Shown: positions 1 to 64,000 of the stretch, in pieces
Position numbering within the stretch: the stretch's first letter is position 1
How the letters are laid out: every line of letters begins with the position of its first letter
Source: an uncultured Saprospiraceae bacterium
GTDB lineage: Bacteria; Bacteroidota; Bacteroidia; Chitinophagales; Saprospiraceae
Assembly: GCA_938015595.1 (NCBI GenBank)
Contig: CALLPI010000017.1
Location: 1-64,000, forward strand
Length of the DNA: 64,000 nucleotides
Direction of reading: 5' to 3'
The notes under the pieces: model-generated
Seen by the model: only the letters and a program-made list of their open reading frames with translations
Told to the model about the DNA's origin: nothing
Database searches by the model: none
Position numbers and translations under genes: made by a program

Positions 1-141
1 CGCGTGATCCGCACGCAGGGTGTGAAGGGTTACAACATAGAAACCCTGAACAGCAATGACCTGCCTGCATCTGGCGTACTGTACTACACAATCCAGACCG
101 ACGGATTCACTGCCACGAAGAAGATGATCGTGCTGCAGTAA
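1..141 (+). CDS. C-terminal fragment of a T9SS type A cargo protein
   Basis: The window opens inside this gene; 46 codons in frame 1 run to a TAA at 139-141. The residues have the shape of a Por secretion system (type A) sorting tail: alternating beta strands, a turn with LPASGVLYYTI, and the ending TKKMIVLQ, which resembles the usual basic-hydrophobic end. Such tails direct proteins across the outer membrane through the type IX secretion system. The functional part lies outside the window, so nothing more can be said about its role. A strong hairpin terminator follows. Confidence 0.7.
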   Translation, partial: RVIRTQGVKGYNIETLNSNDLPASGVLYYTIQTDGFTATKKMIVLQ

Positions 142-169
142 ATTCTGCCGACGGAATAAATAATTGCTT

Positions 170-206
170 GGGAGCGACCTCAAAAATTGGGGTCGCTCCC
201 TTTTTT
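170..206 (+). terminator. Rho-independent terminator
   Basis: A perfect 10-bp stem, GGGAGCGACC (170-179) with GGTCGCTCCC (191-200), has an 11-nt loop and is followed by six T. It ends the transcript of the truncated gene and separates it from the cohesin genes that start at 290. Confidence 0.9.
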
Positions 207-289
207 ATAATCGTTTAAAAAAAGCGCTTGCTTGGGAATACATTTCTTCGTAATTTGCGCGCAATTTTGAAGTATAAAGTTATGGTCCC

Positions 290-1078
290 ATGAAAAAGAC
301 AGGAATCTCCTTCCCTGTTTGTATATTATTGTTATTACCCTTTCTGCAAAGTTTTGCGCAACCTGCAGTTCATTTCTCTGCTCCCAACATGGCAGTAGAG
401 CCTGGGAGTATCTTCACGGCTCAGGTCAAAGTGGCGGGCTTTCGCAAAATTGTGGGCGTCCAGTATTCCATGACTTGGAATCCGTCAGTGCTTCGTTTTG
501 AGGCAATAGTCAATCCTGCGCTGGGTATGTCCGTCAATGATAATTTTGGTCAAATGAATGTGAATTCGGGCGTGCTGACCCTGTCTTGGTTTGATCAGAC
601 GTTAAATGGTGTAACCCTTCCCGACAGCGCCGTTTTATATGGTATCCGCTTTGAGGCCATAGGTAGTAATGGGTCACAGTCGGGTATCAATTTCGGTAGT
701 GTACCTACTATACAGGAGGTATCTGATACTAGTTTTGCTGCTATTGCGGCAGGCTATCACAATGGCGTAGTGCTAGTAATGACCCCCAGTGCAGTACGCG
801 ACAGTGAGACTACTACTAAAGTACAGATCAGTGAGTGCGTGCCTAATCCGATAAAAGACAAGACCTTCTTTTCCATAGAGGCTCGAGAGGCTGTGACGAT
901 GGATTGGGGCATCTTTGATACGCAAGGTCGCCGACTTTACGCTTCCAGAAATCGCTATGGTGTAGGCAAGCACACGCTTGAGGTGAGCGCCGATATGCTG
1001 GAGAGCGACGGTACGTACTACTGTCGTTTTTTCCTTGATGATGGTACTGTAATCAGCAGAAAGCTGATGAAGATATAG
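290..1078 (+). CDS. Secreted single-cohesin-domain protein with T9SS type A tail
   Basis: 262 residues. A signal peptide (about 1-23, ending SFAQ) is followed by a cohesin-like beta-sandwich at about 27-165, recognised by GVQYSMTWNPSVLRFEAI and LTLSWFD...GVTLPDSAVLYGIRFEA. A sorting tail at about 180-262 ends SRKLMKI. Cohesins are binding modules, classically for dockerins, but no dockerin is seen in the window, so the partner is unknown. Unlike the cohesin modules in the next gene, this one lacks the two conserved cysteines. It lies 32 bp upstream of the 2514-residue cohesin/SprB protein and is probably co-transcribed with it. The ATG at 290 starts a clean signal peptide. Confidence 0.8.
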   Translation: MKKTGISFPVCILLLLPFLQSFAQPAVHFSAPNMAVEPGSIFTAQVKVAGFRKIVGVQYSMTWNPSVLRFEAIVNPALGMSVNDNFGQMNVNSGVLTLSWFDQTLNGVTLPDSAVLYGIRFEAIGSNGSQSGINFGSVPTIQEVSDTSFAAIAAGYHNGVVLVMTPSAVRDSETTTKVQISECVPNPIKDKTFFSIEAREAVTMDWGIFDTQGRRLYASRNRYGVGKHTLEVSADMLESDGTYYCRFFLDDGTVISRKLMKI

Positions 1079-1110
1079 CCCAATTTTTTCACATCCCAAA
1101 TTCCGACACA

Positions 1111-4100
1111 ATGACACGATTTTTTACCGGCTTCTTGACGGCATTTCTGTTGTTATCTGCTTCAGCCGTGGCTCAGGTTTCGCTTACCATAGGTAGCATG
1201 AGTAACGTGCAAAATGGGCAGCAGGTGTGTTTAAACGTAACCTCACAGAATTTTACTAATATCGTGGGGATGCAGTTCAGCATTACGTACAACCCGGCCA
1301 TGCTACAGTTGACGGCCATCAATAACCTGGGGCTGCCTGGCTTTTCCACTAGCGGCAATTTTGGTATGCCCATTCCTGGCGGGGCTGGTATGACCGCCGC
1401 GGGCGTCATTACAGTAACATGGACTGACCCCAACGCAGCTGGGGTGACCGTGGCCGATGGAGCTACACTTTTTACCCTGTGTTTCAATGCGTTGACTGGT
1501 TCAGGTTCTACTACAGTCAACTTTTCCAATACGCCTACGGCCATTGAGTTTACCAATTCGAATTTGCAGATTGTACCCTTCAATGGTACGCCGGGTACGG
1601 TTAGTTTCACCGGTGGCGGGGGTGGTGGTGGAGGTAGCAATCCCACGGGGTTTAACCTTACCATTGCCAGTGCCAGTAATGTGCAAAGCGGGCAGCAAGT
1701 ATGTTTGAACGTAGCGGCTAATAACTTCACCAATATTGTAGGGATGCAGTTCAGCATCACGTACAATGCATCCATGCTGCAACTGACCTCGGTGAGCAAT
1801 TTTGGATTGCCAGGACTAACCGCAGGAGGTAACTTTGGCTTGCCTATACCAGGGGGTGCTGGCTCTACGCCAGCGGGAACCATCACTATGACATGGACGG
1901 ACCCCAACGCCACTGGAGTGACTGTCGCAAACGGGACTACGATATTTACCCTATGTTTTAATGCGCTGGCGGGTACAGGCTCTACTACGGTGAACTTCAG
2001 CAATACGCCGACAGCTATTGAGGTCACAAACTCTATGTTGCAAAACGTGCCGTTCGACGGTACGCCCGGCACAGTGACTTTTGGTAGTGGTGGTGGCGGA
2101 GGAGGAGGTAATCCCACCGGGTTTACGTTGACCATTGCGAGCGCCAGTAACGTGCAGAGTGGCCAGCAGGTGTGTCTGAATGTCACTACGGCCAATTTCA
2201 CCGACATCGTGGGGATGCAGTTCAGCATCAACTACAACCCCGCCATGCTTCAACTAACAGCGGTGAACAACTTGGGATTGCCTGGCCTCACCCTGGGGGG
2301 CAACTTTGGCTTGCCTATACCAGGGGGTGCGGGGTTGACTACCGCAGGAAACATTACTGTGACCTGGACTGACCCCAATGCTGCTGGAGTAACGGTAGCC
2401 AACGGTACAACGATTTTTACCTTGTGCTTCAACGCGCAGGTGGGTACAGGCACTACCAATGTGAATTTTAGCAATACCCCGACAGCCATTGAGATTACCA
2501 ACTCGGCTTTGCAGGTGATCCCATTCAATGGCGTACCTGGCACAGTGAGTTTCGGGGGTGTGCCTCAACCCCAGACCATTACCGTTACTGTGGCTAGCGC
2601 CAATAACGTGCAAAATGGCCAACCAGTATGCCTGAACGTAACAGTTAATAACTTCACTAACATTGACTCATTACAACTGACCATCAATTACGCTGCGGCC
2701 ATGCTGCAGTTTGTATCGGTGGACAGTTTTGGCCTCACTGGCCTGACAATGTCCAACTTCAATACGACTACCGCAGGGATCATTACGCTAAACTGGACCC
2801 ATGCCCCTGGACAAACCCTGGCCAATGGCGCGAGGATTTTCAGGCTGTGCTTCACAGCGCTGACCGGCAGTGGCTCCACTCAGGTAACGATTCCCAATGC
2901 TTCTGCGAACAATACCTCCGATCAAAATGTGACGGTGAATACTGCGCCGGGTACAGTGAACTTCGGCACGCCAGCGCCCAATCCGCTCAACTTGGTCATC
3001 AGTAATGCCAGTAACGTACAAAATGGCCAGCAGTTTTGCCTGACTGTGACAGCACAGCAGTTTGTAAACCTGAACTCATTTCAGCTAACCATCAACTACA
3101 ATGCTTCACAGTTGCAGTTTGTATCAGTAGGAGCATTTGGTATTCCCGGCTTGACGGCAGCCAATTTCAATACCAGCACGGCAGGAACCATTACCCTTAA
3201 CTGGACAAACACCAACGGGCAAACTTTGTCGAGCAATGCGGTGCTGTTCAATATGTGTTTTACTGCGCAGGTGGGTACAGGTACTTCAATGGTCAGTTTC
3301 GGCAGTACGGCTGCTACTAACGCCAACGGGCAAACCGTAAATGTGAACGGCACACCCGGCACGGTAACTTTTACGGCCTTAAATGGCTTCAACTTGGTGA
3401 TTGGCAGTGCTAGCAACGTGACCAGCGGCCAGCAGGTGTGCTTAAACGTAACAACAGTAAACTTTACCAACATTGTGGGGATGCAGTTCAGCATCAACTA
3501 CAACCCCGCTATGCTTCAACTGACGGCGGTGAACAACTTGGGGCTGCCTGGCTTTACGCTGGGGGGCAACTTTGGCCTGCCTATACCTGGCGGCGCGGGG
3601 TTGACTACTACAGGAAACATCACTGTGACCTGGACTGACCCTAATGCTGCCGGCGTTACGGTGGCCAACGGTACAACCATCTTCACGCTGTGTTTCAATG
3701 CGTTGGCTAATACGGGTTCTACGCAGGTAACGTTTAGTAACGTGCCTACTTCTATCGAAATTACGAACTCAAATCTCCAGGTCATACCTTTCAACAGCGT
3801 ACCGGGCATGGTTACGTTTGGAGCAGGACCACCCCCGGCTCCAGCACCGCTGGGGTTGACTATTGCCAATGCTAGTAACGTGCAAAATGGGCAGCAGTTT
3901 TGCCTGAACGTGACAGTAGGGCAGGGCTTTCAGGATATTGATTCGCTGCAACTCACTATTGGCTACAACCCCGCTTTGTTGAGTTTTGTATCGGTGGACA
4001 GTTTCGGATTGACCGGCCTGACGGCAGCTAATTTTAATACCTCTACATCTGGTGTGATCTCGCTTACCTGGATACACGCCCCAGGGCAAACTCTAACCAG

Positions 4101-7100
4101 CGGCGCTCAGATATTCCGCATTTGCTTCACTGCGCAAGCCGGCACAGGCTCTACCGTTGTGAACTTTGACAGTTTATTGGCCAATAATACGACCAACCAG
4201 ACCGTGCAGGTGAGCGGCACGGCAGGAAACGTGACCTTTACAGGAGGCGGTACGCCCCCACCTATTGCTATGAGCATCGGCAGCGCTTCTAACGTGCAGA
4301 ATGGGCAGCAAGTATGCCTGGATGTAACGGTTGGTGAATTTACCAATATTACTTCGCTAACATTGACCATCAACTACATGGCCTCCACGTTGCAATTCGC
4401 AGCGGTGGATAGTTTTGGTCTCGCAGGCTTGACGACAGCCAACTTCAACACCTCTACTGCAGGAACTATTACCATAATGTGGAGCAATACTACCCCACAG
4501 ACTTTGGCCAACGGCGCCAGGATATTCCGCCTTTGCTTCACAGCGCTGGCAGGGACTGGCTCTACGCAGATTACTTTTGGCAGTACAGCGGCTACGACCA
4601 CGGGCGGCCAAGCGGTACAGGTAAATGGCACACCCGGTATGGTATCTTTTGGCAGTACGCCGCCGCCGGTGAGCGTGAATTTGTTTATAGGTAGTGCCTC
4701 TAACGTGCAAAACGGTCAGCAGGTGTGCCTGAGTGTGACGGTTCAGAACTTTACCAGCATAGGCTCTTTGAACCTGATAATCAATTACAATCCCGCTTTG
4801 TTGCAGTTTGTAGCAGTGGACAGTTTTGGCCTGGCTGGGCTTACGGCAGCCAACTTCAATACGGGCACAGCTGGAGCTATTATGTTGAACTGGAGCAATG
4901 CCACTGCTCAGACGCTGGCCAACGGGGCAAGGGTGTTCAGGGTATGTTTCACGGCGCTGACGGGTACAGGCTCTACGCAAGTAGCCTTTAGCAATCCGAC
5001 AGCCACCAACGCGAGCAGTCAGCCAGTGCCGGTGAGTGGTACGCCGGGCACAGTGTCCTTTTCTACCCTGTCGGGCTTTACCCTTGTGATTGGTAGCGCC
5101 AACAATGTACAGCAGGGGCAGATTGTATGCCTTCCAGTCACTGTGGCCAACTTTACCAGCATTGTGGGCATGCAGTTTAGCATCACTTACAATCCGGCGC
5201 ATCTGCGCTTGGTGTCGGTGGGTAGTTTCGGTTTGCCAGGGCTGAGCACTGGTGGCAACTTTGGCTTGCCCATACCTGGGGGTGCAGGTAGTACGGCTGC
5301 CGGAACCATCACTACTACTTGGACAGATCCCAATGCTACCGGCGTAACGCTGGCCAACGGGACTACCATATTTGTACTATGCTTCGAGGGGTTGGTTAAT
5401 ATCAATGATTTTACTACTCAAGTTGCGTTCAGCAATACGCCTACTCCTGTAGAAATCACAAACGCTGCCCTGCAGATAGTACCCTTCAACAGCATACCGG
5501 GTACAGTGACCTTTACTACCGGTAACACTGGCAACCCTGTAGCGCCCACCATTAATACGCCAGTCAACATTACCCATGTAGCATGTTTTGGTGCCTCTAC
5601 CGGCGCAATTGATATCACGGTAAGTGGCGGTACGGGCAGTTACACCTATCAGTGGAACTTCCAAGACCGCACAACACAAGATTTGACAAATATTCCGGCA
5701 GGTACCTACACCGTAACGGTGACGGATACTGGCAATGGACTGACAGTAAGTGGCTCCTTCACTGTAACGCAGCCAGCCATGGCTATCAGCATCATTGGCG
5801 TGCCGACACATGTAGCCTGTACGGGGCAAAATACAGGTGCCATCAATGTGACGGTGAGTGGTGGCACCTCGCCTTACACTTACGCTTGGAGCGGTGATTT
5901 GCCTGCTATACCTAGCCCTGGTAACCTGGCTGCTGGTACTTACACTTTGACGGTGACAGACGGCAACGACTGTATAGCTACACAACAATTTGTAGTGAAT
6001 CAGCCTGCAGGACCACCTCTCACGCTGGCCAGCATGGTGACGCCTGTGGCCTGTGCAGGGGCCTCTACCGGTGCTATTGCTCTGAGTATCACTGGCGGTA
6101 CGCCACAGTACACCGTGCAGTGGTGCTGCAACCTCCCCGCTAACCAAACTGATGTAACTAACTTATCAGCAGGTACTTATACTGTAACAGTAACGGACAA
6201 CAATGGCTGTACAGCTACCCGCATCATGAACGTAGGGCAGAACCCGCCTTTGCAGATTACCTCCATCACACCCGGCCACATCAATACGGGCAATGACGGT
6301 ACGGTAAATATCACGGTAACGGGTGGTTCACCAGGATACAACTTCCAATGGACAGGACCGCAGGGATTCTCTGCTACTACGGCTAACCTGACTGGGCTGA
6401 ATATTCCTGGGCAGTATTGCGTCACGGTGACAGACAACTTGAACTGTACCGCCAATACTTGCACTACTGTACTGGAACGTATGCGCTTTACCAATGTGGT
6501 CATCGCGCGGTCTTGTAGTGGAACCTCTACTGGTAGCATCCAGATCAGCGTGGCCGGCGGCACACCTCCATATACTTACACGTGGAACCCTGGCGGACCT
6601 GGCGGCCCTACTCGCGTAAACATAGCCGGCGGTACTTACAACGTTACTATAACAGACAACATTGGTGAACAACTGGTAGGTAGCTTTGTGGTGGACAACC
6701 TACCGGTAGCCAACGTTGTAGCTAATATTACCAATGCCTCAGGCAATATCACCGATGCCAACGGTGCTCTTGTGCTTAGCGTGACTGGTGGTACACCCGG
6801 ATATACCTTCTTGTGGAATACTGGCGCCACTACGCCTAACCTTAGCAACTTGCTAACAGGAGAATATTGTGTAACTGTGACAGACCAGGCAGGCTGCCAA
6901 GTGGAACGCTGCTTCAATGTAGGCTTCAACCCTGGCCCACTGGTGGTGCTCAGCACGCAGACTACGCCTGTGACTTGCCCTGGTGACAACAACGGCACAG
7001 CCAGCATTCGCCTCAACGGTGGATTGCCGCCTTTTACCTTTGTTTTTAGCGACAACTTTACGCAAACAGTGAATGCTCCGCAACTAAACCGCAGCGGGCT

Positions 7101-8655
7101 GCCGGCCGGAACGCTCACCTTTACTGTAACTGATGCAGCAGGTACCACTGTGAATGGCTCCATTAATATTGCTACTTCTTCGGTGGTGACAGTGACTAAT
7201 ACGGTGGTAGTACACGACACAGAAGACCCCGGCTGCATCGGCTCTATCACTTTGACGCTGGCTGGGGGTACACCTCCGCTGCAACTGCAATGGAACACGC
7301 CCAACACTGGAGGGCCGTCTATAAACAACCTATGCGCGGGTACATTCATTGCCACAGTCACTGATGCCAATAACTGTGTGTTCGTGCTATCGCCGATAGA
7401 AGTGAATACCTTTGGCCTATCGGCTACTACTACACCAGCCCCTTGTCCTCAAAGCCAGGCCGGCGCTATAGCGCTTCAGGTGAGCGGGGGGCGCGCGCCC
7501 TATACCTTTGAATGGCGTAATGCGGCTGGCATGGTTATATCTACCAGCAGTGATCTGACTAACGTGGCACCTGGCACTTACACAGTGCACGTAACGGAAA
7601 GCTCGGGTAACGTGCTGGTGCGCACCTACACCGTAGGGTCACAGTCGAATCTTGCGCTTGATGTGGACGTGACATCCAACTACAACGGCTTTGACGTGAG
7701 TTGTCACAATGCCTCTGACGCCCGCTTGCAGGCAGTAGCTTTCAACGGACAAGGCAATTACACATTTGAATGGAGTAGAAACGGGGTAGTAGTAGGCGGT
7801 TCGGACGCTACGCTAACCAACGCTGCACCTGGCGAGTACCAAGTGCGCGTGACTGATGGGTTGGGCTGCACTGTGCAAGAAACTCTCACTGTGACGGCGC
7901 CTGCTCCGCTAGTCATTACCTCTAGCGTCATCACGCCCAGTTGCGTAGCTGGCAACGATGGGCAAATCTTCGTCATGGCTACTGGTGGCGTATCCAACTT
8001 GCCTTACACTTTTGAATGGAGCAACGGCGCTCTGGGGCCGAGGATCAGTTTCTTGCGGGCTGGCAGCTATACGGTTTCAGTAAATGACGTGAATAACTGC
8101 CAGATTACTGCCACCATTGACCTGCCCGATCCGGCACCCATCATTGTAACATTGACCTCCACGCCGGCCACCGATGGTTGCAACGGCGCTATATTGGCTA
8201 CTGTGAATGGTGGAACGGGCCCCTACACTTACACTTGGTCCACTGGCCAAGTGACTACTGAGCCGTTCCTCTCCAACCTGTGCCCAGGGGAATATTTTGT
8301 GATCGTGACCGACAGCCGCGGCTGCCGCCCGAACCCCAACATGGTATCGGGCACAGTGAAGGACCGCCGGACGCCCTGTCTGGATACTCGCACTGTGATC
8401 ACCCCTGACGGCGATGGCCTGAATGAGGAGTTTCTCATCAGTTGTGTGGATGAATTCAGAAATAACCATTTGGAAATCTACAATCGCTGGGGTCAATTGG
8501 TATATGAAGTGAACAACTACGATAATACCTGGCGTGGTACCACGCGCAATGGCGCTGAACTACCTGACGGCCCGTACTACTTCATCTTTGAATACGACGA
8601 TGTGAATGGCATAAGACAGCAACTCAAAGGTTCCATTACCTTGCTACGCAAATAA
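1111..8655 (+). CDS. Giant T9SS type B surface protein: ten cohesin-like modules, twelve SprB-type repeats, gliding-type C-terminal domain
   Basis: 2514 residues. A signal peptide (about 1-21, ending AVAQ) is followed by ten cohesin-like modules (about 22-1480), each opening with a form of SASNVQNGQQVCLNV. Twelve SprB-type repeats follow (about 1484-2425), with the signature SGGT.PYTY.W ... AGTYTVTVTD. A type B sorting domain (CHU_C, about 2428-2514) begins TVITPDGDGLNEEF and includes IYNRWGQLVYE. Type B domains mark cargo that the T9SS secretes and attaches to the surface, generally with a PorP/SprF partner, and one is encoded next at 8750. SprB-type repeats occur in gliding adhesins. The likely role is an adhesin or surface scaffold. 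Polyglycine linkers separate modules 1/2 and 2/3. The ligand of the cohesins is unknown. Confidence 0.85.
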   Translation: MTRFFTGFLTAFLLLSASAVAQVSLTIGSMSNVQNGQQVCLNVTSQNFTNIVGMQFSITYNPAMLQLTAINNLGLPGFSTSGNFGMPIPGGAGMTAAGVITVTWTDPNAAGVTVADGATLFTLCFNALTGSGSTTVNFSNTPTAIEFTNSNLQIVPFNGTPGTVSFTGGGGGGGGSNPTGFNLTIASASNVQSGQQVCLNVAANNFTNIVGMQFSITYNASMLQLTSVSNFGLPGLTAGGNFGLPIPGGAGSTPAGTITMTWTDPNATGVTVANGTTIFTLCFNALAGTGSTTVNFSNTPTAIEVTNSMLQNVPFDGTPGTVTFGSGGGGGGGNPTGFTLTIASASNVQSGQQVCLNVTTANFTDIVGMQFSINYNPAMLQLTAVNNLGLPGLTLGGNFGLPIPGGAGLTTAGNITVTWTDPNAAGVTVANGTTIFTLCFNAQVGTGTTNVNFSNTPTAIEITNSALQVIPFNGVPGTVSFGGVPQPQTITVTVASANNVQNGQPVCLNVTVNNFTNIDSLQLTINYAAAMLQFVSVDSFGLTGLTMSNFNTTTAGIITLNWTHAPGQTLANGARIFRLCFTALTGSGSTQVTIPNASANNTSDQNVTVNTAPGTVNFGTPAPNPLNLVISNASNVQNGQQFCLTVTAQQFVNLNSFQLTINYNASQLQFVSVGAFGIPGLTAANFNTSTAGTITLNWTNTNGQTLSSNAVLFNMCFTAQVGTGTSMVSFGSTAATNANGQTVNVNGTPGTVTFTALNGFNLVIGSASNVTSGQQVCLNVTTVNFTNIVGMQFSINYNPAMLQLTAVNNLGLPGFTLGGNFGLPIPGGAGLTTTGNITVTWTDPNAAGVTVANGTTIFTLCFNALANTGSTQVTFSNVPTSIEITNSNLQVIPFNSVPGMVTFGAGPPPAPAPLGLTIANASNVQNGQQFCLNVTVGQGFQDIDSLQLTIGYNPALLSFVSVDSFGLTGLTAANFNTSTSGVISLTWIHAPGQTLTSGAQIFRICFTAQAGTGSTVVNFDSLLANNTTNQTVQVSGTAGNVTFTGGGTPPPIAMSIGSASNVQNGQQVCLDVTVGEFTNITSLTLTINYMASTLQFAAVDSFGLAGLTTANFNTSTAGTITIMWSNTTPQTLANGARIFRLCFTALAGTGSTQITFGSTAATTTGGQAVQVNGTPGMVSFGSTPPPVSVNLFIGSASNVQNGQQVCLSVTVQNFTSIGSLNLIINYNPALLQFVAVDSFGLAGLTAANFNTGTAGAIMLNWSNATAQTLANGARVFRVCFTALTGTGSTQVAFSNPTATNASSQPVPVSGTPGTVSFSTLSGFTLVIGSANNVQQGQIVCLPVTVANFTSIVGMQFSITYNPAHLRLVSVGSFGLPGLSTGGNFGLPIPGGAGSTAAGTITTTWTDPNATGVTLANGTTIFVLCFEGLVNINDFTTQVAFSNTPTPVEITNAALQIVPFNSIPGTVTFTTGNTGNPVAPTINTPVNITHVACFGASTGAIDITVSGGTGSYTYQWNFQDRTTQDLTNIPAGTYTVTVTDTGNGLTVSGSFTVTQPAMAISIIGVPTHVACTGQNTGAINVTVSGGTSPYTYAWSGDLPAIPSPGNLAAGTYTLTVTDGNDCIATQQFVVNQPAGPPLTLASMVTPVACAGASTGAIALSITGGTPQYTVQWCCNLPANQTDVTNLSAGTYTVTVTDNNGCTATRIMNVGQNPPLQITSITPGHINTGNDGTVNITVTGGSPGYNFQWTGPQGFSATTANLTGLNIPGQYCVTVTDNLNCTANTCTTVLERMRFTNVVIARSCSGTSTGSIQISVAGGTPPYTYTWNPGGPGGPTRVNIAGGTYNVTITDNIGEQLVGSFVVDNLPVANVVANITNASGNITDANGALVLSVTGGTPGYTFLWNTGATTPNLSNLLTGEYCVTVTDQAGCQVERCFNVGFNPGPLVVLSTQTTPVTCPGDNNGTASIRLNGGLPPFTFVFSDNFTQTVNAPQLNRSGLPAGTLTFTVTDAAGTTVNGSINIATSSVVTVTNTVVVHDTEDPGCIGSITLTLAGGTPPLQLQWNTPNTGGPSINNLCAGTFIATVTDANNCVFVLSPIEVNTFGLSATTTPAPCPQSQAGAIALQVSGGRAPYTFEWRNAAGMVISTSSDLTNVAPGTYTVHVTESSGNVLVRTYTVGSQSNLALDVDVTSNYNGFDVSCHNASDARLQAVAFNGQGNYTFEWSRNGVVVGGSDATLTNAAPGEYQVRVTDGLGCTVQETLTVTAPAPLVITSSVITPSCVAGNDGQIFVMATGGVSNLPYTFEWSNGALGPRISFLRAGSYTVSVNDVNNCQITATIDLPDPAPIIVTLTSTPATDGCNGAILATVNGGTGPYTYTWSTGQVTTEPFLSNLCPGEYFVIVTDSRGCRPNPNMVSGTVKDRRTPCLDTRTVITPDGDGLNEEFLISCVDEFRNNHLEIYNRWGQLVYEVNNYDNTWRGTTRNGAELPDGPYYFIFEYDDVNGIRQQLKGSITLLRK
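1177..5520 (+). repeat. Ten tandem cohesin-like modules of two lengths
   Basis: Modules begin near 1177, 1651, 2122, 2578, 2992, 3388, 3850, 4264, 4675 and 5077. Modules 1, 2, 3, 6 and 10 are long (about 440-475 bp) and carry GGNFGLPIPGGAG and TWTDPNA.GVTVANGT. Modules 4, 5, 7, 8 and 9 are short (about 395-415 bp) and carry VDSFGL.GLTAANFNTSTAG and GQTLANGARIF. Every module has one Cys in the first strand (VCL or FCL) and one in the LCF/MCF/ICF segment. Modules 3 and 6 are nearly identical over long stretches of DNA. Confidence 0.85.
5560..8340 (+). repeat. Twelve SprB-type repeats
   Basis: These are protein-level repeats of roughly 75-85 residues. Each has an opening Cys-x-G with TGAI or NGT, a central GGT.PYTY.W motif and a closing GTYTVTVTDNNGC. 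They are diverged in DNA, so this is an old expansion, in contrast to the fresher cohesin modules upstream. Confidence 0.8.
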
Positions 8656-8672
8656 CAAAGCACTGGATAGAG

Positions 8673-8695
8673 GCAGCCGGGTGTACACCGGCTGC
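8673..8695 (+). other. Hairpin between the giant surface-protein gene and porP/sprF
   Basis: GCAGCCGG (8673-8680) pairs with CCGGCTGC (8688-8695) around a 7-nt loop, 17 nt after the stop codon. There is no proper T-run directly after it, so it may be a partial terminator or an mRNA-stabilising hairpin that sets a lower or separate level for the downstream gene. Confidence 0.5.
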
Positions 8696-8749
8696 GTTCT
8701 ATCAGCCCAAATACTCCATTTTTCAAACCATTAACCGATTCAAATTACC

Positions 8750-9670
8750 ATGAAAAAATTAACTCTACTCACTATATTGATCTGGGCAGGCACAACAAGC
8801 CTTCGCGCGCAAGATCAGGCCATCTTTTCGCATTACAACATCAATCCCATACTCATCAATCCGGCTGCAGCGGGCTTTGGCGGGCAACACCAGGCACTGT
8901 TCAATGCGCGGTTGCAGTGGGTGGGCTTCGAGGATGCGCCCCAAACCTTTATGGCACAATACAACGGCCCCTTGGGTAGGACTTTTGGCATTGGGGTAGG
9001 GGTGCTGACGGAGCGGGCTGCGCAGTTGCAGCGTATGCGTGCTCAGTTGAACTATGCCTTCCGTTTTCAGATACAAGACGACTGGGACCTGGCGGCAGGC
9101 TTTGCCACGGAACTGCATCAAATACGCCTGAACGGCAATATAGCTGGCGGTGCTTTTTTTGACTTGGGCGACCGCATCATCAATGCCAATATGGACGGGG
9201 TTCGGTTTTTGGATGCTTCGGTAGGCCTGTTTGGTACATTCAGGGAAAATACCTTTGGCGGTTTTGCTCTTACTAATCTGGTGCGCACCCGCTTAGATGG
9301 CATTGTGAATACGGATGAGAAAGAATCATTTCTGAACTACTACATCTTTTACCTGGGGCACCGCTTTGAGGTGGAGGATCTTAAGTTCAATATGGAGCCA
9401 TCTATCATGGTGCGCCAGATACGAGACACACCCTTTCAGATGGACATTAACTTCAAAGCTGGCTTTCTGGATGACCAGTTGCTGGCCGGTGTATCGTATC
9501 GCTCACTGGGAGTTTTGGGGGTGATGTTGGGCACACAGGTATCTATGTTCAACCTCTATTACACTTATGACGTTTCTTTTCAGCGCTTTCAACAGTATAA
9601 TGGCGGGGCGCATGAAGTAACTGTTGCCTTGAATTTTAAAAACATGTACCGCCGCGAACGGCGCTATTGA
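8750..9670 (+). CDS. PorP/SprF family type IX secretion system membrane protein
   Basis: 306 residues. A signal peptide (about 1-20, ending LRAQ) is followed directly by DQAIFSHYNINPILINPAAAGF, the typical start of PorP/SprF proteins (mature Q...YM.N....NPA..G). The rest is a beta-barrel-like sequence ending NFKNMYRRERRY. Family members sit in the outer membrane and work with type B T9SS cargo; SprF is needed for SprB secretion. Its position 94 bp behind a type B cargo gene is the classic pairing and suggests it serves that protein. A strong terminator follows the gene. Confidence 0.9.
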   Translation: MKKLTLLTILIWAGTTSLRAQDQAIFSHYNINPILINPAAAGFGGQHQALFNARLQWVGFEDAPQTFMAQYNGPLGRTFGIGVGVLTERAAQLQRMRAQLNYAFRFQIQDDWDLAAGFATELHQIRLNGNIAGGAFFDLGDRIINANMDGVRFLDASVGLFGTFRENTFGGFALTNLVRTRLDGIVNTDEKESFLNYYIFYLGHRFEVEDLKFNMEPSIMVRQIRDTPFQMDINFKAGFLDDQLLAGVSYRSLGVLGVMLGTQVSMFNLYYTYDVSFQRFQQYNGGAHEVTVALNFKNMYRRERRY

Positions 9671-9701
9671 TACCCTGAAAGAAATATCGGTTTTTGGGAT
9701 A

Positions 9702-9738
9702 GCCTCTCTCTGCTTTGGCGGGGAGGGGCGTTTTTTTT
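9702..9738 (+). terminator. Rho-independent terminator after porP/sprF
   Basis: GCCTCTCTCTG (9702-9712) pairs with CGGGGAGGGGC (9719-9729), with several G-T pairs and a 6-nt loop, followed by eight T from 9731. It closes the surface-protein operon. Confidence 0.8.
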
Positions 9739-9793
9739 GGGGTTAAGAGTATTATCCGGCGCTTGAGTGCTGAGGGCGATTACTTTTGATTAT

Positions 9794-10057
9794 TTATTTG
9801 TGCGTGTTCGTGGGGCCATCTGTGGCTGAATGAGAAATCAACTGGTGAGTTGAAACTCTGCCCGATACCTGGAATCTTGCGCTGGTAGGAGGAGCCTGTT
9901 GGGCGGCGGCTACTTCGAGCAGTTGTAAGGCATGTTTCAAGATGGGCAGTAGCTGTTCAATTGTCATCAGGAATATACTTTGTAGCTCTTGGTGCAAAGA
10001 CGGGGTGGCGGGCAGAGGCGATAGGGTCAGAATGCCGAAAAACAGATTGGCCCTCAC
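9794..10057 (-). CDS. Possible small protein translationally coupled to recJ
   Basis: An 87-codon frame opens with GTG overlapping the recJ stop codon (GTGA). A shorter alternative from an internal ATG near 9967 gives about 57 residues beginning MTIEQLLPILKHALQLLEVA, which looks like an amphipathic helix. No family is recognised and the C-terminal half is low in recognisable structure. Apart from the terminator at 9702-9738, the 383-bp stretch 9671-10053 holds nothing else I can support. The frame may be chance. Confidence 0.25.
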   Translation of the reverse strand: MRANLFFGILTLSPLPATPSLHQELQSIFLMTIEQLLPILKHALQLLEVAAAQQAPPTSARFQVSGRVSTHQLISHSATDGPTNTHK

Positions 10058-11751
10058 TCAGCTACTCGTATATCCCTTACTTGCAATTTCAGTTCTGCCT
10101 GGCTATACCAGTGACTTTCTTCGATGGAGTAGCAAATGTCCAGCAGTTGGCGGCTGCTGAGCAATTCCCAGTGGTAGCTTTGCCCGAAAGCTATGCCTGA
10201 GCACACGCGGTTGCCCTGTCTGAGAGATACCTGCAGGTGTGCGTCTTTGAGTACCCTGGAGTAGCCGGTGTCTTGTACGCCGCGTGTGCGAAACACTGGC
10301 GTAGGATTGCCTGGGCCGAAAGGTTCAAAGCGGCGCAGCAGGCTCCAGAATTCGGGTGTGATGTCGGCGAAGTCTATCTCTGCATGTACGTCTATGACTT
10401 TGCCGGTTGGCATTTGGGGTGTTAGGGTTTGGATGGCTGCCTCAAAGCGCTCGCTGAAGGCACGTATATTTTCGGGGCGCAGGCTCAGACCGGCGGCGTG
10501 GGCATGGCCGCCAAAGCTGAGCAGGAGGTCGCGGCAGAGGAATAATGCCTCATACAAGTTCACGCCAGGGATGGAGCGTGCCGAGCCGGTGGCCAAATGG
10601 CCGGATTGCGTCAGCAAGACGGTTGGTCGGTGAAAGTGCTCCACCATGCGAGCTGCAACGATACCCACTACGCCTTTGTGCCAATGCGGCTGGTAGAGGA
10701 CAATGCTTCGGCGCTCGGCCTGCCAGGGGTCAAAAAGGGCTTGAGCCTCTTCGGTGGTGCGCTGGTCGTACTCGCGGCGCAGTTGGTTGCGGTAGTCCAG
10801 CACGCGGGCGTATTCGGTGGCTACGGTACGGTCGTTGGCCAAGAGCAAGCGTACAGCCTGGTGCGCATCCGACATGCGGCCAGCGGCGTTGATGGCTGGT
10901 GCCAGGCCAAACACAATGTCATTTATGCGAACGGGGCGTTGGCGTTTGCTTTGCTCAATGAGTGCGTTGAGGCCTGGGCTGTCACTTTGGTTGAGTTGCC
11001 GGAGGCCATGCCATGCGAGTATGCGGTTTTCATCGGTGATGGGCACAATATCAGCGGCGATGCCGAGCGCCAGATATTCCAGCAATGACTGCCATACGGT
11101 TGCTCCGGCAGCCAGGCTGTACTGGGCATAGGCCTGGATGAGTTTGAACGCTACGCCGCCGCCGCACAAGTCTTTGAAAGGGTAGTGGCAGTCGGGGCGT
11201 TTGGGGTTTAGCACAGCCAAGGCATCGGGTAAGTGCAGCCCTGGCAGGTGGTGGTCGCAGATGATGAGGTCTATGCCGTAGCTTTTGGCACGCTGTGCCT
11301 GTTCTATGTCAGTGATACCGCAGTCCATAGCAATGATTAGGGTTGCCCCGCACTCGTGGGCATAGGCAATGCCCTGGTGCGAGATGCCGTAGCCTTCTTC
11401 GTATCGGTCGGGCACGTAGTAGTCAAGATGCGGATGTAGGGGTTCGAGGAAACGATACATTAGAGCAATGGCGGTGGTGCCGTCCACGTCGTAGTCGCCA
11501 TATAGGAGGATTTTCTCCTTGCCGACAATGGCTTCTGCCAGGCGTTGTACAGCTTTGTCCATATCTTTCATTAGGAAGGGGTCGTACAGGTCGTCCAGCG
11601 AAGGGCGAAGATAGGCTCGCGCCTGCTCCAGGGTGAGCACGTCACGCTGAACCAACAACCGACACAACGCCGGATGGATATTCAGTGCCTGCTCAAGTGC
11701 TTTTACTTGAGCCGCATCGGCGGGAATGTATCTTAGTGCAACAGTTTCCAT
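10054..11751 (-). CDS. recJ: Single-stranded-DNA-specific exonuclease RecJ
   Basis: 565 residues, normal length for RecJ. The DHH phosphoesterase core shows DYDVDG at 86-91, AMDCGI near 141-146 and DHH at 166-168. The DHHA1 segment has GGHAHAAG at about 420-430, and a C-terminal OB-like region follows. RecJ degrades single-stranded DNA 5' to 3' in recombination and mismatch or base-excision repair, using two divalent metal ions held by the DHH aspartates and histidines. The gene is transcribed divergently from the LOG-family gene; the 122 bp between them must hold both promoters. Start is the ATG at 11751. Confidence 0.95.
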   Translation of the reverse strand: METVALRYIPADAAQVKALEQALNIHPALCRLLVQRDVLTLEQARAYLRPSLDDLYDPFLMKDMDKAVQRLAEAIVGKEKILLYGDYDVDGTTAIALMYRFLEPLHPHLDYYVPDRYEEGYGISHQGIAYAHECGATLIIAMDCGITDIEQAQRAKSYGIDLIICDHHLPGLHLPDALAVLNPKRPDCHYPFKDLCGGGVAFKLIQAYAQYSLAAGATVWQSLLEYLALGIAADIVPITDENRILAWHGLRQLNQSDSPGLNALIEQSKRQRPVRINDIVFGLAPAINAAGRMSDAHQAVRLLLANDRTVATEYARVLDYRNQLRREYDQRTTEEAQALFDPWQAERRSIVLYQPHWHKGVVGIVAARMVEHFHRPTVLLTQSGHLATGSARSIPGVNLYEALFLCRDLLLSFGGHAHAAGLSLRPENIRAFSERFEAAIQTLTPQMPTGKVIDVHAEIDFADITPEFWSLLRRFEPFGPGNPTPVFRTRGVQDTGYSRVLKDAHLQVSLRQGNRVCSGIAFGQSYHWELLSSRQLLDICYSIEESHWYSQAELKLQVRDIRVAE

Positions 11752-11879
11752 ACTATGAGAAAGACGCTAAATATGCATCAGTTCCATAACTGGCCAGGCA
11801 AAAATCTGTCTGAATCTAGCAGTATAAAAACAGTGCCTGGTACTTGGGTGTTAAATTGTTTTGTGAAAAACCAATGATT

Positions 11880-12605
11880 ATGACAGATGAACCAATTACT
11901 TCCAGCCCTAAACCAGTGATGAAGCAGTGGGGGCGCAACCTCAAAGGAGAAAACTCCTGGACGATGTTTAAAGTCATCTCCGAATTTGTGGATGGCTTTG
12001 AGACGCTCAATATGATCGGCCCATGCGTATCCATTTTTGGTTCTGCGCGCACTAAGCCCGGCCACCCATATTATCAAAAAGCAGTAGAAATAGCCCGCCT
12101 GCTCACCAAGGCTGGCTACGGCATCATCACGGGTGGAGGCCCTGGCATCATGGAAGCCGGCAATAAAGGTGCAGCTATTTCAGGGGGGCGCTCGGTGGGG
12201 CTGAATATCAATCTGCCGCATGAGCAAAGCCACAACCAGTTTATTGACCACGATAAAAACCTAAACTTTCGCTACTTCTTTGTGCGCAAGGTTATGTTTG
12301 TGAAGTATGCCCAAGCCTTTGTCATTTTGCCTGGCGGCTTCGGCACGCTGGATGAACTCTTTGAAGTACTCACTTTGGTACAAACGCGTAAGATTACGCC
12401 CGTGCCCATTATTCTGGTAGGTGTACAATTCTGGCATGGCATGCGCGAGTGGATTCGCACCGTGATGCTGGAGCAGGAAGGCAACATCAGTCCGGAAGAC
12501 ATCAACCTGCTGCCTATGACCGACGACCCCGAGGAAGTGGTGCGCATCATCAACGATTTCTACGAGCGCAAGATTAGCGAACTTGAACCCAACTACGAGT
12601 TATAG
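11880..12605 (+). CDS. LOG family protein (TIGR00730 Rossmann-fold nucleotide hydrolase)
   Basis: 241 residues from the ATG at 11880; an ATG two codons earlier (11874) is equally possible. The family motifs GGGPGIMEAGNKGA (about 85-98) and PGGFGTLDE (about 151-159) are intact. Characterised relatives are cytokinin-activating phosphoribohydrolases that cleave nucleoside 5'-monophosphates into base and ribose 5-phosphate; in Bacteroidota the physiological substrate is unclear. The stop lies 6 bp before the next ATG, so it is co-transcribed with the aminotransferase. The longer N-terminus (SSPKPVMKQWGRNLKGENSW) resembles the subgroup of about 240 residues. Confidence 0.85.
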   Translation: MTDEPITSSPKPVMKQWGRNLKGENSWTMFKVISEFVDGFETLNMIGPCVSIFGSARTKPGHPYYQKAVEIARLLTKAGYGIITGGGPGIMEAGNKGAAISGGRSVGLNINLPHEQSHNQFIDHDKNLNFRYFFVRKVMFVKYAQAFVILPGGFGTLDELFEVLTLVQTRKITPVPIILVGVQFWHGMREWIRTVMLEQEGNISPEDINLLPMTDDPEEVVRIINDFYERKISELEPNYEL

Positions 12606-12611
12606 AGGGTC

Positions 12612-13460
12612 ATGGACCGTTTTCATTCCATCAACGGTATGCTGGTAGAAGCTGCTTTGGCCGCCATCAGCGTAAGCGACTTGGGCTTATTGCGCGGCTA
12701 CGGTATCTTCGATTTCTTTCTGGTGCGACGGGGCGTACCCATGTTTGTAGATGATTACCTGGCGCGCTTTGAACGCAGTGCCCGGGTACTGGAGCTGCTG
12801 CTCCCGCTGCCTGTACCCGAACTTCGCCGGCATATTCTGCAACTGATTCAGGCAAATGGCATGAAGGAAGCCGCTATTCGACTGCTGCTGACCGGGGGCT
12901 ATGCTGACGACGGCTACACGCCTGCGGCACCCAATTGGATGGTGCTACACCACGACCAGCCACATACGCCTGCTGAGCGGTACGAGCAGGGTATTAAACT
13001 AATGACTTGGCGCCACGTACGGGAACTACCTGAAGTAAAAAGCACCAACTACCTCACCGCCATACAGATACGCCATCGGCTACAACAAGCTGGTGCGCCC
13101 GAAGTGCTCTACCACGATGGCGTACATGTGAGCGAGAGCGCACGCTCCAACTTCTTTGTGCTGTTGGATACGGGGATATTGGTCACTCCTGTGCAGGGTG
13201 TACTGCATGGCATTACGCGCAAGCAAATTCTCCATTTGGCTGCTCAAGCGGGCATTCCTGTGGAGGAGCGCCCAGTTAGGCTTGACGAATTGCCGCGTGC
13301 TCAGGAAGCTTTCCTCACCAGCACGGTAAAAGGCGTACTACCAGTGGTGCAAATTGATGAGCAGCGCATAGGCGCTGGTCGTCCTGGCCCCTTGGCTCAA
13401 CAATTGGGTCAGGCCTTTGAGGCACATTGCCAGGCCTACATTGCTACATTCACACCCTAA
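12612..13460 (+). CDS. Class IV aminotransferase (PLP-dependent)
   Basis: 282 residues. The fold-IV signature is present: LLRGYGIFDFFLVRRG near 27-41, the probable PLP lysine K143 in EVKSTNYL, and SESARSNFF at 174-182 followed by a TP..GVLHGITR segment. The family includes branched-chain and D-amino-acid aminotransferases and 4-amino-4-deoxychorismate lyase. The sequence alone does not decide which, although the length fits the D-amino acid/ADC lyase branch as well as short BCAT-like forms. It follows the LOG gene by 6 bp and overlaps the convergent usp gene by 11 bp, leaving no room for a terminator. Confidence 0.8.
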   Translation: MDRFHSINGMLVEAALAAISVSDLGLLRGYGIFDFFLVRRGVPMFVDDYLARFERSARVLELLLPLPVPELRRHILQLIQANGMKEAAIRLLLTGGYADDGYTPAAPNWMVLHHDQPHTPAERYEQGIKLMTWRHVRELPEVKSTNYLTAIQIRHRLQQAGAPEVLYHDGVHVSESARSNFFVLLDTGILVTPVQGVLHGITRKQILHLAAQAGIPVEERPVRLDELPRAQEAFLTSTVKGVLPVVQIDEQRIGAGRPGPLAQQLGQAFEAHCQAYIATFTP

Positions 13461-14283
13461 TACTCAGTACCGGAAACTGGCCGTAGCGCAGCAGGTTTTC
13501 TGGTATGCTGTCCATAAATAGGCTGCTCAACCCGGTGCGTCCGTGATTGGCAATGCCGATGAGGTCGGCTTTAACGGACTCGGCAAACTCCAGGATACCA
13601 GCTTCCACAGTGTAATGTGTCACGTTGTGCAGGCTGATGGCGCGGAAGTGATGACTGTCCACAAAAGCTCGAATTTGTTTCATGACCTCGCCGGTGGGCT
13701 TGAAGTTGTAGGGTGTGGTCACTTCTACAAAATAGAGGTTTTCTGCCCCGATGCTATCGGCAAAATGGATGAGCCGCTCAAAAGCAGGGTGCGTATCGTC
13801 TTCCAGGCCTGAGGCAAAGACAATGGTGTTGAAGTTGGGCAGATGCTCGCCGGGCTTTCGGCAGGCCAGCACAGGAGCTTTGGCCCAGCGCATGATTTTT
13901 TCAGTATGTGAGCCGATAACAAATTTTTGGAGACCTCTCTGCCCATGCGACCCCATGACGATGAGGTCATTTTCGATGTCCAATACAGTTTGGGCAATGG
14001 TTTCAAAGCCCTCGAGAAAGGCGATACTTTTCTCGGCTTTCACACCTTGGTGCTTTGCCTGCTGCACGAGTTCGTCCAGATATTGATTGGCTTGGCCGAT
14101 CTGTTTTTTGATTTCCGGATAGCTGTCTTCCAGTGTTTTAGGTAGGTTGACCCAGTCTACTGGCGTTTTCAGGCCATGCAGGAAGAGGATTTCAGCGCCG
14201 GTTTTTTGGGCGATCCAGCAACCCATCTGAGCCGCGATGCTGGCACAAGATGAGAAGTCGGTAGGGACGAGGATCTTTTTCAT
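13450..14283 (-). CDS. Universal stress protein with two UspA domains
   Basis: 277 residues from the ATG at 14283 (MKKILVPTDFSSCA), a canonical Usp start; an upstream extension of the frame lacks Usp character. The first domain (about 1-145) carries the ATP-binding loop GSHGQRGLQKFVIGS. The second (about 150-277) has a degenerate form around NHGRTGLSSLFMDS. Usp proteins are cytosolic and help cells through starvation or redox stress. The start lies 17 bp behind the hsp20-like gene on the same strand, so the two form a small stress operon. Confidence 0.9.
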   Translation of the reverse strand: MKKILVPTDFSSCASIAAQMGCWIAQKTGAEILFLHGLKTPVDWVNLPKTLEDSYPEIKKQIGQANQYLDELVQQAKHQGVKAEKSIAFLEGFETIAQTVLDIENDLIVMGSHGQRGLQKFVIGSHTEKIMRWAKAPVLACRKPGEHLPNFNTIVFASGLEDDTHPAFERLIHFADSIGAENLYFVEVTTPYNFKPTGEVMKQIRAFVDSHHFRAISLHNVTHYTVEAGILEFAESVKADLIGIANHGRTGLSSLFMDSIPENLLRYGQFPVLSIRV

Positions 14284-14300
14284 GGCGCTTGTTTTGAAGG

Positions 14301-14756
14301 TTATACTATGTTGATGTGGCGAGGTTGCTCGGCGGGTTCGCTTTCGGCAGGAGTTGTTTCCTTGAAGCAAACCTTGAGCGTCGAATCTGCAAAAGAAGCC
14401 GATACATGGGCGTTAGCCAATAAGGGCGCCAACTTGAGCGAGCGTTCAAAGAATTCAAACTCTAGTGCCTCCTTGATGTAGGGGTTGTTGGCATCGCACT
14501 CTGCCCGGCTGCGCTCGCCTTTTACAGTGAGGATACCCTTGTTGAGCCACACCTGCAGGTTTTCTTTGGCAAAACCAGGTAAGGCCCACTCTATCTCAAA
14601 GTAGTTGTCGTGGCAGTTCACTTGCAAAGCAGGAGCATGCGAAGAATGAGGCAAGTCAAAAGCGCTGTGCCCCAGAAAGTGATCGGCGTCCACTACAGGG
14701 CGGAAGTTTTCGCCAAAGCGCTCGAATGCGTGATTTTTGATTTCAGCTCTCCACAT
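14301..14756 (-). CDS. Hsp20/alpha-crystallin family small heat shock protein
   Basis: 151 residues. An alpha-crystallin domain is visible at about 45-135: NYFEIEWALPGFAKENLQVW, LTVKGERS and FERSLKLAP, followed by strands ending in LKVCFKET. Small heat shock proteins hold unfolding proteins in ATP-independent oligomers. The C-terminal tail ends in HINIV, an I-x-V variant of the I-x-I oligomerisation motif. It is co-transcribed with the downstream usp gene. The promoter must lie in 14757-14889. Confidence 0.85.
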   Translation of the reverse strand: MWRAEIKNHAFERFGENFRPVVDADHFLGHSAFDLPHSSHAPALQVNCHDNYFEIEWALPGFAKENLQVWLNKGILTVKGERSRAECDANNPYIKEALEFEFFERSLKLAPLLANAHVSASFADSTLKVCFKETTPAESEPAEQPRHINIV

Positions 14757-14840
14757 GGATATGCGTGTTTTACTCCAACGCGCAAGCTACTCTTCATCAG
14801 GGACTATAGAAATGTGATTAGTCACCCTTCGGTGGTGAGT

Positions 14841-14872
14841 TTGGTCATTGAGGAGCAGCGCAGGTATCTTTG
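14841..14872 (+). promoter_or_regulatory. Consensus-like promoter pointing antisense into the BNR gene
   Basis: TTG (14841-14843), 21 nt, then TATCTTTG (14865-14872), matching the Bacteroidota TTG / TAnnTTTG layout. No gene lies downstream on this strand; transcription would run antisense into the 3' end of the 14890-18123 gene. It may be chance or a relic. Confidence 0.3.
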
Positions 14873-14889
14873 CTTGGCGGGCGGGTACC

Positions 14890-17800
14890 CTACTCGAGGC
14901 GGATTGCCTCCCAGGGCTTGAAGAACGCTGGCTGGAGCGCCTGCACCTTTTGGCGGTAGGCTTCAAAGTCTCGTTCAAAGAAGGTATTTACCTTAGCCAG
15001 CACATGAGTCGTCTGCCGCTTGGCCTGGCTCAGCAGAAGCTGCGTATTGGGATTGGGCGCGCCATCTAAGCCATTGAAATACTGGGCGGCACTGCGCAGT
15101 ATGGCCTCTAGATCGGTGTCCGAGCGCTGAATACCTTTCAGCCCTTCGGGCATCATGTAGAGTTTTTCCAGCGCAGCGATGCTGTCCTGGAGGGCTTTAC
15201 CTAGCTTGACGACCTCTTGCTTAAGACTGTCGGGGGTATTGGCCAGTGCGGCGTCCACCATTCGGATGGATTTGCGAGCATCCTGGAGTTGTTCGAATCC
15301 TTTGGCAGCTTTTTCCACAGTATTTTTGAAATCCTCAAAAGCTGCTTGCTTGGCCTTGCGGTCAGCCATGGGGATAGGGCGCCGTGGATCTTCATGTACA
15401 GTGACGAAAGTAGAATCCTTAAGCAGGCCAAAGGTGCAAACCAGCTTGTAGCGCCCTGGCAATACTTCTATGCCTGAGGGTGGGCGAAAACCCTCTTCGC
15501 CGCCTCCAGGAGATTCGCGCCGGCTGGGAAAGCGCGCACCGTTGCGGCGCAAGTCCCAGGTAATGCGGTTCATGCCAGTGTCTATTTTAGCCTGGAAAGT
15601 ACGAATGAGTAGCCCTGCCTCGTCAAATACTTCAATTTTGGCGCGCCCGTCCTGAGGCAGTTTATAGTCGGGGGCGGGTAGGGCGGGGTTGTTGTTTGTG
15701 GCTGTTGGAGGTACCGGCTTTTTACCTTTTGTGGCAGGATTGGGCACAGCTGGCGGTTCGGATTGGGGCATGGCCGTGCTATGCCATATGGTGATGAGTG
15801 CTCCGAGGGGGCGGCTGGGTGCGCTGTAGATGGCATCGGCTGGGAAGTGGAAGCCGTTGAATGATTTGACGGTGGCTAAGTAGGCATCTGGGGCTTCGAA
15901 CACGTGCAAGGGGCGCTCCAGTACTTTACCTCTGGTACGAGCTATTTCGCGTATAGGGCGGATGTCGTCGAGTATCCAGATGGCGCGGCCAAAGGTACCT
16001 ACGATGAGGTCGTGCTCGCGGGGGTGTATTTTGAGGTCGGCGGTTTGTACCGAGGGGAATCCGTTTTGCCACTGGCGCCAGTTTTTGCCGGCGTCAATGC
16101 TGACCCAGAGGCCATTGTCGGTGCCAAGCCATAGAAGGTTGGGTTCGATGGGGTCTTGCACGATAGCCTGAGCATGGCCGTGTACTTGTTTTTCGTCGGC
16201 AATGCGGGTGAATGTGTTGCCAAAGTCTTTGGTGTGAAACACCATAGGCCGCCAGTCGTTGCGTCGGTAGTCACTTACTATTACGAAGGCCTCGGCGGGG
16301 TTGTAAGCAGAGGCTTCGATGTAGGGGATCCAACTTCCGGGTTTGACGCCGGGCAGGCGGCTGATCAGGTTAGTCCAATTGCGGCCGCTGTCGCGGGTGA
16401 GTTGAAGGTTGCCATCGTCAGTGCCTACCCAGATGACATTTTCATCGCGGGGGCTGGGGGCAATGGCCAGTATGGTGGTGTGGTTTTCGGCACTGGTGTT
16501 GTCAATGGTAAGGCCACCGCTTTGGGCTTGGTTCTGCTTAGCGGGGTCATTGGTGGTCAGGTCAGGGGAGATGATTTCCCAGCTTTGGCCGCAGTCCATG
16601 CTTTTGTGTACAAATTGGCTGCCGTAGTAGATGCCGCAGGGGTGGAAGGGATTTTGGGCAAATCCTGCATTCCAGTTGAAGCGAAGGCGCACGCCGTCGG
16701 GGTGTATGGGGCGAATGGCTTGTGTTTTGCCGGTGAGGCGATCCACATAGCCGAGGTTGCCGCCCTGCGACATAGCATACACAAAGCGGTTGTTGTCGGG
16801 GCGGAAGCCGAGGTCGAAGCCGTCGCCAAAGAAGACTTCCTGCCAGTGGTGGTTTTGGATGCCGCCCTGCTGCCACACGCTGGATGGGCCTACGAAAGTA
16901 CCGTTATCTTGCAGGCCGCCACCTACGTTGTAGGGTACGTTCATATCGTAGTTGATGTGGTAAAACTGTCCTAAGGGTAGGGTTTCTACAAACGCCCAGT
17001 GCTTGCCACCGTCGCGGGATATATTGATGCCGCCATCATTGCCCACAATGAGGTAATCAGGATCTTGAGGATGCACCCAGAAGGCGTGGTGGTCAAGGTG
17101 GATTTTCCAGCCTACCCAAGTCTCGAAGGAGCGGCCGCCGTCTTCGCTGCGGTTGAGATAAGTGTGAATGCTGTAAACGCGATTTTCGTTTTTGGGATCT
17201 ACATAGATATCGTGATAATAGAATGGTCGGCCGCCCACATTTTCGGCAGTGGTTTTGCGCCACTTAAAACCTCCGTCGTCGCTGCGGTACAGAGCGTTTT
17301 CTTCGGCTTCTACCAGGGCATACACCACGTTGGGTTTATTGTGGGCGATGGCTAGGCCTATACGCCCAAGCGGGCCTTTGGGCAGGCCGTCTTTTTCGGT
17401 TCGACGCGCCCAGGTCTCGCCACCGTCGTAGCTAATGTAGAGGCCTGAGCCTTGGCCGCCGGAGTTGAAGAACCAGGGCTTGCGTCCGTATTCCCACATG
17501 GCGGCGATGAGTTTTTGGGGGTTGGAGGGGTCTATGATGAGGTCGGCGCAGCCGGTGCTGTCATTTACAGAGAGTACCTGGCGCCAGGTTTTACCACCAT
17601 CAGTGGTTTTGTACACGCCACGCTCGGGGTTAGGCCCCCAGATGGAACCCATGGCACCTACCCAGACGATGTCAGGGTTGTCACGATGAATAATGATGCG
17701 ATGAATGGTTTTAGTGGCTTCCAGCCCCATGCACATCCAGGTTTTGCCGCCGTCCAGCGACTTGTAGATGCCCTGGCCGCTATTGTGGCTGTTGCGGGGG

Positions 17801-18123
17801 TTGCCTTCGCCGGTACCTACCCATATTTCGGAAGGGTTGCGTTGGTTGATAGCAATAGCACCGATGGATTGGGTGGGTTGCTCGTCGAAGATGGGTTCCC
17901 AAGCTATGCCACCGCTGGTAGACCTCCACACCCCGCCGCTGGCTGCTCCAATGTAGATGATGTTGGGATTGCTCAAGTCCACATCAATAGCAGTGACACG
18001 CCCGCTCATACCCGCTGGGCCAATATTGCGCATTTTTAGTCCTTGCAATCTTTTGACTTCCAGAGGCTGTGCTTGCAGCAGGCAAGGTAAGGCGGCGATA
18101 AGTATCCAAAGTGCTTTTTTCAT
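14890..18123 (-). CDS. Large secreted BNR/Asp-box propeller protein (VPS10/sortilin-like, glycosyl-hydrolase-type repeats)
   Basis: 1077 residues from the ATG at 18123, which starts a clean signal peptide (MKKALWILIAALPCLLQAQ); the frame is open further upstream but without protein-like character. About ten Asp-box motifs of the S.DGG.TW type are seen (SLDGGKTW, TTDGGKTW, SYDGGETW, SRDGGKHW, SIDAGKNW and others), predicting one or two beta-propellers. A helical region of about 200 residues ends the protein. Function is unknown; such proteins are often annotated as glycosyl hydrolases, but no catalytic site is evident. A paralogue with the same plan lies at 43557-46745. No T9SS tail is seen. 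Confidence 0.8.
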   Translation of the reverse strand: MKKALWILIAALPCLLQAQPLEVKRLQGLKMRNIGPAGMSGRVTAIDVDLSNPNIIYIGAASGGVWRSTSGGIAWEPIFDEQPTQSIGAIAINQRNPSEIWVGTGEGNPRNSHNSGQGIYKSLDGGKTWMCMGLEATKTIHRIIIHRDNPDIVWVGAMGSIWGPNPERGVYKTTDGGKTWRQVLSVNDSTGCADLIIDPSNPQKLIAAMWEYGRKPWFFNSGGQGSGLYISYDGGETWARRTEKDGLPKGPLGRIGLAIAHNKPNVVYALVEAEENALYRSDDGGFKWRKTTAENVGGRPFYYHDIYVDPKNENRVYSIHTYLNRSEDGGRSFETWVGWKIHLDHHAFWVHPQDPDYLIVGNDGGINISRDGGKHWAFVETLPLGQFYHINYDMNVPYNVGGGLQDNGTFVGPSSVWQQGGIQNHHWQEVFFGDGFDLGFRPDNNRFVYAMSQGGNLGYVDRLTGKTQAIRPIHPDGVRLRFNWNAGFAQNPFHPCGIYYGSQFVHKSMDCGQSWEIISPDLTTNDPAKQNQAQSGGLTIDNTSAENHTTILAIAPSPRDENVIWVGTDDGNLQLTRDSGRNWTNLISRLPGVKPGSWIPYIEASAYNPAEAFVIVSDYRRNDWRPMVFHTKDFGNTFTRIADEKQVHGHAQAIVQDPIEPNLLWLGTDNGLWVSIDAGKNWRQWQNGFPSVQTADLKIHPREHDLIVGTFGRAIWILDDIRPIREIARTRGKVLERPLHVFEAPDAYLATVKSFNGFHFPADAIYSAPSRPLGALITIWHSTAMPQSEPPAVPNPATKGKKPVPPTATNNNPALPAPDYKLPQDGRAKIEVFDEAGLLIRTFQAKIDTGMNRITWDLRRNGARFPSRRESPGGGEEGFRPPSGIEVLPGRYKLVCTFGLLKDSTFVTVHEDPRRPIPMADRKAKQAAFEDFKNTVEKAAKGFEQLQDARKSIRMVDAALANTPDSLKQEVVKLGKALQDSIAALEKLYMMPEGLKGIQRSDTDLEAILRSAAQYFNGLDGAPNPNTQLLLSQAKRQTTHVLAKVNTFFERDFEAYRQKVQALQPAFFKPWEAIRLE

Positions 18124-18174
18124 GTGCAGCGAGTATTTGCATGATGGAAATTTGACGTGCATTTGTTGTGCGTA

Positions 18175-18182
18175 CAAAAGTA
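18175..18182 (-). promoter_or_regulatory. -7 box TACTTTTG upstream of the BNR gene
   Basis: Reading on the minus strand, TACTTTTG matches TAnnTTTG exactly and lies about 50 nt before the start codon at 18123. The paralogue at 43557 has the identical box. No convincing TTG is seen at -33. Confidence 0.45.
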
Positions 18183-18210
18183 GAGGAAATTTGAGACTTT
18201 GAGGCTTGAA

Positions 18211-18242
18211 GACGAGGAGATTGGGAGACGAGGAGATTGAGA
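18211..18242. repeat. Short tandem repeat, two 16-bp units
   Basis: GACGAGGAGATTGGGA (18211-18226) is followed by GACGAGGAGATTGAGA (18227-18242), then a run of ten T at 18245-18254. The rest of the 341-bp gap 18124-18464 holds the promoter box above and nothing else recognisable. Confidence 0.7.
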
Positions 18243-18464
18243 GATTTTTTTTTTGACACAGTACCCTGCATACCATATGCATGACAGAGAATGCCCTACC
18301 ATTGGAAGTGCAGATGCCAAGTGTTGTTTCTTGTAAAGATGCAAAAAGATGTACCGCTAACGTCCTGCTGCCGCTGCCTGAACACCGATTTGGGGGTAAA
18401 CAAGGCAAAGGCTATGGAGGCCTAAAAGATTGGGCTAGCAACTGCCCGCCACCTTTCACTTGGC

Positions 18465-18878
18465 TCAAATAAAATACTCTACTGCTAGAGCATACCCTTG
18501 TAGCCCCAGGCCTACGATGCAGCCGGCGCAGTTGGGTGCTAGTAGAGAGCGGTGTCGAAAAGGCTCACGGGCATATATGTTAGAGATGTGCACTTCTACT
18601 ACTGGAGTAGTAATGGAGGCAATGGCGTCGGCAATGGCGATAGAGGTGTGTGTATAGGCGCCGGCATTGAGGATGATGCCATCAAAGCTAAAGCCCACTT
18701 CGTGTAGTTTGTCAATGATGGCACCCTCCGAGTTGCTTTGAAAATAGTGCAGGCTGACATGCGGAAAGTCAAGCTGTAGCCGCTCGAAGAAGTCCTCAAA
18801 GGTTTCGCCGCCATATATTTCCGGCTCACGAATGCCCAGCAGGTTGAGGTTAGGCCCGTTGATGATAATGATGTTCAT
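18465..18878 (-). CDS. aroQ: Type II 3-dehydroquinate dehydratase
   Basis: 137 residues, slightly short but complete for the type II enzyme. It converts 3-dehydroquinate to 3-dehydroshikimate in the shikimate pathway as a cytosolic dodecamer. Visible residues are the N-terminal NGPNLNLLG, the lid arginine and tyrosine in REPEIYGG (R17, Y22), and the catalytic-site histidine H97 in EVHISNIYAREPFRH. The end, CAGCIVGLGLQGYALA, is also typical. It sits 46 bp downstream of the RDD gene on the same strand and may share its transcript. Confidence 0.95.
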   Translation of the reverse strand: MNIIIINGPNLNLLGIREPEIYGGETFEDFFERLQLDFPHVSLHYFQSNSEGAIIDKLHEVGFSFDGIILNAGAYTHTSIAIADAIASITTPVVEVHISNIYAREPFRHRSLLAPNCAGCIVGLGLQGYALAVEYFI

Positions 18879-18924
18879 GCTATAAGTTTATGCGGATGCC
18901 TGTTTTAGAGGCAGGCAAGTGCCG

Positions 18925-19677
18925 TTATCGGGTGAGCACGATGTAGTCGCGCAGTAAGGTTTTGAGAAACTCAATGGGGTTGCCGTCAGGTGGAGCCACT
19001 TGAAGCACCTGGGCGATGCGCTGCGCCGTAGCATGCACAGCAGCCCAGTGTGCTGAATTGCGGTACTTCTGGAAGCGAATGAGCACGTTTTTTACCGTAA
19101 GCATATCCTGTTCGCTGAGTTGGCGCACCTCAGGGTATCGGGGTTGGTACTGTTCAGCAGATTCAATGCGCAGAATATCGCTGAGGCGATACCGCTGCGT
19201 GCTGCGCCGGCGTATGACGGTGGTATTGGCGCTGAGGTCGCCCAGGCGTTGGGCCTTAGCCGAGGAACTGATGACAATGGCAGCCAGAATCCCACTGGAG
19301 AGCAGGGTATCTACCAGGTGGAATAATGCCCGCAGTAAGTAGTCGGTAGCTTCAGGTTGCTTGCCATCCAGGCGCACTACTTGTATGCCCACAGCCTTCT
19401 TGCCCCAAGACTGCCCGTTGGCCAGCCATTCTGAAAAAAACTGGTACAAGATGAACCCCGTTACAGGAGACACCAGGTACAAGATAACTAAGACCAGCTC
19501 ACCATTAGCCCCACCTAACACGGAAGGTAGAAGCAGGATTATGAAAAAAAGTACGAAAAAGATAAAAGCCATAATGATCAATGAGTCGATGAGGATGGCA
19601 AAAGCCCGGTCGCGCAGGCTGGCCAGCTCATACTCTATAGATACATTCTGAGCAGTGCGTATTTCGATGGTGCGCAT
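18925..19677 (-). CDS. RDD family membrane protein
   Basis: 250 residues. The RDD domain (about 10-160) starts with the diagnostic ASLRDRAFAILIDSLII. Two transmembrane segments follow (about 25-50 and 60-85), then GQSWGKKAVGIQVVRLDG and a third segment near 115-135. A soluble C-terminal region of about 90 residues has no recognised motif. RDD proteins are small inner-membrane proteins of uncertain, probably transport-related, function. The 254-bp gap on its 5' side (19678-19931) contains only a 7-bp inverted repeat (AAGCCCA/TGGGCTT, 19767-19789) without a T-run. Confidence 0.85.
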   Translation of the reverse strand: MRTIEIRTAQNVSIEYELASLRDRAFAILIDSLIIMAFIFFVLFFIILLLPSVLGGANGELVLVILYLVSPVTGFILYQFFSEWLANGQSWGKKAVGIQVVRLDGKQPEATDYLLRALFHLVDTLLSSGILAAIVISSSAKAQRLGDLSANTTVIRRRSTQRYRLSDILRIESAEQYQPRYPEVRQLSEQDMLTVKNVLIRFQKYRNSAHWAAVHATAQRIAQVLQVAPPDGNPIEFLKTLLRDYIVLTR

Positions 19678-19931
19678 GGCACAAAAATAAATATCAGCGC
19701 TAGAAAGTCAAAGATCTTAGCGAAAACCTGGCTATTCTCATCCATTCTGCAGGCGTGTAAGCCCAAAAGCCCAATATGGGACTGGGCTTGATATGGGACG
19801 ATATGTCAGGAAAATTTAAGGAGTGTTGCAGGTGTACAAAGCATCCTTAGCTATAGCTATGCAAGAGAGAATGGCTTATGAAAACTCATGAACCACTCTG
19901 TGAACTAGCTGAGCCAGGATTGCCCATCGCC

Positions 19932-20576
19932 TCAATTTTTGAGCTTGTCCTTGAATACCTTTCGGAATTTTTCCACCTTGGGTGTGATGACGAAGGTGCA
20001 GTACGGATTGCGATCGCCCACCAGGCTGTAGTAGTTCTGGTGGTAGTCTTCAGCTTTATAGAAGGCTTGGAAAGGAGCGATTTCCGTCACAATGGGTTTG
20101 TCCCATATTTGGGTAGCCACTTCTTTCTTTGACTGTTGGGCAATGCGCTTTTGCGCATCGTTGTGGTAAAAAATAACAGAGCGATACTGCGGGCCTACGT
20201 CGTTGCCTTGGCGATTGAGAGTGGTGGGGTCGTGCACTGTCCAGAATACTTCGAGGATTTCGGCAAAGGAAACTACTTTGGGGTCAAAGATGATTTGTAC
20301 CACCTCGGCATGGTCGGTTTTGCCTGTGCACACTGCCTTGTAGTTGGCTGTTTCCGCCGTGCCACCAGAATAGCCTGATACTACGGAGTGTACCCCTTTG
20401 AGGTCTTGATATACGGCCTCTAAGCACCAGAAGCAGCCACCGCCTAGCGTAGCCGTTTCCATGCCGGCGGGTAGGTCTTCAGCCGGCACATCGGGATGAT
20501 TTTGCATGGTTTTGTCAGGTTGAGCATTACAGGAAAGGCTGCTCCACAGCAGCATGCATGCCAGGAGAAAGCGCAT
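19932..20576 (-). CDS. msrA: Peptide methionine-S-sulfoxide reductase MsrA (lipoprotein form)
   Basis: 214 residues. It reduces methionine-S-sulfoxide in proteins. The catalytic motif GCFWC occupies 47-51 (C48 nucleophile), followed by the family block [12 protein letters not shown] and later [10 protein letters not shown] and [12 protein letters not shown]. The N-terminus is a lipoprotein signal peptide with a probable lipid-attached Cys16 (SLSC-N), so the enzyme should be membrane-anchored outside the cytoplasm. No MsrB domain is fused and none is adjacent. It is divergent from cysM, with 105 bp between. Confidence 0.95.
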
Positions 20577-20649
20577 GATGTTGTTTTTTTTTTAGCCAAA
20601 CAATTTGCAAGCAGACTTGGTTGGTAAAAAAGTGCTTTGTTTGCATAAG

Positions 20650-20657
20650 TATCTTTA
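20650..20657 (+). promoter_or_regulatory. Likely -7 box of cysM
   Basis: TATCTTTA lies 24 nt before the cysM start codon and differs from TAnnTTTG only in the last base. The -33 element is not clear. Confidence 0.35.
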
Positions 20658-20681
20658 CCGTAAGATAATTCTAATTTACGT

Positions 20682-21590
20682 ATGGCCAACATATCAGATT
20701 TGGTAGGCAATACCCCCCTTGTGGAAATCCGGCGCGCCATCAGCAAGCCTGGCGTACAGGTGTATGGTAAGTTGGAGGGGCACAACCCCGGCGGCAGCGT
20801 CAAAGATCGCGCAGCTTACGGGATGATCAAAGGCGCCTTGGAGCGCGGTGAACTCCGATCCGGCACCCGGCTGGTAGAAGCCACCAGTGGCAATACTGGT
20901 ATAGCTTTGGCTATGATCGCACGACTTTTTGGGGTAGACATTACCCTCGTTATGCCTGACAACTCCACCGCCGAGCGCGTGCAAACCATGCAGGCCTTTG
21001 GGGCGGAGGTCATACTCACCCCGTCAGCCCTGGGCATCGAATACTCCCGGCAGTACGCGGATGAGTTGGTGGCGCAAGGTGGCTACCATATGCTCAATCA
21101 GTTTGCCAACCCCGACAACTGGGGCATGCACTACCGCACCACTGGCCCCGAAATCTGGCGTGATACCCAGGGTAGGGTGACGCACTTTGTCAGTGCTATG
21201 GGCACTACTGGTACCATTATGGGTGTATCGCGCTACCTCAAGGAGCAGAGCCCTGCTGTGCAAATCGTAGGCGTACAACCCGAAGACGGCGCCAGCATTC
21301 CTGGCATACGCCGCTGGTCGCCAGAGTTCTTGCCCAAAATTTACGAGCCTGAGCGCGTAGATCGCATCATTGATGTGAGTCAGGAAGAAGCCCTGTGTAT
21401 GATGCGGCGCCTGGCCAAAGAAGACGCCATCTTTGGCGGCGTAAGCAGTGGCGGCGCTGTGGCGGCAGCAGCCAAGCTGGTAGAAGAACTCGAGCATGGC
21501 GTAGTAGTGTGCATCATCTGCGACCGCGGAGACCGATACCTGTCGTCCGGCGTATTTGCTCCTGCTAAAAAAGACTTGAGCTACTTGTAG
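20682..21590 (+). CDS. cysM: Cysteine synthase B (O-acetylserine sulfhydrylase)
   Basis: 302 residues, against 303 in E. coli CysM, which it resembles throughout. The PLP lysine is K41 in GGSVKDRAA and the substrate loop TSGNTG is at 68-73. GTTGTIMGVSRYLKEQ, EDGASIPGIRRW and the C-terminal IICDRGDRYLSSGVF favour the CysM over the CysK branch. It makes L-cysteine from O-acetylserine and sulfide (or thiosulfate). Cysteine synthesis next to the divergent msrA gives a small sulfur/redox neighbourhood. The ATG at 20682 fits the promoter box just upstream. Confidence 0.95.
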   Translation: MANISDLVGNTPLVEIRRAISKPGVQVYGKLEGHNPGGSVKDRAAYGMIKGALERGELRSGTRLVEATSGNTGIALAMIARLFGVDITLVMPDNSTAERVQTMQAFGAEVILTPSALGIEYSRQYADELVAQGGYHMLNQFANPDNWGMHYRTTGPEIWRDTQGRVTHFVSAMGTTGTIMGVSRYLKEQSPAVQIVGVQPEDGASIPGIRRWSPEFLPKIYEPERVDRIIDVSQEEALCMMRRLAKEDAIFGGVSSGGAVAAAAKLVEELEHGVVVCIICDRGDRYLSSGVFAPAKKDLSYL

Positions 21591-21632
21591 TTTTTTTCAC
21601 CCCCTCCCCAATGCCATCCAAAATTAAGGGAT

Positions 21633-22796
21633 ATGCCTTCCTCCCACTTCGACTACATTGTCATTGGCGCCGGCTCTATGGGTGTATCCGCTTGTTTTCA
21701 TCTGGCAGTGCGTGGTTGTCAGGTGCTCGGCATTGAGCAGTTTGCCATACCACACGAGCTAGGTTCGCATACTGGCTGGACGCGCATCATCCGCAAGGCC
21801 TACTTTGAACACCCCGATTACGTACCTCTTTTGCAAAGAGCTTATCACAATATTCGCCTGATGGAAGCTGAGTACGGTCAGCCTCTGTACTTGCAAACGG
21901 GACTGCTGTACGCTGGGCCGCCTGGGTGCCATGTGCTGGGAGGTGTGCGGCAGTCGGCAGCGCTGCACAGTATTCCATTGGAGACCCTGTCGGTGGAGGA
22001 AACTCGTGCACGCTTTCCGCAGTTTTGCTTGCCAGCGCACTACGAGGTATTGTTTGAACCCGAGGCTGGCCTTTTACTTGCTGAGCAGGTCATCTGTGCT
22101 TACGCCCAGAAGGCCCGCCATGCTGGCGCCGTGTTGCATGAGCATGAGCACGTGCAGTTTTGGTCGCTGCACAAGGATATGGTCAGGGTGCAAACCAGCC
22201 GGGCGGAATATACGTGTCATAAGTTGGTGATTAGTGCTGGTGCGTGGTCGGGTCGGCTGATTCCCGGCATAGACAACAAGCTGAACGTTACGCGGCAGGT
22301 GCTGGCCTGGTTCAGGCCGACCAAGGCATGTAGCTTCGCCGTAGGGCAAATGCCCTGCTGGCTTATAGCCATAGAAGGGGTTGCAGGCTCCTACTATGGC
22401 TTTCCGTTGTTGCCAGCGTCCATGCAGGCTGGCCCCGAAGGTATCAAGGTGGCACATCATCACCCAGGGCAGCTTTGTCAACTCGACGCAGTAGAGCGTC
22501 GCATTTCGGAGGCCGATGTGGCGCACTTACAGGCTTTTGCCAACCAGTACCTTGGCGGTGTGCACGGTGCACCTGTCGAAGCTAAGACCTGCTTATACAG
22601 CAACTCTCCCGACGATCACTTCGTGGTAGGCACTCTGCCGCATACTGAAGGTCGCGTATGCGCTGCCTGGGGCTTCAGCGGGCACGGGTTCAAGTTTGTA
22701 CCGGTGATGGGCGAAATCCTAGCTGACCTGGCTATGCAGGGTCATACACTGCTGCCGGTGGGATTTTTGGAGGCCAAAAGACTGGGCATAGCCTGA
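21633..22796 (+). CDS. solA: Monomeric sarcosine oxidase / N-methyl-tryptophan oxidase family flavoenzyme
   Basis: 387 residues, the family length. It begins with a DAO-type FAD-binding motif, IGAGSMG (11-17). GSHTGWTRIIRKAYF matches the family's SH...TR.IR.AY. The probable covalent flavin-attachment Cys320 lies in KTCLYSNSPDDHFVVG. These enzymes oxidise N-methyl amines such as sarcosine or N-methyl-L-tryptophan with release of H2O2 and formaldehyde; the exact substrate cannot be read from the sequence. It lies 42 bp after cysM and is probably in the same operon. Confidence 0.85.
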   Translation: MPSSHFDYIVIGAGSMGVSACFHLAVRGCQVLGIEQFAIPHELGSHTGWTRIIRKAYFEHPDYVPLLQRAYHNIRLMEAEYGQPLYLQTGLLYAGPPGCHVLGGVRQSAALHSIPLETLSVEETRARFPQFCLPAHYEVLFEPEAGLLLAEQVICAYAQKARHAGAVLHEHEHVQFWSLHKDMVRVQTSRAEYTCHKLVISAGAWSGRLIPGIDNKLNVTRQVLAWFRPTKACSFAVGQMPCWLIAIEGVAGSYYGFPLLPASMQAGPEGIKVAHHHPGQLCQLDAVERRISEADVAHLQAFANQYLGGVHGAPVEAKTCLYSNSPDDHFVVGTLPHTEGRVCAAWGFSGHGFKFVPVMGEILADLAMQGHTLLPVGFLEAKRLGIA

Positions 22797-22905
22797 GCCT
22801 GGAAATGCCGGCTGTGCTTCTGGTGAAGTTTGGCAAAGGAAATGATTATTGGCTCAAACAATGCTGAGACACTCCTGCTTTACGCAATGCATTAATTCTT
22901 CCACC

Positions 22906-23844
22906 ATGAGCTTTATGTACCTGTTTTTTTTACGCCAACGCCTAGCTGCCTGTATTGCCTGGGGGGTGATCATCGCGGCTTGGCCTTTCATGTACAGCTG
23001 CCGCAGTGCCGCCCAGACGCCTGCCACTGCCATTCCGTACCGATGGGATAAACCCGAACGTCGCGTGGAACTATCCGATGAACTGCTCGAAATTTCCGGT
23101 TTGGCTCTGGCGCCCGACGGCAAGCACTTGCTGGCCATACAAGACGAGAAAGGCATAATATATGAACTACACCCTGGTACCATGCAGATACTTCGCCGCA
23201 TGGAGTTTGTGCCCGAAGGTGATTTTGAGGATATTACCGTTGTAGGCGATACCCTTTATGTGGTCAAGAGTTCTGGCACACTATATCGCATTGTGCACAC
23301 AAGTACTGCTCAGCAACAAACGGACAAGTTCAAAAATGCCCTCACCAAGTTGCATGATGTAGAAGGGCTTACTGCCGACCCTGAGCATCGCCGGCTGTTG
23401 TTGGCCTGCAAGGCTGCCCCACCGACGCAAGTGCAAGATGAAAAATACGTGTATGCCCTGTCTTTGCCTGATCTGACCCTGGATACTACGCCGGTATTGC
23501 GCATTCGTCGAGCAGATATGATTGCGTGGTTGCAGCGCGCTCCTGCCTCGCCAGTGTATGAGGAATGCCTGGCCTTCTTGACCCACCCCGAGCGCGCTGG
23601 TATTTTGGGCTTCAGTCCATCGGGTATTGCCATACACCCGCAAACCAAGTACTACTACGTGCTGTCGGCAGCAGGGCGCATGTTGGCAATATACTCTCCA
23701 GACGGGCACTTGCTAGAGCTGCACCGATTTGACAAAACCCTGCTGGAACAACCAGAAGGGATATGCTTTGATGGGCGCGGCCACCTCTACATTGCCAGCG
23801 AGGGCAAGCGGAGGAAGCCGGTGATTGCAGTATTCAAGCCCTGA
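22906..23844 (+). CDS. SdiA-regulated-domain (YjiK-like) beta-propeller protein, probably exported
   Basis: 312 residues from the ATG at 22906, which gives a basic-hydrophobic export signal (MSFMYLFFLRQRLAAC...); earlier starts at 22849 (TTG) and 22861 are possible. The Cys after YS at about residue 31 could be a lipidation site, although the lipobox is imperfect. The mature part shows SdiA-regulated family features: LLEISGLALAPDGKHLLAI, EGDFEDITVVGDTLYVV, HDVEGLTADPEHR and EQPEGICFDGRGHLYIASEG. It is probably a calcium-binding-type propeller outside the cytoplasm with unknown function. The following 254 bp (23845-24098) hold nothing I recognise beyond a 12-bp palindrome over the stop codon (23839-23850). 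Confidence 0.75.
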   Translation: MSFMYLFFLRQRLAACIAWGVIIAAWPFMYSCRSAAQTPATAIPYRWDKPERRVELSDELLEISGLALAPDGKHLLAIQDEKGIIYELHPGTMQILRRMEFVPEGDFEDITVVGDTLYVVKSSGTLYRIVHTSTAQQQTDKFKNALTKLHDVEGLTADPEHRRLLLACKAAPPTQVQDEKYVYALSLPDLTLDTTPVLRIRRADMIAWLQRAPASPVYEECLAFLTHPERAGILGFSPSGIAIHPQTKYYYVLSAAGRMLAIYSPDGHLLELHRFDKTLLEQPEGICFDGRGHLYIASEGKRRKPVIAVFKP

Positions 23845-24098
23845 TCAGGGTGGCCAATTGCTACTCAATTTTGCTGAGGGAGATGGTGCTGAGACAGAGA
23901 TACTAAACCATATAGCTCCAGAAACTGGGACTTCAAAATCAGGCAAACGATTGGGCGTCAAGAGCCTGGCAGCAGTGTGCGAATCTCGTCTTACATTGTT
24001 TGTTGTGGAGGGGAGCATTTGCCGTTTTTACCTTTTAGTGCACCAAGTCAGTCTTTTTGAGAGTAGCTCCCCAGGACTACCCAAACACCTCTGGAGCT

Positions 24099-24749
24099 TC
24101 AGCGGCGCCGGTCGTAGATGATGGGCGTATCGTAAGGTGTGAGCCGGATGCCGTCCTTTTCGAGCAGCTCCATCACTTCCAGGCGGTCAGGATAAAAGGT
24201 TTCGATGAGTGTGAAGCGCATGCCATTGCCCAGGTCGTTGGGTGCGTGTATGCGAAAAGTGTTTCCCTCGCGGCGGTACTGCGCGGGCTTAAACGAAGGC
24301 GAGGGCTCTAGTTCGCTGTACGGTATTTTAAGTTGGGCGTTGGCATTCACCAGCTCCGAAGCCGGCAGGTGTGACGGCGTTTTATACACGTGTAGCAAGA
24401 CGCTAGAGTCGCCTACAGCTTCAAAGAAGAACAGGTAGGGTTTGGCTTCAGTGCTACCGTCAGGCTTGGTATAATAGCTTTCTTCCAATAACCAGAACCC
24501 GTCGCGTGTAGGTACACCGATGATTTTGCTGTCAGCACGCCGATTAATGTGCACAGCATAGGGATGTACTTGTTGGCCGGCTTGGATTTCGGCGTCCACC
24601 TGCCTGCGGTTGTCAAAGTCGCCGGTGATGTACTGCTCAAAAAGGTCAATGGCTCGCATGTGGGAGGTGTTTTTAGACAGATGGCGTCCGAGGTGGCATG
24701 CGCAGAGTCCCAGCAGAAGCCCGGCGCTAAGGATGCTCCAATGTTTCAT
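24099..24749 (-). CDS. CpcT/CpeT chromophore-lyase-family lipoprotein
   Basis: 216 residues. A lipoprotein signal peptide ends in GLCAC, with lipidation at about Cys18. The remainder follows the CpcT/CpeT pattern: a YITGDFDNRRQVDAE block, then FWLLEESYY, YLFFFEAV, and SPSFKPAQYRREGNTFRIH. In cyanobacteria this family attaches phycobilins to phycobiliproteins. In non-photosynthetic Bacteroidota that role is implausible, so a general lipocalin-like ligand-binding role is more likely (inference). It sits 12 bp downstream of the deacetylase genes on the same strand and is probably part of their operon. Confidence 0.65.
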   Translation of the reverse strand: MKHWSILSAGLLLGLCACHLGRHLSKNTSHMRAIDLFEQYITGDFDNRRQVDAEIQAGQQVHPYAVHINRRADSKIIGVPTRDGFWLLEESYYTKPDGSTEAKPYLFFFEAVGDSSVLLHVYKTPSHLPASELVNANAQLKIPYSELEPSPSFKPAQYRREGNTFRIHAPNDLGNGMRFTLIETFYPDRLEVMELLEKDGIRLTPYDTPIIYDRRR

Positions 24750-24761
24750 AGAACGGTGAAT

Positions 24762-25697
24762 TTACGGTTTTTCCATAGCCCAGGGGCCATATGTAGCCAG
24801 TTCACGTGCATTTTCCGGCATCCATACTTCGCTTTTGCTCATGATGTACTCCAGTGCGCGCTCTAGATACCCGATGCGATGCGGCTGCCCTATCATCCAG
24901 GCGTGCAGCGACAGGCCCAGCATGCGGCCGCCTTGGGCTTCGGCTTCAGCCAGTAGGAAGTCAGCTGCGTCCATAATTTGCTGCATGTACGACTCCTCGG
25001 TGTGTAAATTGTTCATGAGGATGAATACATCTTCTAGTTCGGTAGGCAGCGGCATGGCCACCAGTGGCCCATTCGCTGTGCGAAAGGCGTAGGGCATATC
25101 ATCGTTGACCCAGTCGCAGAAGTAGCGAATGCCGTGGGCGGTCAGTAAGTCGGGGGTTTGGGCGCTTTCGCTGCGTGCTGGGCTGAGCCATCCCGTGATA
25201 TTGCGCTCGAAAGTTTGCTGCAGTACGTCCAGAGAGCGGCGGATGAGATCGTCCTCCTGGCCGGGGTTCATGCCGCCATGATGTAGGGTGTCCATATTCC
25301 AGCCATGGGCTATGATTTCGTAGCCGCGCTCGCGTAGTAGTCTCATCAGATAGGGGGTGCGGGTCGCCAAGTCAGCATTTACTGCGAAGGTGGGGCGTAT
25401 GCCCAGTCGGTCAAAAACCTTGAGCAATCGGAATACGCCCACGCGGTTGCCGTAGTCGCGCAGGGTAAAGTGGCGTAGGTCGGGGTAGGGCATGGTCATA
25501 CTGCCGGGTGCCTTGAAAGGCTTGCCCTGTGCATTGAGCGGGAAGAATTGTAAGCTCACATTTACCCACAGGGCTAGTTTTTTGCCGCTGGGCCATTGCA
25601 CGGGTGGTCGTTGAGCCAACAAGCTCCACTGATAGCGGTCGTGGTCCATGCCGTAGCGCCGCAGGGGGTATTCCAAGTAAGTATTGTCTAAAGCCAT
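24762..25697 (-). CDS. PuuE-like polysaccharide deacetylase family protein (second of a tandem pair)
   Basis: 311 residues from the ATG at 25697 (MALDNTYLEYPLRRYGMD); the frame extends further upstream into the preceding gene. A NodB-type fold is suggested by LALWVNVSLQFF, RDYGNRVGVFRLLKVFDRLG, PTFAVNAD and EIIAHGWNMD. This is the subgroup around allantoinase PuuE, without the TFDDG motif of classical chitooligosaccharide deacetylases. A cyclic amide or similar C-N bond is the likely target, but the substrate is unknown. Its first 10 nt overlap the end of the upstream paralogue, so the two are translationally coupled. Confidence 0.8.
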   Translation of the reverse strand: MALDNTYLEYPLRRYGMDHDRYQWSLLAQRPPVQWPSGKKLALWVNVSLQFFPLNAQGKPFKAPGSMTMPYPDLRHFTLRDYGNRVGVFRLLKVFDRLGIRPTFAVNADLATRTPYLMRLLRERGYEIIAHGWNMDTLHHGGMNPGQEDDLIRRSLDVLQQTFERNITGWLSPARSESAQTPDLLTAHGIRYFCDWVNDDMPYAFRTANGPLVAMPLPTELEDVFILMNNLHTEESYMQQIMDAADFLLAEAEAQGGRMLGLSLHAWMIGQPHRIGYLERALEYIMSKSEVWMPENARELATYGPWAMEKP

Positions 25698-26614
25698 GCG
25701 TCCTCCCTTTGTTTTTGTTGGAGATCTTGAACTGCCGCGTCGTAGTAGTGCGCCATATAATATTGTGCTATTTCGCGCCCAGTGGCGGGCCACACGCCTG
25801 GGTGTTTGAGTATGTAGGCCAGGGCATCCTCAAAGGCTTTGAGGCGATGTGGACAGCTCACCTGGTAGTTGTGCAGCGGAATGCACATGACTGTACCTGA
25901 TTCGGCGCCTTCTTCATAGAGTCGGTCGAAGTTATCGCGTAGCATTTGCCCGTAGCGGCGCGGCTCCACTTTTTGCACTACGTAGGCTATGGTGTCGTTC
26001 ATCTCCAGCGAGTAGGGGATGGAAATAAAAGGCTTGCCGCTGCGTACGCGCACAGGCGTAGGCTGATCGTCGTGAAAAAGATCACAGGTGTAAAGACCAC
26101 CGGCTTCGGCAAATAGATCGAGCGTATGCTCTGAGTGCGACAAGGCCGGTGCCAGGTAGCCCGCGCATTCCTGCCCGGTATGCCGGCGTATGCTTTGGAT
26201 GGAGTCCAGGATCATGGCGCGCTCTTGGTCTTCGCTCATGCCATAAGTATAGCGGGTGTTGTAGATGCCATGACTGAAGAACTCCCACTGGCGCTCTGCG
26301 CACATTTCGATGATTTCGGGATGGTGATTGCACAGTGCCACTGACAGCGATACCGAGCCGCGCACTCCGTAGCGATCGAGCACTTGCATGAGACGCATGT
26401 GGCCTACGCGATTGCCGTAGTCGCGTATAGAGTAGCCCGCCACTGCCGGGTAGGGATGCGGCCATGCTTTGCGGTAGGGGTTATCAGGCGGGTTGAGTTC
26501 ATAAAACTCAATATTAGGCGCAATCCACAGCGCGAGCCGTGCTCCATCCGGCCATACTATTTTGGGCCGCCGGTGGTAGGGCCAGTATTCATATAGGTGC
26601 AAGTCGTCCTGCAT
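25688..26614 (-). CDS. PuuE-like polysaccharide deacetylase family protein (first of a tandem pair)
   Basis: 308 residues. It shares with its downstream neighbour the blocks LALWIAPNIEFYELN, RDYGNRVGHMRLMQVLDRYG, EFFSHGIYNTRYTYGM and a C-terminal FEDALAYI segment, so the pair arose by tandem duplication. HG in the middle block fits the conserved His of PuuE-type enzymes. Because the two overlap by 10 nt and are of equal size, they may form a heteromer (inference). A TAGCTTTG box lies 25 nt upstream of the start. The 214 bp between this gene and paaZ hold no other recognised feature. Confidence 0.8.
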   Translation of the reverse strand: MQDDLHLYEYWPYHRRPKIVWPDGARLALWIAPNIEFYELNPPDNPYRKAWPHPYPAVAGYSIRDYGNRVGHMRLMQVLDRYGVRGSVSLSVALCNHHPEIIEMCAERQWEFFSHGIYNTRYTYGMSEDQERAMILDSIQSIRRHTGQECAGYLAPALSHSEHTLDLFAEAGGLYTCDLFHDDQPTPVRVRSGKPFISIPYSLEMNDTIAYVVQKVEPRRYGQMLRDNFDRLYEEGAESGTVMCIPLHNYQVSCPHRLKAFEDALAYILKHPGVWPATGREIAQYYMAHYYDAAVQDLQQKQREDAWL

Positions 26615-26638
26615 AGTAGCCGCCGTTTAAGTATAGGG

Positions 26639-26646
26639 CAAAGCTA
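26639..26646 (-). promoter_or_regulatory. -7 box TAGCTTTG before the deacetylase operon
   Basis: On the minus strand this matches TAnnTTTG exactly, 25 nt upstream of the ATG at 26614. The -33 element is not evident. Confidence 0.45.
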
Positions 26647-26828
26647 CAAATTCTTGTACGAGAGCAGTACAGTACCGACGAGGCAGGCGCGAAAAAAAGC
26701 GCGGGAGGTGGACGCGGCGTTTCCCAAAAAAATTATCAAACGTGCGTTTTCCTTTCGCATAGCAGTGCCCTCCGAATCAATGGATGCCTGCTTATTCCTC
26801 TTCCCGTTCAAGCCTGGGGTTCTCTTCG

Positions 26829-28865
26829 TCAGCGCATGCGCACCATGGTCAGTATGGTGGCAATAGCTACGGTTTCGCCAGTTTCGTCATAGACGTCCAC
26901 CAGCCACTTGACGATACCCTTGCGAAAGTCTTCGCCATTGCGTTTTTCCTGTGCCACTTTTTCTTTTACCGTAAGCCGCACGCCGATGGTCATGCCGGGG
27001 TACACGGGTTTGGTGAAGCGGCACTCCTCCAGGCCGTAGTTGAGTAGCACGGGACCTTTTTTAGCTTGTACAAACAGCCCTGCAGCTTTAGACAGCACCC
27101 AATAGCCATGCGCTACGCGCTGGGTGAAGGGCGTACCTTCCAGGGCAGTCACATCAGTATGAGCATAGAAGTGATCGCCGCTGAGGTTGGCAAAGTTGAC
27201 GATGTCGGCTTCGGTGACAGTGTGTTTGGCAGTGGTAAGGGTTTCGCCAATTTCCAGTTCTTCAAAGTATTTGCTGAAGGGGTGTACAGTGGCTTCGGTC
27301 TGTTGAGCACCTTGCTGATACACCCCGCTGATGGCCGTAATAATGGTGGGATGCCCCTGTATAGCCGTGCGTTGCAGATAGTGCTTGATGCCTCGCAGGC
27401 CGCCCATTTCCTCACCGCCGCCGGCGCGTCCTGGGCCACCGTGTACCAACAGAGGCATGGGCGAGCCATGGCCAGTGCTTTCTTTGGCGCTATCGCGGTT
27501 GAGAATGAGAATGCGGCCATGGTGCGCTGCTGACCCGAATACATACTCGCGCGCTGTGCGGGTATCGTACGTAGCAATGCTGCTCACTAGCGAGCCTTTG
27601 CCCATATTGGCCAGCGCCACGGCCTCTTCTATTGTGAGGTAGGGCATGAGGGTACATACTGGGCCAAAAGCCTCCACCTCATGGCTGTCGCGGTATTGGA
27701 AGGGGGCGTCGTTGCGCAGGACAATGGGCGGAAGGAAAGCACCTTTGCGCCGGTCAGCGCCAATGACTTCAAACTCTACCAGATTGCCCACCACTACGGG
27801 GCTGTGCTGGCTCAGTAGTTCCACGCGGCGTTTGACCTCATCGGCTTGTGCTCGGTTGACCAACGCACCCATGCGCACGCCCTCGGTGCGGGGGTTGCCT
27901 ATGGTGGTCTGCACCAACGCGTGATGCAGCGCCTCCTGTACGGCATCCATAAGGTGAGCCGGTACAATGGCGCGGCGTATGGCGGTACATTTTTGGCCCG
28001 CCTTAACAGTCATTTCGCGGCGTACTTCTTTGATAAACAAGTCAAACTCCGGTGTGCCTGGCACTGCATCAGCGCCCAGTACGGCAGCGTTGAGACTGTC
28101 AGCTTCCATATTGAAGGGCACGGCGTGCTCAATGATAGCGGGGTGGGTTTTGAGCATGCGCCCGGTTTCGGCAGAGCCAGTAAAGGTGACCACATCCTGA
28201 GGGCCAACAGGGTCAAGAATGCCAATGCCCATGCCGCACACCAGTTGCAGAGCGCCTTCTGGTAGTATGCCAGAGGCGATGATATCGCGCACCATGGCTT
28301 CGGCCAAAAAACTAGTCAGTTCAGATGGTTTAACGATGGCAGGTACACCAGCCAGGAGGTTCACGGCCAGTTTTTCGAGCATGCCCCAGATGGGGAAGTT
28401 GAAGGCATTGATGTGAATGGCCACTCCGTGCTTGGGGGTCATTAGGTGATGGCCAATGAACGTGCCCTCGCGGGAGAGCTTGGCTTGTTCGCCGTCCACA
28501 TACCAGGGCGTATCGGGCAACTTACGGCGCAGGCTGGCGTAGGCAAATAATGTGCCGATGCCGCCGTCAATGTCTATCCAACTGTCGGAGCGGGTGGCGC
28601 CAGTGCGATAGCTAAGAAGGTAATATTTTTCCTTGATATCAGTAAGGTAAAGGGCCAGTGCCTTGAGCATACGCCCGCGCTCTTGGAAGCTCATGCGGCG
28701 CAGCGCCGGACCGCCAACATGGCGCCCGTAGTCGGCAATAGCAGCAAAATCAAGGCCTTCGCTGCTGGAGGTGCATATGACTTCGCCGGTGACGGCGTCA
28801 TACTGCGGAATACCGTCGCCCGGCTGTGGCGTCCATTGGCCGAGGATGTAATGAGAGAGGTTCAT
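26829..28865 (-). CDS. paaZ: Bifunctional oxepin-CoA hydrolase / 3-oxo-5,6-dehydrosuberyl-CoA semialdehyde dehydrogenase PaaZ
   Basis: 678 residues, the PaaZ length. The aldehyde dehydrogenase domain (about 1-520) shows INAFNFPIWGMLEKLA, the general-base segment NMEADSLN and the nucleophile in GQKCTA. The MaoC-type hydratase domain (about 530-678) shows FEELEIGETL and NFANLSGDHFYAHTD. PaaZ opens the oxepin-CoA ring and oxidises the resulting semialdehyde in aerobic phenylacetate degradation. No other paa gene is visible in the window, so the rest of the pathway must be elsewhere, or the enzyme serves another ring-opening route. Confidence 0.92.
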   Translation of the reverse strand: MNLSHYILGQWTPQPGDGIPQYDAVTGEVICTSSSEGLDFAAIADYGRHVGGPALRRMSFQERGRMLKALALYLTDIKEKYYLLSYRTGATRSDSWIDIDGGIGTLFAYASLRRKLPDTPWYVDGEQAKLSREGTFIGHHLMTPKHGVAIHINAFNFPIWGMLEKLAVNLLAGVPAIVKPSELTSFLAEAMVRDIIASGILPEGALQLVCGMGIGILDPVGPQDVVTFTGSAETGRMLKTHPAIIEHAVPFNMEADSLNAAVLGADAVPGTPEFDLFIKEVRREMTVKAGQKCTAIRRAIVPAHLMDAVQEALHHALVQTTIGNPRTEGVRMGALVNRAQADEVKRRVELLSQHSPVVVGNLVEFEVIGADRRKGAFLPPIVLRNDAPFQYRDSHEVEAFGPVCTLMPYLTIEEAVALANMGKGSLVSSIATYDTRTAREYVFGSAAHHGRILILNRDSAKESTGHGSPMPLLVHGGPGRAGGGEEMGGLRGIKHYLQRTAIQGHPTIITAISGVYQQGAQQTEATVHPFSKYFEELEIGETLTTAKHTVTEADIVNFANLSGDHFYAHTDVTALEGTPFTQRVAHGYWVLSKAAGLFVQAKKGPVLLNYGLEECRFTKPVYPGMTIGVRLTVKEKVAQEKRNGEDFRKGIVKWLVDVYDETGETVAIATILTMVRMR

Positions 28866-29173
28866 GGCGTAACAGTGGTTTTATTGGTTTAGCGAACAAC
28901 CCCAGGAGCAGGGTTTTCCGTGCGCTTTCATTGTAAGCAAATGCATGGTGAATGGTCGTCGGGCAAGCCCGTCTGGCACCGAACGGGGTAGAGGCCAATA
29001 GGCGTCATCAGACCTGGCTGTTGGAGTTCCCACACATGCTGGCGGTTGAATGCTGACAAGAGAACCTCCTCTTTGGTCGGTGGGTGATGCGTTGCACCAC
29101 ACATTCTTCAGCTCGCGACTCGCAGCTAATAGTAGCCTGTGGGGCTCGCCCATGGCCATTGCTCATAGCTCTC
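28866..29173. other. Intergenic stretch without recognised features
   Basis: 308 bp between paaZ and the M16 protease gene. I see no terminator hairpin, no convincing promoter box and no protein-like frame. The promoter of paaZ should be here. Confidence 0.5.
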
Positions 29174-30499
29174 TCATTGTGTCTGCTTCGGCAAGTACGT
29201 GAGCGATACCCGGTTGGACGGCACGAAATACTTCTGCGCTACACGGCGTATGTCCTCGCGGGTTACTTTCAGGTAGCGTTGTATTTCGGTATTGATGAGG
29301 TTGGCGTCGCCTAGGTACATTTCGTAGTTGGCCAGGCTTTCGGCAATGCCCAGCACGGAAGTATTGGCGGAAATAAAGTCGTTTTCTATTTGGTTGCGTA
29401 GTTTCTGGAACTCGCGTTCCGAGATGAGTTCGTCGCGTACTTTGGCGATTTCGGCGTCCATAGCAGCCTCGAGCTCAGCAGTGCGCACCCCCATATTGAC
29501 TATGCCAAATACAATAGTGACACCCGGGTCTTCCATCTCCAGCGGGAAACTACCCACAAACAGGGCTTTTTGTTGCTCATTGACCAAGGCTTTAGACAGG
29601 CGCGAACTCTCGCCCTGCGACAGGAGCGTGCTCAACATTCGTACAGCATAGTAATCAGGTGTGCCCTGGGCCGGAATTCGATAGGTGTGAATCAAGGCCG
29701 GCAACTGGATGTTGTCATACACGGTATCGCGTATCTCGGAGCTCAAGGGTGGCTCAGTGATGTTGGGGCGGTAAATGGGGCGATTGCTCTTGGGGATAGT
29801 GCTGAAGTACTTGGCCACCAGTTGTTTGGTTTGCGCAATGTCAATGTCTCCGGCAATGGAGAGGATGGCATTGTTAGGTACGTAGTAGTCCTTGTAGAAG
29901 TTGACATAATCTTCTTCGGAGGCAGCGTCGAGGTGCTCCATGTAGCCTATGACTGGCCAGCGATAGGGGTGCTGGGTGAAGGCGCGTTTGAAGGCTTCTT
30001 CTACCACAGAGCCGTAGGGCTGATTGTCCACGCGCTGGCGGCGCTCCTCTTTGACCACCTGGCGTTGTGTTTCGATGCCCACTTGCTCCACTTTGGCGTG
30101 CAGCATGCGCTCGGATTCCAGCCACAGGCCGAGTTCCAGTTGGTTGGAAGGCAGCACTTCATAGTAGAAGGTGCGGTCCCAGGAGGTATTGGCGTTGAGT
30201 GTACCGCCGGCGCGCTGGATGTATTTGTCAAACTCGCCGCGCTGGATATTGGCTGAGCCTTCAAAGAGCAAGTGCTCGAAGAAGTGGGCAAAGCCTGTGC
30301 GGTCGGGTTTCTCGTTTTTGGAGCCTACATGGTACATCACGCTGACGGCTACAATGGGCGTGGACTTGTCCTGATGAAGAATCACCTTGAGGCCGTTGTC
30401 GAGGGTGTATTTTTCGAACTTGATATTGTTGGTTTGCGCCAGCAGCACTTGCGCGGCGAGCCCTAGTAAAGCCAGGAGCAAAGTGATTTTTTGTTGCAT
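29174..30499 (-). CDS. M16 family zinc metallopeptidase, short form
   Basis: 441 residues. A signal peptide (about 1-22, ending LLAQ) is followed by an N-terminal M16 domain with the inverted zinc motif HFFEH (72-76) and a downstream glutamate (E151 or E152 in VVKEERRQRV). An inactive-type second M16 domain completes a one-unit protein as in processing-peptidase-like members. It should act on peptides in the periplasm or at the cell surface. A separate 989-residue M16 protein with HYLEH is at 53545. The start is divergent from the giant T9SS gene, with 179 bp between. Confidence 0.88.
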   Translation of the reverse strand: MQQKITLLLALLGLAAQVLLAQTNNIKFEKYTLDNGLKVILHQDKSTPIVAVSVMYHVGSKNEKPDRTGFAHFFEHLLFEGSANIQRGEFDKYIQRAGGTLNANTSWDRTFYYEVLPSNQLELGLWLESERMLHAKVEQVGIETQRQVVKEERRQRVDNQPYGSVVEEAFKRAFTQHPYRWPVIGYMEHLDAASEEDYVNFYKDYYVPNNAILSIAGDIDIAQTKQLVAKYFSTIPKSNRPIYRPNITEPPLSSEIRDTVYDNIQLPALIHTYRIPAQGTPDYYAVRMLSTLLSQGESSRLSKALVNEQQKALFVGSFPLEMEDPGVTIVFGIVNMGVRTAELEAAMDAEIAKVRDELISEREFQKLRNQIENDFISANTSVLGIAESLANYEMYLGDANLINTEIQRYLKVTREDIRRVAQKYFVPSNRVSLTYLPKQTQ

Positions 30500-30567
30500 A
30501 AAGGTAAAGAATTTGAACCGGCTACAAAGAAACGGAACTTCGGTGAATATAATGCCGGGCAGACTTG

Positions 30568-30575
30568 TAATTTTG
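30568..30575 (+). promoter_or_regulatory. Possible -7 box of the 1557-residue surface-protein gene
   Basis: TAATTTTG matches TAnnTTTG and lies 104 nt upstream of the ATG at 30679, giving a leader of about 100 nt. No TTG at the expected -33 distance. Confidence 0.3.
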
Positions 30576-30678
30576 CGGAGCTTTGTAGCGTTTCATAGAG
30601 TCGGACAGCGGCGCACAGACTTTTTTCATCTAATGCTTTAGCCCAAGGCCGATTTCATAAACTTGACAAGGAAATCTC

Positions 30679-33600
30679 ATGATCAGAACGCTTGCCTTCT
30701 CTCTTATCTTTGTGTGTTGCACGAGCCAACTTTTGGCTCAGATACCGCGCAGTGCTCCTGCAGAACGCTCCGGCGCTGCTGCTGTAACAGGCCAGCCTAA
30801 ATTGTTTTGCAACAACAACGCCGGCACGGTCACCTTTGGCGACATTATAGGCCAGAGCAACGACGGTGCCCCAGGCGATATTTTTCTCTGCTTTGGCGAC
30901 ACCTTACCCATCTTCCACAATGGCGATGCCAACCTTACTGGCGACCCACAGCCAGCTACGCCTCCAGGCATTGGCTATGTATTTTATGACTGCCCGCCCA
31001 CGCGCACTGGCCCTACCCTGGCCGACATACAGGCCGACCCCTGCATCAACCGCACCAGCCCCATCCTCATAAACGGTAACCCAGTAAACCAGGATGCTAC
31101 CAACCGTATGTGGATTGCCAGCCAACTACCCAACGGCAACATCACCTTCGCCAACAATGGCCTGCTGCAGTCAGCTTTTAACAACGGCGTAGCGCAGCCC
31201 ATCCGCTTCTGGTTTGCCCCCATAACCCTGGATAATTTTGCCTCCCAGAGCTTTGAGCAATCTAGCGACACAACGGGGCCTTGCGTCAATGTCAATACAG
31301 CGGCGGCCTTTTCAGTGGTCTATCTCAACGCCATTCAGGCCTCCAACTTCAACATTAGCGCTGGTGTCAACGGATGCCAGGGATCGTTCCTCCTGAGAGG
31401 CGGCCTACCGGAGTTCGACGCCAATACCAGCTATGACATAGATATCGTGCTGAGTACCAACCCCAGCATCAGAGGTGTAGTGACCAATGTGCCCATGCAT
31501 AATGGTACAGTGCAGTTTACAGTGCCGCAACCTGGGGTGTACAACATTACAGTGGAAGATGGAAAGAGCTGCGGGGTGTCGTTCACTATGGACATGAGCG
31601 CCTGCCGCGCGGTCACGTTTTTCCTGCCACTGACCAACGCGCTGCCCGGCTCCAACGTCTGCCTCGACGTGCGCGTCAGAGATTTTATAAACGTTGGCGC
31701 CATGCAGTTCTCTATGCAGTGGGACCCCGCCGTACTGCAATACTCGGCAGTCAATGGCTTTAATCCGGCGCTGATTGGCTTCAATGAGAGTGCTTTCAAC
31801 ACTACGTCAGCGCTGACTAGCACTGGGCGCATCACAGTATCCTGGGCCGACCTCACCTTCATGGGCGTGACCCTGCCCGATAGCGCCGTTATCTTTCGCC
31901 TGTGTTTCAATGTCATCGGCAGCTTGGGGCAGTTCTCGGAGGTGTCCTTTACCAACAACCCCACCAACACCGAAATCGGCGACGCCAATCTCAACCCGTA
32001 CGGCTTCCTGGGCCGTAGTGGCTTTGTCAATGTGTCCAATAGTTTGCTTTTTGTCAATCTCACCCAGGACAGTGTGTCCTGCGCGGGCGTTGCTGATGGT
32101 GCGTTCACCCTTACTGTGGCCAATGGTACGCCGCCTTATGTGTTCAACTGGAATAGCCTGGCACCTTTGCCGCCAGCCTCTGGAGGAGATGCCATTTCCA
32201 ACTCAGGCGGCTCTTTTCGCGTAGACAATCGCGCTGCTGGCTCCTATCGGGTAGTTGTCACAGACTCCAGCGTGCCGGCCATTGTGGTGGTAGATACTGT
32301 AACCATACTGCGCGGCCCGTTTATTGGCGTCACTATGGACGCTACCCTGCCCCGATGTAATGGCGAGAGTAACGGCTCGGTGGCTGCCCGCATCAGCCTG
32401 GATGGCGTGGTGACGCCTAATCCACCGGGATTTACTTATAGTTGGAACACGCCCAACACACCCAATGCCCCTATGCTGAACGACCTGCCCTTTGGGTTTT
32501 ATTCCGTCACGGTTACTGATGCACGTGGTTGCAGCGCCCAAGCAGGGGCTACTTTGACCCAGCCTGCCGCCATCAACATTGTAGAAAACATCACCAATGC
32601 CGCCTGCACTGGCGCAGCCAACGGCTCTATTACCACCACTGCTACCGGCGGTACGCCTGCTGCCGGCAATTACACCTTTACCTGGAGCGGCGGTCTGGGT
32701 ACGGTAATTGCCTCCAGCTCTACGGTGGCCAACCTCAACCCTGGCCAGTACAGTGTAACAGTGACTGACGACAACGGCTGCCAGGCAACCGAAAACTACA
32801 CCGTCGGCGCTATCAAAACCCTGAGTATCAATGCTGCCATTACTGACATCACTTGCTTTGGCGCTTGCAACGGCGCCATCCTGGCCAACGGCACTACTGC
32901 TGGTGCGCCAGCGGCTACGCCTTACACCTTTACCTGGACAGGCTCGCTGAACACTGCGCCAGTTAATACGCCCACATCGAGCAATGCTACAGGACTTTGT
33001 GCGGGTGTTTACACTCTCTCCATGCAGGATGCTGACCCAGCAGGCTGCCAGGTGTCGCGCACTTTTACACTGACCCAACCAGACACCCTGACAGCTACAC
33101 TGCTACAACAAGTCAACGAAACTTGCCTGGTGGGCAACGACGGGCGCGCTGTGCCGCGCGTCACGGGGGGTACAGCGCCCTACACCTACGCCTGGCGCAA
33201 CGCGCAGAACGCAGTCGTCTCCACTGATTCCGTAGCCACTGGTTTGCGTGCCGGTGCCTACACCTTGTTGGTGACCGACAGCCGTAACTGCTCTGCCACA
33301 CTCAATGTAAACATCTTGCTGCCTACGCCGCCCAGCATTGCGCCCATTCAAAATGATACAGTAGCCTGTGCTGGTAGTACCAATGGGCGCCTTAGCATAA
33401 CAGCCACGCCTGGCGGTGCACCCATTGCTACCTACACTTGGAGCAACGGCATGAGCGGGCCAAATATCAGTGGTTTGGCGCCAGGGGTGTATCGCGTCAC
33501 TGTGACCGGGCAAGACGCTTGCTTCAGCGTGGATTCTGCTATGGTGGTAGCGCCTGAGCCACTCGTCATTGATAGTATCGTAGGCACTTCGCCTTCCTGT

Positions 33601-35352
33601 CCGGGGCTCAGCAACGGTCGGATCACTGTGTTTGTACGCGGTGGCACAGCTCCCTATCGCTACATCTGGGCCAACCAACCGCAAAACGACACCCTTCAAT
33701 TCAACGTCTATCCTGCTCGTCCAGCCGGTACGTACTCCGTCACTGTAGTAGATGCCAACAACTGCCCCGCTGCTATGGGCACGGGCGTGGTCGCCGACCC
33801 GCCGCGTATCCAGATTAGCTTCAGTGGAGTACAAGGTGTGAGTTGTTTTGAAGGTGTTTGCAACGGAAGGGCTTCTGCTGCGGCCATTTATAGTGATGGC
33901 ACGCCAGGCACGTTCACCTTCAATTGGGCATCTGGTCAGGTAGCCATGGGCGTATCCTCTTCTGTAGCCAATGACCTTTGCGCAGGATTTCAAACGCTTG
34001 TGGTGTCAGATGCCAACAACTGTTTCAGCGTAGACTCGGTGAACATACCCAGCCCCCCGGCCATCAATATCGTAGTGGATGTGCAGCCCGTTAGTTGCAA
34101 TGGGTTCAACGACGGGCGTATTACGCTCAACGTCAGCGGTGGCACGCCTGGGTATCAATACCTCTGGATTGAAAACGGCGCCATTGTGCCAAGTATTAGC
34201 AATCTGACCGCCGGCCAGTATAATGCCGTAGTAACTGACGCCAATGGATGCAACAAAACTCAGCGCGTGCAAGTAAGCGAACCCGACCGCTTGCGCTTGT
34301 TTATTGACCAGGCGGTGTCCACTCCGCGTGTTACTTGTGCTGGAAGTACCGATGGCGTCATCAAGGTCAATTTTAATAGTACGGACAATATCAACCCCGT
34401 AGGTGCCAATCCTTACACGTGGTTGAATAATGTGGCGCCTGCCTCTTCGCCCATTGCCTCAGGGCTAATGCCAGGTACGTATTCTGTGACTATCACTGAT
34501 ACCAAGGGCTGCCGCGATAGCATCAGCTATACCATTACCTCGCCACCGCCCATCACTGCCGTCATCCCGCCGCCGGCTGAGCCGCGCTGTTTTGGCGAGT
34601 CCACCCTCATCGTCATTCAAAGCATATCGGGCGGCAATGGTACTACCCTGCTTGACTATACCTACATGGTGGACAACAACGGCCTCATTTTCCAACCCGA
34701 CCAACCTGCTACTGTGTTTGCCGGGCCGCACACCATCACTATCATGGATGCGGCTGGTTGTACCTACGAACAGCAAATCTTCATCAACCAGCCACAGGAA
34801 CTCCAGGTTGTATTCGATCCTGAGGTCGTAGTGGTAGAACTGGGCGATACTACCACGCGCCTCAATCCGCTGATTACCTCCTCGCTGCCCATCCAGCGTT
34901 TCGTCTGGAGCCCTGTTACCTACCTGTCTGATACTTCCTTGCAGCAACCCTTGCTGATACGACCCTTGGACGACATCGAGTACACCCTGACTGTCGTAGA
35001 TGTAAACGGCTGTACGACCAGCGGCTCAGTACTGGTAGAGGTGGATCGCAACCGCAACGTGTATATTCCCAACGCTTTTTCACCCAATGGCGACGGCCCC
35101 AACGATGAGTTCCGGATCTTCGCCTGCCTGGGCGTGGAGGTCATCACCTATGTGCGCATTTTTAATCGCTGGGGCGACTTCTTGTACGAGCAAAAAGATA
35201 TTGCTCCTGACTGCATTGGCGGCTCACGCCTGTGGGATGGCACTGTGAAAGGCAAGCCTATGGCGCAAGGCGTGTATGTTTATATGGTGGAAGTACGCTT
35301 CCTGGATGGAGTAACGCTGCTATACCGCGGCGACGTAACGATTGTGCGGTAA
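30679..35352 (+). CDS. Large T9SS type B surface protein with one cohesin and eleven SprB-type repeats
   Basis: 1557 residues. The parts are: signal peptide (about 1-21); a unique N-terminal region (about 40-308) of unknown fold; one cohesin-like domain (about 310-455) with NVCLDV, MQFSMQWDPAVLQYSAV and VIFRLCFNV; eleven SprB-type repeats (about 463-1400); a PKD-like stretch; and a type B sorting domain (about 1460-1557) beginning NVYIPNAFSPNGDGPNDEF. The cohesin retains the two cysteines found in the 2514-residue protein. A surface adhesin or binding role is likely. No PorP/SprF gene follows; the one at 8750 may serve both. Its stop is 2 bp from the convergent SWIM gene, without a terminator between. 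Confidence 0.85.
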   Translation: MIRTLAFSLIFVCCTSQLLAQIPRSAPAERSGAAAVTGQPKLFCNNNAGTVTFGDIIGQSNDGAPGDIFLCFGDTLPIFHNGDANLTGDPQPATPPGIGYVFYDCPPTRTGPTLADIQADPCINRTSPILINGNPVNQDATNRMWIASQLPNGNITFANNGLLQSAFNNGVAQPIRFWFAPITLDNFASQSFEQSSDTTGPCVNVNTAAAFSVVYLNAIQASNFNISAGVNGCQGSFLLRGGLPEFDANTSYDIDIVLSTNPSIRGVVTNVPMHNGTVQFTVPQPGVYNITVEDGKSCGVSFTMDMSACRAVTFFLPLTNALPGSNVCLDVRVRDFINVGAMQFSMQWDPAVLQYSAVNGFNPALIGFNESAFNTTSALTSTGRITVSWADLTFMGVTLPDSAVIFRLCFNVIGSLGQFSEVSFTNNPTNTEIGDANLNPYGFLGRSGFVNVSNSLLFVNLTQDSVSCAGVADGAFTLTVANGTPPYVFNWNSLAPLPPASGGDAISNSGGSFRVDNRAAGSYRVVVTDSSVPAIVVVDTVTILRGPFIGVTMDATLPRCNGESNGSVAARISLDGVVTPNPPGFTYSWNTPNTPNAPMLNDLPFGFYSVTVTDARGCSAQAGATLTQPAAINIVENITNAACTGAANGSITTTATGGTPAAGNYTFTWSGGLGTVIASSSTVANLNPGQYSVTVTDDNGCQATENYTVGAIKTLSINAAITDITCFGACNGAILANGTTAGAPAATPYTFTWTGSLNTAPVNTPTSSNATGLCAGVYTLSMQDADPAGCQVSRTFTLTQPDTLTATLLQQVNETCLVGNDGRAVPRVTGGTAPYTYAWRNAQNAVVSTDSVATGLRAGAYTLLVTDSRNCSATLNVNILLPTPPSIAPIQNDTVACAGSTNGRLSITATPGGAPIATYTWSNGMSGPNISGLAPGVYRVTVTGQDACFSVDSAMVVAPEPLVIDSIVGTSPSCPGLSNGRITVFVRGGTAPYRYIWANQPQNDTLQFNVYPARPAGTYSVTVVDANNCPAAMGTGVVADPPRIQISFSGVQGVSCFEGVCNGRASAAAIYSDGTPGTFTFNWASGQVAMGVSSSVANDLCAGFQTLVVSDANNCFSVDSVNIPSPPAINIVVDVQPVSCNGFNDGRITLNVSGGTPGYQYLWIENGAIVPSISNLTAGQYNAVVTDANGCNKTQRVQVSEPDRLRLFIDQAVSTPRVTCAGSTDGVIKVNFNSTDNINPVGANPYTWLNNVAPASSPIASGLMPGTYSVTITDTKGCRDSISYTITSPPPITAVIPPPAEPRCFGESTLIVIQSISGGNGTTLLDYTYMVDNNGLIFQPDQPATVFAGPHTITIMDAAGCTYEQQIFINQPQELQVVFDPEVVVVELGDTTTRLNPLITSSLPIQRFVWSPVTYLSDTSLQQPLLIRPLDDIEYTLTVVDVNGCTTSGSVLVEVDRNRNVYIPNAFSPNGDGPNDEFRIFACLGVEVITYVRIFNRWGDFLYEQKDIAPDCIGGSRLWDGTVKGKPMAQGVYVYMVEVRFLDGVTLLYRGDVTIVR
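32065..34800 (+). repeat. Eleven SprB-type repeats
   Basis: Protein-level repeats, each opening with C.G..NG, for example CNGESNGSV, CTGAANGSI, CFGACNGAI and CNGFNDGRI. Each has a central G.P.YTF.W and a closing GxYxVxVTDxxxC. They are diverged at DNA level, and several have inserts. Confidence 0.75.
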
Positions 35353-35354
35353 GT

Positions 35355-36680
35355 TCAAATTGCAAGTAACTGACCATTTGCTTCCATAGCCAACGGGAGC
35401 AGGCAGCCGTCCTGCCATTCGCCGGTCAGGTTCATCGGATGCCCGCCGCTCACGGCCAGGATTTGTAAGCCAACGTCCTCGCTTGCCATCAGGGGTACGG
35501 CTTGCTTTCTGTTGTCCAGTAGTAAAAAATCCGGCGCCTGATATACGATGGCCATGCCCTTGAGGTACACTGGCATGTAGAGCAGCCAAGGATTTGCTGC
35601 CAGCGCCCTGGCGTATTCCAGGGCAGCATCTTCCAGGTGGTTATGGCCTGTTACATTTTCGAGAATACTCATCTCATGTGTCAGTTGCAGTGATTGCGCT
35701 ACAGCGCGCAAGGGATAGGCCGAAGGGTAGTAGGTCAGCGCGCCGGCGTACACGCTGCCCAACAGCCAATGGTCGAGGAAAGGGTTGTCGTCGCCCCATA
35801 CAAAATCGAGTAACAATGCCCAGCGCTGCTGCCGCACCCCGTAGAGCCACACCCGGCGAAAACGCAATTGCTCCTCCACGCCTTCGTGTATGGCCATGAC
35901 CAGCCAGTGGTCGGTCACTGGGGGGCATACGGCAAGGCTTTCCTTTCGGATAGCCAGCCCGGCAGTGGTCAGTAGGTCTTGTACCATAGGTGGCGGCAGT
36001 TGCTCTATGCGCTTGAAGCCTTCTACGAGCAGGTACAGTTCGCTGATGGTGTCGAGTATTTGCTTGTGTCTGGGTTTTCCGGCAGCAGGGTGTGCCAGTA
36101 GGCGCAGGCGGCGGGCTATTCCGCCAAGTTTAGCGTCCACCATGCGAGCTGCGGCTTGCTCCCACCATGCCGGCGGGTGGTTTTGGACATTGGCCAGCCC
36201 TTGTTGCGCCAGGTCGCGCAGCCAGTCATCTAGCCCTTGTATACCGGCAGCCATGAGTTCCAGGCTCTTGTCTTTGTTTTTCTGGCGTTGGGCTGCCAAA
36301 GCTGGGTCAGTTGCTGCCATGTGAGAGGCTTTGATACGCTGCTGGCGTTTGAGGCGGGTTTCGAGCCATTGGCTTGCCCAGGCGGGTTCCGGGGTGTTTA
36401 CCTGGAAGCAGTCGGGGTAATGGAGCAACAGTAGCAGCAGTGCCAGGGCGTGTTTGCAGGGCGATCGCTTCGCCGGGCAGGAGCATTGGAAGGCTGGACC
36501 ATCGAAATCTACCACCGTTTGGTAAGATAGGCCGCCAGTACCTTTGCACTCGCCCCATACAGCACGCTCATGTCGTGCCTGTTGGAGCCAAAGGGGCGGG
36601 TGTCCTAGCTGGCGGGCGCAGTTCCAGGTGGCGTTATCGGGGGCAAGGCTGCGGATGCGCTCGGCAGTCCAGACAAACAT
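35355..36680 (-). CDS. SWIM zinc finger domain protein
   Basis: 441 residues from the ATG at 36680 (MFVWTAERIRSLAPD), a start typical for SWIM proteins; an ATG at 36710 in the same frame would overlap the previous gene by 23 bp. The SWIM motif CxCx6CxH is complete at C66, C68, C75 and H77 (QCSCPAKRSPCKHALAL) and binds zinc; SWIM domains contact DNA or proteins. The rest is alpha-helical with no enzyme motif. It is the last gene of a parA-led operon, 7 bp after the preceding stop. In other bacteria such proteins usually neighbour MoxR/VWA genes, not ParA, so the context is unusual. Confidence 0.8.
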   Translation of the reverse strand: MFVWTAERIRSLAPDNATWNCARQLGHPPLWLQQARHERAVWGECKGTGGLSYQTVVDFDGPAFQCSCPAKRSPCKHALALLLLLLHYPDCFQVNTPEPAWASQWLETRLKRQQRIKASHMAATDPALAAQRQKNKDKSLELMAAGIQGLDDWLRDLAQQGLANVQNHPPAWWEQAAARMVDAKLGGIARRLRLLAHPAAGKPRHKQILDTISELYLLVEGFKRIEQLPPPMVQDLLTTAGLAIRKESLAVCPPVTDHWLVMAIHEGVEEQLRFRRVWLYGVRQQRWALLLDFVWGDDNPFLDHWLLGSVYAGALTYYPSAYPLRAVAQSLQLTHEMSILENVTGHNHLEDAALEYARALAANPWLLYMPVYLKGMAIVYQAPDFLLLDNRKQAVPLMASEDVGLQILAVSGGHPMNLTGEWQDGCLLPLAMEANGQLLAI

Positions 36681-36687
36681 GGCAAAG

Positions 36688-37200
36688 TCAGCGCTTTTCG
36701 TATTCGGCAATGAAGGCTGCTACAATCTGGTCCACTATGGTGCGCAGTTGTTTGCGCTCCTCGCGGGCAATGGATTTGAGTTTGTTGACCTTGGCTTCGT
36801 CCAAAAACAGGACGAGACGACGGACAGCCTGCCCTGCTGGCCCAGCGCTAACAGACTCACCCTCCCGGGGCAGCGTATTGCGGATGAGGGCATCCAGCCC
36901 GCGCGGTGCTGTGCGGCCGGGGGTATTGGCCTCGTCGCTGGAGACAGTGTCAGTGCGCTGTTGAGTTTGCTCTGCGAATGATTCCTCAAAGGCCTCTTCC
37001 AGGAAAGAAGCCAGATCGGAGGTAAAACTCTTGCTAGCATGCTTGGATGGGGCATCCACTAGGGTAGCTTTGGATTTGTGCAGTTTCTTAGGGGGGCTGG
37101 GATCGGGCAGCTCGAACAACAGCATGGCGCCGGCGGCAGTACTGTCGTTGCCGGATTCAAAAAGGCCTTCCCAGCCATCGGTGAATTTCTTTTTGCTCAT
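36688..37200 (-). CDS. Small ParA-associated protein with ribbon-helix-helix-like C-terminus
   Basis: 170 residues. The first 120 are charged and low in structure (KKKFTDGWEGLFESGN, and a central acidic stretch SFLEEAFEESFAEQ). The last 45, from RRLVLFLDEAKVNKLKSIA to the end, read as one strand plus two helices, as in ribbon-helix-helix DNA-binding domains. Its ATG overlaps the parA stop (ATGA), indicating translational coupling. By position it is the candidate partner of ParA, playing the role a ParB/ParG/Omega-like adaptor plays in partition cassettes (inference). No database family is recognised. Confidence 0.6.
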   Translation of the reverse strand: MSKKKFTDGWEGLFESGNDSTAAGAMLLFELPDPSPPKKLHKSKATLVDAPSKHASKSFTSDLASFLEEAFEESFAEQTQQRTDTVSSDEANTPGRTAPRGLDALIRNTLPREGESVSAGPAGQAVRRLVLFLDEAKVNKLKSIAREERKQLRTIVDQIVAAFIAEYEKR

Positions 37201-37985
37201 ACACGCTGCTGGCGAAGTGAGGAAGGTTGGGCGGCGGCTTCCATACGCTCCAGGATTTCTTTGCAGAGGTTGAGATAGTCTTCTGCACCAATGCTGCTGG
37301 GGCTGTAGCTGAAGATATCTTGCCGTTGAGAAGGTGCTTCAGCCAGGGCCACATTGTCGCGAATCATAGTTTGAAACACTTTGTCGCCGAAGTATTTTTT
37401 AATCATCTCCACCACATCGCGGTTGAGTACTTTGCGGCTGTCGTACATGGTAGCAATGACGCCACCGATTTCCAGTTGTTTGTTGAGGCGGAAGCGCACC
37501 TTGTCTATGACCTGCTTGATTTTGGCCAGCCCCTGTAGCGCCAGAAACTCAGTCTGCATAGGAATGTAAACAAAATCGCTGGCAGTTAAGGCATTGAGCG
37601 TGAGTAAGCCCAGTGAAGGCGGGCAGTCCATGACGATGAAATCGTACATATCGCGCAAGGGGTCGAGGAGCTCGGCCAGGATATATTCGCGGCCAGCCTC
37701 GTTGATTAGCTCCGATTCCACGCCCGACAACTCAATACGGGAAGTGATAATGTCCAGGTTGTCCTTTACAGTGAAAGGCATAAACTCGGCCTCGCCGCGA
37801 AAAGCCTCATATACAGTGACAGGCTGCCGAGGTACGCCCAGGGAAATGGTAAGGCTGGCCTGCGGGTCAAGATCTACCAGCAGGACGCGCTTGCCCAGAC
37901 GAGCCAGCCCGGCGGCAATATTGATGGCACTGGTGGTCTTGCCTACGCCGCCTTTATGGTTTAGCAGCGAAAAGATTCTTGCCAT
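37197..37985 (-). CDS. ParA family ATPase
   Basis: 262 residues. The deviant Walker A motif KGGVGKTT is at 11-18, preceded by NH. DLDPQASLT is near 38-46 and the Walker B-like DFIVMDCPPSLG near 115-125. MQTEFLALQGL and a C-terminal YD-type region complete a chromosomal/plasmid ParA (Soj-like) without a DNA-binding N-terminal extension. Such ATPases position DNA or protein complexes by nucleoid-bound gradients. The partner downstream is not a ParB but a small RHH-like protein, so this is not the canonical parAB locus. No parS-like palindrome is seen nearby. Confidence 0.85.
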   Translation of the reverse strand: MARIFSLLNHKGGVGKTTSAINIAAGLARLGKRVLLVDLDPQASLTISLGVPRQPVTVYEAFRGEAEFMPFTVKDNLDIITSRIELSGVESELINEAGREYILAELLDPLRDMYDFIVMDCPPSLGLLTLNALTASDFVYIPMQTEFLALQGLAKIKQVIDKVRFRLNKQLEIGGVIATMYDSRKVLNRDVVEMIKKYFGDKVFQTMIRDNVALAEAPSQRQDIFSYSPSSIGAEDYLNLCKEILERMEAAAQPSSLRQQRV

Positions 37986-38044
37986 AAGACGCTTGGTTCT
38001 TGCTTTTGCAATGAACGGGTAAAGTAAACGCTTTTGAGGGAAAT

Positions 38045-38221
38045 ATGGCTAAAAAGGTAGAAAAATATTCTCGAAACGCTGATTTTAAGGTAGGGAGTGA
38101 ATCCAGTAACTGCCACGAGAGTTTCGGTAAAGCACGCACAATTGCCGCCGAGGCCTTTGAAGATGCCAATTTTTTACTTTCTCGCGTTGCTCGTGGAGGA
38201 GGGGAGAAGGTTGCAGCATAA
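38045..38221 (+). CDS. Possible 58-residue protein divergent from parA
   Basis: An ATG at 38045 opens a 58-codon frame ending TAA at 38221. It begins MAKKVEKYSRNADFKVG and ends LLSRVARGGGEKVAA; the central part KARTIAAEAFEDANFLL would form a helix. The composition (Lys, Glu, Ala-rich, balanced) is protein-like and the frame fills most of the 313-bp gap 37986-38298 between parA and the PBP gene. No homologue is recognised. The parA promoter must share the first 60 bp. Confidence 0.4.
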   Translation: MAKKVEKYSRNADFKVGSESSNCHESFGKARTIAAEAFEDANFLLSRVARGGGEKVAA

Positions 38222-38298
38222 TGGCATGCTTGTTTCTGAAAAAATTCGATAAAAGTTTTTTATATCCCCAGCGGGCTTCGATTCATGCAAGAATGCCA

Positions 38299-40716
38299 CT
38301 ACCGACCATTTCCTGGCAATTCGATGATTTCATCTTCCAGGAAGGGGTTTTCTTGGTCTGTAGAATCTGGGAGCGTTTCATATGGCGGGGGAATGCGGAA
38401 GGCACAGGCTAGCTTACGGCTCCATTCGGGCTTCAGTTCTGGGAATGTGCCGCCCTGCCAGGCTTCAAACTCAGGCGATTTCTTGAGGCGCTGCATGAAG
38501 TAAGCCCATACAGGCAGGGCGGAGGCAGCGCCTTGACCATTTTCAAAATTGCGGAAGCGTACCAGGGGCGAGTCGCCGCCTACCCACACGCCAGCAATGA
38601 TTCGTGGTGTGTAGCCAATAAACCAGCCGTCGGCATGGTTTTGCGAAGTACCGGTTTTGCCAGCCAGGGGAATATCATGGTGTCCATAGCGCCAGCGTAT
38701 GCGGCTAGCCGTGCCATAGATGGCTACCGACTGCAGCATCTTGGTCATGAGAGCGGCATGTTCTTCGCTGATAGCTTGGCGGGGCTTCGTGGCGGTGAAG
38801 TCGGCCAGCACCTGGCCTTTATAGTTCTCGATGCGGGTGATGAACACCGGTGGCACATGACGGCCTTCGGAGGCAAACACAAAGAAAGGCTGAATCATTT
38901 CCAGCAGCGATACCTCTGCTGAGCCAAGCGCAATGGAGGGTTCGGCCGGGATATTGCCACTGATGCCCAGGTTTCGAGCCATCTGAATGACCTTTTGCAC
39001 GCCCAGACGCATGATGAGGTGTACCGATACAGTATTGACAGAGTTGGTCAGGGCGCCCTCCATGGAGTAAGAGCCGCCATAGATGCCGTCAGAGTTCTGG
39101 GGTATCCAGTCGTCCATATCAGTTCCGTCGGGGCGGAAGTGAGGTTCAGGGTCGTCGCGTCGCCAGTCTTTGATAGCCCAGTCGCCTTCGGCATATTCGT
39201 GATACACACGTAGTTGGTTGGGCAGTTGTTCACAAGGCGGGATGCTATCGGCTATGGCAGCCATATACACTATAGGTTTGAATACTGAGCCGGCCTGACG
39301 TCGAGCGCGCACGTGGTCGTACTGGAAAAACTCGTAGTCAATGCCGCCTACCCAGGCTCTGATGAAGCCAGTGTAGGGCTCTATGGCCAGGAAGCCCACC
39401 TGGAGTATGCCTAGGTGATAGCGCACAGAGTCAAGGGGGCTCATTTCTACCTGTTTGGGGCCGTCCCAGGTAAAGATGGTCATCATGACCTTTTGCTGGA
39501 AGATGGCGTCAATTTCGGCATCAGTGAGGCCTTGACGTTTGAGTTGCTTGTATCGTAGGGAGTTGCGTACACCCAAGCGAATAGTCTGCGTGTCGTGCCA
39601 AGGGGCAGTCATGCCGCGCCAATGTTCGTCAAATGTTTTCTGCATGCCAGCCAAGTGCTCGCGTACGGCTTCCTCGGCTATCCGTTGCATGCCAGTGTGT
39701 AAAGTAGTATATATTTTGAGGCCGTCAGTATCCAAGTCATAGGGTTCACCATTAGGCTTGCGTTTATCTTTGAGGATGCGCTCCACCTCTTGGCGCACAA
39801 ACTCGCGAAAATACGGAGCGATGCCCTCATTGCGCATGATGGGGTTGTAGTGGAGTTCGAGGGGGCGCTGTTGCAGCGAGTCGGCTACCTGTTGGCTGAG
39901 GTAGCCATATTTGTGCATCAGCGCGAGCACTAAGTTGCGCCGCTCCAATGCCTTATCGGCAAATTTGACTGGATTGTAATTCGAGGTTGCTTTGAGCGTG
40001 CCGATGAGCATAGCACTCTCCTCTGGCAGCAAGGCGCCAGCCGGCTTACTGAAAAAGCGGCGGGCGGCTACGTCAATGCCATAAACATTCTCCGGGAAGG
40101 GTACGGTGTTAAGATACAGGGCCAAGATATCTTCTTTGGTATAGATACGCTCCAGGCGTCGGGCAATGACGATCTCTCGCAACTTATTGATGAACAATGA
40201 AAAAAAGCGATACTCTTGCCGAGGTAGCAGGTTTTTGGCTAATTGCTGGCTTATGGTACTGCCGCCGCCACCGGAACGATCGCCTTGCAGGATGGTGCGA
40301 TACAGCACCCGTCCCCAAGCCACAAAATCAATGCCGTGATGCTGGTAAAAACGGGTATCTTCTGTGGCAATCAGCGCTTGGCTTAGATGAGCAGGCAGGT
40401 CTTCGTAGCGCACTACTGTGCGGTACTGCTTGAAATAGCGCCCCAGCAGCGCGCTATCGGCGGCGTATATGTCGGAGGCTACCTGGGTCTCTATAGATGC
40501 CAGCTCTCTGGCCGTAGGCACTGTGAGCGATATGGCAAAAAACAACAAAAAAATAAAGGTAAAAACCGAGGCAGTGAGGATGCTCATCGTCCTGACCCAA
40601 CGGCTCAGGCGAGGCCAATGCACTCTGAAACGCTGCCAGCGGCTTGAAAATGGTCTTATCAGATTAGCTGTAAAGTCGGATATTTTTCTAATAGTATTTG
40701 GCAAGGGGAAACGCAT
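38299..40716 (-). CDS. Class A penicillin-binding protein 1A (transglycosylase/transpeptidase)
   Basis: 805 residues from the ATG at 40716 (MRFPLPNTIRKIS); upstream codons in this frame are not protein-like. A transmembrane anchor lies near 45-65 (LTASVFTFIFLLFFAISL). The GT51 glycosyltransferase domain has the catalytic Glu in IATEDTRFYQHHGID and GGGGSTISQQLAKN. The transpeptidase domain has SxxK in RRQAGSVFKP, SxN in TNSVNTVS, and KTG in LAGKTGTSQNHADGW. It polymerises and cross-links peptidoglycan at the outer face of the inner membrane. The gene is divergent from manC; a TACCTTTA box at about 40749-40756 (minus strand) lies 33 nt before the start. Confidence 0.92.
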   Translation of the reverse strand: MRFPLPNTIRKISDFTANLIRPFSSRWQRFRVHWPRLSRWVRTMSILTASVFTFIFLLFFAISLTVPTARELASIETQVASDIYAADSALLGRYFKQYRTVVRYEDLPAHLSQALIATEDTRFYQHHGIDFVAWGRVLYRTILQGDRSGGGGSTISQQLAKNLLPRQEYRFFSLFINKLREIVIARRLERIYTKEDILALYLNTVPFPENVYGIDVAARRFFSKPAGALLPEESAMLIGTLKATSNYNPVKFADKALERRNLVLALMHKYGYLSQQVADSLQQRPLELHYNPIMRNEGIAPYFREFVRQEVERILKDKRKPNGEPYDLDTDGLKIYTTLHTGMQRIAEEAVREHLAGMQKTFDEHWRGMTAPWHDTQTIRLGVRNSLRYKQLKRQGLTDAEIDAIFQQKVMMTIFTWDGPKQVEMSPLDSVRYHLGILQVGFLAIEPYTGFIRAWVGGIDYEFFQYDHVRARRQAGSVFKPIVYMAAIADSIPPCEQLPNQLRVYHEYAEGDWAIKDWRRDDPEPHFRPDGTDMDDWIPQNSDGIYGGSYSMEGALTNSVNTVSVHLIMRLGVQKVIQMARNLGISGNIPAEPSIALGSAEVSLLEMIQPFFVFASEGRHVPPVFITRIENYKGQVLADFTATKPRQAISEEHAALMTKMLQSVAIYGTASRIRWRYGHHDIPLAGKTGTSQNHADGWFIGYTPRIIAGVWVGGDSPLVRFRNFENGQGAASALPVWAYFMQRLKKSPEFEAWQGGTFPELKPEWSRKLACAFRIPPPYETLPDSTDQENPFLEDEIIELPGNGR

Positions 40717-40790
40717 GTGATTCGAATAGTTAAAAAACACACAGTAAAGGTAGCAGTTTTTTGTTCGTAATATACGAGTGAATATTTGCG

Positions 40791-40798
40791 TACCTTTG
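40791..40798 (+). promoter_or_regulatory. -7 box TACCTTTG of manC
   Basis: A perfect TAnnTTTG match 38 nt upstream of the ATG at 40837. It lies inside the longer open frame and therefore supports the later start codon. Confidence 0.55.
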
Positions 40799-40836
40799 CC
40801 CTGCGGCCGACAAGCAACCGGCAGCCCCATTACTTT

Positions 40837-41919
40837 ATGAATGCAAATACCTATGTGGCCATCATGGCCGGCGGTGTGGGTAGTCGCTTCTGGCCAGCCA
40901 GCAGGGAGGCTCGCCCCAAGCAATTCCTCGATATACTAGGTGCTGGCAAGTCATTGCTACGTCATACTTTCGAGCGCTTCCTAGCACTTTGCCCGGTAGA
41001 GTGCATCTACGTAGTGACCCATGCCAACTACTGCCAGCAAGTGCTGGAACACCTACCCGAACTCCACCCCTGCCAGGTCATCGGCGAGCCAGTACGTCGC
41101 AATACCGCGCCTTGCGTGGCCTATACGGCCTTTAAACTATACAACCTCAACCCTCAGGCCAACCTCGTAATAGTACCTGCCGACCATATCATACAAGACG
41201 AGGTAGAGTTTCTGCGCGTGGTGCGCCACGGCCTGGATTTCAGCGCCCGGCATGATGCGCTGCTCACCATTGGCATACGCCCCACACGCCCCGATACTGG
41301 CTACGGGTACATCCAATTTGAGCAAACCCCTGCCGAGGGCGAGGTACACAAGACGCTCCGCTTTACTGAAAAACCACCACTGGAAAAAGCACAGGAATTT
41401 CTCCTGGCTGGCAACTACCTGTGGAATGCTGGCGTCTTCATTTGGCGAGCCGAGGTCGTGCTCCAAGCATTTGCGCAGTACAGCCAGGGTATTTACAACA
41501 GCCTTCAAGCGGGAAGTGCCTGCTACAACACCCCTGAGGAAGCTGCTTTCGTAGAGGCCACATACCCTGAACTACCCAATATTTCAGTGGACTACGCCCT
41601 TATGGAGCGCGCCTCCAACGTCTATACTCTGCCGGCAAGTTTCGGCTGGTCAGATCTGGGCACCTGGGCCTCGCTGCATGCCGAGTCGCTCAAAGATGAC
41701 CAGGCCAATGCCGTACAGTGCCAGTATAGTATCCTTCAGGAGACACGCAACTGCTTGATTCGCACCCCCCAAGACAAGCTGGTTGTCGTCAGAGGACTGG
41801 ACGACTTTATCGTGGTGGACGAAGGCGATGTGCTGCTCATTTACCCCAAGTCAAAAGAACAAGAAATCAAGAACGTCTCCAAAGTACTGGCGAATAGTGG
41901 CCAGGAGCGCTTTATTTGA
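40837..41919 (+). CDS. manC: Mannose-1-phosphate guanylyltransferase
   Basis: 360 residues. The nucleotidyltransferase signature AGGVGSRFWPASR (11-23) with PKQF (27-30) is intact. GEPVRRNTAPC, VPADHII, FTEKP and the C-terminal SDLGTWASL block match the mannose-1-P guanylyltransferase family. It makes GDP-mannose for glycans and lipoglycans. It is the short form without the fused phosphomannose isomerase domain. The 233 bp behind it (41920-42152) show no terminator. Confidence 0.92.
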   Translation: MNANTYVAIMAGGVGSRFWPASREARPKQFLDILGAGKSLLRHTFERFLALCPVECIYVVTHANYCQQVLEHLPELHPCQVIGEPVRRNTAPCVAYTAFKLYNLNPQANLVIVPADHIIQDEVEFLRVVRHGLDFSARHDALLTIGIRPTRPDTGYGYIQFEQTPAEGEVHKTLRFTEKPPLEKAQEFLLAGNYLWNAGVFIWRAEVVLQAFAQYSQGIYNSLQAGSACYNTPEEAAFVEATYPELPNISVDYALMERASNVYTLPASFGWSDLGTWASLHAESLKDDQANAVQCQYSILQETRNCLIRTPQDKLVVVRGLDDFIVVDEGDVLLIYPKSKEQEIKNVSKVLANSGQERFI

Positions 41920-42152
41920 AAGCAAGAGATCAGCCCACCCCAGGCTGCAGCGGCTCCCAGGGCTACATGAGCATGCCGAAAATCCTCGAAAACTTTAAAC
42001 TTACACGAGGATATACATGGGGGAGTGAGAATTTGATTCCAGGAGCATTCGAGCTGGACAAAGCAAACAAATGCCTTACAGGAAATTGATTGACCTGGCT
42101 TCGCACAACTTGAACCCTGTCAGTATCTTCGCCCCCAAATTTTGTGCCCGCC

Positions 42153-43232
42153 ATGAAAATACGCCAAGTTCATCTCCGCAAGGAAAACCTGCTGCTCAAG
42201 CGCCCTTACACTATTGCTTACAAAACCATTGACCACGTAGAAAACCTCTTCGTGCTCCTGGAGTTGGACAACGGCATACTAGGCATTGGCTCAGGCTCGC
42301 CGGCAGAGTTTGTCACCGGCGAAAACATCCATGCCTCCGAGCAAGCGCTGCGCCACTCGCTGGAGAGCTTGCTCATCGGCCAGGATATCCGATACTTTCG
42401 CTACCTCATCCGCCAGGCTGCCGATGCGCTGCCGGGCCGCCCAGCCGCCCTGGCTGCTGTGGATATTGCCCTGCACGATGCGTTCACCCAATACCTTGGC
42501 CTGCCCCTGGCCGACTATCTGGGCAAGGTACACAAGGGGTTCCCCACCTCCATTACCATCGGTATACAACCGCTGGAGCAAACCCTGGAAGATGCCCGGG
42601 CTTTCCTGGCAGACGGCTTTCACGTCATCAAGCTCAAAACTGGCCAGCAGGTAGAGCAAGACATTGAAACCTTCCGCCGGCTGCGCGAAGCCGTGGGGCC
42701 GCACATCGCCATCCGAGTGGATGCCAACCAGGGCTACACCCGCGCCGACCTGCTGCGTTTTGCCCAGGCCACCGCCAAGTGGGACGTAGAGTTTTACGAG
42801 CAGCCCTTCAGGCCCAAGCAACTGGATGAAATGCTCCTGCTACCCGAAGACTTGCGCCTGCGCTGCGTCGCCGATGAAGACCTCCTCACCATGGACGATG
42901 CCGTGCAACTAGCCCACCACCCCGCACCTTTTGGTATCTACAACATCAAACTCATGAAATGCGGCGGCGTGGACCACGCCCTCAAAATAGCCGATGTAGC
43001 CGAAATGGCCGGCATCCATCTCATGTGGGGCTGCAATGACGAAAGTATTGTCAGCATCACAGCGGCGCTGCATGCCGCACTGGCTTCGCCACAAACCCGC
43101 TACCTCGACCTCGACGGTAGCTTTGACCTGGCCAGAGACCTCGTGCAAGGGGGCTTCATCCTCCGCAAAGGTTGGCTGTACGCCAGCGACCAGCCTGGTC
43201 TTGGCGTGCACTTGCTGGAAGGCACCCTATGA
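42153..43232 (+). CDS. Dipeptide epimerase (enolase superfamily, L-Ala-D/L-Glu epimerase type)
   Basis: 359 residues from the ATG at 42153; a GTG three codons earlier is possible. The muconate-lactonising-type active site is present: KLK (HVIKLKTG), metal ligands in RVDANQGY, FYEQP and VADED, the second lysine in NIKLMKCGG, and the dipeptide-epimerase segments WGCNDES and LDLDGSFDL. The reaction is epimerisation of the second residue in dipeptides such as L-Ala-D-Glu from murein turnover, though substrate preferences vary in Bacteroidota. Its stop directly abuts the decayed Rpn fragment. Confidence 0.85.
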   Translation: MKIRQVHLRKENLLLKRPYTIAYKTIDHVENLFVLLELDNGILGIGSGSPAEFVTGENIHASEQALRHSLESLLIGQDIRYFRYLIRQAADALPGRPAALAAVDIALHDAFTQYLGLPLADYLGKVHKGFPTSITIGIQPLEQTLEDARAFLADGFHVIKLKTGQQVEQDIETFRRLREAVGPHIAIRVDANQGYTRADLLRFAQATAKWDVEFYEQPFRPKQLDEMLLLPEDLRLRCVADEDLLTMDDAVQLAHHPAPFGIYNIKLMKCGGVDHALKIADVAEMAGIHLMWGCNDESIVSITAALHAALASPQTRYLDLDGSFDLARDLVQGGFILRKGWLYASDQPGLGVHLLEGTL

Positions 43233-43473
43233 CCGTAGCATGTGCGCTTTGGCGCGCTTTGACATGGCCTACAAAGGTAGGCATTGCATTCCAGTACGAT
43301 ATTGGCAAAATGCTCGGCGAGTTTTTCATCTACAAAGCTGGCGTCGGTCAGGCGCAGGCCGTCTAAGTGTAGGGCATCAAGTAGGGCTGGTGATACTACG
43401 GGTGCTTGAATACGGTTTTGAAGAACTTATCGTGCGGGTGGAGAACGCTGTGGGGGGTGCTTGAAGGAGGCAT
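43233..43473 (-). pseudogene. Truncated, frameshifted Rpn-family (PD-(D/E)XK nuclease/transposase) fragment
   Basis: On the minus strand, from the ATG at 43473, the frame reads MPPSSTPHSVLHPHDKFFKTVFKHP, then TAG. HDKFFKTVF is the diagnostic start of the Rpn family (PF04754-like). In the -1 frame the homology resumes: LLDALHLDGLRLTDASFVDE followed by KLAEHFANIVLEC, matching the family's LDL..L.....SFVDE.L.E..AD block. About 15-20 residues normally between these blocks are missing, and the protein is cut off at the epimerase gene. It is a relic. It fills most of the 324-bp gap 43233-43556. Confidence 0.75.
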
Positions 43474-43528
43474 AGTAATGGAGGATGGATTAGAATTGCT
43501 TAAAGACAGAAAAAACGCTCAAAAACCT

Positions 43529-43536
43529 TACTTTTG
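43529..43536 (+). promoter_or_regulatory. -7 box TACTTTTG of the second BNR gene
   Basis: A perfect TAnnTTTG match 20 nt before the ATG at 43557, identical to the box upstream of the paralogue at 18123. Confidence 0.5.
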
Positions 43537-43556
43537 ACGCGTTAAATTCTGGTCAA

Positions 43557-46500
43557 ATGAAGAAATTATCAACAATTATTGGGGTGATTGTCTTTTCCAT
43601 AGGCATTAACTTGCCGTTGGTTGCCCAAAAGAAAAAGCCTGTTTTGCCTGCTACTGGGTCTGCTATTGCGCTGTCAGAACTGGATACCTCCCTATATAAA
43701 GGCCTCAAGTGGCGGTGTATTGGTCCCTTTCGTGGCGGTCGTTCGGTGGCAGTCAGCGGCGTGCCCCACGATGAATACACCTACTATGCCGGCTACACAG
43801 GCGGCGGCTTGTGGAAAACGGAAGATGCCGGTATCACCTGGTACCCCATCGGAGACGAATGGCTTAAAACTGGCTCCGTAGGCGATATTGCCGTGGCTGA
43901 ATCCGACCCTAACGTAGTATATGTCGGTATGGGCGAGCACGCAGTACGCGGCGTGATGACCACCTACGGCGATGGCATATATAAAAGTACTGACGCCGGT
44001 AAAACCTGGAGGCATCTCGGCCTGGAAAAAACCCGCCATATCTCCGACGTAGTGGTGCATCCACACAACCCCGATGAGGTATATGTAGCTGCTCAAGGTG
44101 CACTGCACGGGCCCAGTGAGGAGCGCGGTATTTACAAGAGCACCGACGGAGGTCTCACCTGGAAAAAAGTGCTCTACGTGGACGAAAACACCGGTGCTTC
44201 CAGCCTGAGTATGGACTATCGCAATCCTCGTATACTCTATGCCGCCACATGGCAGCATCGCCGCCTACCCTGGAAAATAGAAAGTGGCGGCCCCGGTTGC
44301 GCTATTTGGAAGAGCGTGGACGCAGGCGAAACCTGGACGAAAATTATCGAAGGGCTGCCCATGCAGATGGGCAAAATCGGCGTATCGGTATCCAGAGCCA
44401 ATCCAGATCGCGTGTACGCCATTGTGGAGGCGGAAAAGTCCAAGGCTGGCCTGTACCGCTCCGACAATGGCGGTAAGTCCTGGCAGCATTTGTCCAACAA
44501 TCAGGATATTACCTCGCGCTCTTGGTACTATATGGAGGTTTTTGCTGACCCCCAGAATGCTGACGTAGTGTATGTGCTCAACGCACCCATGATGCGCTCC
44601 ATTGACGGCGGCAAAACCTTTCAGAACGTGCGTGTAGGTCATGGCGATACCCACGACCTGTGGATCAATCCTCGGAATGCCAAAAATATGATTTTGGGCG
44701 ATGATGGTGGCGCTGAAATTACCTTCAATACTGGCGCTTCCTGGTCGGCACTCAACAACCAGCCCACTGCCCAGTTCTATCGCGTCAATGCCGACCGGCA
44801 GTTCCCCTACAAAGTCTATGGCGGCCAGCAAGACAACTCCTCGGTGGTCATTGCCTCGCGCACCAACGGCGTGGGTATCACTGAAAAAGACTGGAGCAAA
44901 GGCCCCGGCTGTGAATGCGCATGGATTGCCTTCGATCCTGACAAACCTGAACTGCTCTACGGTGGTTGCTACCAGGGCTACATTGATGTGTTAGATACCC
45001 GCACTGGCGAAACCAAAGACATACAGGCTTGGCCGGCCATCAATCTGGCGGTGCCGCCTAAAGACATGAAGTACCGCTTCAACTGGAATGCGCCCATCGT
45101 GGCTTCGCCGCACAACCCCAACGTCGTTTACCACTGCGCCAACGTAGTAATGCGCACTACCGACGGCGGCCTGCGCTGGGAGGCCATCAGCCCCGACCTC
45201 ACCCGCAATGACCCTGCCAAGCAAGGGCCTGGCGGCGGTCCCATCACCAACGAAGGCGCCGGGGGTGAAAACTACAATACCATCTACTACTTTGCCGAAT
45301 CAGTACTCGAACCCGGCGTGCTCTACACTGGTAGCGACTGCGGCCTGGTGCACCTGAGCCGCGACAACGGCAAAACCTGGCAAAACATCACCCCCGACGG
45401 ATTGCCAGAGTGTAGCATCCACTCTATTGAAATATCGCCCCATGACAAGGGCACGGCCTACATCGCCGCCAACCGCTATAAATTCAATGACTTTGCCTCC
45501 TATACCTACAAAACCACCGACTACGGTAAAACCTGGACGCGCATAGCCGACGGCATTCGCAGCGACGACTTTCTTAAGGTGGTGCGCGAAGACCCCAAAA
45601 CTAAAGGCTTACTCTATGGGGGCGCCGAACGGGGCTTCTACATCTCCTTCAACGGAGGGCAGCGCTGGCACTACTTGCCGCTGAACCTGCCCGCCGTGCC
45701 CATCACCGACCTCATTGTGCGCGACAACGACCTGGTGGCTGCTACGGCCGGGCGCTCCTTCTGGATTCTCGACGACCTCTCGCCTTTGCAGCAATCAGTT
45801 GGCAAGCTGGAAGGGCTGCGCCTATTTCAGCCCAAGCCCACGGTGCGTTTCAGCAGTTTTTCCGCACCCTGGCTACCGGATTTTATCCCTGGCATTGGCA
45901 AAAATCCCAGCAGTGGCGTCCTTTTCAGCTACTACCTGCCTGAAAATGCCGATACTAATGAAGTCAAACTTGACATCTTCGACGCCGACGGCACTGTACT
46001 CAGGAGCTACTCCAGCAAGAAAGACGAAACCTCCAAGCCTTACCCTGGCGGGCCGCGCCCCACGCCCGTGTTGCCAGCCAGCAAAGGCATACAGCGCTTT
46101 GCCTGGGACTTCCGCACAGCTGGCCTGCCCGATATCCCCGGCGTGTATGTATATGCCGACTACAACGGCCACCGTGTACCGCCTGGCACCTATCGCGCTC
46201 GCTTGAGCTATAAAGGCCAAGTGTCGGAGGTGATCTTTGAGATTGTACCCGACCCCAGGCTTAGGGTTTCGCCCAATGACTGGCAAGAGCAACAGCTACT
46301 CATTGCTCGAATTGAGCAGCATATCAGCGACATGCACGGCTGTGTGAATGCCTTGCGCAAGTCCAGGAAGCAAATTGAAACCCTGAACGAAGCCTTCAAA
46401 GGAGCCAGCGGCGAAAACGAAAAAGCCCTCTTAGAGGCCGGTAAGCAACTCTTACAAAAAATAGACGCCTGGGAGTCTAATATCGTGGAAACCCGCCAGA

Positions 46501-46745
46501 AAAACTTTCAGGACGTTATCAATTGGCCCAGTAAGCTCAACGCTGACTTCTTTGACCTACGCGCCAAACTGGACGTACACGACCCCCGCGTGACCCAGGG
46601 CGTGCGCGACCGCCTGGCTCACCTGGAAGCTGAGTGGGGCAAGCATCGCAACGCCTGGCAAAAACTGGTGGACGAAGACGTAGCCGCCTACAATCGCCTG
46701 TTCCGAGAAAAAGAATTGCCCCTTTTGGTAGTGCCAGATAAGTAA
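43557..46745 (+). CDS. Large secreted BNR/Asp-box propeller protein, paralogue of the 14890-18123 gene
   Basis: 1062 residues. Signal peptide about 1-23 (ending LVAQ). The opening of the mature part, [20 protein letters not shown], aligns with MRNIGPAGMSGRVTAIDVD of the other copy. Asp-box motifs include [52 protein letters not shown] and [10 protein letters not shown] beta-rich segment and a helical C-terminal region of about 150 residues follow, as in the paralogue. Function is unknown; no catalytic residues are assignable and no T9SS tail is seen. The 223 bp behind it (46746-46968) show nothing recognisable. Confidence 0.8.
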
Positions 46746-46968
46746 ACCACATTGCTAAAGCAAAAGCCCGAATCATTGAAGAATAAGCCAACTGGCGCCC
46801 ATTGCTACAGGCATTTGAGGCTAAACTTGCATACGCAACTGGGCGAAACGCGGGCTAAAACGCTCAGAATATGCGCGAATAGCGTAGAGGGTATCGGGCT
46901 TGGCAAAGAAGTACTACAAAGTTGAAGCAAGGGCAGAGGCTCATTGCTTTGCCAGGCAAGCGCTACCC

Positions 46969-48426
46969 TCACGCCTGCGGGATGGCGATGACAAACTCGG
47001 AGCCGTGCCGGGGTTCGCTCCTGACGCTAATGCGGCCGCCGTGTTTCTCCACTATTTTTTTAACGTAGGCTAAGCCCAGTCCAAAGCCCTTGACGTTATG
47101 CAAGTCGCCTTGTGGTACGCGGAAGAACTGCTCGAAGATGCTCTGCTGGTAAGCCTTGGGGATGCCGATACCATTGTCGCGCACAGCTACGCGCAGCCAC
47201 CCGTCTTCATCAGTACATACGATGTGGATTTTCACCGAGTCATATGAGTATTTGATAGCATTGTCCACTAAGTTCTGGATGGCATTAGTAAAGTGGGTTT
47301 TATCCAAGAGGGCTGTGGGGTTGTCCAACTGGCATTCCAGGCTGATGGCGATGTCTTTACCGTTGTGGAGGCTGTAGCGCTGCACTATGCTCTGCAGGGT
47401 ATCCGATATGTTTGTTGGCTCGCGTTGGAGCTCCAGTTCGCGGCGGTCTTCCATAGCAATATTAAGCACTTTCTCTACAAGAGCAGAGAGGCGGTTGAGT
47501 TCTTGTCGGGAAATGTCGAGGTAGTCGCGGGTACGTTCGGGGTTTTTGATGGCATCAAAACTCTGCAGAGCTTCCACGGCTGCCGATACGGTGGCGATGG
47601 GAGTTTTGAGCTCATGGGTCATATTGTTGATGAAGTCGCTCTTGATTTCCGATAACTTCTTCTGCTGCAAAATGGTGCGCAGCATATAAACGAAGGCCCA
47701 GGTAGTGATGATGAGCAGCACGACGCTACCGATGAGCGTACCCAACATACGCGATATGATGACAGGTGCTGGCTTGGGAAACGTAGCTTGGATGCCGAGG
47801 CGGCTCAGTGGGTTGAGGGCGAAGATACGGGTAGTGACAGGCTGACCAATTTTGATGGGAGGAGGGTTGTCAGGGCGAATCTCGCGCCAAGAGGGCACCC
47901 GCATTGTATCCAGACGAAATTCTGCATCAATATTTCGGGCCAGCAACTCCTGGTGGTAGATGGAGTCTATGTCGTTTAGATTTATCTCTCGCTCATACAG
48001 GCGGTTCATTACCAACATATTGGAAATGCGTCGCGCCAAGGTGTCAGCATACAAACGCAGGCTGTCTTTGACCTGGTGCTCGCGCAAGACCAGATGGATA
48101 CATTTGTCCTGTGAGGATTGCGCGATTGTTTGCTCGTCAGGAGAGTCTGGCATTACAACTGTATGGGCGTGCGCTACAGAGTCTGACAATCCCTGACTGC
48201 CAGTGTGAAACACCACTGTGCTGATAGAATCAAAACTACCCAATACCTCCTGTACACGGCCTAGCTCACTGCGCGATACAGCTGCCCCGAGTGCCATGTT
48301 CACCTGGCGCGTCATTTCGCGATGGTTGAGGCGATAAGCTTGGTAGAGCCAGTATCCTTGAAATATATTGGCACCTACTATGCTGAGCACCATCAGAACC
48401 ATTATGTATCTGATGCGTTTTTTCAC
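46969..48426 (-). CDS. Sensor histidine kinase
   Basis: 485 residues from a GTG at 48426. Two transmembrane segments (about 8-28 and 228-250) bracket a periplasmic sensor of about 200 residues with no recognised fold. The HisKA box with the phospho-His is NNMTHELKTPIATV. The HATPase domain has NLVDNAIKYS, VRDNGIGIP and GFGLGLAYVKKIV. No response regulator gene is adjacent, so it is an orphan here. It is divergent from the GLPGLI/outer-membrane-barrel operon, which is a plausible target through an OmpR-type regulator encoded elsewhere (inference). Confidence 0.9.
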   Translation of the reverse strand: MKKRIRYIMVLMVLSIVGANIFQGYWLYQAYRLNHREMTRQVNMALGAAVSRSELGRVQEVLGSFDSISTVVFHTGSQGLSDSVAHAHTVVMPDSPDEQTIAQSSQDKCIHLVLREHQVKDSLRLYADTLARRISNMLVMNRLYEREINLNDIDSIYHQELLARNIDAEFRLDTMRVPSWREIRPDNPPPIKIGQPVTTRIFALNPLSRLGIQATFPKPAPVIISRMLGTLIGSVVLLIITTWAFVYMLRTILQQKKLSEIKSDFINNMTHELKTPIATVSAAVEALQSFDAIKNPERTRDYLDISRQELNRLSALVEKVLNIAMEDRRELELQREPTNISDTLQSIVQRYSLHNGKDIAISLECQLDNPTALLDKTHFTNAIQNLVDNAIKYSYDSVKIHIVCTDEDGWLRVAVRDNGIGIPKAYQQSIFEQFFRVPQGDLHNVKGFGLGLAYVKKIVEKHGGRISVRSEPRHGSEFVIAIPQA

Positions 48427-48446
48427 AACATAGTTCCTTTACATTG

Positions 48447-48454
48447 CAAAAATA
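48447..48454 (-). promoter_or_regulatory. -7 box TATTTTTG of the histidine kinase gene
   Basis: On the minus strand this matches TAnnTTTG and lies 20 nt before the GTG start at 48426. Confidence 0.45.
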
Positions 48455-48481
48455 AGCACATTCGAGTACTGATGGCCAAGC

Positions 48482-48538
48482 GCTTAACACAAATTAACGC
48501 TAAGTAAGAGTGCTTAACACAAAAGTTAGCAACCTTTG
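48482..48538 (+). promoter_or_regulatory. Repeated TTAAC half-sites and -7-like box before the GLPGLI operon
   Basis: GCTTAACACAAA occurs twice (48482-48493 and 48512-48523), 30 bp apart. TTAAC half-sites start at 48484, 48494 and 48514, with a TTAGC at 48526; the 10-bp first spacing resembles OmpR-family direct repeats. AACCTTTG (48531-48538) is a one-mismatch -7 box, 31 nt before the ATG at 48569. The repeats lie where a -33 element would be, as expected for an activated promoter. Confidence 0.45.
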
Positions 48539-48568
48539 TATTGTCATTTCAAATAAACGCATTAAACC

Positions 48569-49339
48569 ATGCTACGACACACCATCGCTGCCCTGTTGCT
48601 TGCTACCCTGGCAGTTGTTGCTACCCAGGCGCAGAGCGCCGGCGAAATTGAGTACGAAGTCACTCGTCAGATAAGCCCCGAAATGATGGCTCGGTTTGGC
48701 GGCGGCGGCGGCGACCCCAGTGCCATGCCCTCCATAATCACCCTGAGCCAAACGGTGCGTTTTGCTGGCCAAATGGCTACCTACACCATGCCCCGCCCCG
48801 GCCAAGCCATGATGGGCATGATGCCACCCGGCGCTATGGGGCAAATGCGCCGTTTCATGCCGTTTGAAAACAAAGACTATGCAGACTTTTCCAGCAAGAA
48901 GCTCCTCCACTACATGCGCATGACTTCTGGCGAGGACACCACCACCTGGTACCTATATGAAGAACCTTTTGAATTTGCCGCTGACTGGAAAGCGGACAAA
49001 AAGACTAAGAAAATATTGGGCTTTGAATGCCAAAAAGCCACCGCCACCTGGCGTGGCAGCAAATACACTGTTTGGTTCACCATGGATGTGCCCGGCGTAG
49101 TCTTCAGCCCCGTCAATGGCCTGGTACCGCCGCAGGGCGGGTTAGTACTTTCGCTGGAAACCGACGACCAGTCGTTCGTAGCCAAAAAAGTAGACCTTCA
49201 GGCCAAAGTACCCGTTGAGGAAGTCACGCCTGCCATCACAGATGCCAAGGTTATCACTGCAGAAGAAGCCCGCGAGATGCGCCGCGCCGCCGGCGAACGC
49301 ATGCGAGCCCAGTTTCAGCAGCAAATGCCGAGGCAATAA
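48569..49339 (+). CDS. GLPGLI family protein
   Basis: 256 residues. Signal peptide about 1-22 (ending ATQAQ). The central part follows the TIGR01200 pattern: DWKADKKTKKILGFECQKATA, then YTVWFTMDVPGVVFSPVNGL, and a PPQGGLVLSLE block in place of the eponymous GLPGLI. A Met/Gly/Pro-rich segment (about 68-95) is unusual and reminiscent of metal-binding or disordered linkers. The family is periplasmic, of unknown function, and typically encoded beside outer-membrane beta-barrel genes, as here (70 bp to the next start). Confidence 0.85.
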   Translation: MLRHTIAALLLATLAVVATQAQSAGEIEYEVTRQISPEMMARFGGGGGDPSAMPSIITLSQTVRFAGQMATYTMPRPGQAMMGMMPPGAMGQMRRFMPFENKDYADFSSKKLLHYMRMTSGEDTTTWYLYEEPFEFAADWKADKKTKKILGFECQKATATWRGSKYTVWFTMDVPGVVFSPVNGLVPPQGGLVLSLETDDQSFVAKKVDLQAKVPVEEVTPAITDAKVITAEEAREMRRAAGERMRAQFQQQMPRQ

Positions 49340-49409
49340 AAACACCTGTATGCCTTAGTGCTCATCGCGAAATCACCCAATGCTTTTCCATTCTCTAAAA
49401 CCTTGCGCA

Positions 49410-52277
49410 ATGCGTACCCTGTTTCTCTCTCTATCTTTCAGTTTGATGGCATTGGGCATGGCCTGGAGCCAGAGCTCTGGTAACGCCATTCTCAAAGGCT
49501 ATCTGCGCAGCAAGAGCGCCAATGAGCCGCTTCCCTTCGCAGCGGTTATGTTGCAAAACCCCAAAGACTCTACAGTGGCCTACTCTGGCCTTACGGACGA
49601 CAAGGGCTTCTTCCAGATCAACTCTATCCAAGATGGCGAATACCGCTTTGTGGCCTCATACCTGGGCTACAGATCTGCAGAGCGCATAATCACCTTTGCG
49701 CGAGGCAGCCGCACCCAGGACCTCGGAAAACTGGACATGGAAGAGCAGGAAATCACCCTGGGCGAGGTCACCATCAAAGAAGACCGCATTCCGGTAGCCG
49801 TCAAGCAAGATACAATTGAATTTGATGCCTCTGCCTACAAAATGCGCGACAACGCCTTGGTGGAAGACCTCCTGAAGCGCCTGCCTGGTATAGAAGTGGG
49901 CTCCGATGGCTCCATCCGCGCCATGGGCGAAACCATCAATGAAATTACTGTGGACGGCCAGCCCTTCTTCGGCAATGACCCCAAGCTGGCCACCCGCAAT
50001 CTACCTGCCGACATCGTGGCCAAGGTACAGGTGCACGACAAAAAGTCTGACCAGGCGCAGTTCACCGGTATTGACGATGGCAACACCCGCAAGGCCATCA
50101 ATATCACGCTAAAAAAAGACAAGAATCAAGGCGTGTTTGGCCGGGCATCCCTTAGCGGTGGCCCTGCTTCTGATGCTGCGCTGGGCAATCGCTTCGCTGG
50201 CAATGGCAATATCAACCGCTTTCGCAGCAAGGAGCGCATATCTCTGCTGGGTAGTGCCAATAATATCAACGATTTAGGTTTTTCTTTTTCTGATTTGGTG
50301 ACTTCGTTTGGCGGCGGACAGCCCGGCCAACCCGGTGGGCTGTCCGACCTCTTAGGCGGTGGAGGCTTTGGTGCCGTCATGCGTGGTGGGCGCAGCGGCC
50401 TTAGCAATGCCCTGCTCGGCGGCAATACCGAGGGCATTACTACTGCTTATGCCGGTGGCCTCAACTATCGCAATGAATGGGGTAGCGGCAAACTCAAGTT
50501 CAACAGCTCCTACTTTGGCAGCCAGGCTAAAACTATAAACGACGAAGAGCGCCGCCGCCAAACCCTCCTGCCCGAAGGCGGTAGCTTCGATAACCTCCAG
50601 GTAGGCCACTCCGAAAATGCCCGCGCCAACCACCGCCTCAACATGAACTTCGAGTACCAAATCGACAGCCTGCGCTCCGTCATCTTTCGCCCCACGCTCA
50701 CACTCAACACTCAAAATACCCTTAACACCAACGATTACGAATCCTTCAGCGCCAATAACCTCTTGCTCAACCAAGGCAATTTGCTCACCCGCTCCAACAA
50801 TACTCGTCCTGGCCTGAGCGGCAACTTACTCTATCGCCAAAAGCTCAACAAGCCGGGCCGAACCTTCTCGCTCAATCTTACGGGCTCTGTCAACGACCAG
50901 GACACTGAGCGCCTCAACCAGTCGGATAACCGCCTCTTTCCCCCCAACAGCAACCCAGTTGATTCTTCCTTTAACCAACTCACCTTCATCCAGAGCCTCA
51001 ACCAGCGCATAGGTGCGCGCGCAGCCTACACCGAGCCGTTAGGTAAAAATAAATTCCTCGAAGTCAACTACGATTTCAACAACAACATACAGACTTCCAA
51101 CCAGGAAACTTATGACTTCAACACTCAAACTGGCCGCTTCGACCTGGTGAACGATATCTTCTCCAATCAGTTCGACAACACCTTTACTACGCACCAGGGC
51201 GGCTTCAACTACCGCCACCAAAAGCTCAAGTACGACTACACCGTGGGCATGAGTGTGCAAGAGAGCCGCATCCGAAGCGAGTCGCCAGAGCAGGAGCGAG
51301 CCTTTTCTCGTGCGTTTGTCAACTTATTTCCGGTGGCGCAGTTCAATTACAACTTCTCTCAGAGTAAGCGCCTGCGCATCAACTATCGAGGCAGCGCCCG
51401 CAACCCCAGCGTGAGTCAGTTGCAGCCTGTGCCCGACATCAGCAACCCGCAAGTGGTACGCCTGGGCAATCCGGAACTCAACCCGGAGATTTCGCACAAT
51501 GTGAACTTGAACTTCAACAACTTCAACATGGCATCTATGCGCAGCCTGTTCTTGTCGCTGCGCGGCACGCTCACCGACAACCGCATCGTAAACTCGACCA
51601 ACTTCCTGGGGCGTGGGCAGCAGGTCATTCAGCCGGTGAACACCAACGGCGCTTGGAATGCCGGTGGCTTTGCCGCCGTGGGTATGCCCCTGGTCAAAAA
51701 GATCAAAGCCAACCTGAATTTGAGCGCCAACTTCGATTACGACCGCTATGCCAACCTCTTCAACGGGGCTATCAACGTCACCAATTCGCTATCTATGGGC
51801 GGCGGCTTGCGCGTGGTGGTGGCGCCCAGCGAAAAGTTTGACGCCAACATCGGCGCCAACATGAGGTACAACAACGCCCGCCAGTCTATCCAGGCCAACC
51901 TCAATGCCCGCTTCCTCAACTATACAGCCTCGGCGGAGTTCAACTGGACATTACCGCTCAACTTCGTCATTGGTTCGGATGCGCGTTTCATAGCCAACCG
52001 GGGCGGCTCGGCCACCTTCAACCAAGAGGCTATTCTCTGGAGCGCCTACCTGGAGAAGCGCTTCCTCAAAGGCAATGCCGGCGCCCTGCGTTTGCAAGGC
52101 TTCGATTTGCTCAACCAGAATATCAACATCTCGCGCACCGTGGGCGATGCCTTCATCGAAGACCTCAGCACCAGCGTGTTGCGCCAATACTTTCTGCTGA
52201 GTTTCTCGTACCGCTTTGGCAAGTTTGCCGGTCAAAACATGCAGATGCCTCCGGGCATGCGCATGATGCGTTTTTGA
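49410..52277 (+). CDS. TonB-dependent-receptor-like outer membrane beta-barrel protein
   Basis: 955 residues from the ATG at 49410, which starts the signal peptide MRTLFLSLSFSLMALG...WSQ; an ATG at 49380 is in the same frame. The parts are: a carboxypeptidase-regulatory-like domain (about 25-110; AVMLQNPKDSTVAYSGLTDD and VASYLGYRS); a plug-like domain (about 120-230; VEDLLKRLPGIEV and VDGQPFFGNDP); and a long beta-barrel ending SFSYRFGKFAG..., of the outer membrane protein beta-barrel family (PF14905 type). Gly-rich loops at about 290-345 are low complexity. The C-terminus is a Met-rich QMPPGMRMMRF, echoing the Met-rich stretch of the GLPGLI partner. A transport or surface-binding role is likely; the substrate is unknown. 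Confidence 0.88.
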   Translation: MRTLFLSLSFSLMALGMAWSQSSGNAILKGYLRSKSANEPLPFAAVMLQNPKDSTVAYSGLTDDKGFFQINSIQDGEYRFVASYLGYRSAERIITFARGSRTQDLGKLDMEEQEITLGEVTIKEDRIPVAVKQDTIEFDASAYKMRDNALVEDLLKRLPGIEVGSDGSIRAMGETINEITVDGQPFFGNDPKLATRNLPADIVAKVQVHDKKSDQAQFTGIDDGNTRKAINITLKKDKNQGVFGRASLSGGPASDAALGNRFAGNGNINRFRSKERISLLGSANNINDLGFSFSDLVTSFGGGQPGQPGGLSDLLGGGGFGAVMRGGRSGLSNALLGGNTEGITTAYAGGLNYRNEWGSGKLKFNSSYFGSQAKTINDEERRRQTLLPEGGSFDNLQVGHSENARANHRLNMNFEYQIDSLRSVIFRPTLTLNTQNTLNTNDYESFSANNLLLNQGNLLTRSNNTRPGLSGNLLYRQKLNKPGRTFSLNLTGSVNDQDTERLNQSDNRLFPPNSNPVDSSFNQLTFIQSLNQRIGARAAYTEPLGKNKFLEVNYDFNNNIQTSNQETYDFNTQTGRFDLVNDIFSNQFDNTFTTHQGGFNYRHQKLKYDYTVGMSVQESRIRSESPEQERAFSRAFVNLFPVAQFNYNFSQSKRLRINYRGSARNPSVSQLQPVPDISNPQVVRLGNPELNPEISHNVNLNFNNFNMASMRSLFLSLRGTLTDNRIVNSTNFLGRGQQVIQPVNTNGAWNAGGFAAVGMPLVKKIKANLNLSANFDYDRYANLFNGAINVTNSLSMGGGLRVVVAPSEKFDANIGANMRYNNARQSIQANLNARFLNYTASAEFNWTLPLNFVIGSDARFIANRGGSATFNQEAILWSAYLEKRFLKGNAGALRLQGFDLLNQNINISRTVGDAFIEDLSTSVLRQYFLLSFSYRFGKFAGQNMQMPPGMRMMRF

Positions 52278-52375
52278 GGCCGTATGTGGTAGATAAAATT
52301 TGGCAGGGTTTCAAAATTTGGCCAAATCTCATCTCACCCATGCGAGTAGCCGCACAAAAAGCCGAGCGGCAAATT

Positions 52376-52407
52376 TTGCTGAAATTCCTCACCACTCCGT
52401 ACCTTTA
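52376..52407 (+). promoter_or_regulatory. Promoter of the DUF3137 gene
   Basis: TTG (52376-52378), 21 nt, then TACCTTTA (52400-52407), one base off TAnnTTTG, 38 nt upstream of the ATG at 52446. Confidence 0.5.
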
Positions 52408-52445
52408 GCCCTTGCCGGAGTACGGGTTGCTCCGCAATAGGAGGT

Positions 52446-53387
52446 ATGCAGCATTACTTGCAGGACGACTTCAGGCGGTATTTCAATACTACTATAGCGC
52501 CTGAGCTGATGCGCCAGGAGCGCCTGCGCTTGCGCTTGCTGGGCTTTTTGCAGTTGTCGGTCGTCTTTATATTTATGCTGTTTATGCTGGGGTTTTATCT
52601 TGGTATTTGGGCGCTAACCCTGGTGCTGGTCATTCTCAATTTTTTTTTCATTTCGTACCTGTTGTGGAGAATTGAGGATTTTCGTCAGAATTTCAAGCCC
52701 CGTGTGGTGCGTCTCATTTTGGACTATATAGACGATGGCCTTAACTTTGACCCCCAATATCCGCTGCGTTATGAGGCTAAGGGTTATTTGAGTAAGGAAC
52801 TTTTTCTGGCTTCCCGCATTTTTGACACACCGGCAGATGAGTATTACGGCGAGGACAAGATAGAGGGCAAGGTGGGCGAGATGGTTTTTGAGTTGTCTGA
52901 GCTGCGGGTAGGCGAAATCTCTGCTTTGCGCAATCAACTCAAATCAGTGTTTCGAGGAGTGTTTCTGCACGCCAAGTTCAACGAGCCTACCTCTGGCATC
53001 ATCATTTGCTGGCCACGCCACCGCCTCCAGTACCTGACCAAATCCATCCGGGCGTTCACCTTTCAGAAGGGCAAAGACAAAGATACGGAAATCAGCAATG
53101 ATGCCTTCCGCCAGATTTTTATGACTTTTTCTACTGACAAAACGCCGGTACACCACATCCTCACCGAACCTATTCAAGCAGCGCTGGCTGCTTTTGTAGC
53201 CTCTACCGGCAGAACCCTTTACGTATCCATCATTAACGAGCACATTTACATCGGCATGTCGAGTGAGAAAGACATGCTGGAGCCTTACATCTTGCGCAAC
53301 AACAATAGCTTTCAGCGCGTCAAGGAATTTTTTGACGATATCCTCACTTTGCTGCTCTTAGTCGAAATCTTTGACCGAAACCGGTAG
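52446..53387 (+). CDS. DUF3137 domain membrane protein
   Basis: 313 residues. Two transmembrane segments lie close together (about 29-48 and 52-72), with a cytoplasmic remainder. The DUF3137 pattern is clear: YEAKGYLSKELFLASRIF, ADEYYGEDKIEGKVGEMVFELSEL, FRGVFLHAKFN and IYIGMSSEKDMLEP. The family is of unknown function, with some members next to LemA genes; no lemA is present here. It reads in the same direction as the M16 protease gene, 157 bp ahead of it. Confidence 0.85.
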   Translation: MQHYLQDDFRRYFNTTIAPELMRQERLRLRLLGFLQLSVVFIFMLFMLGFYLGIWALTLVLVILNFFFISYLLWRIEDFRQNFKPRVVRLILDYIDDGLNFDPQYPLRYEAKGYLSKELFLASRIFDTPADEYYGEDKIEGKVGEMVFELSELRVGEISALRNQLKSVFRGVFLHAKFNEPTSGIIICWPRHRLQYLTKSIRAFTFQKGKDKDTEISNDAFRQIFMTFSTDKTPVHHILTEPIQAALAAFVASTGRTLYVSIINEHIYIGMSSEKDMLEPYILRNNNSFQRVKEFFDDILTLLLLVEIFDRNR

Positions 53388-53544
53388 AATTTTTCTTGAA
53401 CACTAGCTGGCTTACTGAGGTTGTGCTGCCGGCTACTTGCCGATGCTTTTCGACCTTTTGGGGCCAACCCTCCACATCCTTTTGTACTTTTCCGGGAAGT
53501 TTGTCGTTAGTGAAGTATTCTTTCACAAATTCCCTGCATATATT

Positions 53545-56514
53545 ATGTGGTTCAGAAATCTTACCCTCCTGAGTATTCTACTCCTGGGCAGTTTCGCTGC
53601 TATGGCGCAAACTGCTTGGAAAACTGTGACTAAAACCTCCGCTGACGGCAAGTACCAGTGGCAGGAAGTAGAAAATGACCCGACCCGAACGCGCTTTTAC
53701 ACCTTGCCCAACGGCCTTACCGTGATCTTGTGTGAAAACCACCTGGAGCCACGCATAATGGCTCTGCTTGCCATCCGTGCCGGCAGCAAGCACGACCCCG
53801 CCGACAACACCGGGCTGGCACACTACCTGGAGCACATGCTCTTCAAAGGCACCGACCGCTTTGGTACCCTCGATTACGCCAAAGAAAAGGTAGAGCTAGA
53901 CCGTATCGAAGCCTTGTATGAGCACTACAATAAAACTACTGACCCCATAGCCCGAAAGGCTATCTATCGCCAGATTGACTCTGTATCGAGCATTGCCGCC
54001 AAGTATGCCATTGCCAATGAATACGACAAGATGATGAACGCCATTGGCTCCAACATGACCAATGCCTTTACTTCTTTTGAGAACACCACCTACATGGAAA
54101 ATATACCCTCCAACAACCTGGAGCGGTTCTTGCAGGTGCAGGAAGAGCGCTTCCGAAACCCCGTGCTGCGCTTGTTTCACACCGAACTGGAAGCCGTGTA
54201 TGAAGAAAAGAACATCAGCCTGGACGACGGCGGTGACAAGGTGTTTGAGGCCATGTTTGCCAGCCTCTTCAAAAAACACCCCTACGGTACGCAAACCACC
54301 ATCGGCACCATTGAGCACCTGAAAAACCCCTCGCTCAAAGCTATCCGCCAATACTACGACAAATACTATGTGCCCAACAACATGGCACTCATCCTGGCCG
54401 GAGACCTCAACCCTGATGAGGCCATCGTACTAGTAGACAAATATCTGGGCCACTGGAAGTCTAAGCCCGTGCCACCTTTCCGATTCGAACCTGAAGACCC
54501 GCGCACTGGCATCGAGGAAATCACCGTGCGCAGCCCCGACGAAGAAAGTGTAGCCATTGGCTACCGCATGCCCAACGCCATGTCTAAAGAGGCTGTGACT
54601 GCTGACCTCGTAAGTGCCATCCTCTACAATGGCTCTAGCGGCCTCATTGACAAAAACCTCGTCAAGCAGCAACAAGTGCTGGAGGCCTACGGCTTCAACT
54701 ACCTCCTTCAAGACTACGGCATCTTCTACTTTGGCGGCCGCCCGCTCGAAGGCCAGACCCTCCAGCAAGTGCGCGACCTCATCCTGGGCGAAATCGAAAA
54801 CCTCAAAAAGGGTAACTTTGACGAAGACCTCATCCCTGCTACCGTCAACAACCTCAAAGTAAACCGCATACGCGAGCAAGAGCGCGCCATGAACATGGCC
54901 TTTACCTTGCACGAGCAGTACGTAGTGGGCAAGCCATGGGCCGAGTACCTGGCTGGCGTGGAGGCTATGAGCCGAATCACCAAAACTGACGTAGTGGCTT
55001 TTGCCAACAAGTGGTTTGGCAATGACTACACCGTGGTGTATAAACTCTCCGAGCAAGACCCCAACGTACAAAAAGTAGAGAAACCCGAAATCAGCCCCGT
55101 TGAAGTAAACCGCGATGCTCAGTCGGACTTCTCGCGCGCCATCGTGGAAGCGCCCGTCAAACCGCTCTCGCCAATATTTCTCGACTATGAACGCGACATC
55201 CAGAAGGCCCAATTGAAAAAAGACATCCCCGTATGGGCGGTCAAAAATGACATCAATCCGCTCTTTACCTTATACTATGTGCTAGACATGGGCGAAAACC
55301 ACAACAAAAAACTCCCCCTGGCCATTGACTACCTACAGCTCATCGGTACGTCCAAAATGACCAACGAACGTATCAATAAGGAGTTTTACAAGTTGGCGGT
55401 CAACTTTAGCATCTTTAGCAGCCGCGACCAAGTGTACGTGTCCCTCTCCGGCTTGCAGGAGAACTTCGAGCCTGCCGTGCGCTTGCTCGAAAGCCTCCTC
55501 AATGGCCCCAAACCTGATAAAGAAGCACTGGACAAGATGATTGCCGCCAAAATCAAGGAGCGCAACGATGCCACACTCAACCGTCGCACCATCTTCTGGC
55601 AGGCACTTAGCGCGTATGCTTCTTACGGCCCAGTGAATCCTTTCAACGACGTGCTCAGCAACGACGAGATGCGCGCCATCAAACCGGAAGAACTTACCGA
55701 CCTCATCAAGTCACTGCCACGCTACAAGCACCGCATTTACTATTACGGCCCGAAGAGTGTGCGCGAAATCACTGCTCAGCTCAAAAGACTGCACAAAACA
55801 CCCTCTAAATTGATGGACTACCCTGCTGAACGCGAGTACAAGCCCGTGTACCCCACCGAGCCAACAGTGTATTTTGTAGATTACGACATGGTGCAGGCCG
55901 AAATTGCTTTGCAGCGCTGGGATCAGCCCTTCGACGTTAAATTGCTACCCTACGTGAGCGCCTTTAACGAATATTATGGCGGCAGCATGGGATCGGTGGT
56001 TTTCCAGGACATACGCGAAAGCAAGGCGCTGGCCTATTCTACCTTCTCCAGTTTTTCGCGCCCAGCCAAAAAGTCTATGCCCTTCAGCGCTTCTTTTTAC
56101 GTAGGCACTCAAGCCGACAAAATGCCTGAAGCTATGGCTGCCGTGAAAAACTTAGTGGAAAACATGCCAGAATCAGAAAAGCTCTGGGAGGTAGGCAGAA
56201 GATCTATACGTCAAAGTATTGAGACCAACCGCATCACTCAGACGGGCATCCTGTTCAACTACCAGAATGCCCTGCGCCTCGGTCTCAACCACGACACTCG
56301 CCGCGATGTGTACGAGACTATTGACCGCATTACTCTGCAGGACATCAAGAAGTTTCATGCCGAGCACTTCGCTGGCAAAACCTGGACAGTGCGCATAGTA
56401 GGCTCCAAGAAACGCCTCGACCTGGAAGCGCTCAAGCCTTATGGCCAAGTAGTGGAGCTTTCACTTAAAGATATCTTCGGCTACGAAGTAGAAAAAGAAG
56501 AGAAACAGCCATAA
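53545..56514 (+). CDS. M16 family zinc metallopeptidase, long (two-unit) form
   Basis: 989 residues from the ATG at 53545, which begins the signal peptide MWFRNLTLLSILLLGSFAAMAQ; the open frame extends upstream without protein-like content. The N-terminal active domain has HYLEH (93-97) and the distal glutamate in TELEAVYEEKNIS. Three further M16-type domains make a pitrilysin-like clamp of normal size. It should degrade peptides in the periplasm or at the surface. It is much longer than the 441-residue M16 protein at 29174 and not its tandem partner. Confidence 0.9.
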   Translation: MWFRNLTLLSILLLGSFAAMAQTAWKTVTKTSADGKYQWQEVENDPTRTRFYTLPNGLTVILCENHLEPRIMALLAIRAGSKHDPADNTGLAHYLEHMLFKGTDRFGTLDYAKEKVELDRIEALYEHYNKTTDPIARKAIYRQIDSVSSIAAKYAIANEYDKMMNAIGSNMTNAFTSFENTTYMENIPSNNLERFLQVQEERFRNPVLRLFHTELEAVYEEKNISLDDGGDKVFEAMFASLFKKHPYGTQTTIGTIEHLKNPSLKAIRQYYDKYYVPNNMALILAGDLNPDEAIVLVDKYLGHWKSKPVPPFRFEPEDPRTGIEEITVRSPDEESVAIGYRMPNAMSKEAVTADLVSAILYNGSSGLIDKNLVKQQQVLEAYGFNYLLQDYGIFYFGGRPLEGQTLQQVRDLILGEIENLKKGNFDEDLIPATVNNLKVNRIREQERAMNMAFTLHEQYVVGKPWAEYLAGVEAMSRITKTDVVAFANKWFGNDYTVVYKLSEQDPNVQKVEKPEISPVEVNRDAQSDFSRAIVEAPVKPLSPIFLDYERDIQKAQLKKDIPVWAVKNDINPLFTLYYVLDMGENHNKKLPLAIDYLQLIGTSKMTNERINKEFYKLAVNFSIFSSRDQVYVSLSGLQENFEPAVRLLESLLNGPKPDKEALDKMIAAKIKERNDATLNRRTIFWQALSAYASYGPVNPFNDVLSNDEMRAIKPEELTDLIKSLPRYKHRIYYYGPKSVREITAQLKRLHKTPSKLMDYPAEREYKPVYPTEPTVYFVDYDMVQAEIALQRWDQPFDVKLLPYVSAFNEYYGGSMGSVVFQDIRESKALAYSTFSSFSRPAKKSMPFSASFYVGTQADKMPEAMAAVKNLVENMPESEKLWEVGRRSIRQSIETNRITQTGILFNYQNALRLGLNHDTRRDVYETIDRITLQDIKKFHAEHFAGKTWTVRIVGSKKRLDLEALKPYGQVVELSLKDIFGYEVEKEEKQP

Positions 56515-56529
56515 GGGGCTAGGCTATGC

Positions 56530-56576
56530 AAGGGGGTGTGGCAAGGCTGTTTTCTATCGCGTGCCATACCCCCTTT
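56530..56576. terminator. Hairpin between convergent genes
   Basis: AAGGGGGTGTGGCA (56530-56543) pairs with TGCCATACCCCCTT (56562-56575), a 14-bp stem with one G-T pair and an 18-nt loop. It lies 15 bp after the M16 stop. The T-run is weak (TTTGTTG), so termination strength is uncertain. Confidence 0.6.
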
Positions 56577-56659
56577 GTTGTTCAGTCTGGGTTTATTCAA
56601 AAGCCCCTCCCTTCAGAGGACAGGTTCATCCCTGAGCGTTTCGCTCCGATTGGTTCGCA

Positions 56660-58006
56660 TCAGTCTTTGAAGAAAGACAGCACCTGCGGTATGCCTTCTA
56701 TGCGTACAAAGTACATGCCGCGAGGCAAATGAGCTACTTCGCACTGCATTTGTTCTGCACCTGCTGCCACCGCCAGGCGTTGCAACAACTGCCCTTGCGC
56801 GTTGTACAGGTACAGCCCGGTAGGTTGTAAGGGTGGGCTGTCAAAAATCACCTGAAGTACATGCCGCGCTGGCGAAGGGTACAGGCGTATAGGCGCTTCT
56901 CCAGTAGCATATGGCTCCATATGTACCGAAATGACCTTGTGGTAGGTTGTAGCCCCGTCGTAGTCCACTTGGCGCAGGCGGTAGTAGTTGAGGCCTGGCA
57001 AAGGCTTCTCATCTATGAAAGCATAATGTTGTGGCTCTGTGATAGCACCTGCACCGGGCACGCGGCCCAACTCCTGCCAACGCACACCTTCAGCACTTCG
57101 CTCTATGGCCATGTAGTCGTTGTGTTGCTCCGAGGCAGTGCTCCAACTCAGGTGTACCCGCCGCCCCTTGACCTGCCCAGAGAAGTAGGTGAGATTAATG
57201 GGGAGGGATTTAAAATCCGTGAAAAAATCTTGACCAGATATTGAACTTAAATTGGCATCATTCCCAAGATTAGAAGCCCCGGGGTCGCCCGGGATAGTCT
57301 CGTTGGACATAAACCCACTAGCATTTGTGATTATGGCGAAAAATTGGACAGATTGGGTGTTGTCTACTCCTGCAAAAGCACTTATGGGAATACTGAACTC
57401 AATACCATGAGTATTATTATAGGTATCATTGTAAGTATTCCGATAAGCTACGGTGATATTTCCAGTTCCTCCAAACACACCACCTGCATTGAAGGATGCC
57501 GAACTGCCGCTTTGATTTGAAGTATTACCCAAGTAGCCACAAGCCATAATACTGGTGGTGCCGTACCGTGCTGCATCTGTATAAAAATTGCTGCTTGAGT
57601 TCCCTTCATTGAAAGCCAAGGCAAAATCTACGTCCATATCCATGATGGCACCATCCAGGCCATAGTCGCCCGGGGTAGAGCTAGTTCGAAAAACGCCTGT
57701 TCCACAAGAACCACTTCCAGCCAAGGGGTTGTTTCCTCTGCCTGCATATCCAGAGAAGTTGAAAAACAGTACGATATTGTCATTGCTGGTCAGCGCCCCA
57801 CTGATTCCTACGTAAATATTAGTATTATCCGTGTAATAATATATCTTATTCAACGTATTATCGGAGCCAAAGCCATTTCGGCCAGAGGTAAAACTTCCCA
57901 CAACCTGATACGAAGATTCGTCCATGATGCCGTTGACAGTGATTTGACCTACGCAAATTAGCGACGTTGACGCTAGAGCCAAAGAGGCTAAAATTCTTCT
58001 CATCAT
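56660..58006 (-). CDS. Secreted protein with T9SS type A sorting domain
   Basis: 448 residues. Signal peptide about 1-20 (ending CVGQ). The mature N-terminal half (about 21-270) starts ITVNGIMDESSYQVVGSF, and NIYVGISGAL plus GIEFSIPISAF suggest a sugar-binding CBM9/DOMON-like sandwich (tentative). A short Fn3-like segment (LSWSTASEQHNDYMAIERS, YYRLRQVDYDG) precedes the sorting tail (about 365-448; LYPSPARHVLQV and LPRGMYFVRIEG). It is probably surface-released or attached. The N-terminal half is more AT-rich than neighbouring genes. The start is ATG 58006 (a second ATG follows at 58003), and the mRNA leader is structured. Confidence 0.75.
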   Translation of the reverse strand: MMRRILASLALASTSLICVGQITVNGIMDESSYQVVGSFTSGRNGFGSDNTLNKIYYYTDNTNIYVGISGALTSNDNIVLFFNFSGYAGRGNNPLAGSGSCGTGVFRTSSTPGDYGLDGAIMDMDVDFALAFNEGNSSSNFYTDAARYGTTSIMACGYLGNTSNQSGSSASFNAGGVFGGTGNITVAYRNTYNDTYNNTHGIEFSIPISAFAGVDNTQSVQFFAIITNASGFMSNETIPGDPGASNLGNDANLSSISGQDFFTDFKSLPINLTYFSGQVKGRRVHLSWSTASEQHNDYMAIERSAEGVRWQELGRVPGAGAITEPQHYAFIDEKPLPGLNYYRLRQVDYDGATTYHKVISVHMEPYATGEAPIRLYPSPARHVLQVIFDSPPLQPTGLYLYNAQGQLLQRLAVAAGAEQMQCEVAHLPRGMYFVRIEGIPQVLSFFKD

Positions 58007-58009
58007 TGG

Positions 58010-58033
58010 TTAGCAATTTTTTAGTAATTCCAT
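58010..58033 (-). CDS. Seven-codon leader mini-ORF with strong Shine-Dalgarno
   Basis: On the minus strand GGAGGT (58043-58038) sits 4 nt before an ATG at 58033. The mini-ORF reads MELLKNC and stops at TAA (58012-58010), 3 nt before the ATG of the T9SS protein and in the same frame. A full GGAGGT is notable because Bacteroidota genes generally lack strong Shine-Dalgarno sites. The arrangement suggests re-initiation or translational coupling. Unproven. Confidence 0.35.
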   Translation of the reverse strand: MELLKNC

Positions 58034-58097
58034 TATTACCTCCGATAGTCCCTTCTGTATGGCAGGTTGATAAAACTCGTTAGGTATTTACGTCCAA

Positions 58098-58142
58098 AAA
58101 AAGAGCACCTGCGAAATGCTCCGCAAATAAGGATTATTTGCG
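58098..58142 (-). promoter_or_regulatory. Attenuator-like leader structure
   Basis: Reading on the minus strand: CGCAAATAA-TCC-TTATTTGCG (58142-58122, perfect 9-bp stem) is followed at once by GAGCA (58121-58117) pairing with TGCTC (about 58107-58103) and then a run of seven T. The TGCG at the end of stem 1 can alternatively pair with the CGCA in the loop of stem 2. On the plus strand stem 1 plus TTTTTT would also look like a terminator. It lies between a good promoter and the T9SS gene. Confidence 0.4.
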
Positions 58143-58158
58143 TTTTTTGAATTCAACG

Positions 58159-58190
58159 CAAAGATAATAGCGTAAAAATGACATTAACAA
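58159..58190 (-). promoter_or_regulatory. Promoter of the T9SS type A gene at 58006
   Basis: On the minus strand TTG (58190-58188), 21 nt, then TATCTTTG (58166-58159), a full match to the Bacteroidota pattern. It predicts a leader of about 145 nt containing the hairpins and mini-ORF listed separately. The remaining part of the 339-bp gap 58007-58345 shows nothing else. Confidence 0.55.
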
Positions 58191-58345
58191 AAATCCAGGC
58201 TGCTTTTTTATTAGACATTAACCCTGCCACTGTAGCAGCACGGTGCATACCACCGGCCAGGCATTGAAACTGGGCAAAAGACATAAGGCTCGGCCTGTCG
58301 TAAAAAACCTCTGTTGGTTTCTTACTTTCTGTATTGAAACGACTG

Positions 58346-58792
58346 TCAGAGAAATAACCCTACTGGTAGCAATAGTGCTACTAATGCGGCAGGAACAAAC
58401 CAGTTGGAGAGCCCCTCTGCGCGCGTTCGGGCTGTTTGGATGGTGGTTCAGCCCAGTGCGCAGAATAATGCCACAAGCGTGCAGTTGAGCAGGCGCATCA
58501 GGCGTTGGGCCGAGGCATAGTGCTTAGCAGTACTTTCGGGTGCAATGGTGACCGGATATTTAAAAATGTGCGGAAAGCGATTTAGTATGCCAATCCCCGC
58601 GAAGAGCACTGTGGCAATAGCTGGTACGAGCAGCAAGGTGTATTTGGGCCCGTAGTCGTTGGGCTGGCTATCCGAGCCAAAATGAGTGGGCGTAGTGTAG
58701 GGTAGTTGAGGGTAGTAGTGGCCAGCCAAGGCCACAAAAAACAAAATCAATAGCCAGCCCAGAGCTTTCAGTGCCCAGTCGGCGGGCTTCAC
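58346..58792 (-). pseudogene. DUF1648 membrane protein interrupted by an in-frame TGA
   Basis: From a GTG at 58792, 114 codons encode a DUF1648 protein (HYYPQLPYTTPTHFGSDSQP, then ILNRFPHIFKYPV and AQRLMRLLNCTLVALFCALG) up to TGA at 58450-58448. The frame then continues for 33 codons as TTIQTARTRAEGLSNWFVPA plus a hydrophobic tail, ending TGA at 58346. Intact relatives typically have a WQTIQ-like segment there, so the TGA sits where a Trp codon (TGG) is expected. Either a nonsense mutation, a sequencing error or readthrough explains this. The two hydrophobic segments in the first part are complete. It follows the HlyD-type gene by 35 bp and looks co-transcribed. Confidence 0.7.
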
Positions 58793-58827
58793 ATAGGTAT
58801 GCGAGGGCGTGGTTGGCAGCTCTAACC

Positions 58828-60258
58828 CTATTCGTCTTTTTTCTTCTTCGATTTGGCTGGATTGAGTTCTTCTTCCTTCACACGGCGAATAACCATGCCA
58901 TCTTTGAGTTTGCGCGACACAGCGGTATAGGGGCCGCTCACTACTTCATCACCGAGGTTGATGCCGCTGACGATGTGAATGTAGGTATCATCCTGGATGC
59001 CAGTTTTTACGGGAGTCATGCGGACGGTATCACCTTTGACAACGAAGACCACTTCGATGAGGTCGTCCAGGTTTTTTTCGGCGGGTTCATCATTGTTGGT
59101 GGAAGTACTGGCTGTGGTCTGTGCTTTGGGCCTGGTACCTTTCTTCTCGCGGGTGGTCACGGCTTGTATAGGTACGCTGATCGCATCGGTGAGGGTTTGA
59201 GTCTGAATATCTACCGATGCTGACATACCTGGCCGGAAGGGGTATGGCTTGCCGGGGGAGATGAGGTCGGCATAGGAAGTGGGGTCAATAAGGATGCGCA
59301 CCTCGAAGTTGGTTACCTGGTCAGTAGTGAGGTTTGCACCCAAGCCGCCACTGGCACTGGTGGCGGAGTTGGCAATCTGAGTGACGCGGCCTTTGAACTT
59401 ACGCCCGATGTAGGCGTCCACTTCCACGTCCACTAAGTCATTATAAGATACGCGGGTAATGTCGTTTTCGCTTACGTCCACGCGCACTTCCATTTGGCTG
59501 AGGTCGGCTATGCGCATCATTTCGGTACCGGCCATCTGAATGGTACCCACTACGCGTTCGCCTTTTTCCACATTAAGTTTGGAGATGATGCCGCCTTTGG
59601 GGGCGTACAGAGTAGTACGGCGCAGGCTGGTGCGGAGTTCGCGCAGGCCGGCTTCGGCACTTTGAACCTGAAATTCGGCGGCGCGTACACTTTCCTGGGC
59701 GGCGCGGATGCTGGCCTCTGAAGAGCGCAGGTTGGCTTCCAGTGCGCGTAGGTTGGCCAAAGAGTTGTCAAAGTCAGCCTCTGAAATGACGCCGTCTTTG
59801 CGCAGTTTTTCATTGCGGCGATGTATTTCGCGGGCATTGGCCAATTGAGCCTCTATTTGTTCTTTTTGGGCTTTGAGGGTTTCAATTTGGCTGCGGGCAT
59901 TGGCGGCCTGTGCCTGGGCACTGCGTACGCTGGCTTCGCCGCGTTCTACCTGCGACTGGTACAAGTCGGGGTCAATACGAGCCAGGAGTTGGCCTACTAC
60001 CACGGAGTCGCCCTCCTTGACGTAGAGTTCTACTACCTCACCGGAGACGTCAGAGCTGATTTTGACTTCTGTGACGGGGAATATCTTGCCGCTGGCTGCT
60101 ACTTTCTCACGGATGGTACGCTTTTCGGCCTTTTCTACGAGCACGGCTTCGCCTTTGGGCTTCGTTTTTTGTTTGATGGCTATGACGGCCATAAGAATGA
60201 GTACCAATCCTGCCAATGCAAAGAGTATGAGGTTTTGATTGCTTTTGCGTTTTGCCAT
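58828..60258 (-). CDS. HlyD/RND-type periplasmic adaptor subunit of an efflux system
   Basis: 476 residues. An N-terminal membrane anchor (about 9-27) is followed by a biotinyl-lipoyl half-motif (SGEVVELYVKEGDSVVVGQLLARID), a long coiled-coil hairpin (about 105-215, Ala/Gln/Glu-rich), the returning lipoyl half (LYAPKGGIISKLNVEKGERVVG) and beta-barrel/membrane-proximal domains. The end is strongly basic/acidic (KSKKKKDE). It links an inner-membrane pump to a TolC channel. The gene lies 35 bp after the TolC-like gene, but no pump gene (RND or ABC) is seen in the window. Confidence 0.9.
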   Translation of the reverse strand: MAKRKSNQNLILFALAGLVLILMAVIAIKQKTKPKGEAVLVEKAEKRTIREKVAASGKIFPVTEVKISSDVSGEVVELYVKEGDSVVVGQLLARIDPDLYQSQVERGEASVRSAQAQAANARSQIETLKAQKEQIEAQLANAREIHRRNEKLRKDGVISEADFDNSLANLRALEANLRSSEASIRAAQESVRAAEFQVQSAEAGLRELRTSLRRTTLYAPKGGIISKLNVEKGERVVGTIQMAGTEMMRIADLSQMEVRVDVSENDITRVSYNDLVDVEVDAYIGRKFKGRVTQIANSATSASGGLGANLTTDQVTNFEVRILIDPTSYADLISPGKPYPFRPGMSASVDIQTQTLTDAISVPIQAVTTREKKGTRPKAQTTASTSTNNDEPAEKNLDDLIEVVFVVKGDTVRMTPVKTGIQDDTYIHIVSGINLGDEVVSGPYTAVSRKLKDGMVIRRVKEEELNPAKSKKKKDE

Positions 60259-60293
60259 GGTTGTTGCAGTGTATTGTTAGGAGAGAGTAGTTG

Positions 60294-61724
60294 TTAGTTT
60301 AATTGCAGGGGTTTGCCCATCAAAAACTCCACGTTTTTAAGGTTGAAGAGATACTGATATTTGGCGCGGGTGAGGTCCACCTGGGCATTGTCGAGGGTAA
60401 GCCTTGCCGTGGTGTATTGCAAGGTATTGATAGCGCCTACCTCAAAGCGCTTTTGGGCGTTGTCAAAGGCGACCTGGGCGGCTTCTACGGCGCGTTGGCC
60501 AGCTTGCCAAGCTTCGCGTGCAGCCAGGGCATCGTTGATGGCTTGCTGCACCGTGGTTTGGAGGCGTTGGCGTTGTTGGCGGTTTTGGAGTTCCTGGTTG
60601 AGTACGCCTAGTTGGGCTCGTTCTACCGCAATGCGGTTGCGGGAGTTATTGTAGATGGGGATGTTTAGGCTCAGAGCAATAGCTTGGCCAAAGTTATTGC
60701 TTAGTTGATTGAAGTAAGGAATGTTTTCCAGTTCAGCTCTGGGCAGGTCGGTTTCGATAATAAAGGGCTGGCCGTTTAAGAAGATGGTCTGGGTTTGGCG
60801 CACGGTAGTGAACCCCGATACGCGCTGCGCCACAGAGGAGAAGGCCGTGTTGAGATTGCCACCCAGATTTATAATGGGCAACATGCCTGCGCGTGCCAGG
60901 GCAATATTGTCGTTAGCAGCTTTAAGGCGCAGGTCAGCAGCTTTGATTTGAGGTTGGGTGCTAAGAGCAGCAGCAAACACAGTTGGGAAAGAAAATATGG
61001 CCTCGTCCACTACTGTCGGGATGCTGACCTGCGGGCGCTCAATGACAAATGGCTGCTCGGCGGGTAGCTCCATGAGTTGGCGCAGGTTGAGGTAGGCACT
61101 ATTTACAGCGTTACGCACTTCCACGATTACTTGCTCGTTGCGGGCTATTTGCGCTAGTGCATCGAGGCGGTCGTTAGGGGGAAGGGCACCGGCGCTTATG
61201 AGCTTTTCAGTTTGGCCTAACTGCTGTTGCGACAGGTGCAATTGCCGCTGGGCATTGTCTAACTGTTCTTGCGTGAGCAGCACAGTCAGGTAGGCGCGGG
61301 CTACTTCCAGTGCCAGAGTATTGGAGGCGTCGGCCAGGTCATGTTGGCGGGCTTCCAGTTCTAGTTTGCTCTGATGGATGCCAGCATTGATGCGCCCGCC
61401 GGTGTAGAGCGGTACGCCAGCGTTGAGGCTCATGCTGTTGAAGGAAATGGTGCGCGTATCGAAAGTGTTGCTAAATGGATCAATGGTGCGGCCAAACTGG
61501 CTGCCTACACTGGTAGCAGCATTGAGGCTGGGCAGGCGGCTGAGTTGGTTTTGCTTGACGGAGAGCTCTCCATCGCGTACGGCTGCTTGGGCTAATTTAA
61601 TACGCAAAGAGTTTTGTAGGGCGTAATCCACACATTTTTCTAAGGGCCATGGTGCGGAAGATTGAGCCGAGAGCCCCGTGCCCCAGCCAATGGCCAAACA
61701 TAAGACGAAGCAAGTAAGTCGCAT
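60294..61724 (-). CDS. TolC family outer membrane efflux protein
   Basis: 476 residues from the ATG at 61724 (MRLTCFVLCLAIGWGTGLSAQ signal peptide); the frame is open upstream but overlaps a non-coding gap. Two TolC repeats are visible: PWPLEKCVDYALQNSLRIKLA with SRLPSLNAATSVG, and the second with LNIPIYNNSRNRIAVERAQL and GAINTLQYTTARLTLDNAQ. Long helices rich in Gln and Ala fit the trimeric periplasmic tunnel. It heads a TolC-HlyD-DUF1648 operon; its promoter must lie in the 130-bp gap 61725-61854. Confidence 0.92.
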   Translation of the reverse strand: MRLTCFVLCLAIGWGTGLSAQSSAPWPLEKCVDYALQNSLRIKLAQAAVRDGELSVKQNQLSRLPSLNAATSVGSQFGRTIDPFSNTFDTRTISFNSMSLNAGVPLYTGGRINAGIHQSKLELEARQHDLADASNTLALEVARAYLTVLLTQEQLDNAQRQLHLSQQQLGQTEKLISAGALPPNDRLDALAQIARNEQVIVEVRNAVNSAYLNLRQLMELPAEQPFVIERPQVSIPTVVDEAIFSFPTVFAAALSTQPQIKAADLRLKAANDNIALARAGMLPIINLGGNLNTAFSSVAQRVSGFTTVRQTQTIFLNGQPFIIETDLPRAELENIPYFNQLSNNFGQAIALSLNIPIYNNSRNRIAVERAQLGVLNQELQNRQQRQRLQTTVQQAINDALAAREAWQAGQRAVEAAQVAFDNAQKRFEVGAINTLQYTTARLTLDNAQVDLTRAKYQYLFNLKNVEFLMGKPLQLN

Positions 61725-61854
61725 AGCACAGCTATTTTGAAAGGCAGCACAATAGTAAATAACTCGCCTACAAAGACGTGAAATTATTCTATCAAAGCCA
61801 ATGGGAATTGGATGAACATTGCCTGGCAGCATTACAATGTGCCGAATCGCCCTC

Positions 61855-64000
61855 TCACAGCCTTCCAGTCTCAAAGTCACACCCCCACCCCCCGCCCCCT
61901 GGCGTCTCTACCCGTACCCGTTGCCCGGCTTCTATCGTTCTGCTTTCTATACCCTGCAATGGTTCTTCCTGTCCATTTGTTTGGATGAGGTATTGCGCAC
62001 CTGGTTGTCCATTTTGACCTCCCTTTAGCCCGTAGGGTGCTTGCTGCCGATGCTGCGATAGCAAGGTCATTTCCACGGCTTGCAGAAACTCCAGTTCTCT
62101 GATGATCCCATCGCCGCCTGGCCATTGGCCTGCCCCGCCCGAGCCCCGCCGAATAGCAAAGCGCCACAAGCGTACGGGGTATCGCAGCTCCAGTTCTTCG
62201 GGGTCAGTGATGCGAGTATTGGTCATGTGCTGATGCACTGCTGAGCGTCCGGCAAAACCTGGCCCTGCTCCAGCGCCGCCGCCAATAGTTTCGTAATAGC
62301 CAAAATGCGCATTCCCAAACAGGAAGTTATTCATAGTGCCCTGGCTGCAGGCGGCCAGTTCCAGTGCTTTGAGCAAAGTATCGGTCAGGCGCTGGCTCAC
62401 TTCGGTGTTGCCACCAGCCACCGCCGGGCAGCGGGCGCCGTCATCTTCAAAGGCTGGGTTCAGGATACAGCCTTGAGGCGCAAGGATGCGTACGCGGCGC
62501 AGCAGCCCTTCGTTGAGGGGGAGGTCTTTCTGTACTAGTAGCCGCAGTACGTACAGCACCACACTATATACGATGGAAATATTGGCATTGAGATTGCCTG
62601 AGTGTGTAGGCGCCGAGCCATTCAAGTCTATGTGCAGTAGTCCATTGTGCAACTCCATGCGCACTTGTAGGGCAGCGCCGTCGTCCAGGTATTCGCGAGC
62701 CTGGAAGGATTGCACCGGCAAGCGCACTAAGGCTTGCTCAAGAGCATCAGCAGCTAAGTCTTGCAGAGCTTGCATGTAGCGCTTTACCTTGCTTACGCCG
62801 TGTGCACGAGCTAGTGCCTGTAGCGCTTGTTCGCCAGTGCGCAGGGCGGCGAGGGCGGCATTGAGGTCGGCTCGGTTTTCCAGCCAGGCTCGGGTAGGAT
62901 AGCGGCACTGAGTAAACAGCCTCTCGACCGCCTGCCATTGCAGCTCGCCACCCTTGACAAGATATGTGGGGGCTATAACTACGCCTTCTTCTTCCAGGAC
63001 GCGTGCATCAGGGGGCATAGAGCCTGGGCGCAGACCGCCAATTTCGGCATGGTGGGCGCGATTGATGACATAGCCCAGCAGCTCGCCTTCGTCGGCATAT
63101 ACAGCGCTGAGTAGTGTCACATCGGGCAGATGCGAGCCTCCGTAGCGCGGGTGATTGGTCATGATTACATCGCCAGGCTGGAGCGTATATTGCTGTAACA
63201 TCAGTCGCGCGCATATTCCCAGGCTACCCAGGTGCACCGGTATGTGTGGCGCGTTCACCAAAAGATACGCCTGTGCATCGAGCAGCGCGCAGGAAAAATC
63301 GAGCCGTTCCTTGACGTTCACCGAAAAAGCCGTTCGTTGCAATTGTGCGCCCATGGCCTCCGCTATGGCGCTAAAGCGGTGGGTAAAGAGTTCGAGTTCG
63401 ACAGCGTGCGTGTACGCAGTAGCTTGCGCTGGGCTACCTTGCCGGGTGAGTACTGCATGGCCGCCAGGGCGTTGCTCCCACACCCATCCAGGCGCTATCC
63501 AGGCTGCAGCGTGGCTGCCAGGCAATACAGCAGGGCCGCAGATGCGATGTGCCGCGCCCTTGACCTCACCTTGGAGTATGGGCCTAGGAGTGTCTCTGGC
63601 TACTACGCGCAGGCTTTCCACCTCTAAAGTCCTTTCTGTAGGAAAATGCCCGAACAATTGCCGGTATAGGTCTTCAAAATCCTGGCTTAGGTCGCTTTGA
63701 CCATCCCAGTCTAGCTCAAGAGCGCTGTCTTGCCCCTGGAATCGCATACGCACCAGCCGATGCGCCGGGGTCATGTGCTCGGGGGCAATGCCTTCTTGGG
63801 CCAACAATTCAAATGCCTGTTGTAGTAGTGCATCTGCCAGTTGAGGCAATTCCTGATGACACTCCCCCCATGGGCGCAACACTTGCCTCTCAGCAAAACG
63901 TTCTATCGGGGCATGGCCAATGCCGTAGGCACTGAGTAAGCCAGCATCAGCAGGCAAGATAACCGTGTGGATGCCTAGCAACTCCGCTACTCGGCAGGCG
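61855..64000 (-). CDS. 5-oxoprolinase/hydantoinase-type protein (HyuA C-terminus fused to HyuB), 5'-truncated
   Basis: 715 codons are visible; the frame continues past the window edge (residues [21 protein letters not shown] at the boundary), so the start is missing. The first about 190 visible residues are the C-terminal part of a HydA/HyuA ATPase domain ([14 protein letters not shown]). The rest is a complete HyuB domain ([66 protein letters not shown]) ending in TPGGGGWG. Fused AB proteins are ATP-dependent 5-oxoprolinases or N-methylhydantoinases. The substrate cannot be decided here. Sarcosine is a product of the N-methylhydantoin route, and a sarcosine-oxidase-type enzyme lies at 21633, but the distance makes a link speculative. 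Confidence 0.88.

Follow-up and report, generated by a model that had tools for sequence, protein, structure and literature searches.

Why does a Saprospiraceae genome that carries a separate ParABS system (parAB) also keep a plasmid-type ParA ATPase, and what do the two genes that follow it contribute? The question arises from the window, the whole stretch of 64,000 nucleotides analysed here (positions 1 to 64,000 of contig CALLPI010000017.1, assembly GCA_938015595.1), in which a ParA, a 170-residue protein, hereafter the adaptor, and a SWIM zinc-finger protein are encoded in this order on the minus strand. A preliminary description had suggested a three-gene system of Bacteroidota. Our analysis favours, with a probability of roughly 0.6, a partition-type pair of ParA and ribbon-helix-helix (RHH) adaptor, homologous to plasmid-sorting cassettes and fixed in the Saprospiraceae chromosome beside ParABS, in a manner resembling archaeal SegAB. 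Such a pair probably positions DNA or other cargo. The features concerned are the following.

37197..37985, minus strand: ParA-type Walker ATPase, 262 aa (Pfam, alignment, residue counts, tree, solved-structure alignments)
36688..37200, minus strand: adaptor, 170 aa, overlapping the parA stop in ATGA (family alignment)
37153..37194, minus strand: adaptor motif 1 (residues 3-16), candidate ParA-docking motif, ParB-like (conservation, PSSM, plasmid partners)
36994..37035, minus strand: adaptor motif 2 (residues 56-69), second motif copy in a predicted helix (motif-1 PSSM, AlphaFold2)
36874..36900, minus strand: adaptor motif 3 (residues 101-109), GLDALIRNT, a third and weaker copy (invariant residues, predicted helix 102-109, PSSM)
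36691..36828, minus strand: predicted RHH domain of the adaptor (residues 125-170; structure prediction, sequence and structure neighbours)
38000..38011, plus strand: palindrome TTGC-N4-GCAA immediately upstream of parA, a statistically marginal operator candidate
35355..36680, minus strand: SWIM zinc-finger protein (Pfam), adjoining the pair only in the source genome among those examined

The physical coupling of the genes is as first described. The ATGA at 37197-37200 joins the parA stop to the adaptor ATG, and the SWIM gene, listed as an open reading frame from a TTG at 36710 and likelier to start at the ATG at 36680, follows within a few base pairs, 7 nt past the adaptor stop.

The ATPase matches Pfam AAA_31 (E 7.1e-55, residues 3-173 of 262) and carries the signature NHKGGVGKT (K11, K16) and D40, with Walker A beginning at about residue 10. 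Like type Ib partition ATPases, it has no N-terminal HTH extension. In the tree, it clusters with ParAs from plasmid and viral contigs, apart from the chromosomal ParAs of ParABS, from which it differs at positions 10, 209, 213 and 236. The clade uniting it with viral-contig ParAs and other loci has a support of 0.90, and its signature residues are common to these relatives.

The adaptor's C-terminus is predicted to adopt the RHH fold that had been suspected from its sequence. AlphaFold2 places helices at 135-148 and 152-169, with a pLDDT of 95-97 per ten-residue block; among solved structures, ParG is closest in sequence (E 0.0014) and also ranks first in Foldseek (E 0.3), and the top VIA structural match reaches Z 6.9 with an rmsd of 1.3 over 44 residues. 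The 50 VIA rows align to residues ~125-170 (87-170 at the widest), and nearly all of these neighbours are, judging mainly by their titles, RHH proteins. The N-terminal region had been called disordered, and block pLDDT values of 42-66 over residues 1-60, ahead of a helix predicted at 59-84, agree with this; with its docking-like motif, this flexible end is a putative ParA-binding site. No Pfam family matched the adaptor at E <= 0.1, hence no ParB N-terminal or HTH domain was reported, nor did a ParB domain appear among the 25 listed of 45 weak Pfam families for 25 members of the adaptor family. A match of the adaptor to SctQ was set aside, its 15 bits (E 0.014) lying below the cut-off of 100.8.

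Within this N-terminal region, the motif KKxFxxGLxSLF resembles the ParA-docking peptide of ParB, and it is repeated. A motif-1 PSSM was run over 45 proteins, with significance judged against shuffles; the motif 2 region was the best body window in all 45, in register in 43 and shifted inside the same region in the other two, and exceeded the 99% shuffle level in 35. Motif 3 is weaker: D103, L105 and T109 are invariant over the 25 rows of the family alignment and the motif is the second-best window in 27/45 proteins, but second-best windows reach the 95% shuffle level in only seven, six of which are motif 3. On 33 chromosomal ParBs, the same PSSM had its top window within the first 30 positions in 19 cases (3.5 expected by position), 15 of them in frame; in the ParB of the source genome itself, the N-terminal window did not rank first. 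PMC12462528 describes a central Arg/Lys in the ParB docking motif, to which motif 1 offers no counterpart, the residue there being mostly acidic or small as read, uncounted, off the alignment. In the favoured reading, the adaptor would dock on ParA.

The likeness to plasmid partition cassettes, pointed out in the preliminary description, reflects homology, and ParG as the best solved match fits it. The ParA is matched at E <= 1e-60 in 79 plasmid records, the best at 59%; in the four Bacteroidota plasmids examined (Tenacibaculum, Flavobacterium, Adhaeribacter and Bacteroides) the ParA is 54-59% identical. In each of the four, the gene after ParA encodes an RHH protein of 85-102 aa that matches the adaptor HMM at 38-49 bits, three of these partners carry the N-terminal motif (22-28 bits), and in two the cassette lies beside replication genes. 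These plasmid adaptors are short, with one motif copy seen, whereas the chromosomal form has ~40-90 more residues containing further copies.

On the chromosome, the pair is conserved and largely vertically inherited. Of 60 genomes, the source genome included, 25 have the adaptor, and these same 25 have a ParA 66-83% identical to that of the window; the two genes adjoin in 24, and in the remaining genome contig ends separate them. In a wider family sample, 91/150 genomes carry the adaptor, almost all of them with a single full match. Mapped on a 130-genome RpoB tree, the adaptor's distribution requires 4 parsimony changes, against a mean of 39.4 and a minimum of 31 in shuffles, so the pair looks vertically inherited. 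It shares a contig with rpoB in four near-complete genomes. Against this, its tree agrees only modestly with that of ParAB (Spearman 0.30, reached by 6/2000 permutations). In a phylum sample, the adaptor model matched 13/395 genomes, three belonging to the same family and ten partially, in the C-terminal region. Of the proposal that this may be an undescribed system of Bacteroidota, the long ParA/adaptor form stands, confined to one family of the phylum in the samples searched, while the three-gene unit does not. No third gene family was common to more than four of the ParA loci compared, which leaves ParA as the adaptor's only conserved neighbour; neither an adjacent toxin gene, as an RHH-antitoxin reading would call for, nor a conserved cargo gene nor mobile genes were found beside the pair among these loci. 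No paper on this ParA/RHH-adaptor pair was among the matches listed in open-licence PMC articles, where 'para' also matched unrelated words.

Plasmid adaptors work at centromere repeats, and the 300 bases upstream of parA were compared across 48 loci (49 minus one duplicate) for enriched k-mers, repeats and spaced palindromes. No repeat word was common to them, the enriched words being promoter-like, and positions 37960-38420 of the window held no direct repeats. Seven of the 48 loci carry their own 7-mer repeated beyond 95% of shuffles (~2.4 expected), the word differing each time. The palindrome TTGC-N4-GCAA occurs upstream in 4/48 loci, a marginal excess (z 4.7, where the highest of 25 shuffles reached 4.4), and five times in the window against 2.6 expected, a count that 8/100 shuffles equal or surpass and thus no clear enrichment.

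Among known systems, TP228 ParF/ParG and pSM19035 delta/omega are type Ib plasmid partition systems with an RHH adaptor. The pair shares with them an HTH-less ParA followed by the gene of a predicted RHH adaptor, whose N-terminal part is probably disordered and may bind ParA. Because centromere repeats were not found at the operon, it is not filed as a type Ib member, although sites may lie elsewhere. PMC5393062 gives TP228 a docking helix and an adaptor of 76 residues; the adaptor here has 170 aa and two to three motif copies, and the pair is chromosomal and largely vertical. Chromosomal ParABS offers a ParA of the same fold and a ParB N-terminal peptide resembling motif 1, but the adaptor has no reported ParB domain, and the ParA is set apart by the four positions above. 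According to PMC12284271, archaeal SegAB combines a ParA homologue and an RHH partner in one operon, SegB binding scattered palindromes, two of them upstream of segAB, and having no sequence identity to bacterial proteins. The present pair has the same chromosomal architecture, but it is bacterial, shows one marginal upstream palindrome instead of two, and is likened to SegAB by architecture; of the five PDB sequences that the adaptor profile hit at E <= 1, none was named SegB. Orphan ParA/MinD systems such as McdAB and PpfA (PMC10241942, PMC9178275) likewise add an extra ParA whose partner meets the ATPase through its N-terminus; here, in contrast, the partner is RHH, is kin to plasmid adaptors and has no conserved cargo gene nearby.

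By analogy with these systems, ParA would bind the nucleoid with ATP, and the adaptor would dimerise through its C-terminal RHH domain, the same domain holding the cargo, which would most likely be DNA. Docking would stimulate the ATPase, and movement would follow. Several docking motifs per chain could provide enough ParA contacts to replace the tandem centromere array of plasmid RHH adaptors. More speculative, and less likely than not, is a second chromosome-organising machine of bacteria beside ParABS, analogous to SegAB, in which the adaptor would mark scattered chromosomal sites and its two to three docking motifs per chain would stand in for the array.

Rather doubtful is the view that the pair positions a protein cargo, such as an envelope, secretion or division machine or a storage body, with the RHH domain only dimerising or binding protein. 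Partners in other orphan ParA systems do serve protein cargo. The lack of a common centromere array upstream of parA fits, as do V130 and F132, hydrophobic residues in this genus according to the family alignment, at what we take to be the strand positions of the base-contacting threonines of CopG. Moreover, other ParAs of the group, at five loci, have downstream partners that share the docking motif but lack an RHH domain, so cargo modules appear to have been swapped within this ParA group; a search of 296 phylum genomes for the non-RHH type gave no match and, having no positive control, shows little. Against protein cargo, the nearest relatives found for the partner are the plasmid RHH proteins, most of its solved RHH neighbours bind DNA according to their titles, and the pair has no conserved cargo gene near it.

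The SWIM gene, for which Pfam supports the assignment (PF04434, 26.3 bits, cut-off 19.6), was rejected as a conserved operon member, adjacency occurring only in the source genome. In the 150-genome sample, it adjoins the pair in 1/82 genomes having both, lying in the other 81 on a different contig or no nearer than 63 kb, although contig breaks could hide a few adjacencies; both genomes of the same genus have it on a contig other than the pair's, and in 8/25 loci of its family the flanking families are those that, in one locus, are RNase III and ketoacyl synthase. The proposed neighbourhood thus extends beyond the strain as a pair, without SWIM. Full-length SWIM homologues are nevertheless retained mostly where the pair is retained, more so than two control genes: the pair is present in 82/94 SWIM-bearing and 9/56 SWIM-lacking genomes (odds ratio 36), the link persists inside three genome-size classes, and three smaller pair-less groups are all devoid of any SWIM homologue. 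Pagel tests gave LR 13.8 for full-length SWIM, reached by 1/120 simulated independent traits, and 11.5 for any homologue, against 0.8 for PaaZ and 1.1 for an epimerase, though the signal comes mostly from one large pair-less clade and a fitted rate sat at its bound. With only 4 changes of state in the pair, this test rests on few events, and 20/81 pair-bearing genomes of the tree are missing a full-length SWIM. Because of the correlated retention and with the tandem arrangement in the window also in its favour, a true three-gene system, in which SWIM cooperates with a pair usually encoded elsewhere, is kept as an unlikely reading. A search for 'SWIM zinc finger' and 'ParA' as whole words gave one plasmid paper among the matches listed in open-licence PMC.

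A selfish partition cassette, or one left behind by an integrated plasmid or prophage, that serves the host in no way would agree with the well-supported grouping with viral-contig ParAs and the shared signature residues, but it is very improbable given retention over much of the family with so few changes, a single full match in almost every genome that has it, no conserved mobile genes alongside and an adaptor longer than the plasmid forms. A regulatory pair, with the RHH protein mainly an operon repressor, is scarcely credible: the fold and the upstream palindrome suit it, but ParA and the repeated motif are left unexplained, and the palindrome, itself weak, is conserved in few loci.

Chromosome segregation in bacteria is generally ascribed to HTH-type ParB, whereas plasmids and archaea are where RHH adaptors are known. 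Retention of a plasmid-type ParA/RHH pair across much of the family, beside parAB, would show how a mobile sorting device is turned to a function of the cell. The pair also makes testable how an RHH adaptor that does not spread gathers sufficient ParA contacts without a centromere array.

The three genes of the preliminary description do form a tight tandem in the window:

37985..37197, minus strand: parA
37200..36688, minus strand: gene of the 170-aa adaptor, joined to parA by an ATGA overlap
36680 (likely ATG), minus strand: SWIM zinc-finger gene, 7 nt past the adaptor stop

The genome holding the window comprises 3.77 Mb in 27 contigs. The window belongs to contig C17, and since contig C5 of this genome carries an ordinary parA/parB pair, the window ParA represents a second system. 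Converging on the SWIM gene is a gene (30679-35352) for a 1557-aa protein that combines SprB repeats and a cohesin domain with a CHU_C type IX sorting domain; at 8750-9670 and 290-1078 the window also encodes PorP/SprF and a further protein with a cohesin domain.

The conserved unit consists of two genes, parA and the adaptor. The adaptor is present in 25 of 60 genomes, its own included, and the same 25 encode a ParA 66-83% identical to that of the window. The two genes adjoin in 24 of these 25, with a variable gap of up to 624 nt (in G022, counted from the first start codon); in the genome G029 the adaptor is split by contig ends, one fragment lying next to parA. Among the matches listed, 24 named loci carry a ParA at 65-77%; by title, 19 are Saprospiraceae and the rest Lewinellaceae, Lewinella, Neolewinella, Chitinophagales and Bacteroidetes. 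These named records indicate that the family is probably Saprospiraceae. In 22 of the 24, ParA is followed by an adaptor match of 102-173 bits; of the other two, one has a truncated match of 16 bits at a contig end (L208) and one runs off its contig (L199). No other gene family is common to more than four of the compared ParA loci, whose flanks are short at contig ends. Beyond this strain the neighbourhood is conserved for parA and the adaptor and not for the SWIM gene, which lies near the pair in none of the 81 other genomes carrying both (contig breaks could hide a few) and is not supported as the third gene of the unit. The two share a contig in five of these 81, separated by at least 63 kb, and occupy separate contigs in the others; both same-genus genomes have them on different contigs. 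G047 belongs to another family; it has a ParA (L124, 14527-15324), 58% identical to that of the window, on a contig that ends about 500 bases downstream, and the genome has no adaptor match.

The alignment of 25 adaptors revealed four blocks: motif 1 (M-S/A-KKxFTxGLESLF), motif 2 (KxFxxDLxSFLxxAF), motif 3 (SGLDALIRxT, with D103, L105 and T109 invariant) and a predicted C-terminal ribbon-helix-helix (RHH) with invariant R128. In the window adaptor, motif 1 is placed at residues 3-16, motif 2 at 56-69 and motif 3 at 101-109. AlphaFold2, run on the window and named loci (27 rows), gave a mean pLDDT of 71.7, predicted helices at motifs 2 and 3, and RHH helices with pLDDT 95-97. The predicted RHH helices, together with ParG as the top PDB sequence match of the adaptor profile (E 0.0014), support the suggested RHH-like C-terminus. 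ParG also heads the Foldseek rows (E 0.3), none of which reached 0.001. The top VIA-align Z of 6.9 (rmsd 1.3 over 44 residues) is middling by the tool's own note, and its list consists almost wholly of RHH proteins, judging by their titles. Single adaptors match RHH_3 in 6/25 cases (best E 0.0018), ParG in 6/25 (0.0052) and the Arc-like phrog_582 in 19/25 (3.9e-5); the window adaptor itself matches none of the three at E <= 1.

Motif 1 of 45 non-redundant adaptors supplied a weight matrix, which was scanned over the remainder of each protein. Its best window fell at motif 2 in all 45, in register in 43 and shifted in L100 and L207; of these 45 windows, 35 score above the 99% shuffled-body level and 40 above the 95% level. 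Motif 3 was the second-best window in 27/45; second-best scores passed the 95% level in only seven, six of them motif 3. On these scores against shuffles, motif 2 is a well-supported repeat of motif 1, and motif 3 a less well-supported one. PMC11229316 and PMC12462528 describe an N-terminal ParB peptide that binds and activates ParA, and PMC5393062 places an N-terminal helix of the TP228 RHH adaptor at the ParA dimer interface. Among 33 chromosomal ParBs, some of them pieces without their first residues, the best motif-1 window lies within the first 30 positions in 19, against 3.5 expected from position alone and not N-terminal composition. Fifteen of these 19 windows are in the motif frame, e.g., KKELGKGIRALLSN; in the ParB of the window's own genome the N-terminal window does not rank first. 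Motif 1 lacks a clear counterpart of the central Arg/Lys in the ParB docking peptide; in motif 3, R107 is nearly invariant.

Pair ParAs form one clade (support 0.83; 46 rows, some the same organism under two names), nested in a clade (0.90) with 20 further ParAs, most of them from Bacteroidota, that come from viral contigs or other genomes, and separate from 37 chromosomal ParAs. Residue 10 is H in 46/46 pair and 19/20 viral-contig or other ParAs and Q in 37/37 chromosomal ones; residue 209 is R in the first two groups and mostly H in the third, and residue 213 is A/S/T versus K/R in 36/37. Related ParAs, all below 60% identity, occur in 79 plasmid records at E <= 1e-60 and in 40 phage records at E <= 1e-40. 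In all four plasmids examined, parA is followed by a gene for an 85-102 aa protein that matches the adaptor model at 38-49 bits, which supports the likeness to plasmid partition cassettes. Three of these partners bear the N-terminal motif (22-28 bits, 0/300 shuffles as high); the Bacteroides one scores 3.3 bits (3/300). Two of the four pairs adjoin a DnaB-like helicase or replication initiation gene. In L221 (5752-8183, Bacteroides sp.), a ParA/short-RHH pair precedes a gene whose 577-aa product contains both a ParB_N and an HTH_ParB domain. Other ParAs, 51-60% identical to the window ParA, are followed by proteins with the same N-terminal candidate docking motif (21-23 bits, 0/300 shuffles) and a different, non-RHH C-terminus of the type LRHELFLWRNG...LKYNP..NEIEE:

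L212, 5795-6283: motif-bearing non-RHH partner
L213, 5858-6475: motif-bearing non-RHH partner
L214, 4819-5259: motif-bearing non-RHH partner
L218, 5810-6097: motif-bearing non-RHH partner
L220, 2097-2378: motif-bearing non-RHH partner

These loci point to a swap of the cargo module, perhaps giving a protein-positioning system; a search of 296 phylum genomes, run without a positive control, gave no match to this partner type.

On an RpoB tree of 130 genomes (those of 150 family genomes with full RpoB fetched), the pair requires 4 changes, against a mean of 39.4 and a minimum of 31 in 500 shuffled labellings; full-length SWIM requires 20, any SWIM 16 and PaaZ 21. The pair shares a contig with rpoB in G081, G086, G149 and G151. 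Inheritance thus looks largely vertical and chromosomal. Its tree agrees modestly with that of chromosomal ParA+ParB (Spearman 0.30, 23 shared genomes), a value matched by 6/2000 permutations.

SWIM homologues occur in 25/60 genomes and in 94 of the 150 family genomes, of which 82 hold both, 9 the pair only, 12 SWIM only and 47 neither; in 11 of the 12 SWIM-only genomes the match begins beyond the finger. Pagel's test against the pair on the same tree gave LR 13.8 for full-length SWIM (reached by 1/120 simulated independent traits; simulated 95% level 9.3) and 11.5 for any homologue, versus 0.8 for PaaZ and 1.1 for an epimerase, controls whose presence classes follow E-value limits of our choosing. 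The link persists in three genome-size classes, and three small pair-less groups are also without SWIM. Because the pair has just 4 state changes and most of the signal comes from a single large clade, co-retention is a lead rather than proof. Full-length homologues in the tree belong to pair-keeping genomes in 61/62 cases, the genes being unlinked; shorter ones (~310 aa) match only the region past the zinc finger. In 8/25 loci (L077, L080, L081, L108, L109, L111, L112, L116), the SWIM-family gene adjoins members of two families whose L108 representatives are RNase III and beta-ketoacyl synthase.

Upstream of parA, no repeat array shared across 48 loci was found, and none was found in the window; seven of the 48 have their own over-repeated 7-mer, and a palindrome, TTGC-N4-GCAA, is marginal. 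Together with the small pair-less groups, these own-repeat loci weigh the preferred reading slightly down and slightly favour two others. The first, that the pair positions a protein cargo, appears unlikely beside the kinship to plasmid cassettes. The second, that the SWIM protein works with the pair although their genes usually lie apart, draws on co-retention and is considerably less probable still.

The best explanation, to which we assign a probability of roughly 60%, is a ParA/RHH-adaptor module, kin to plasmid-sorting cassettes, that has been adopted by the chromosome; its nearest working analogue on a chromosome is archaeal SegAB, as described in PMC12284271. PMC9499535 states that RHH adaptors do not spread on DNA and that omega needs at least four contiguous repeats for a stable ParA complex. 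With two or three candidate docking motifs in each chain, and four to six in the dimer, the adaptor may provide contacts in place of such an array. By analogy with RHH partition systems, the docking peptides would meet ParA-ATP on the nucleoid and trigger ATP hydrolysis by ParA, and the cargo would then travel along the ParA gradient.
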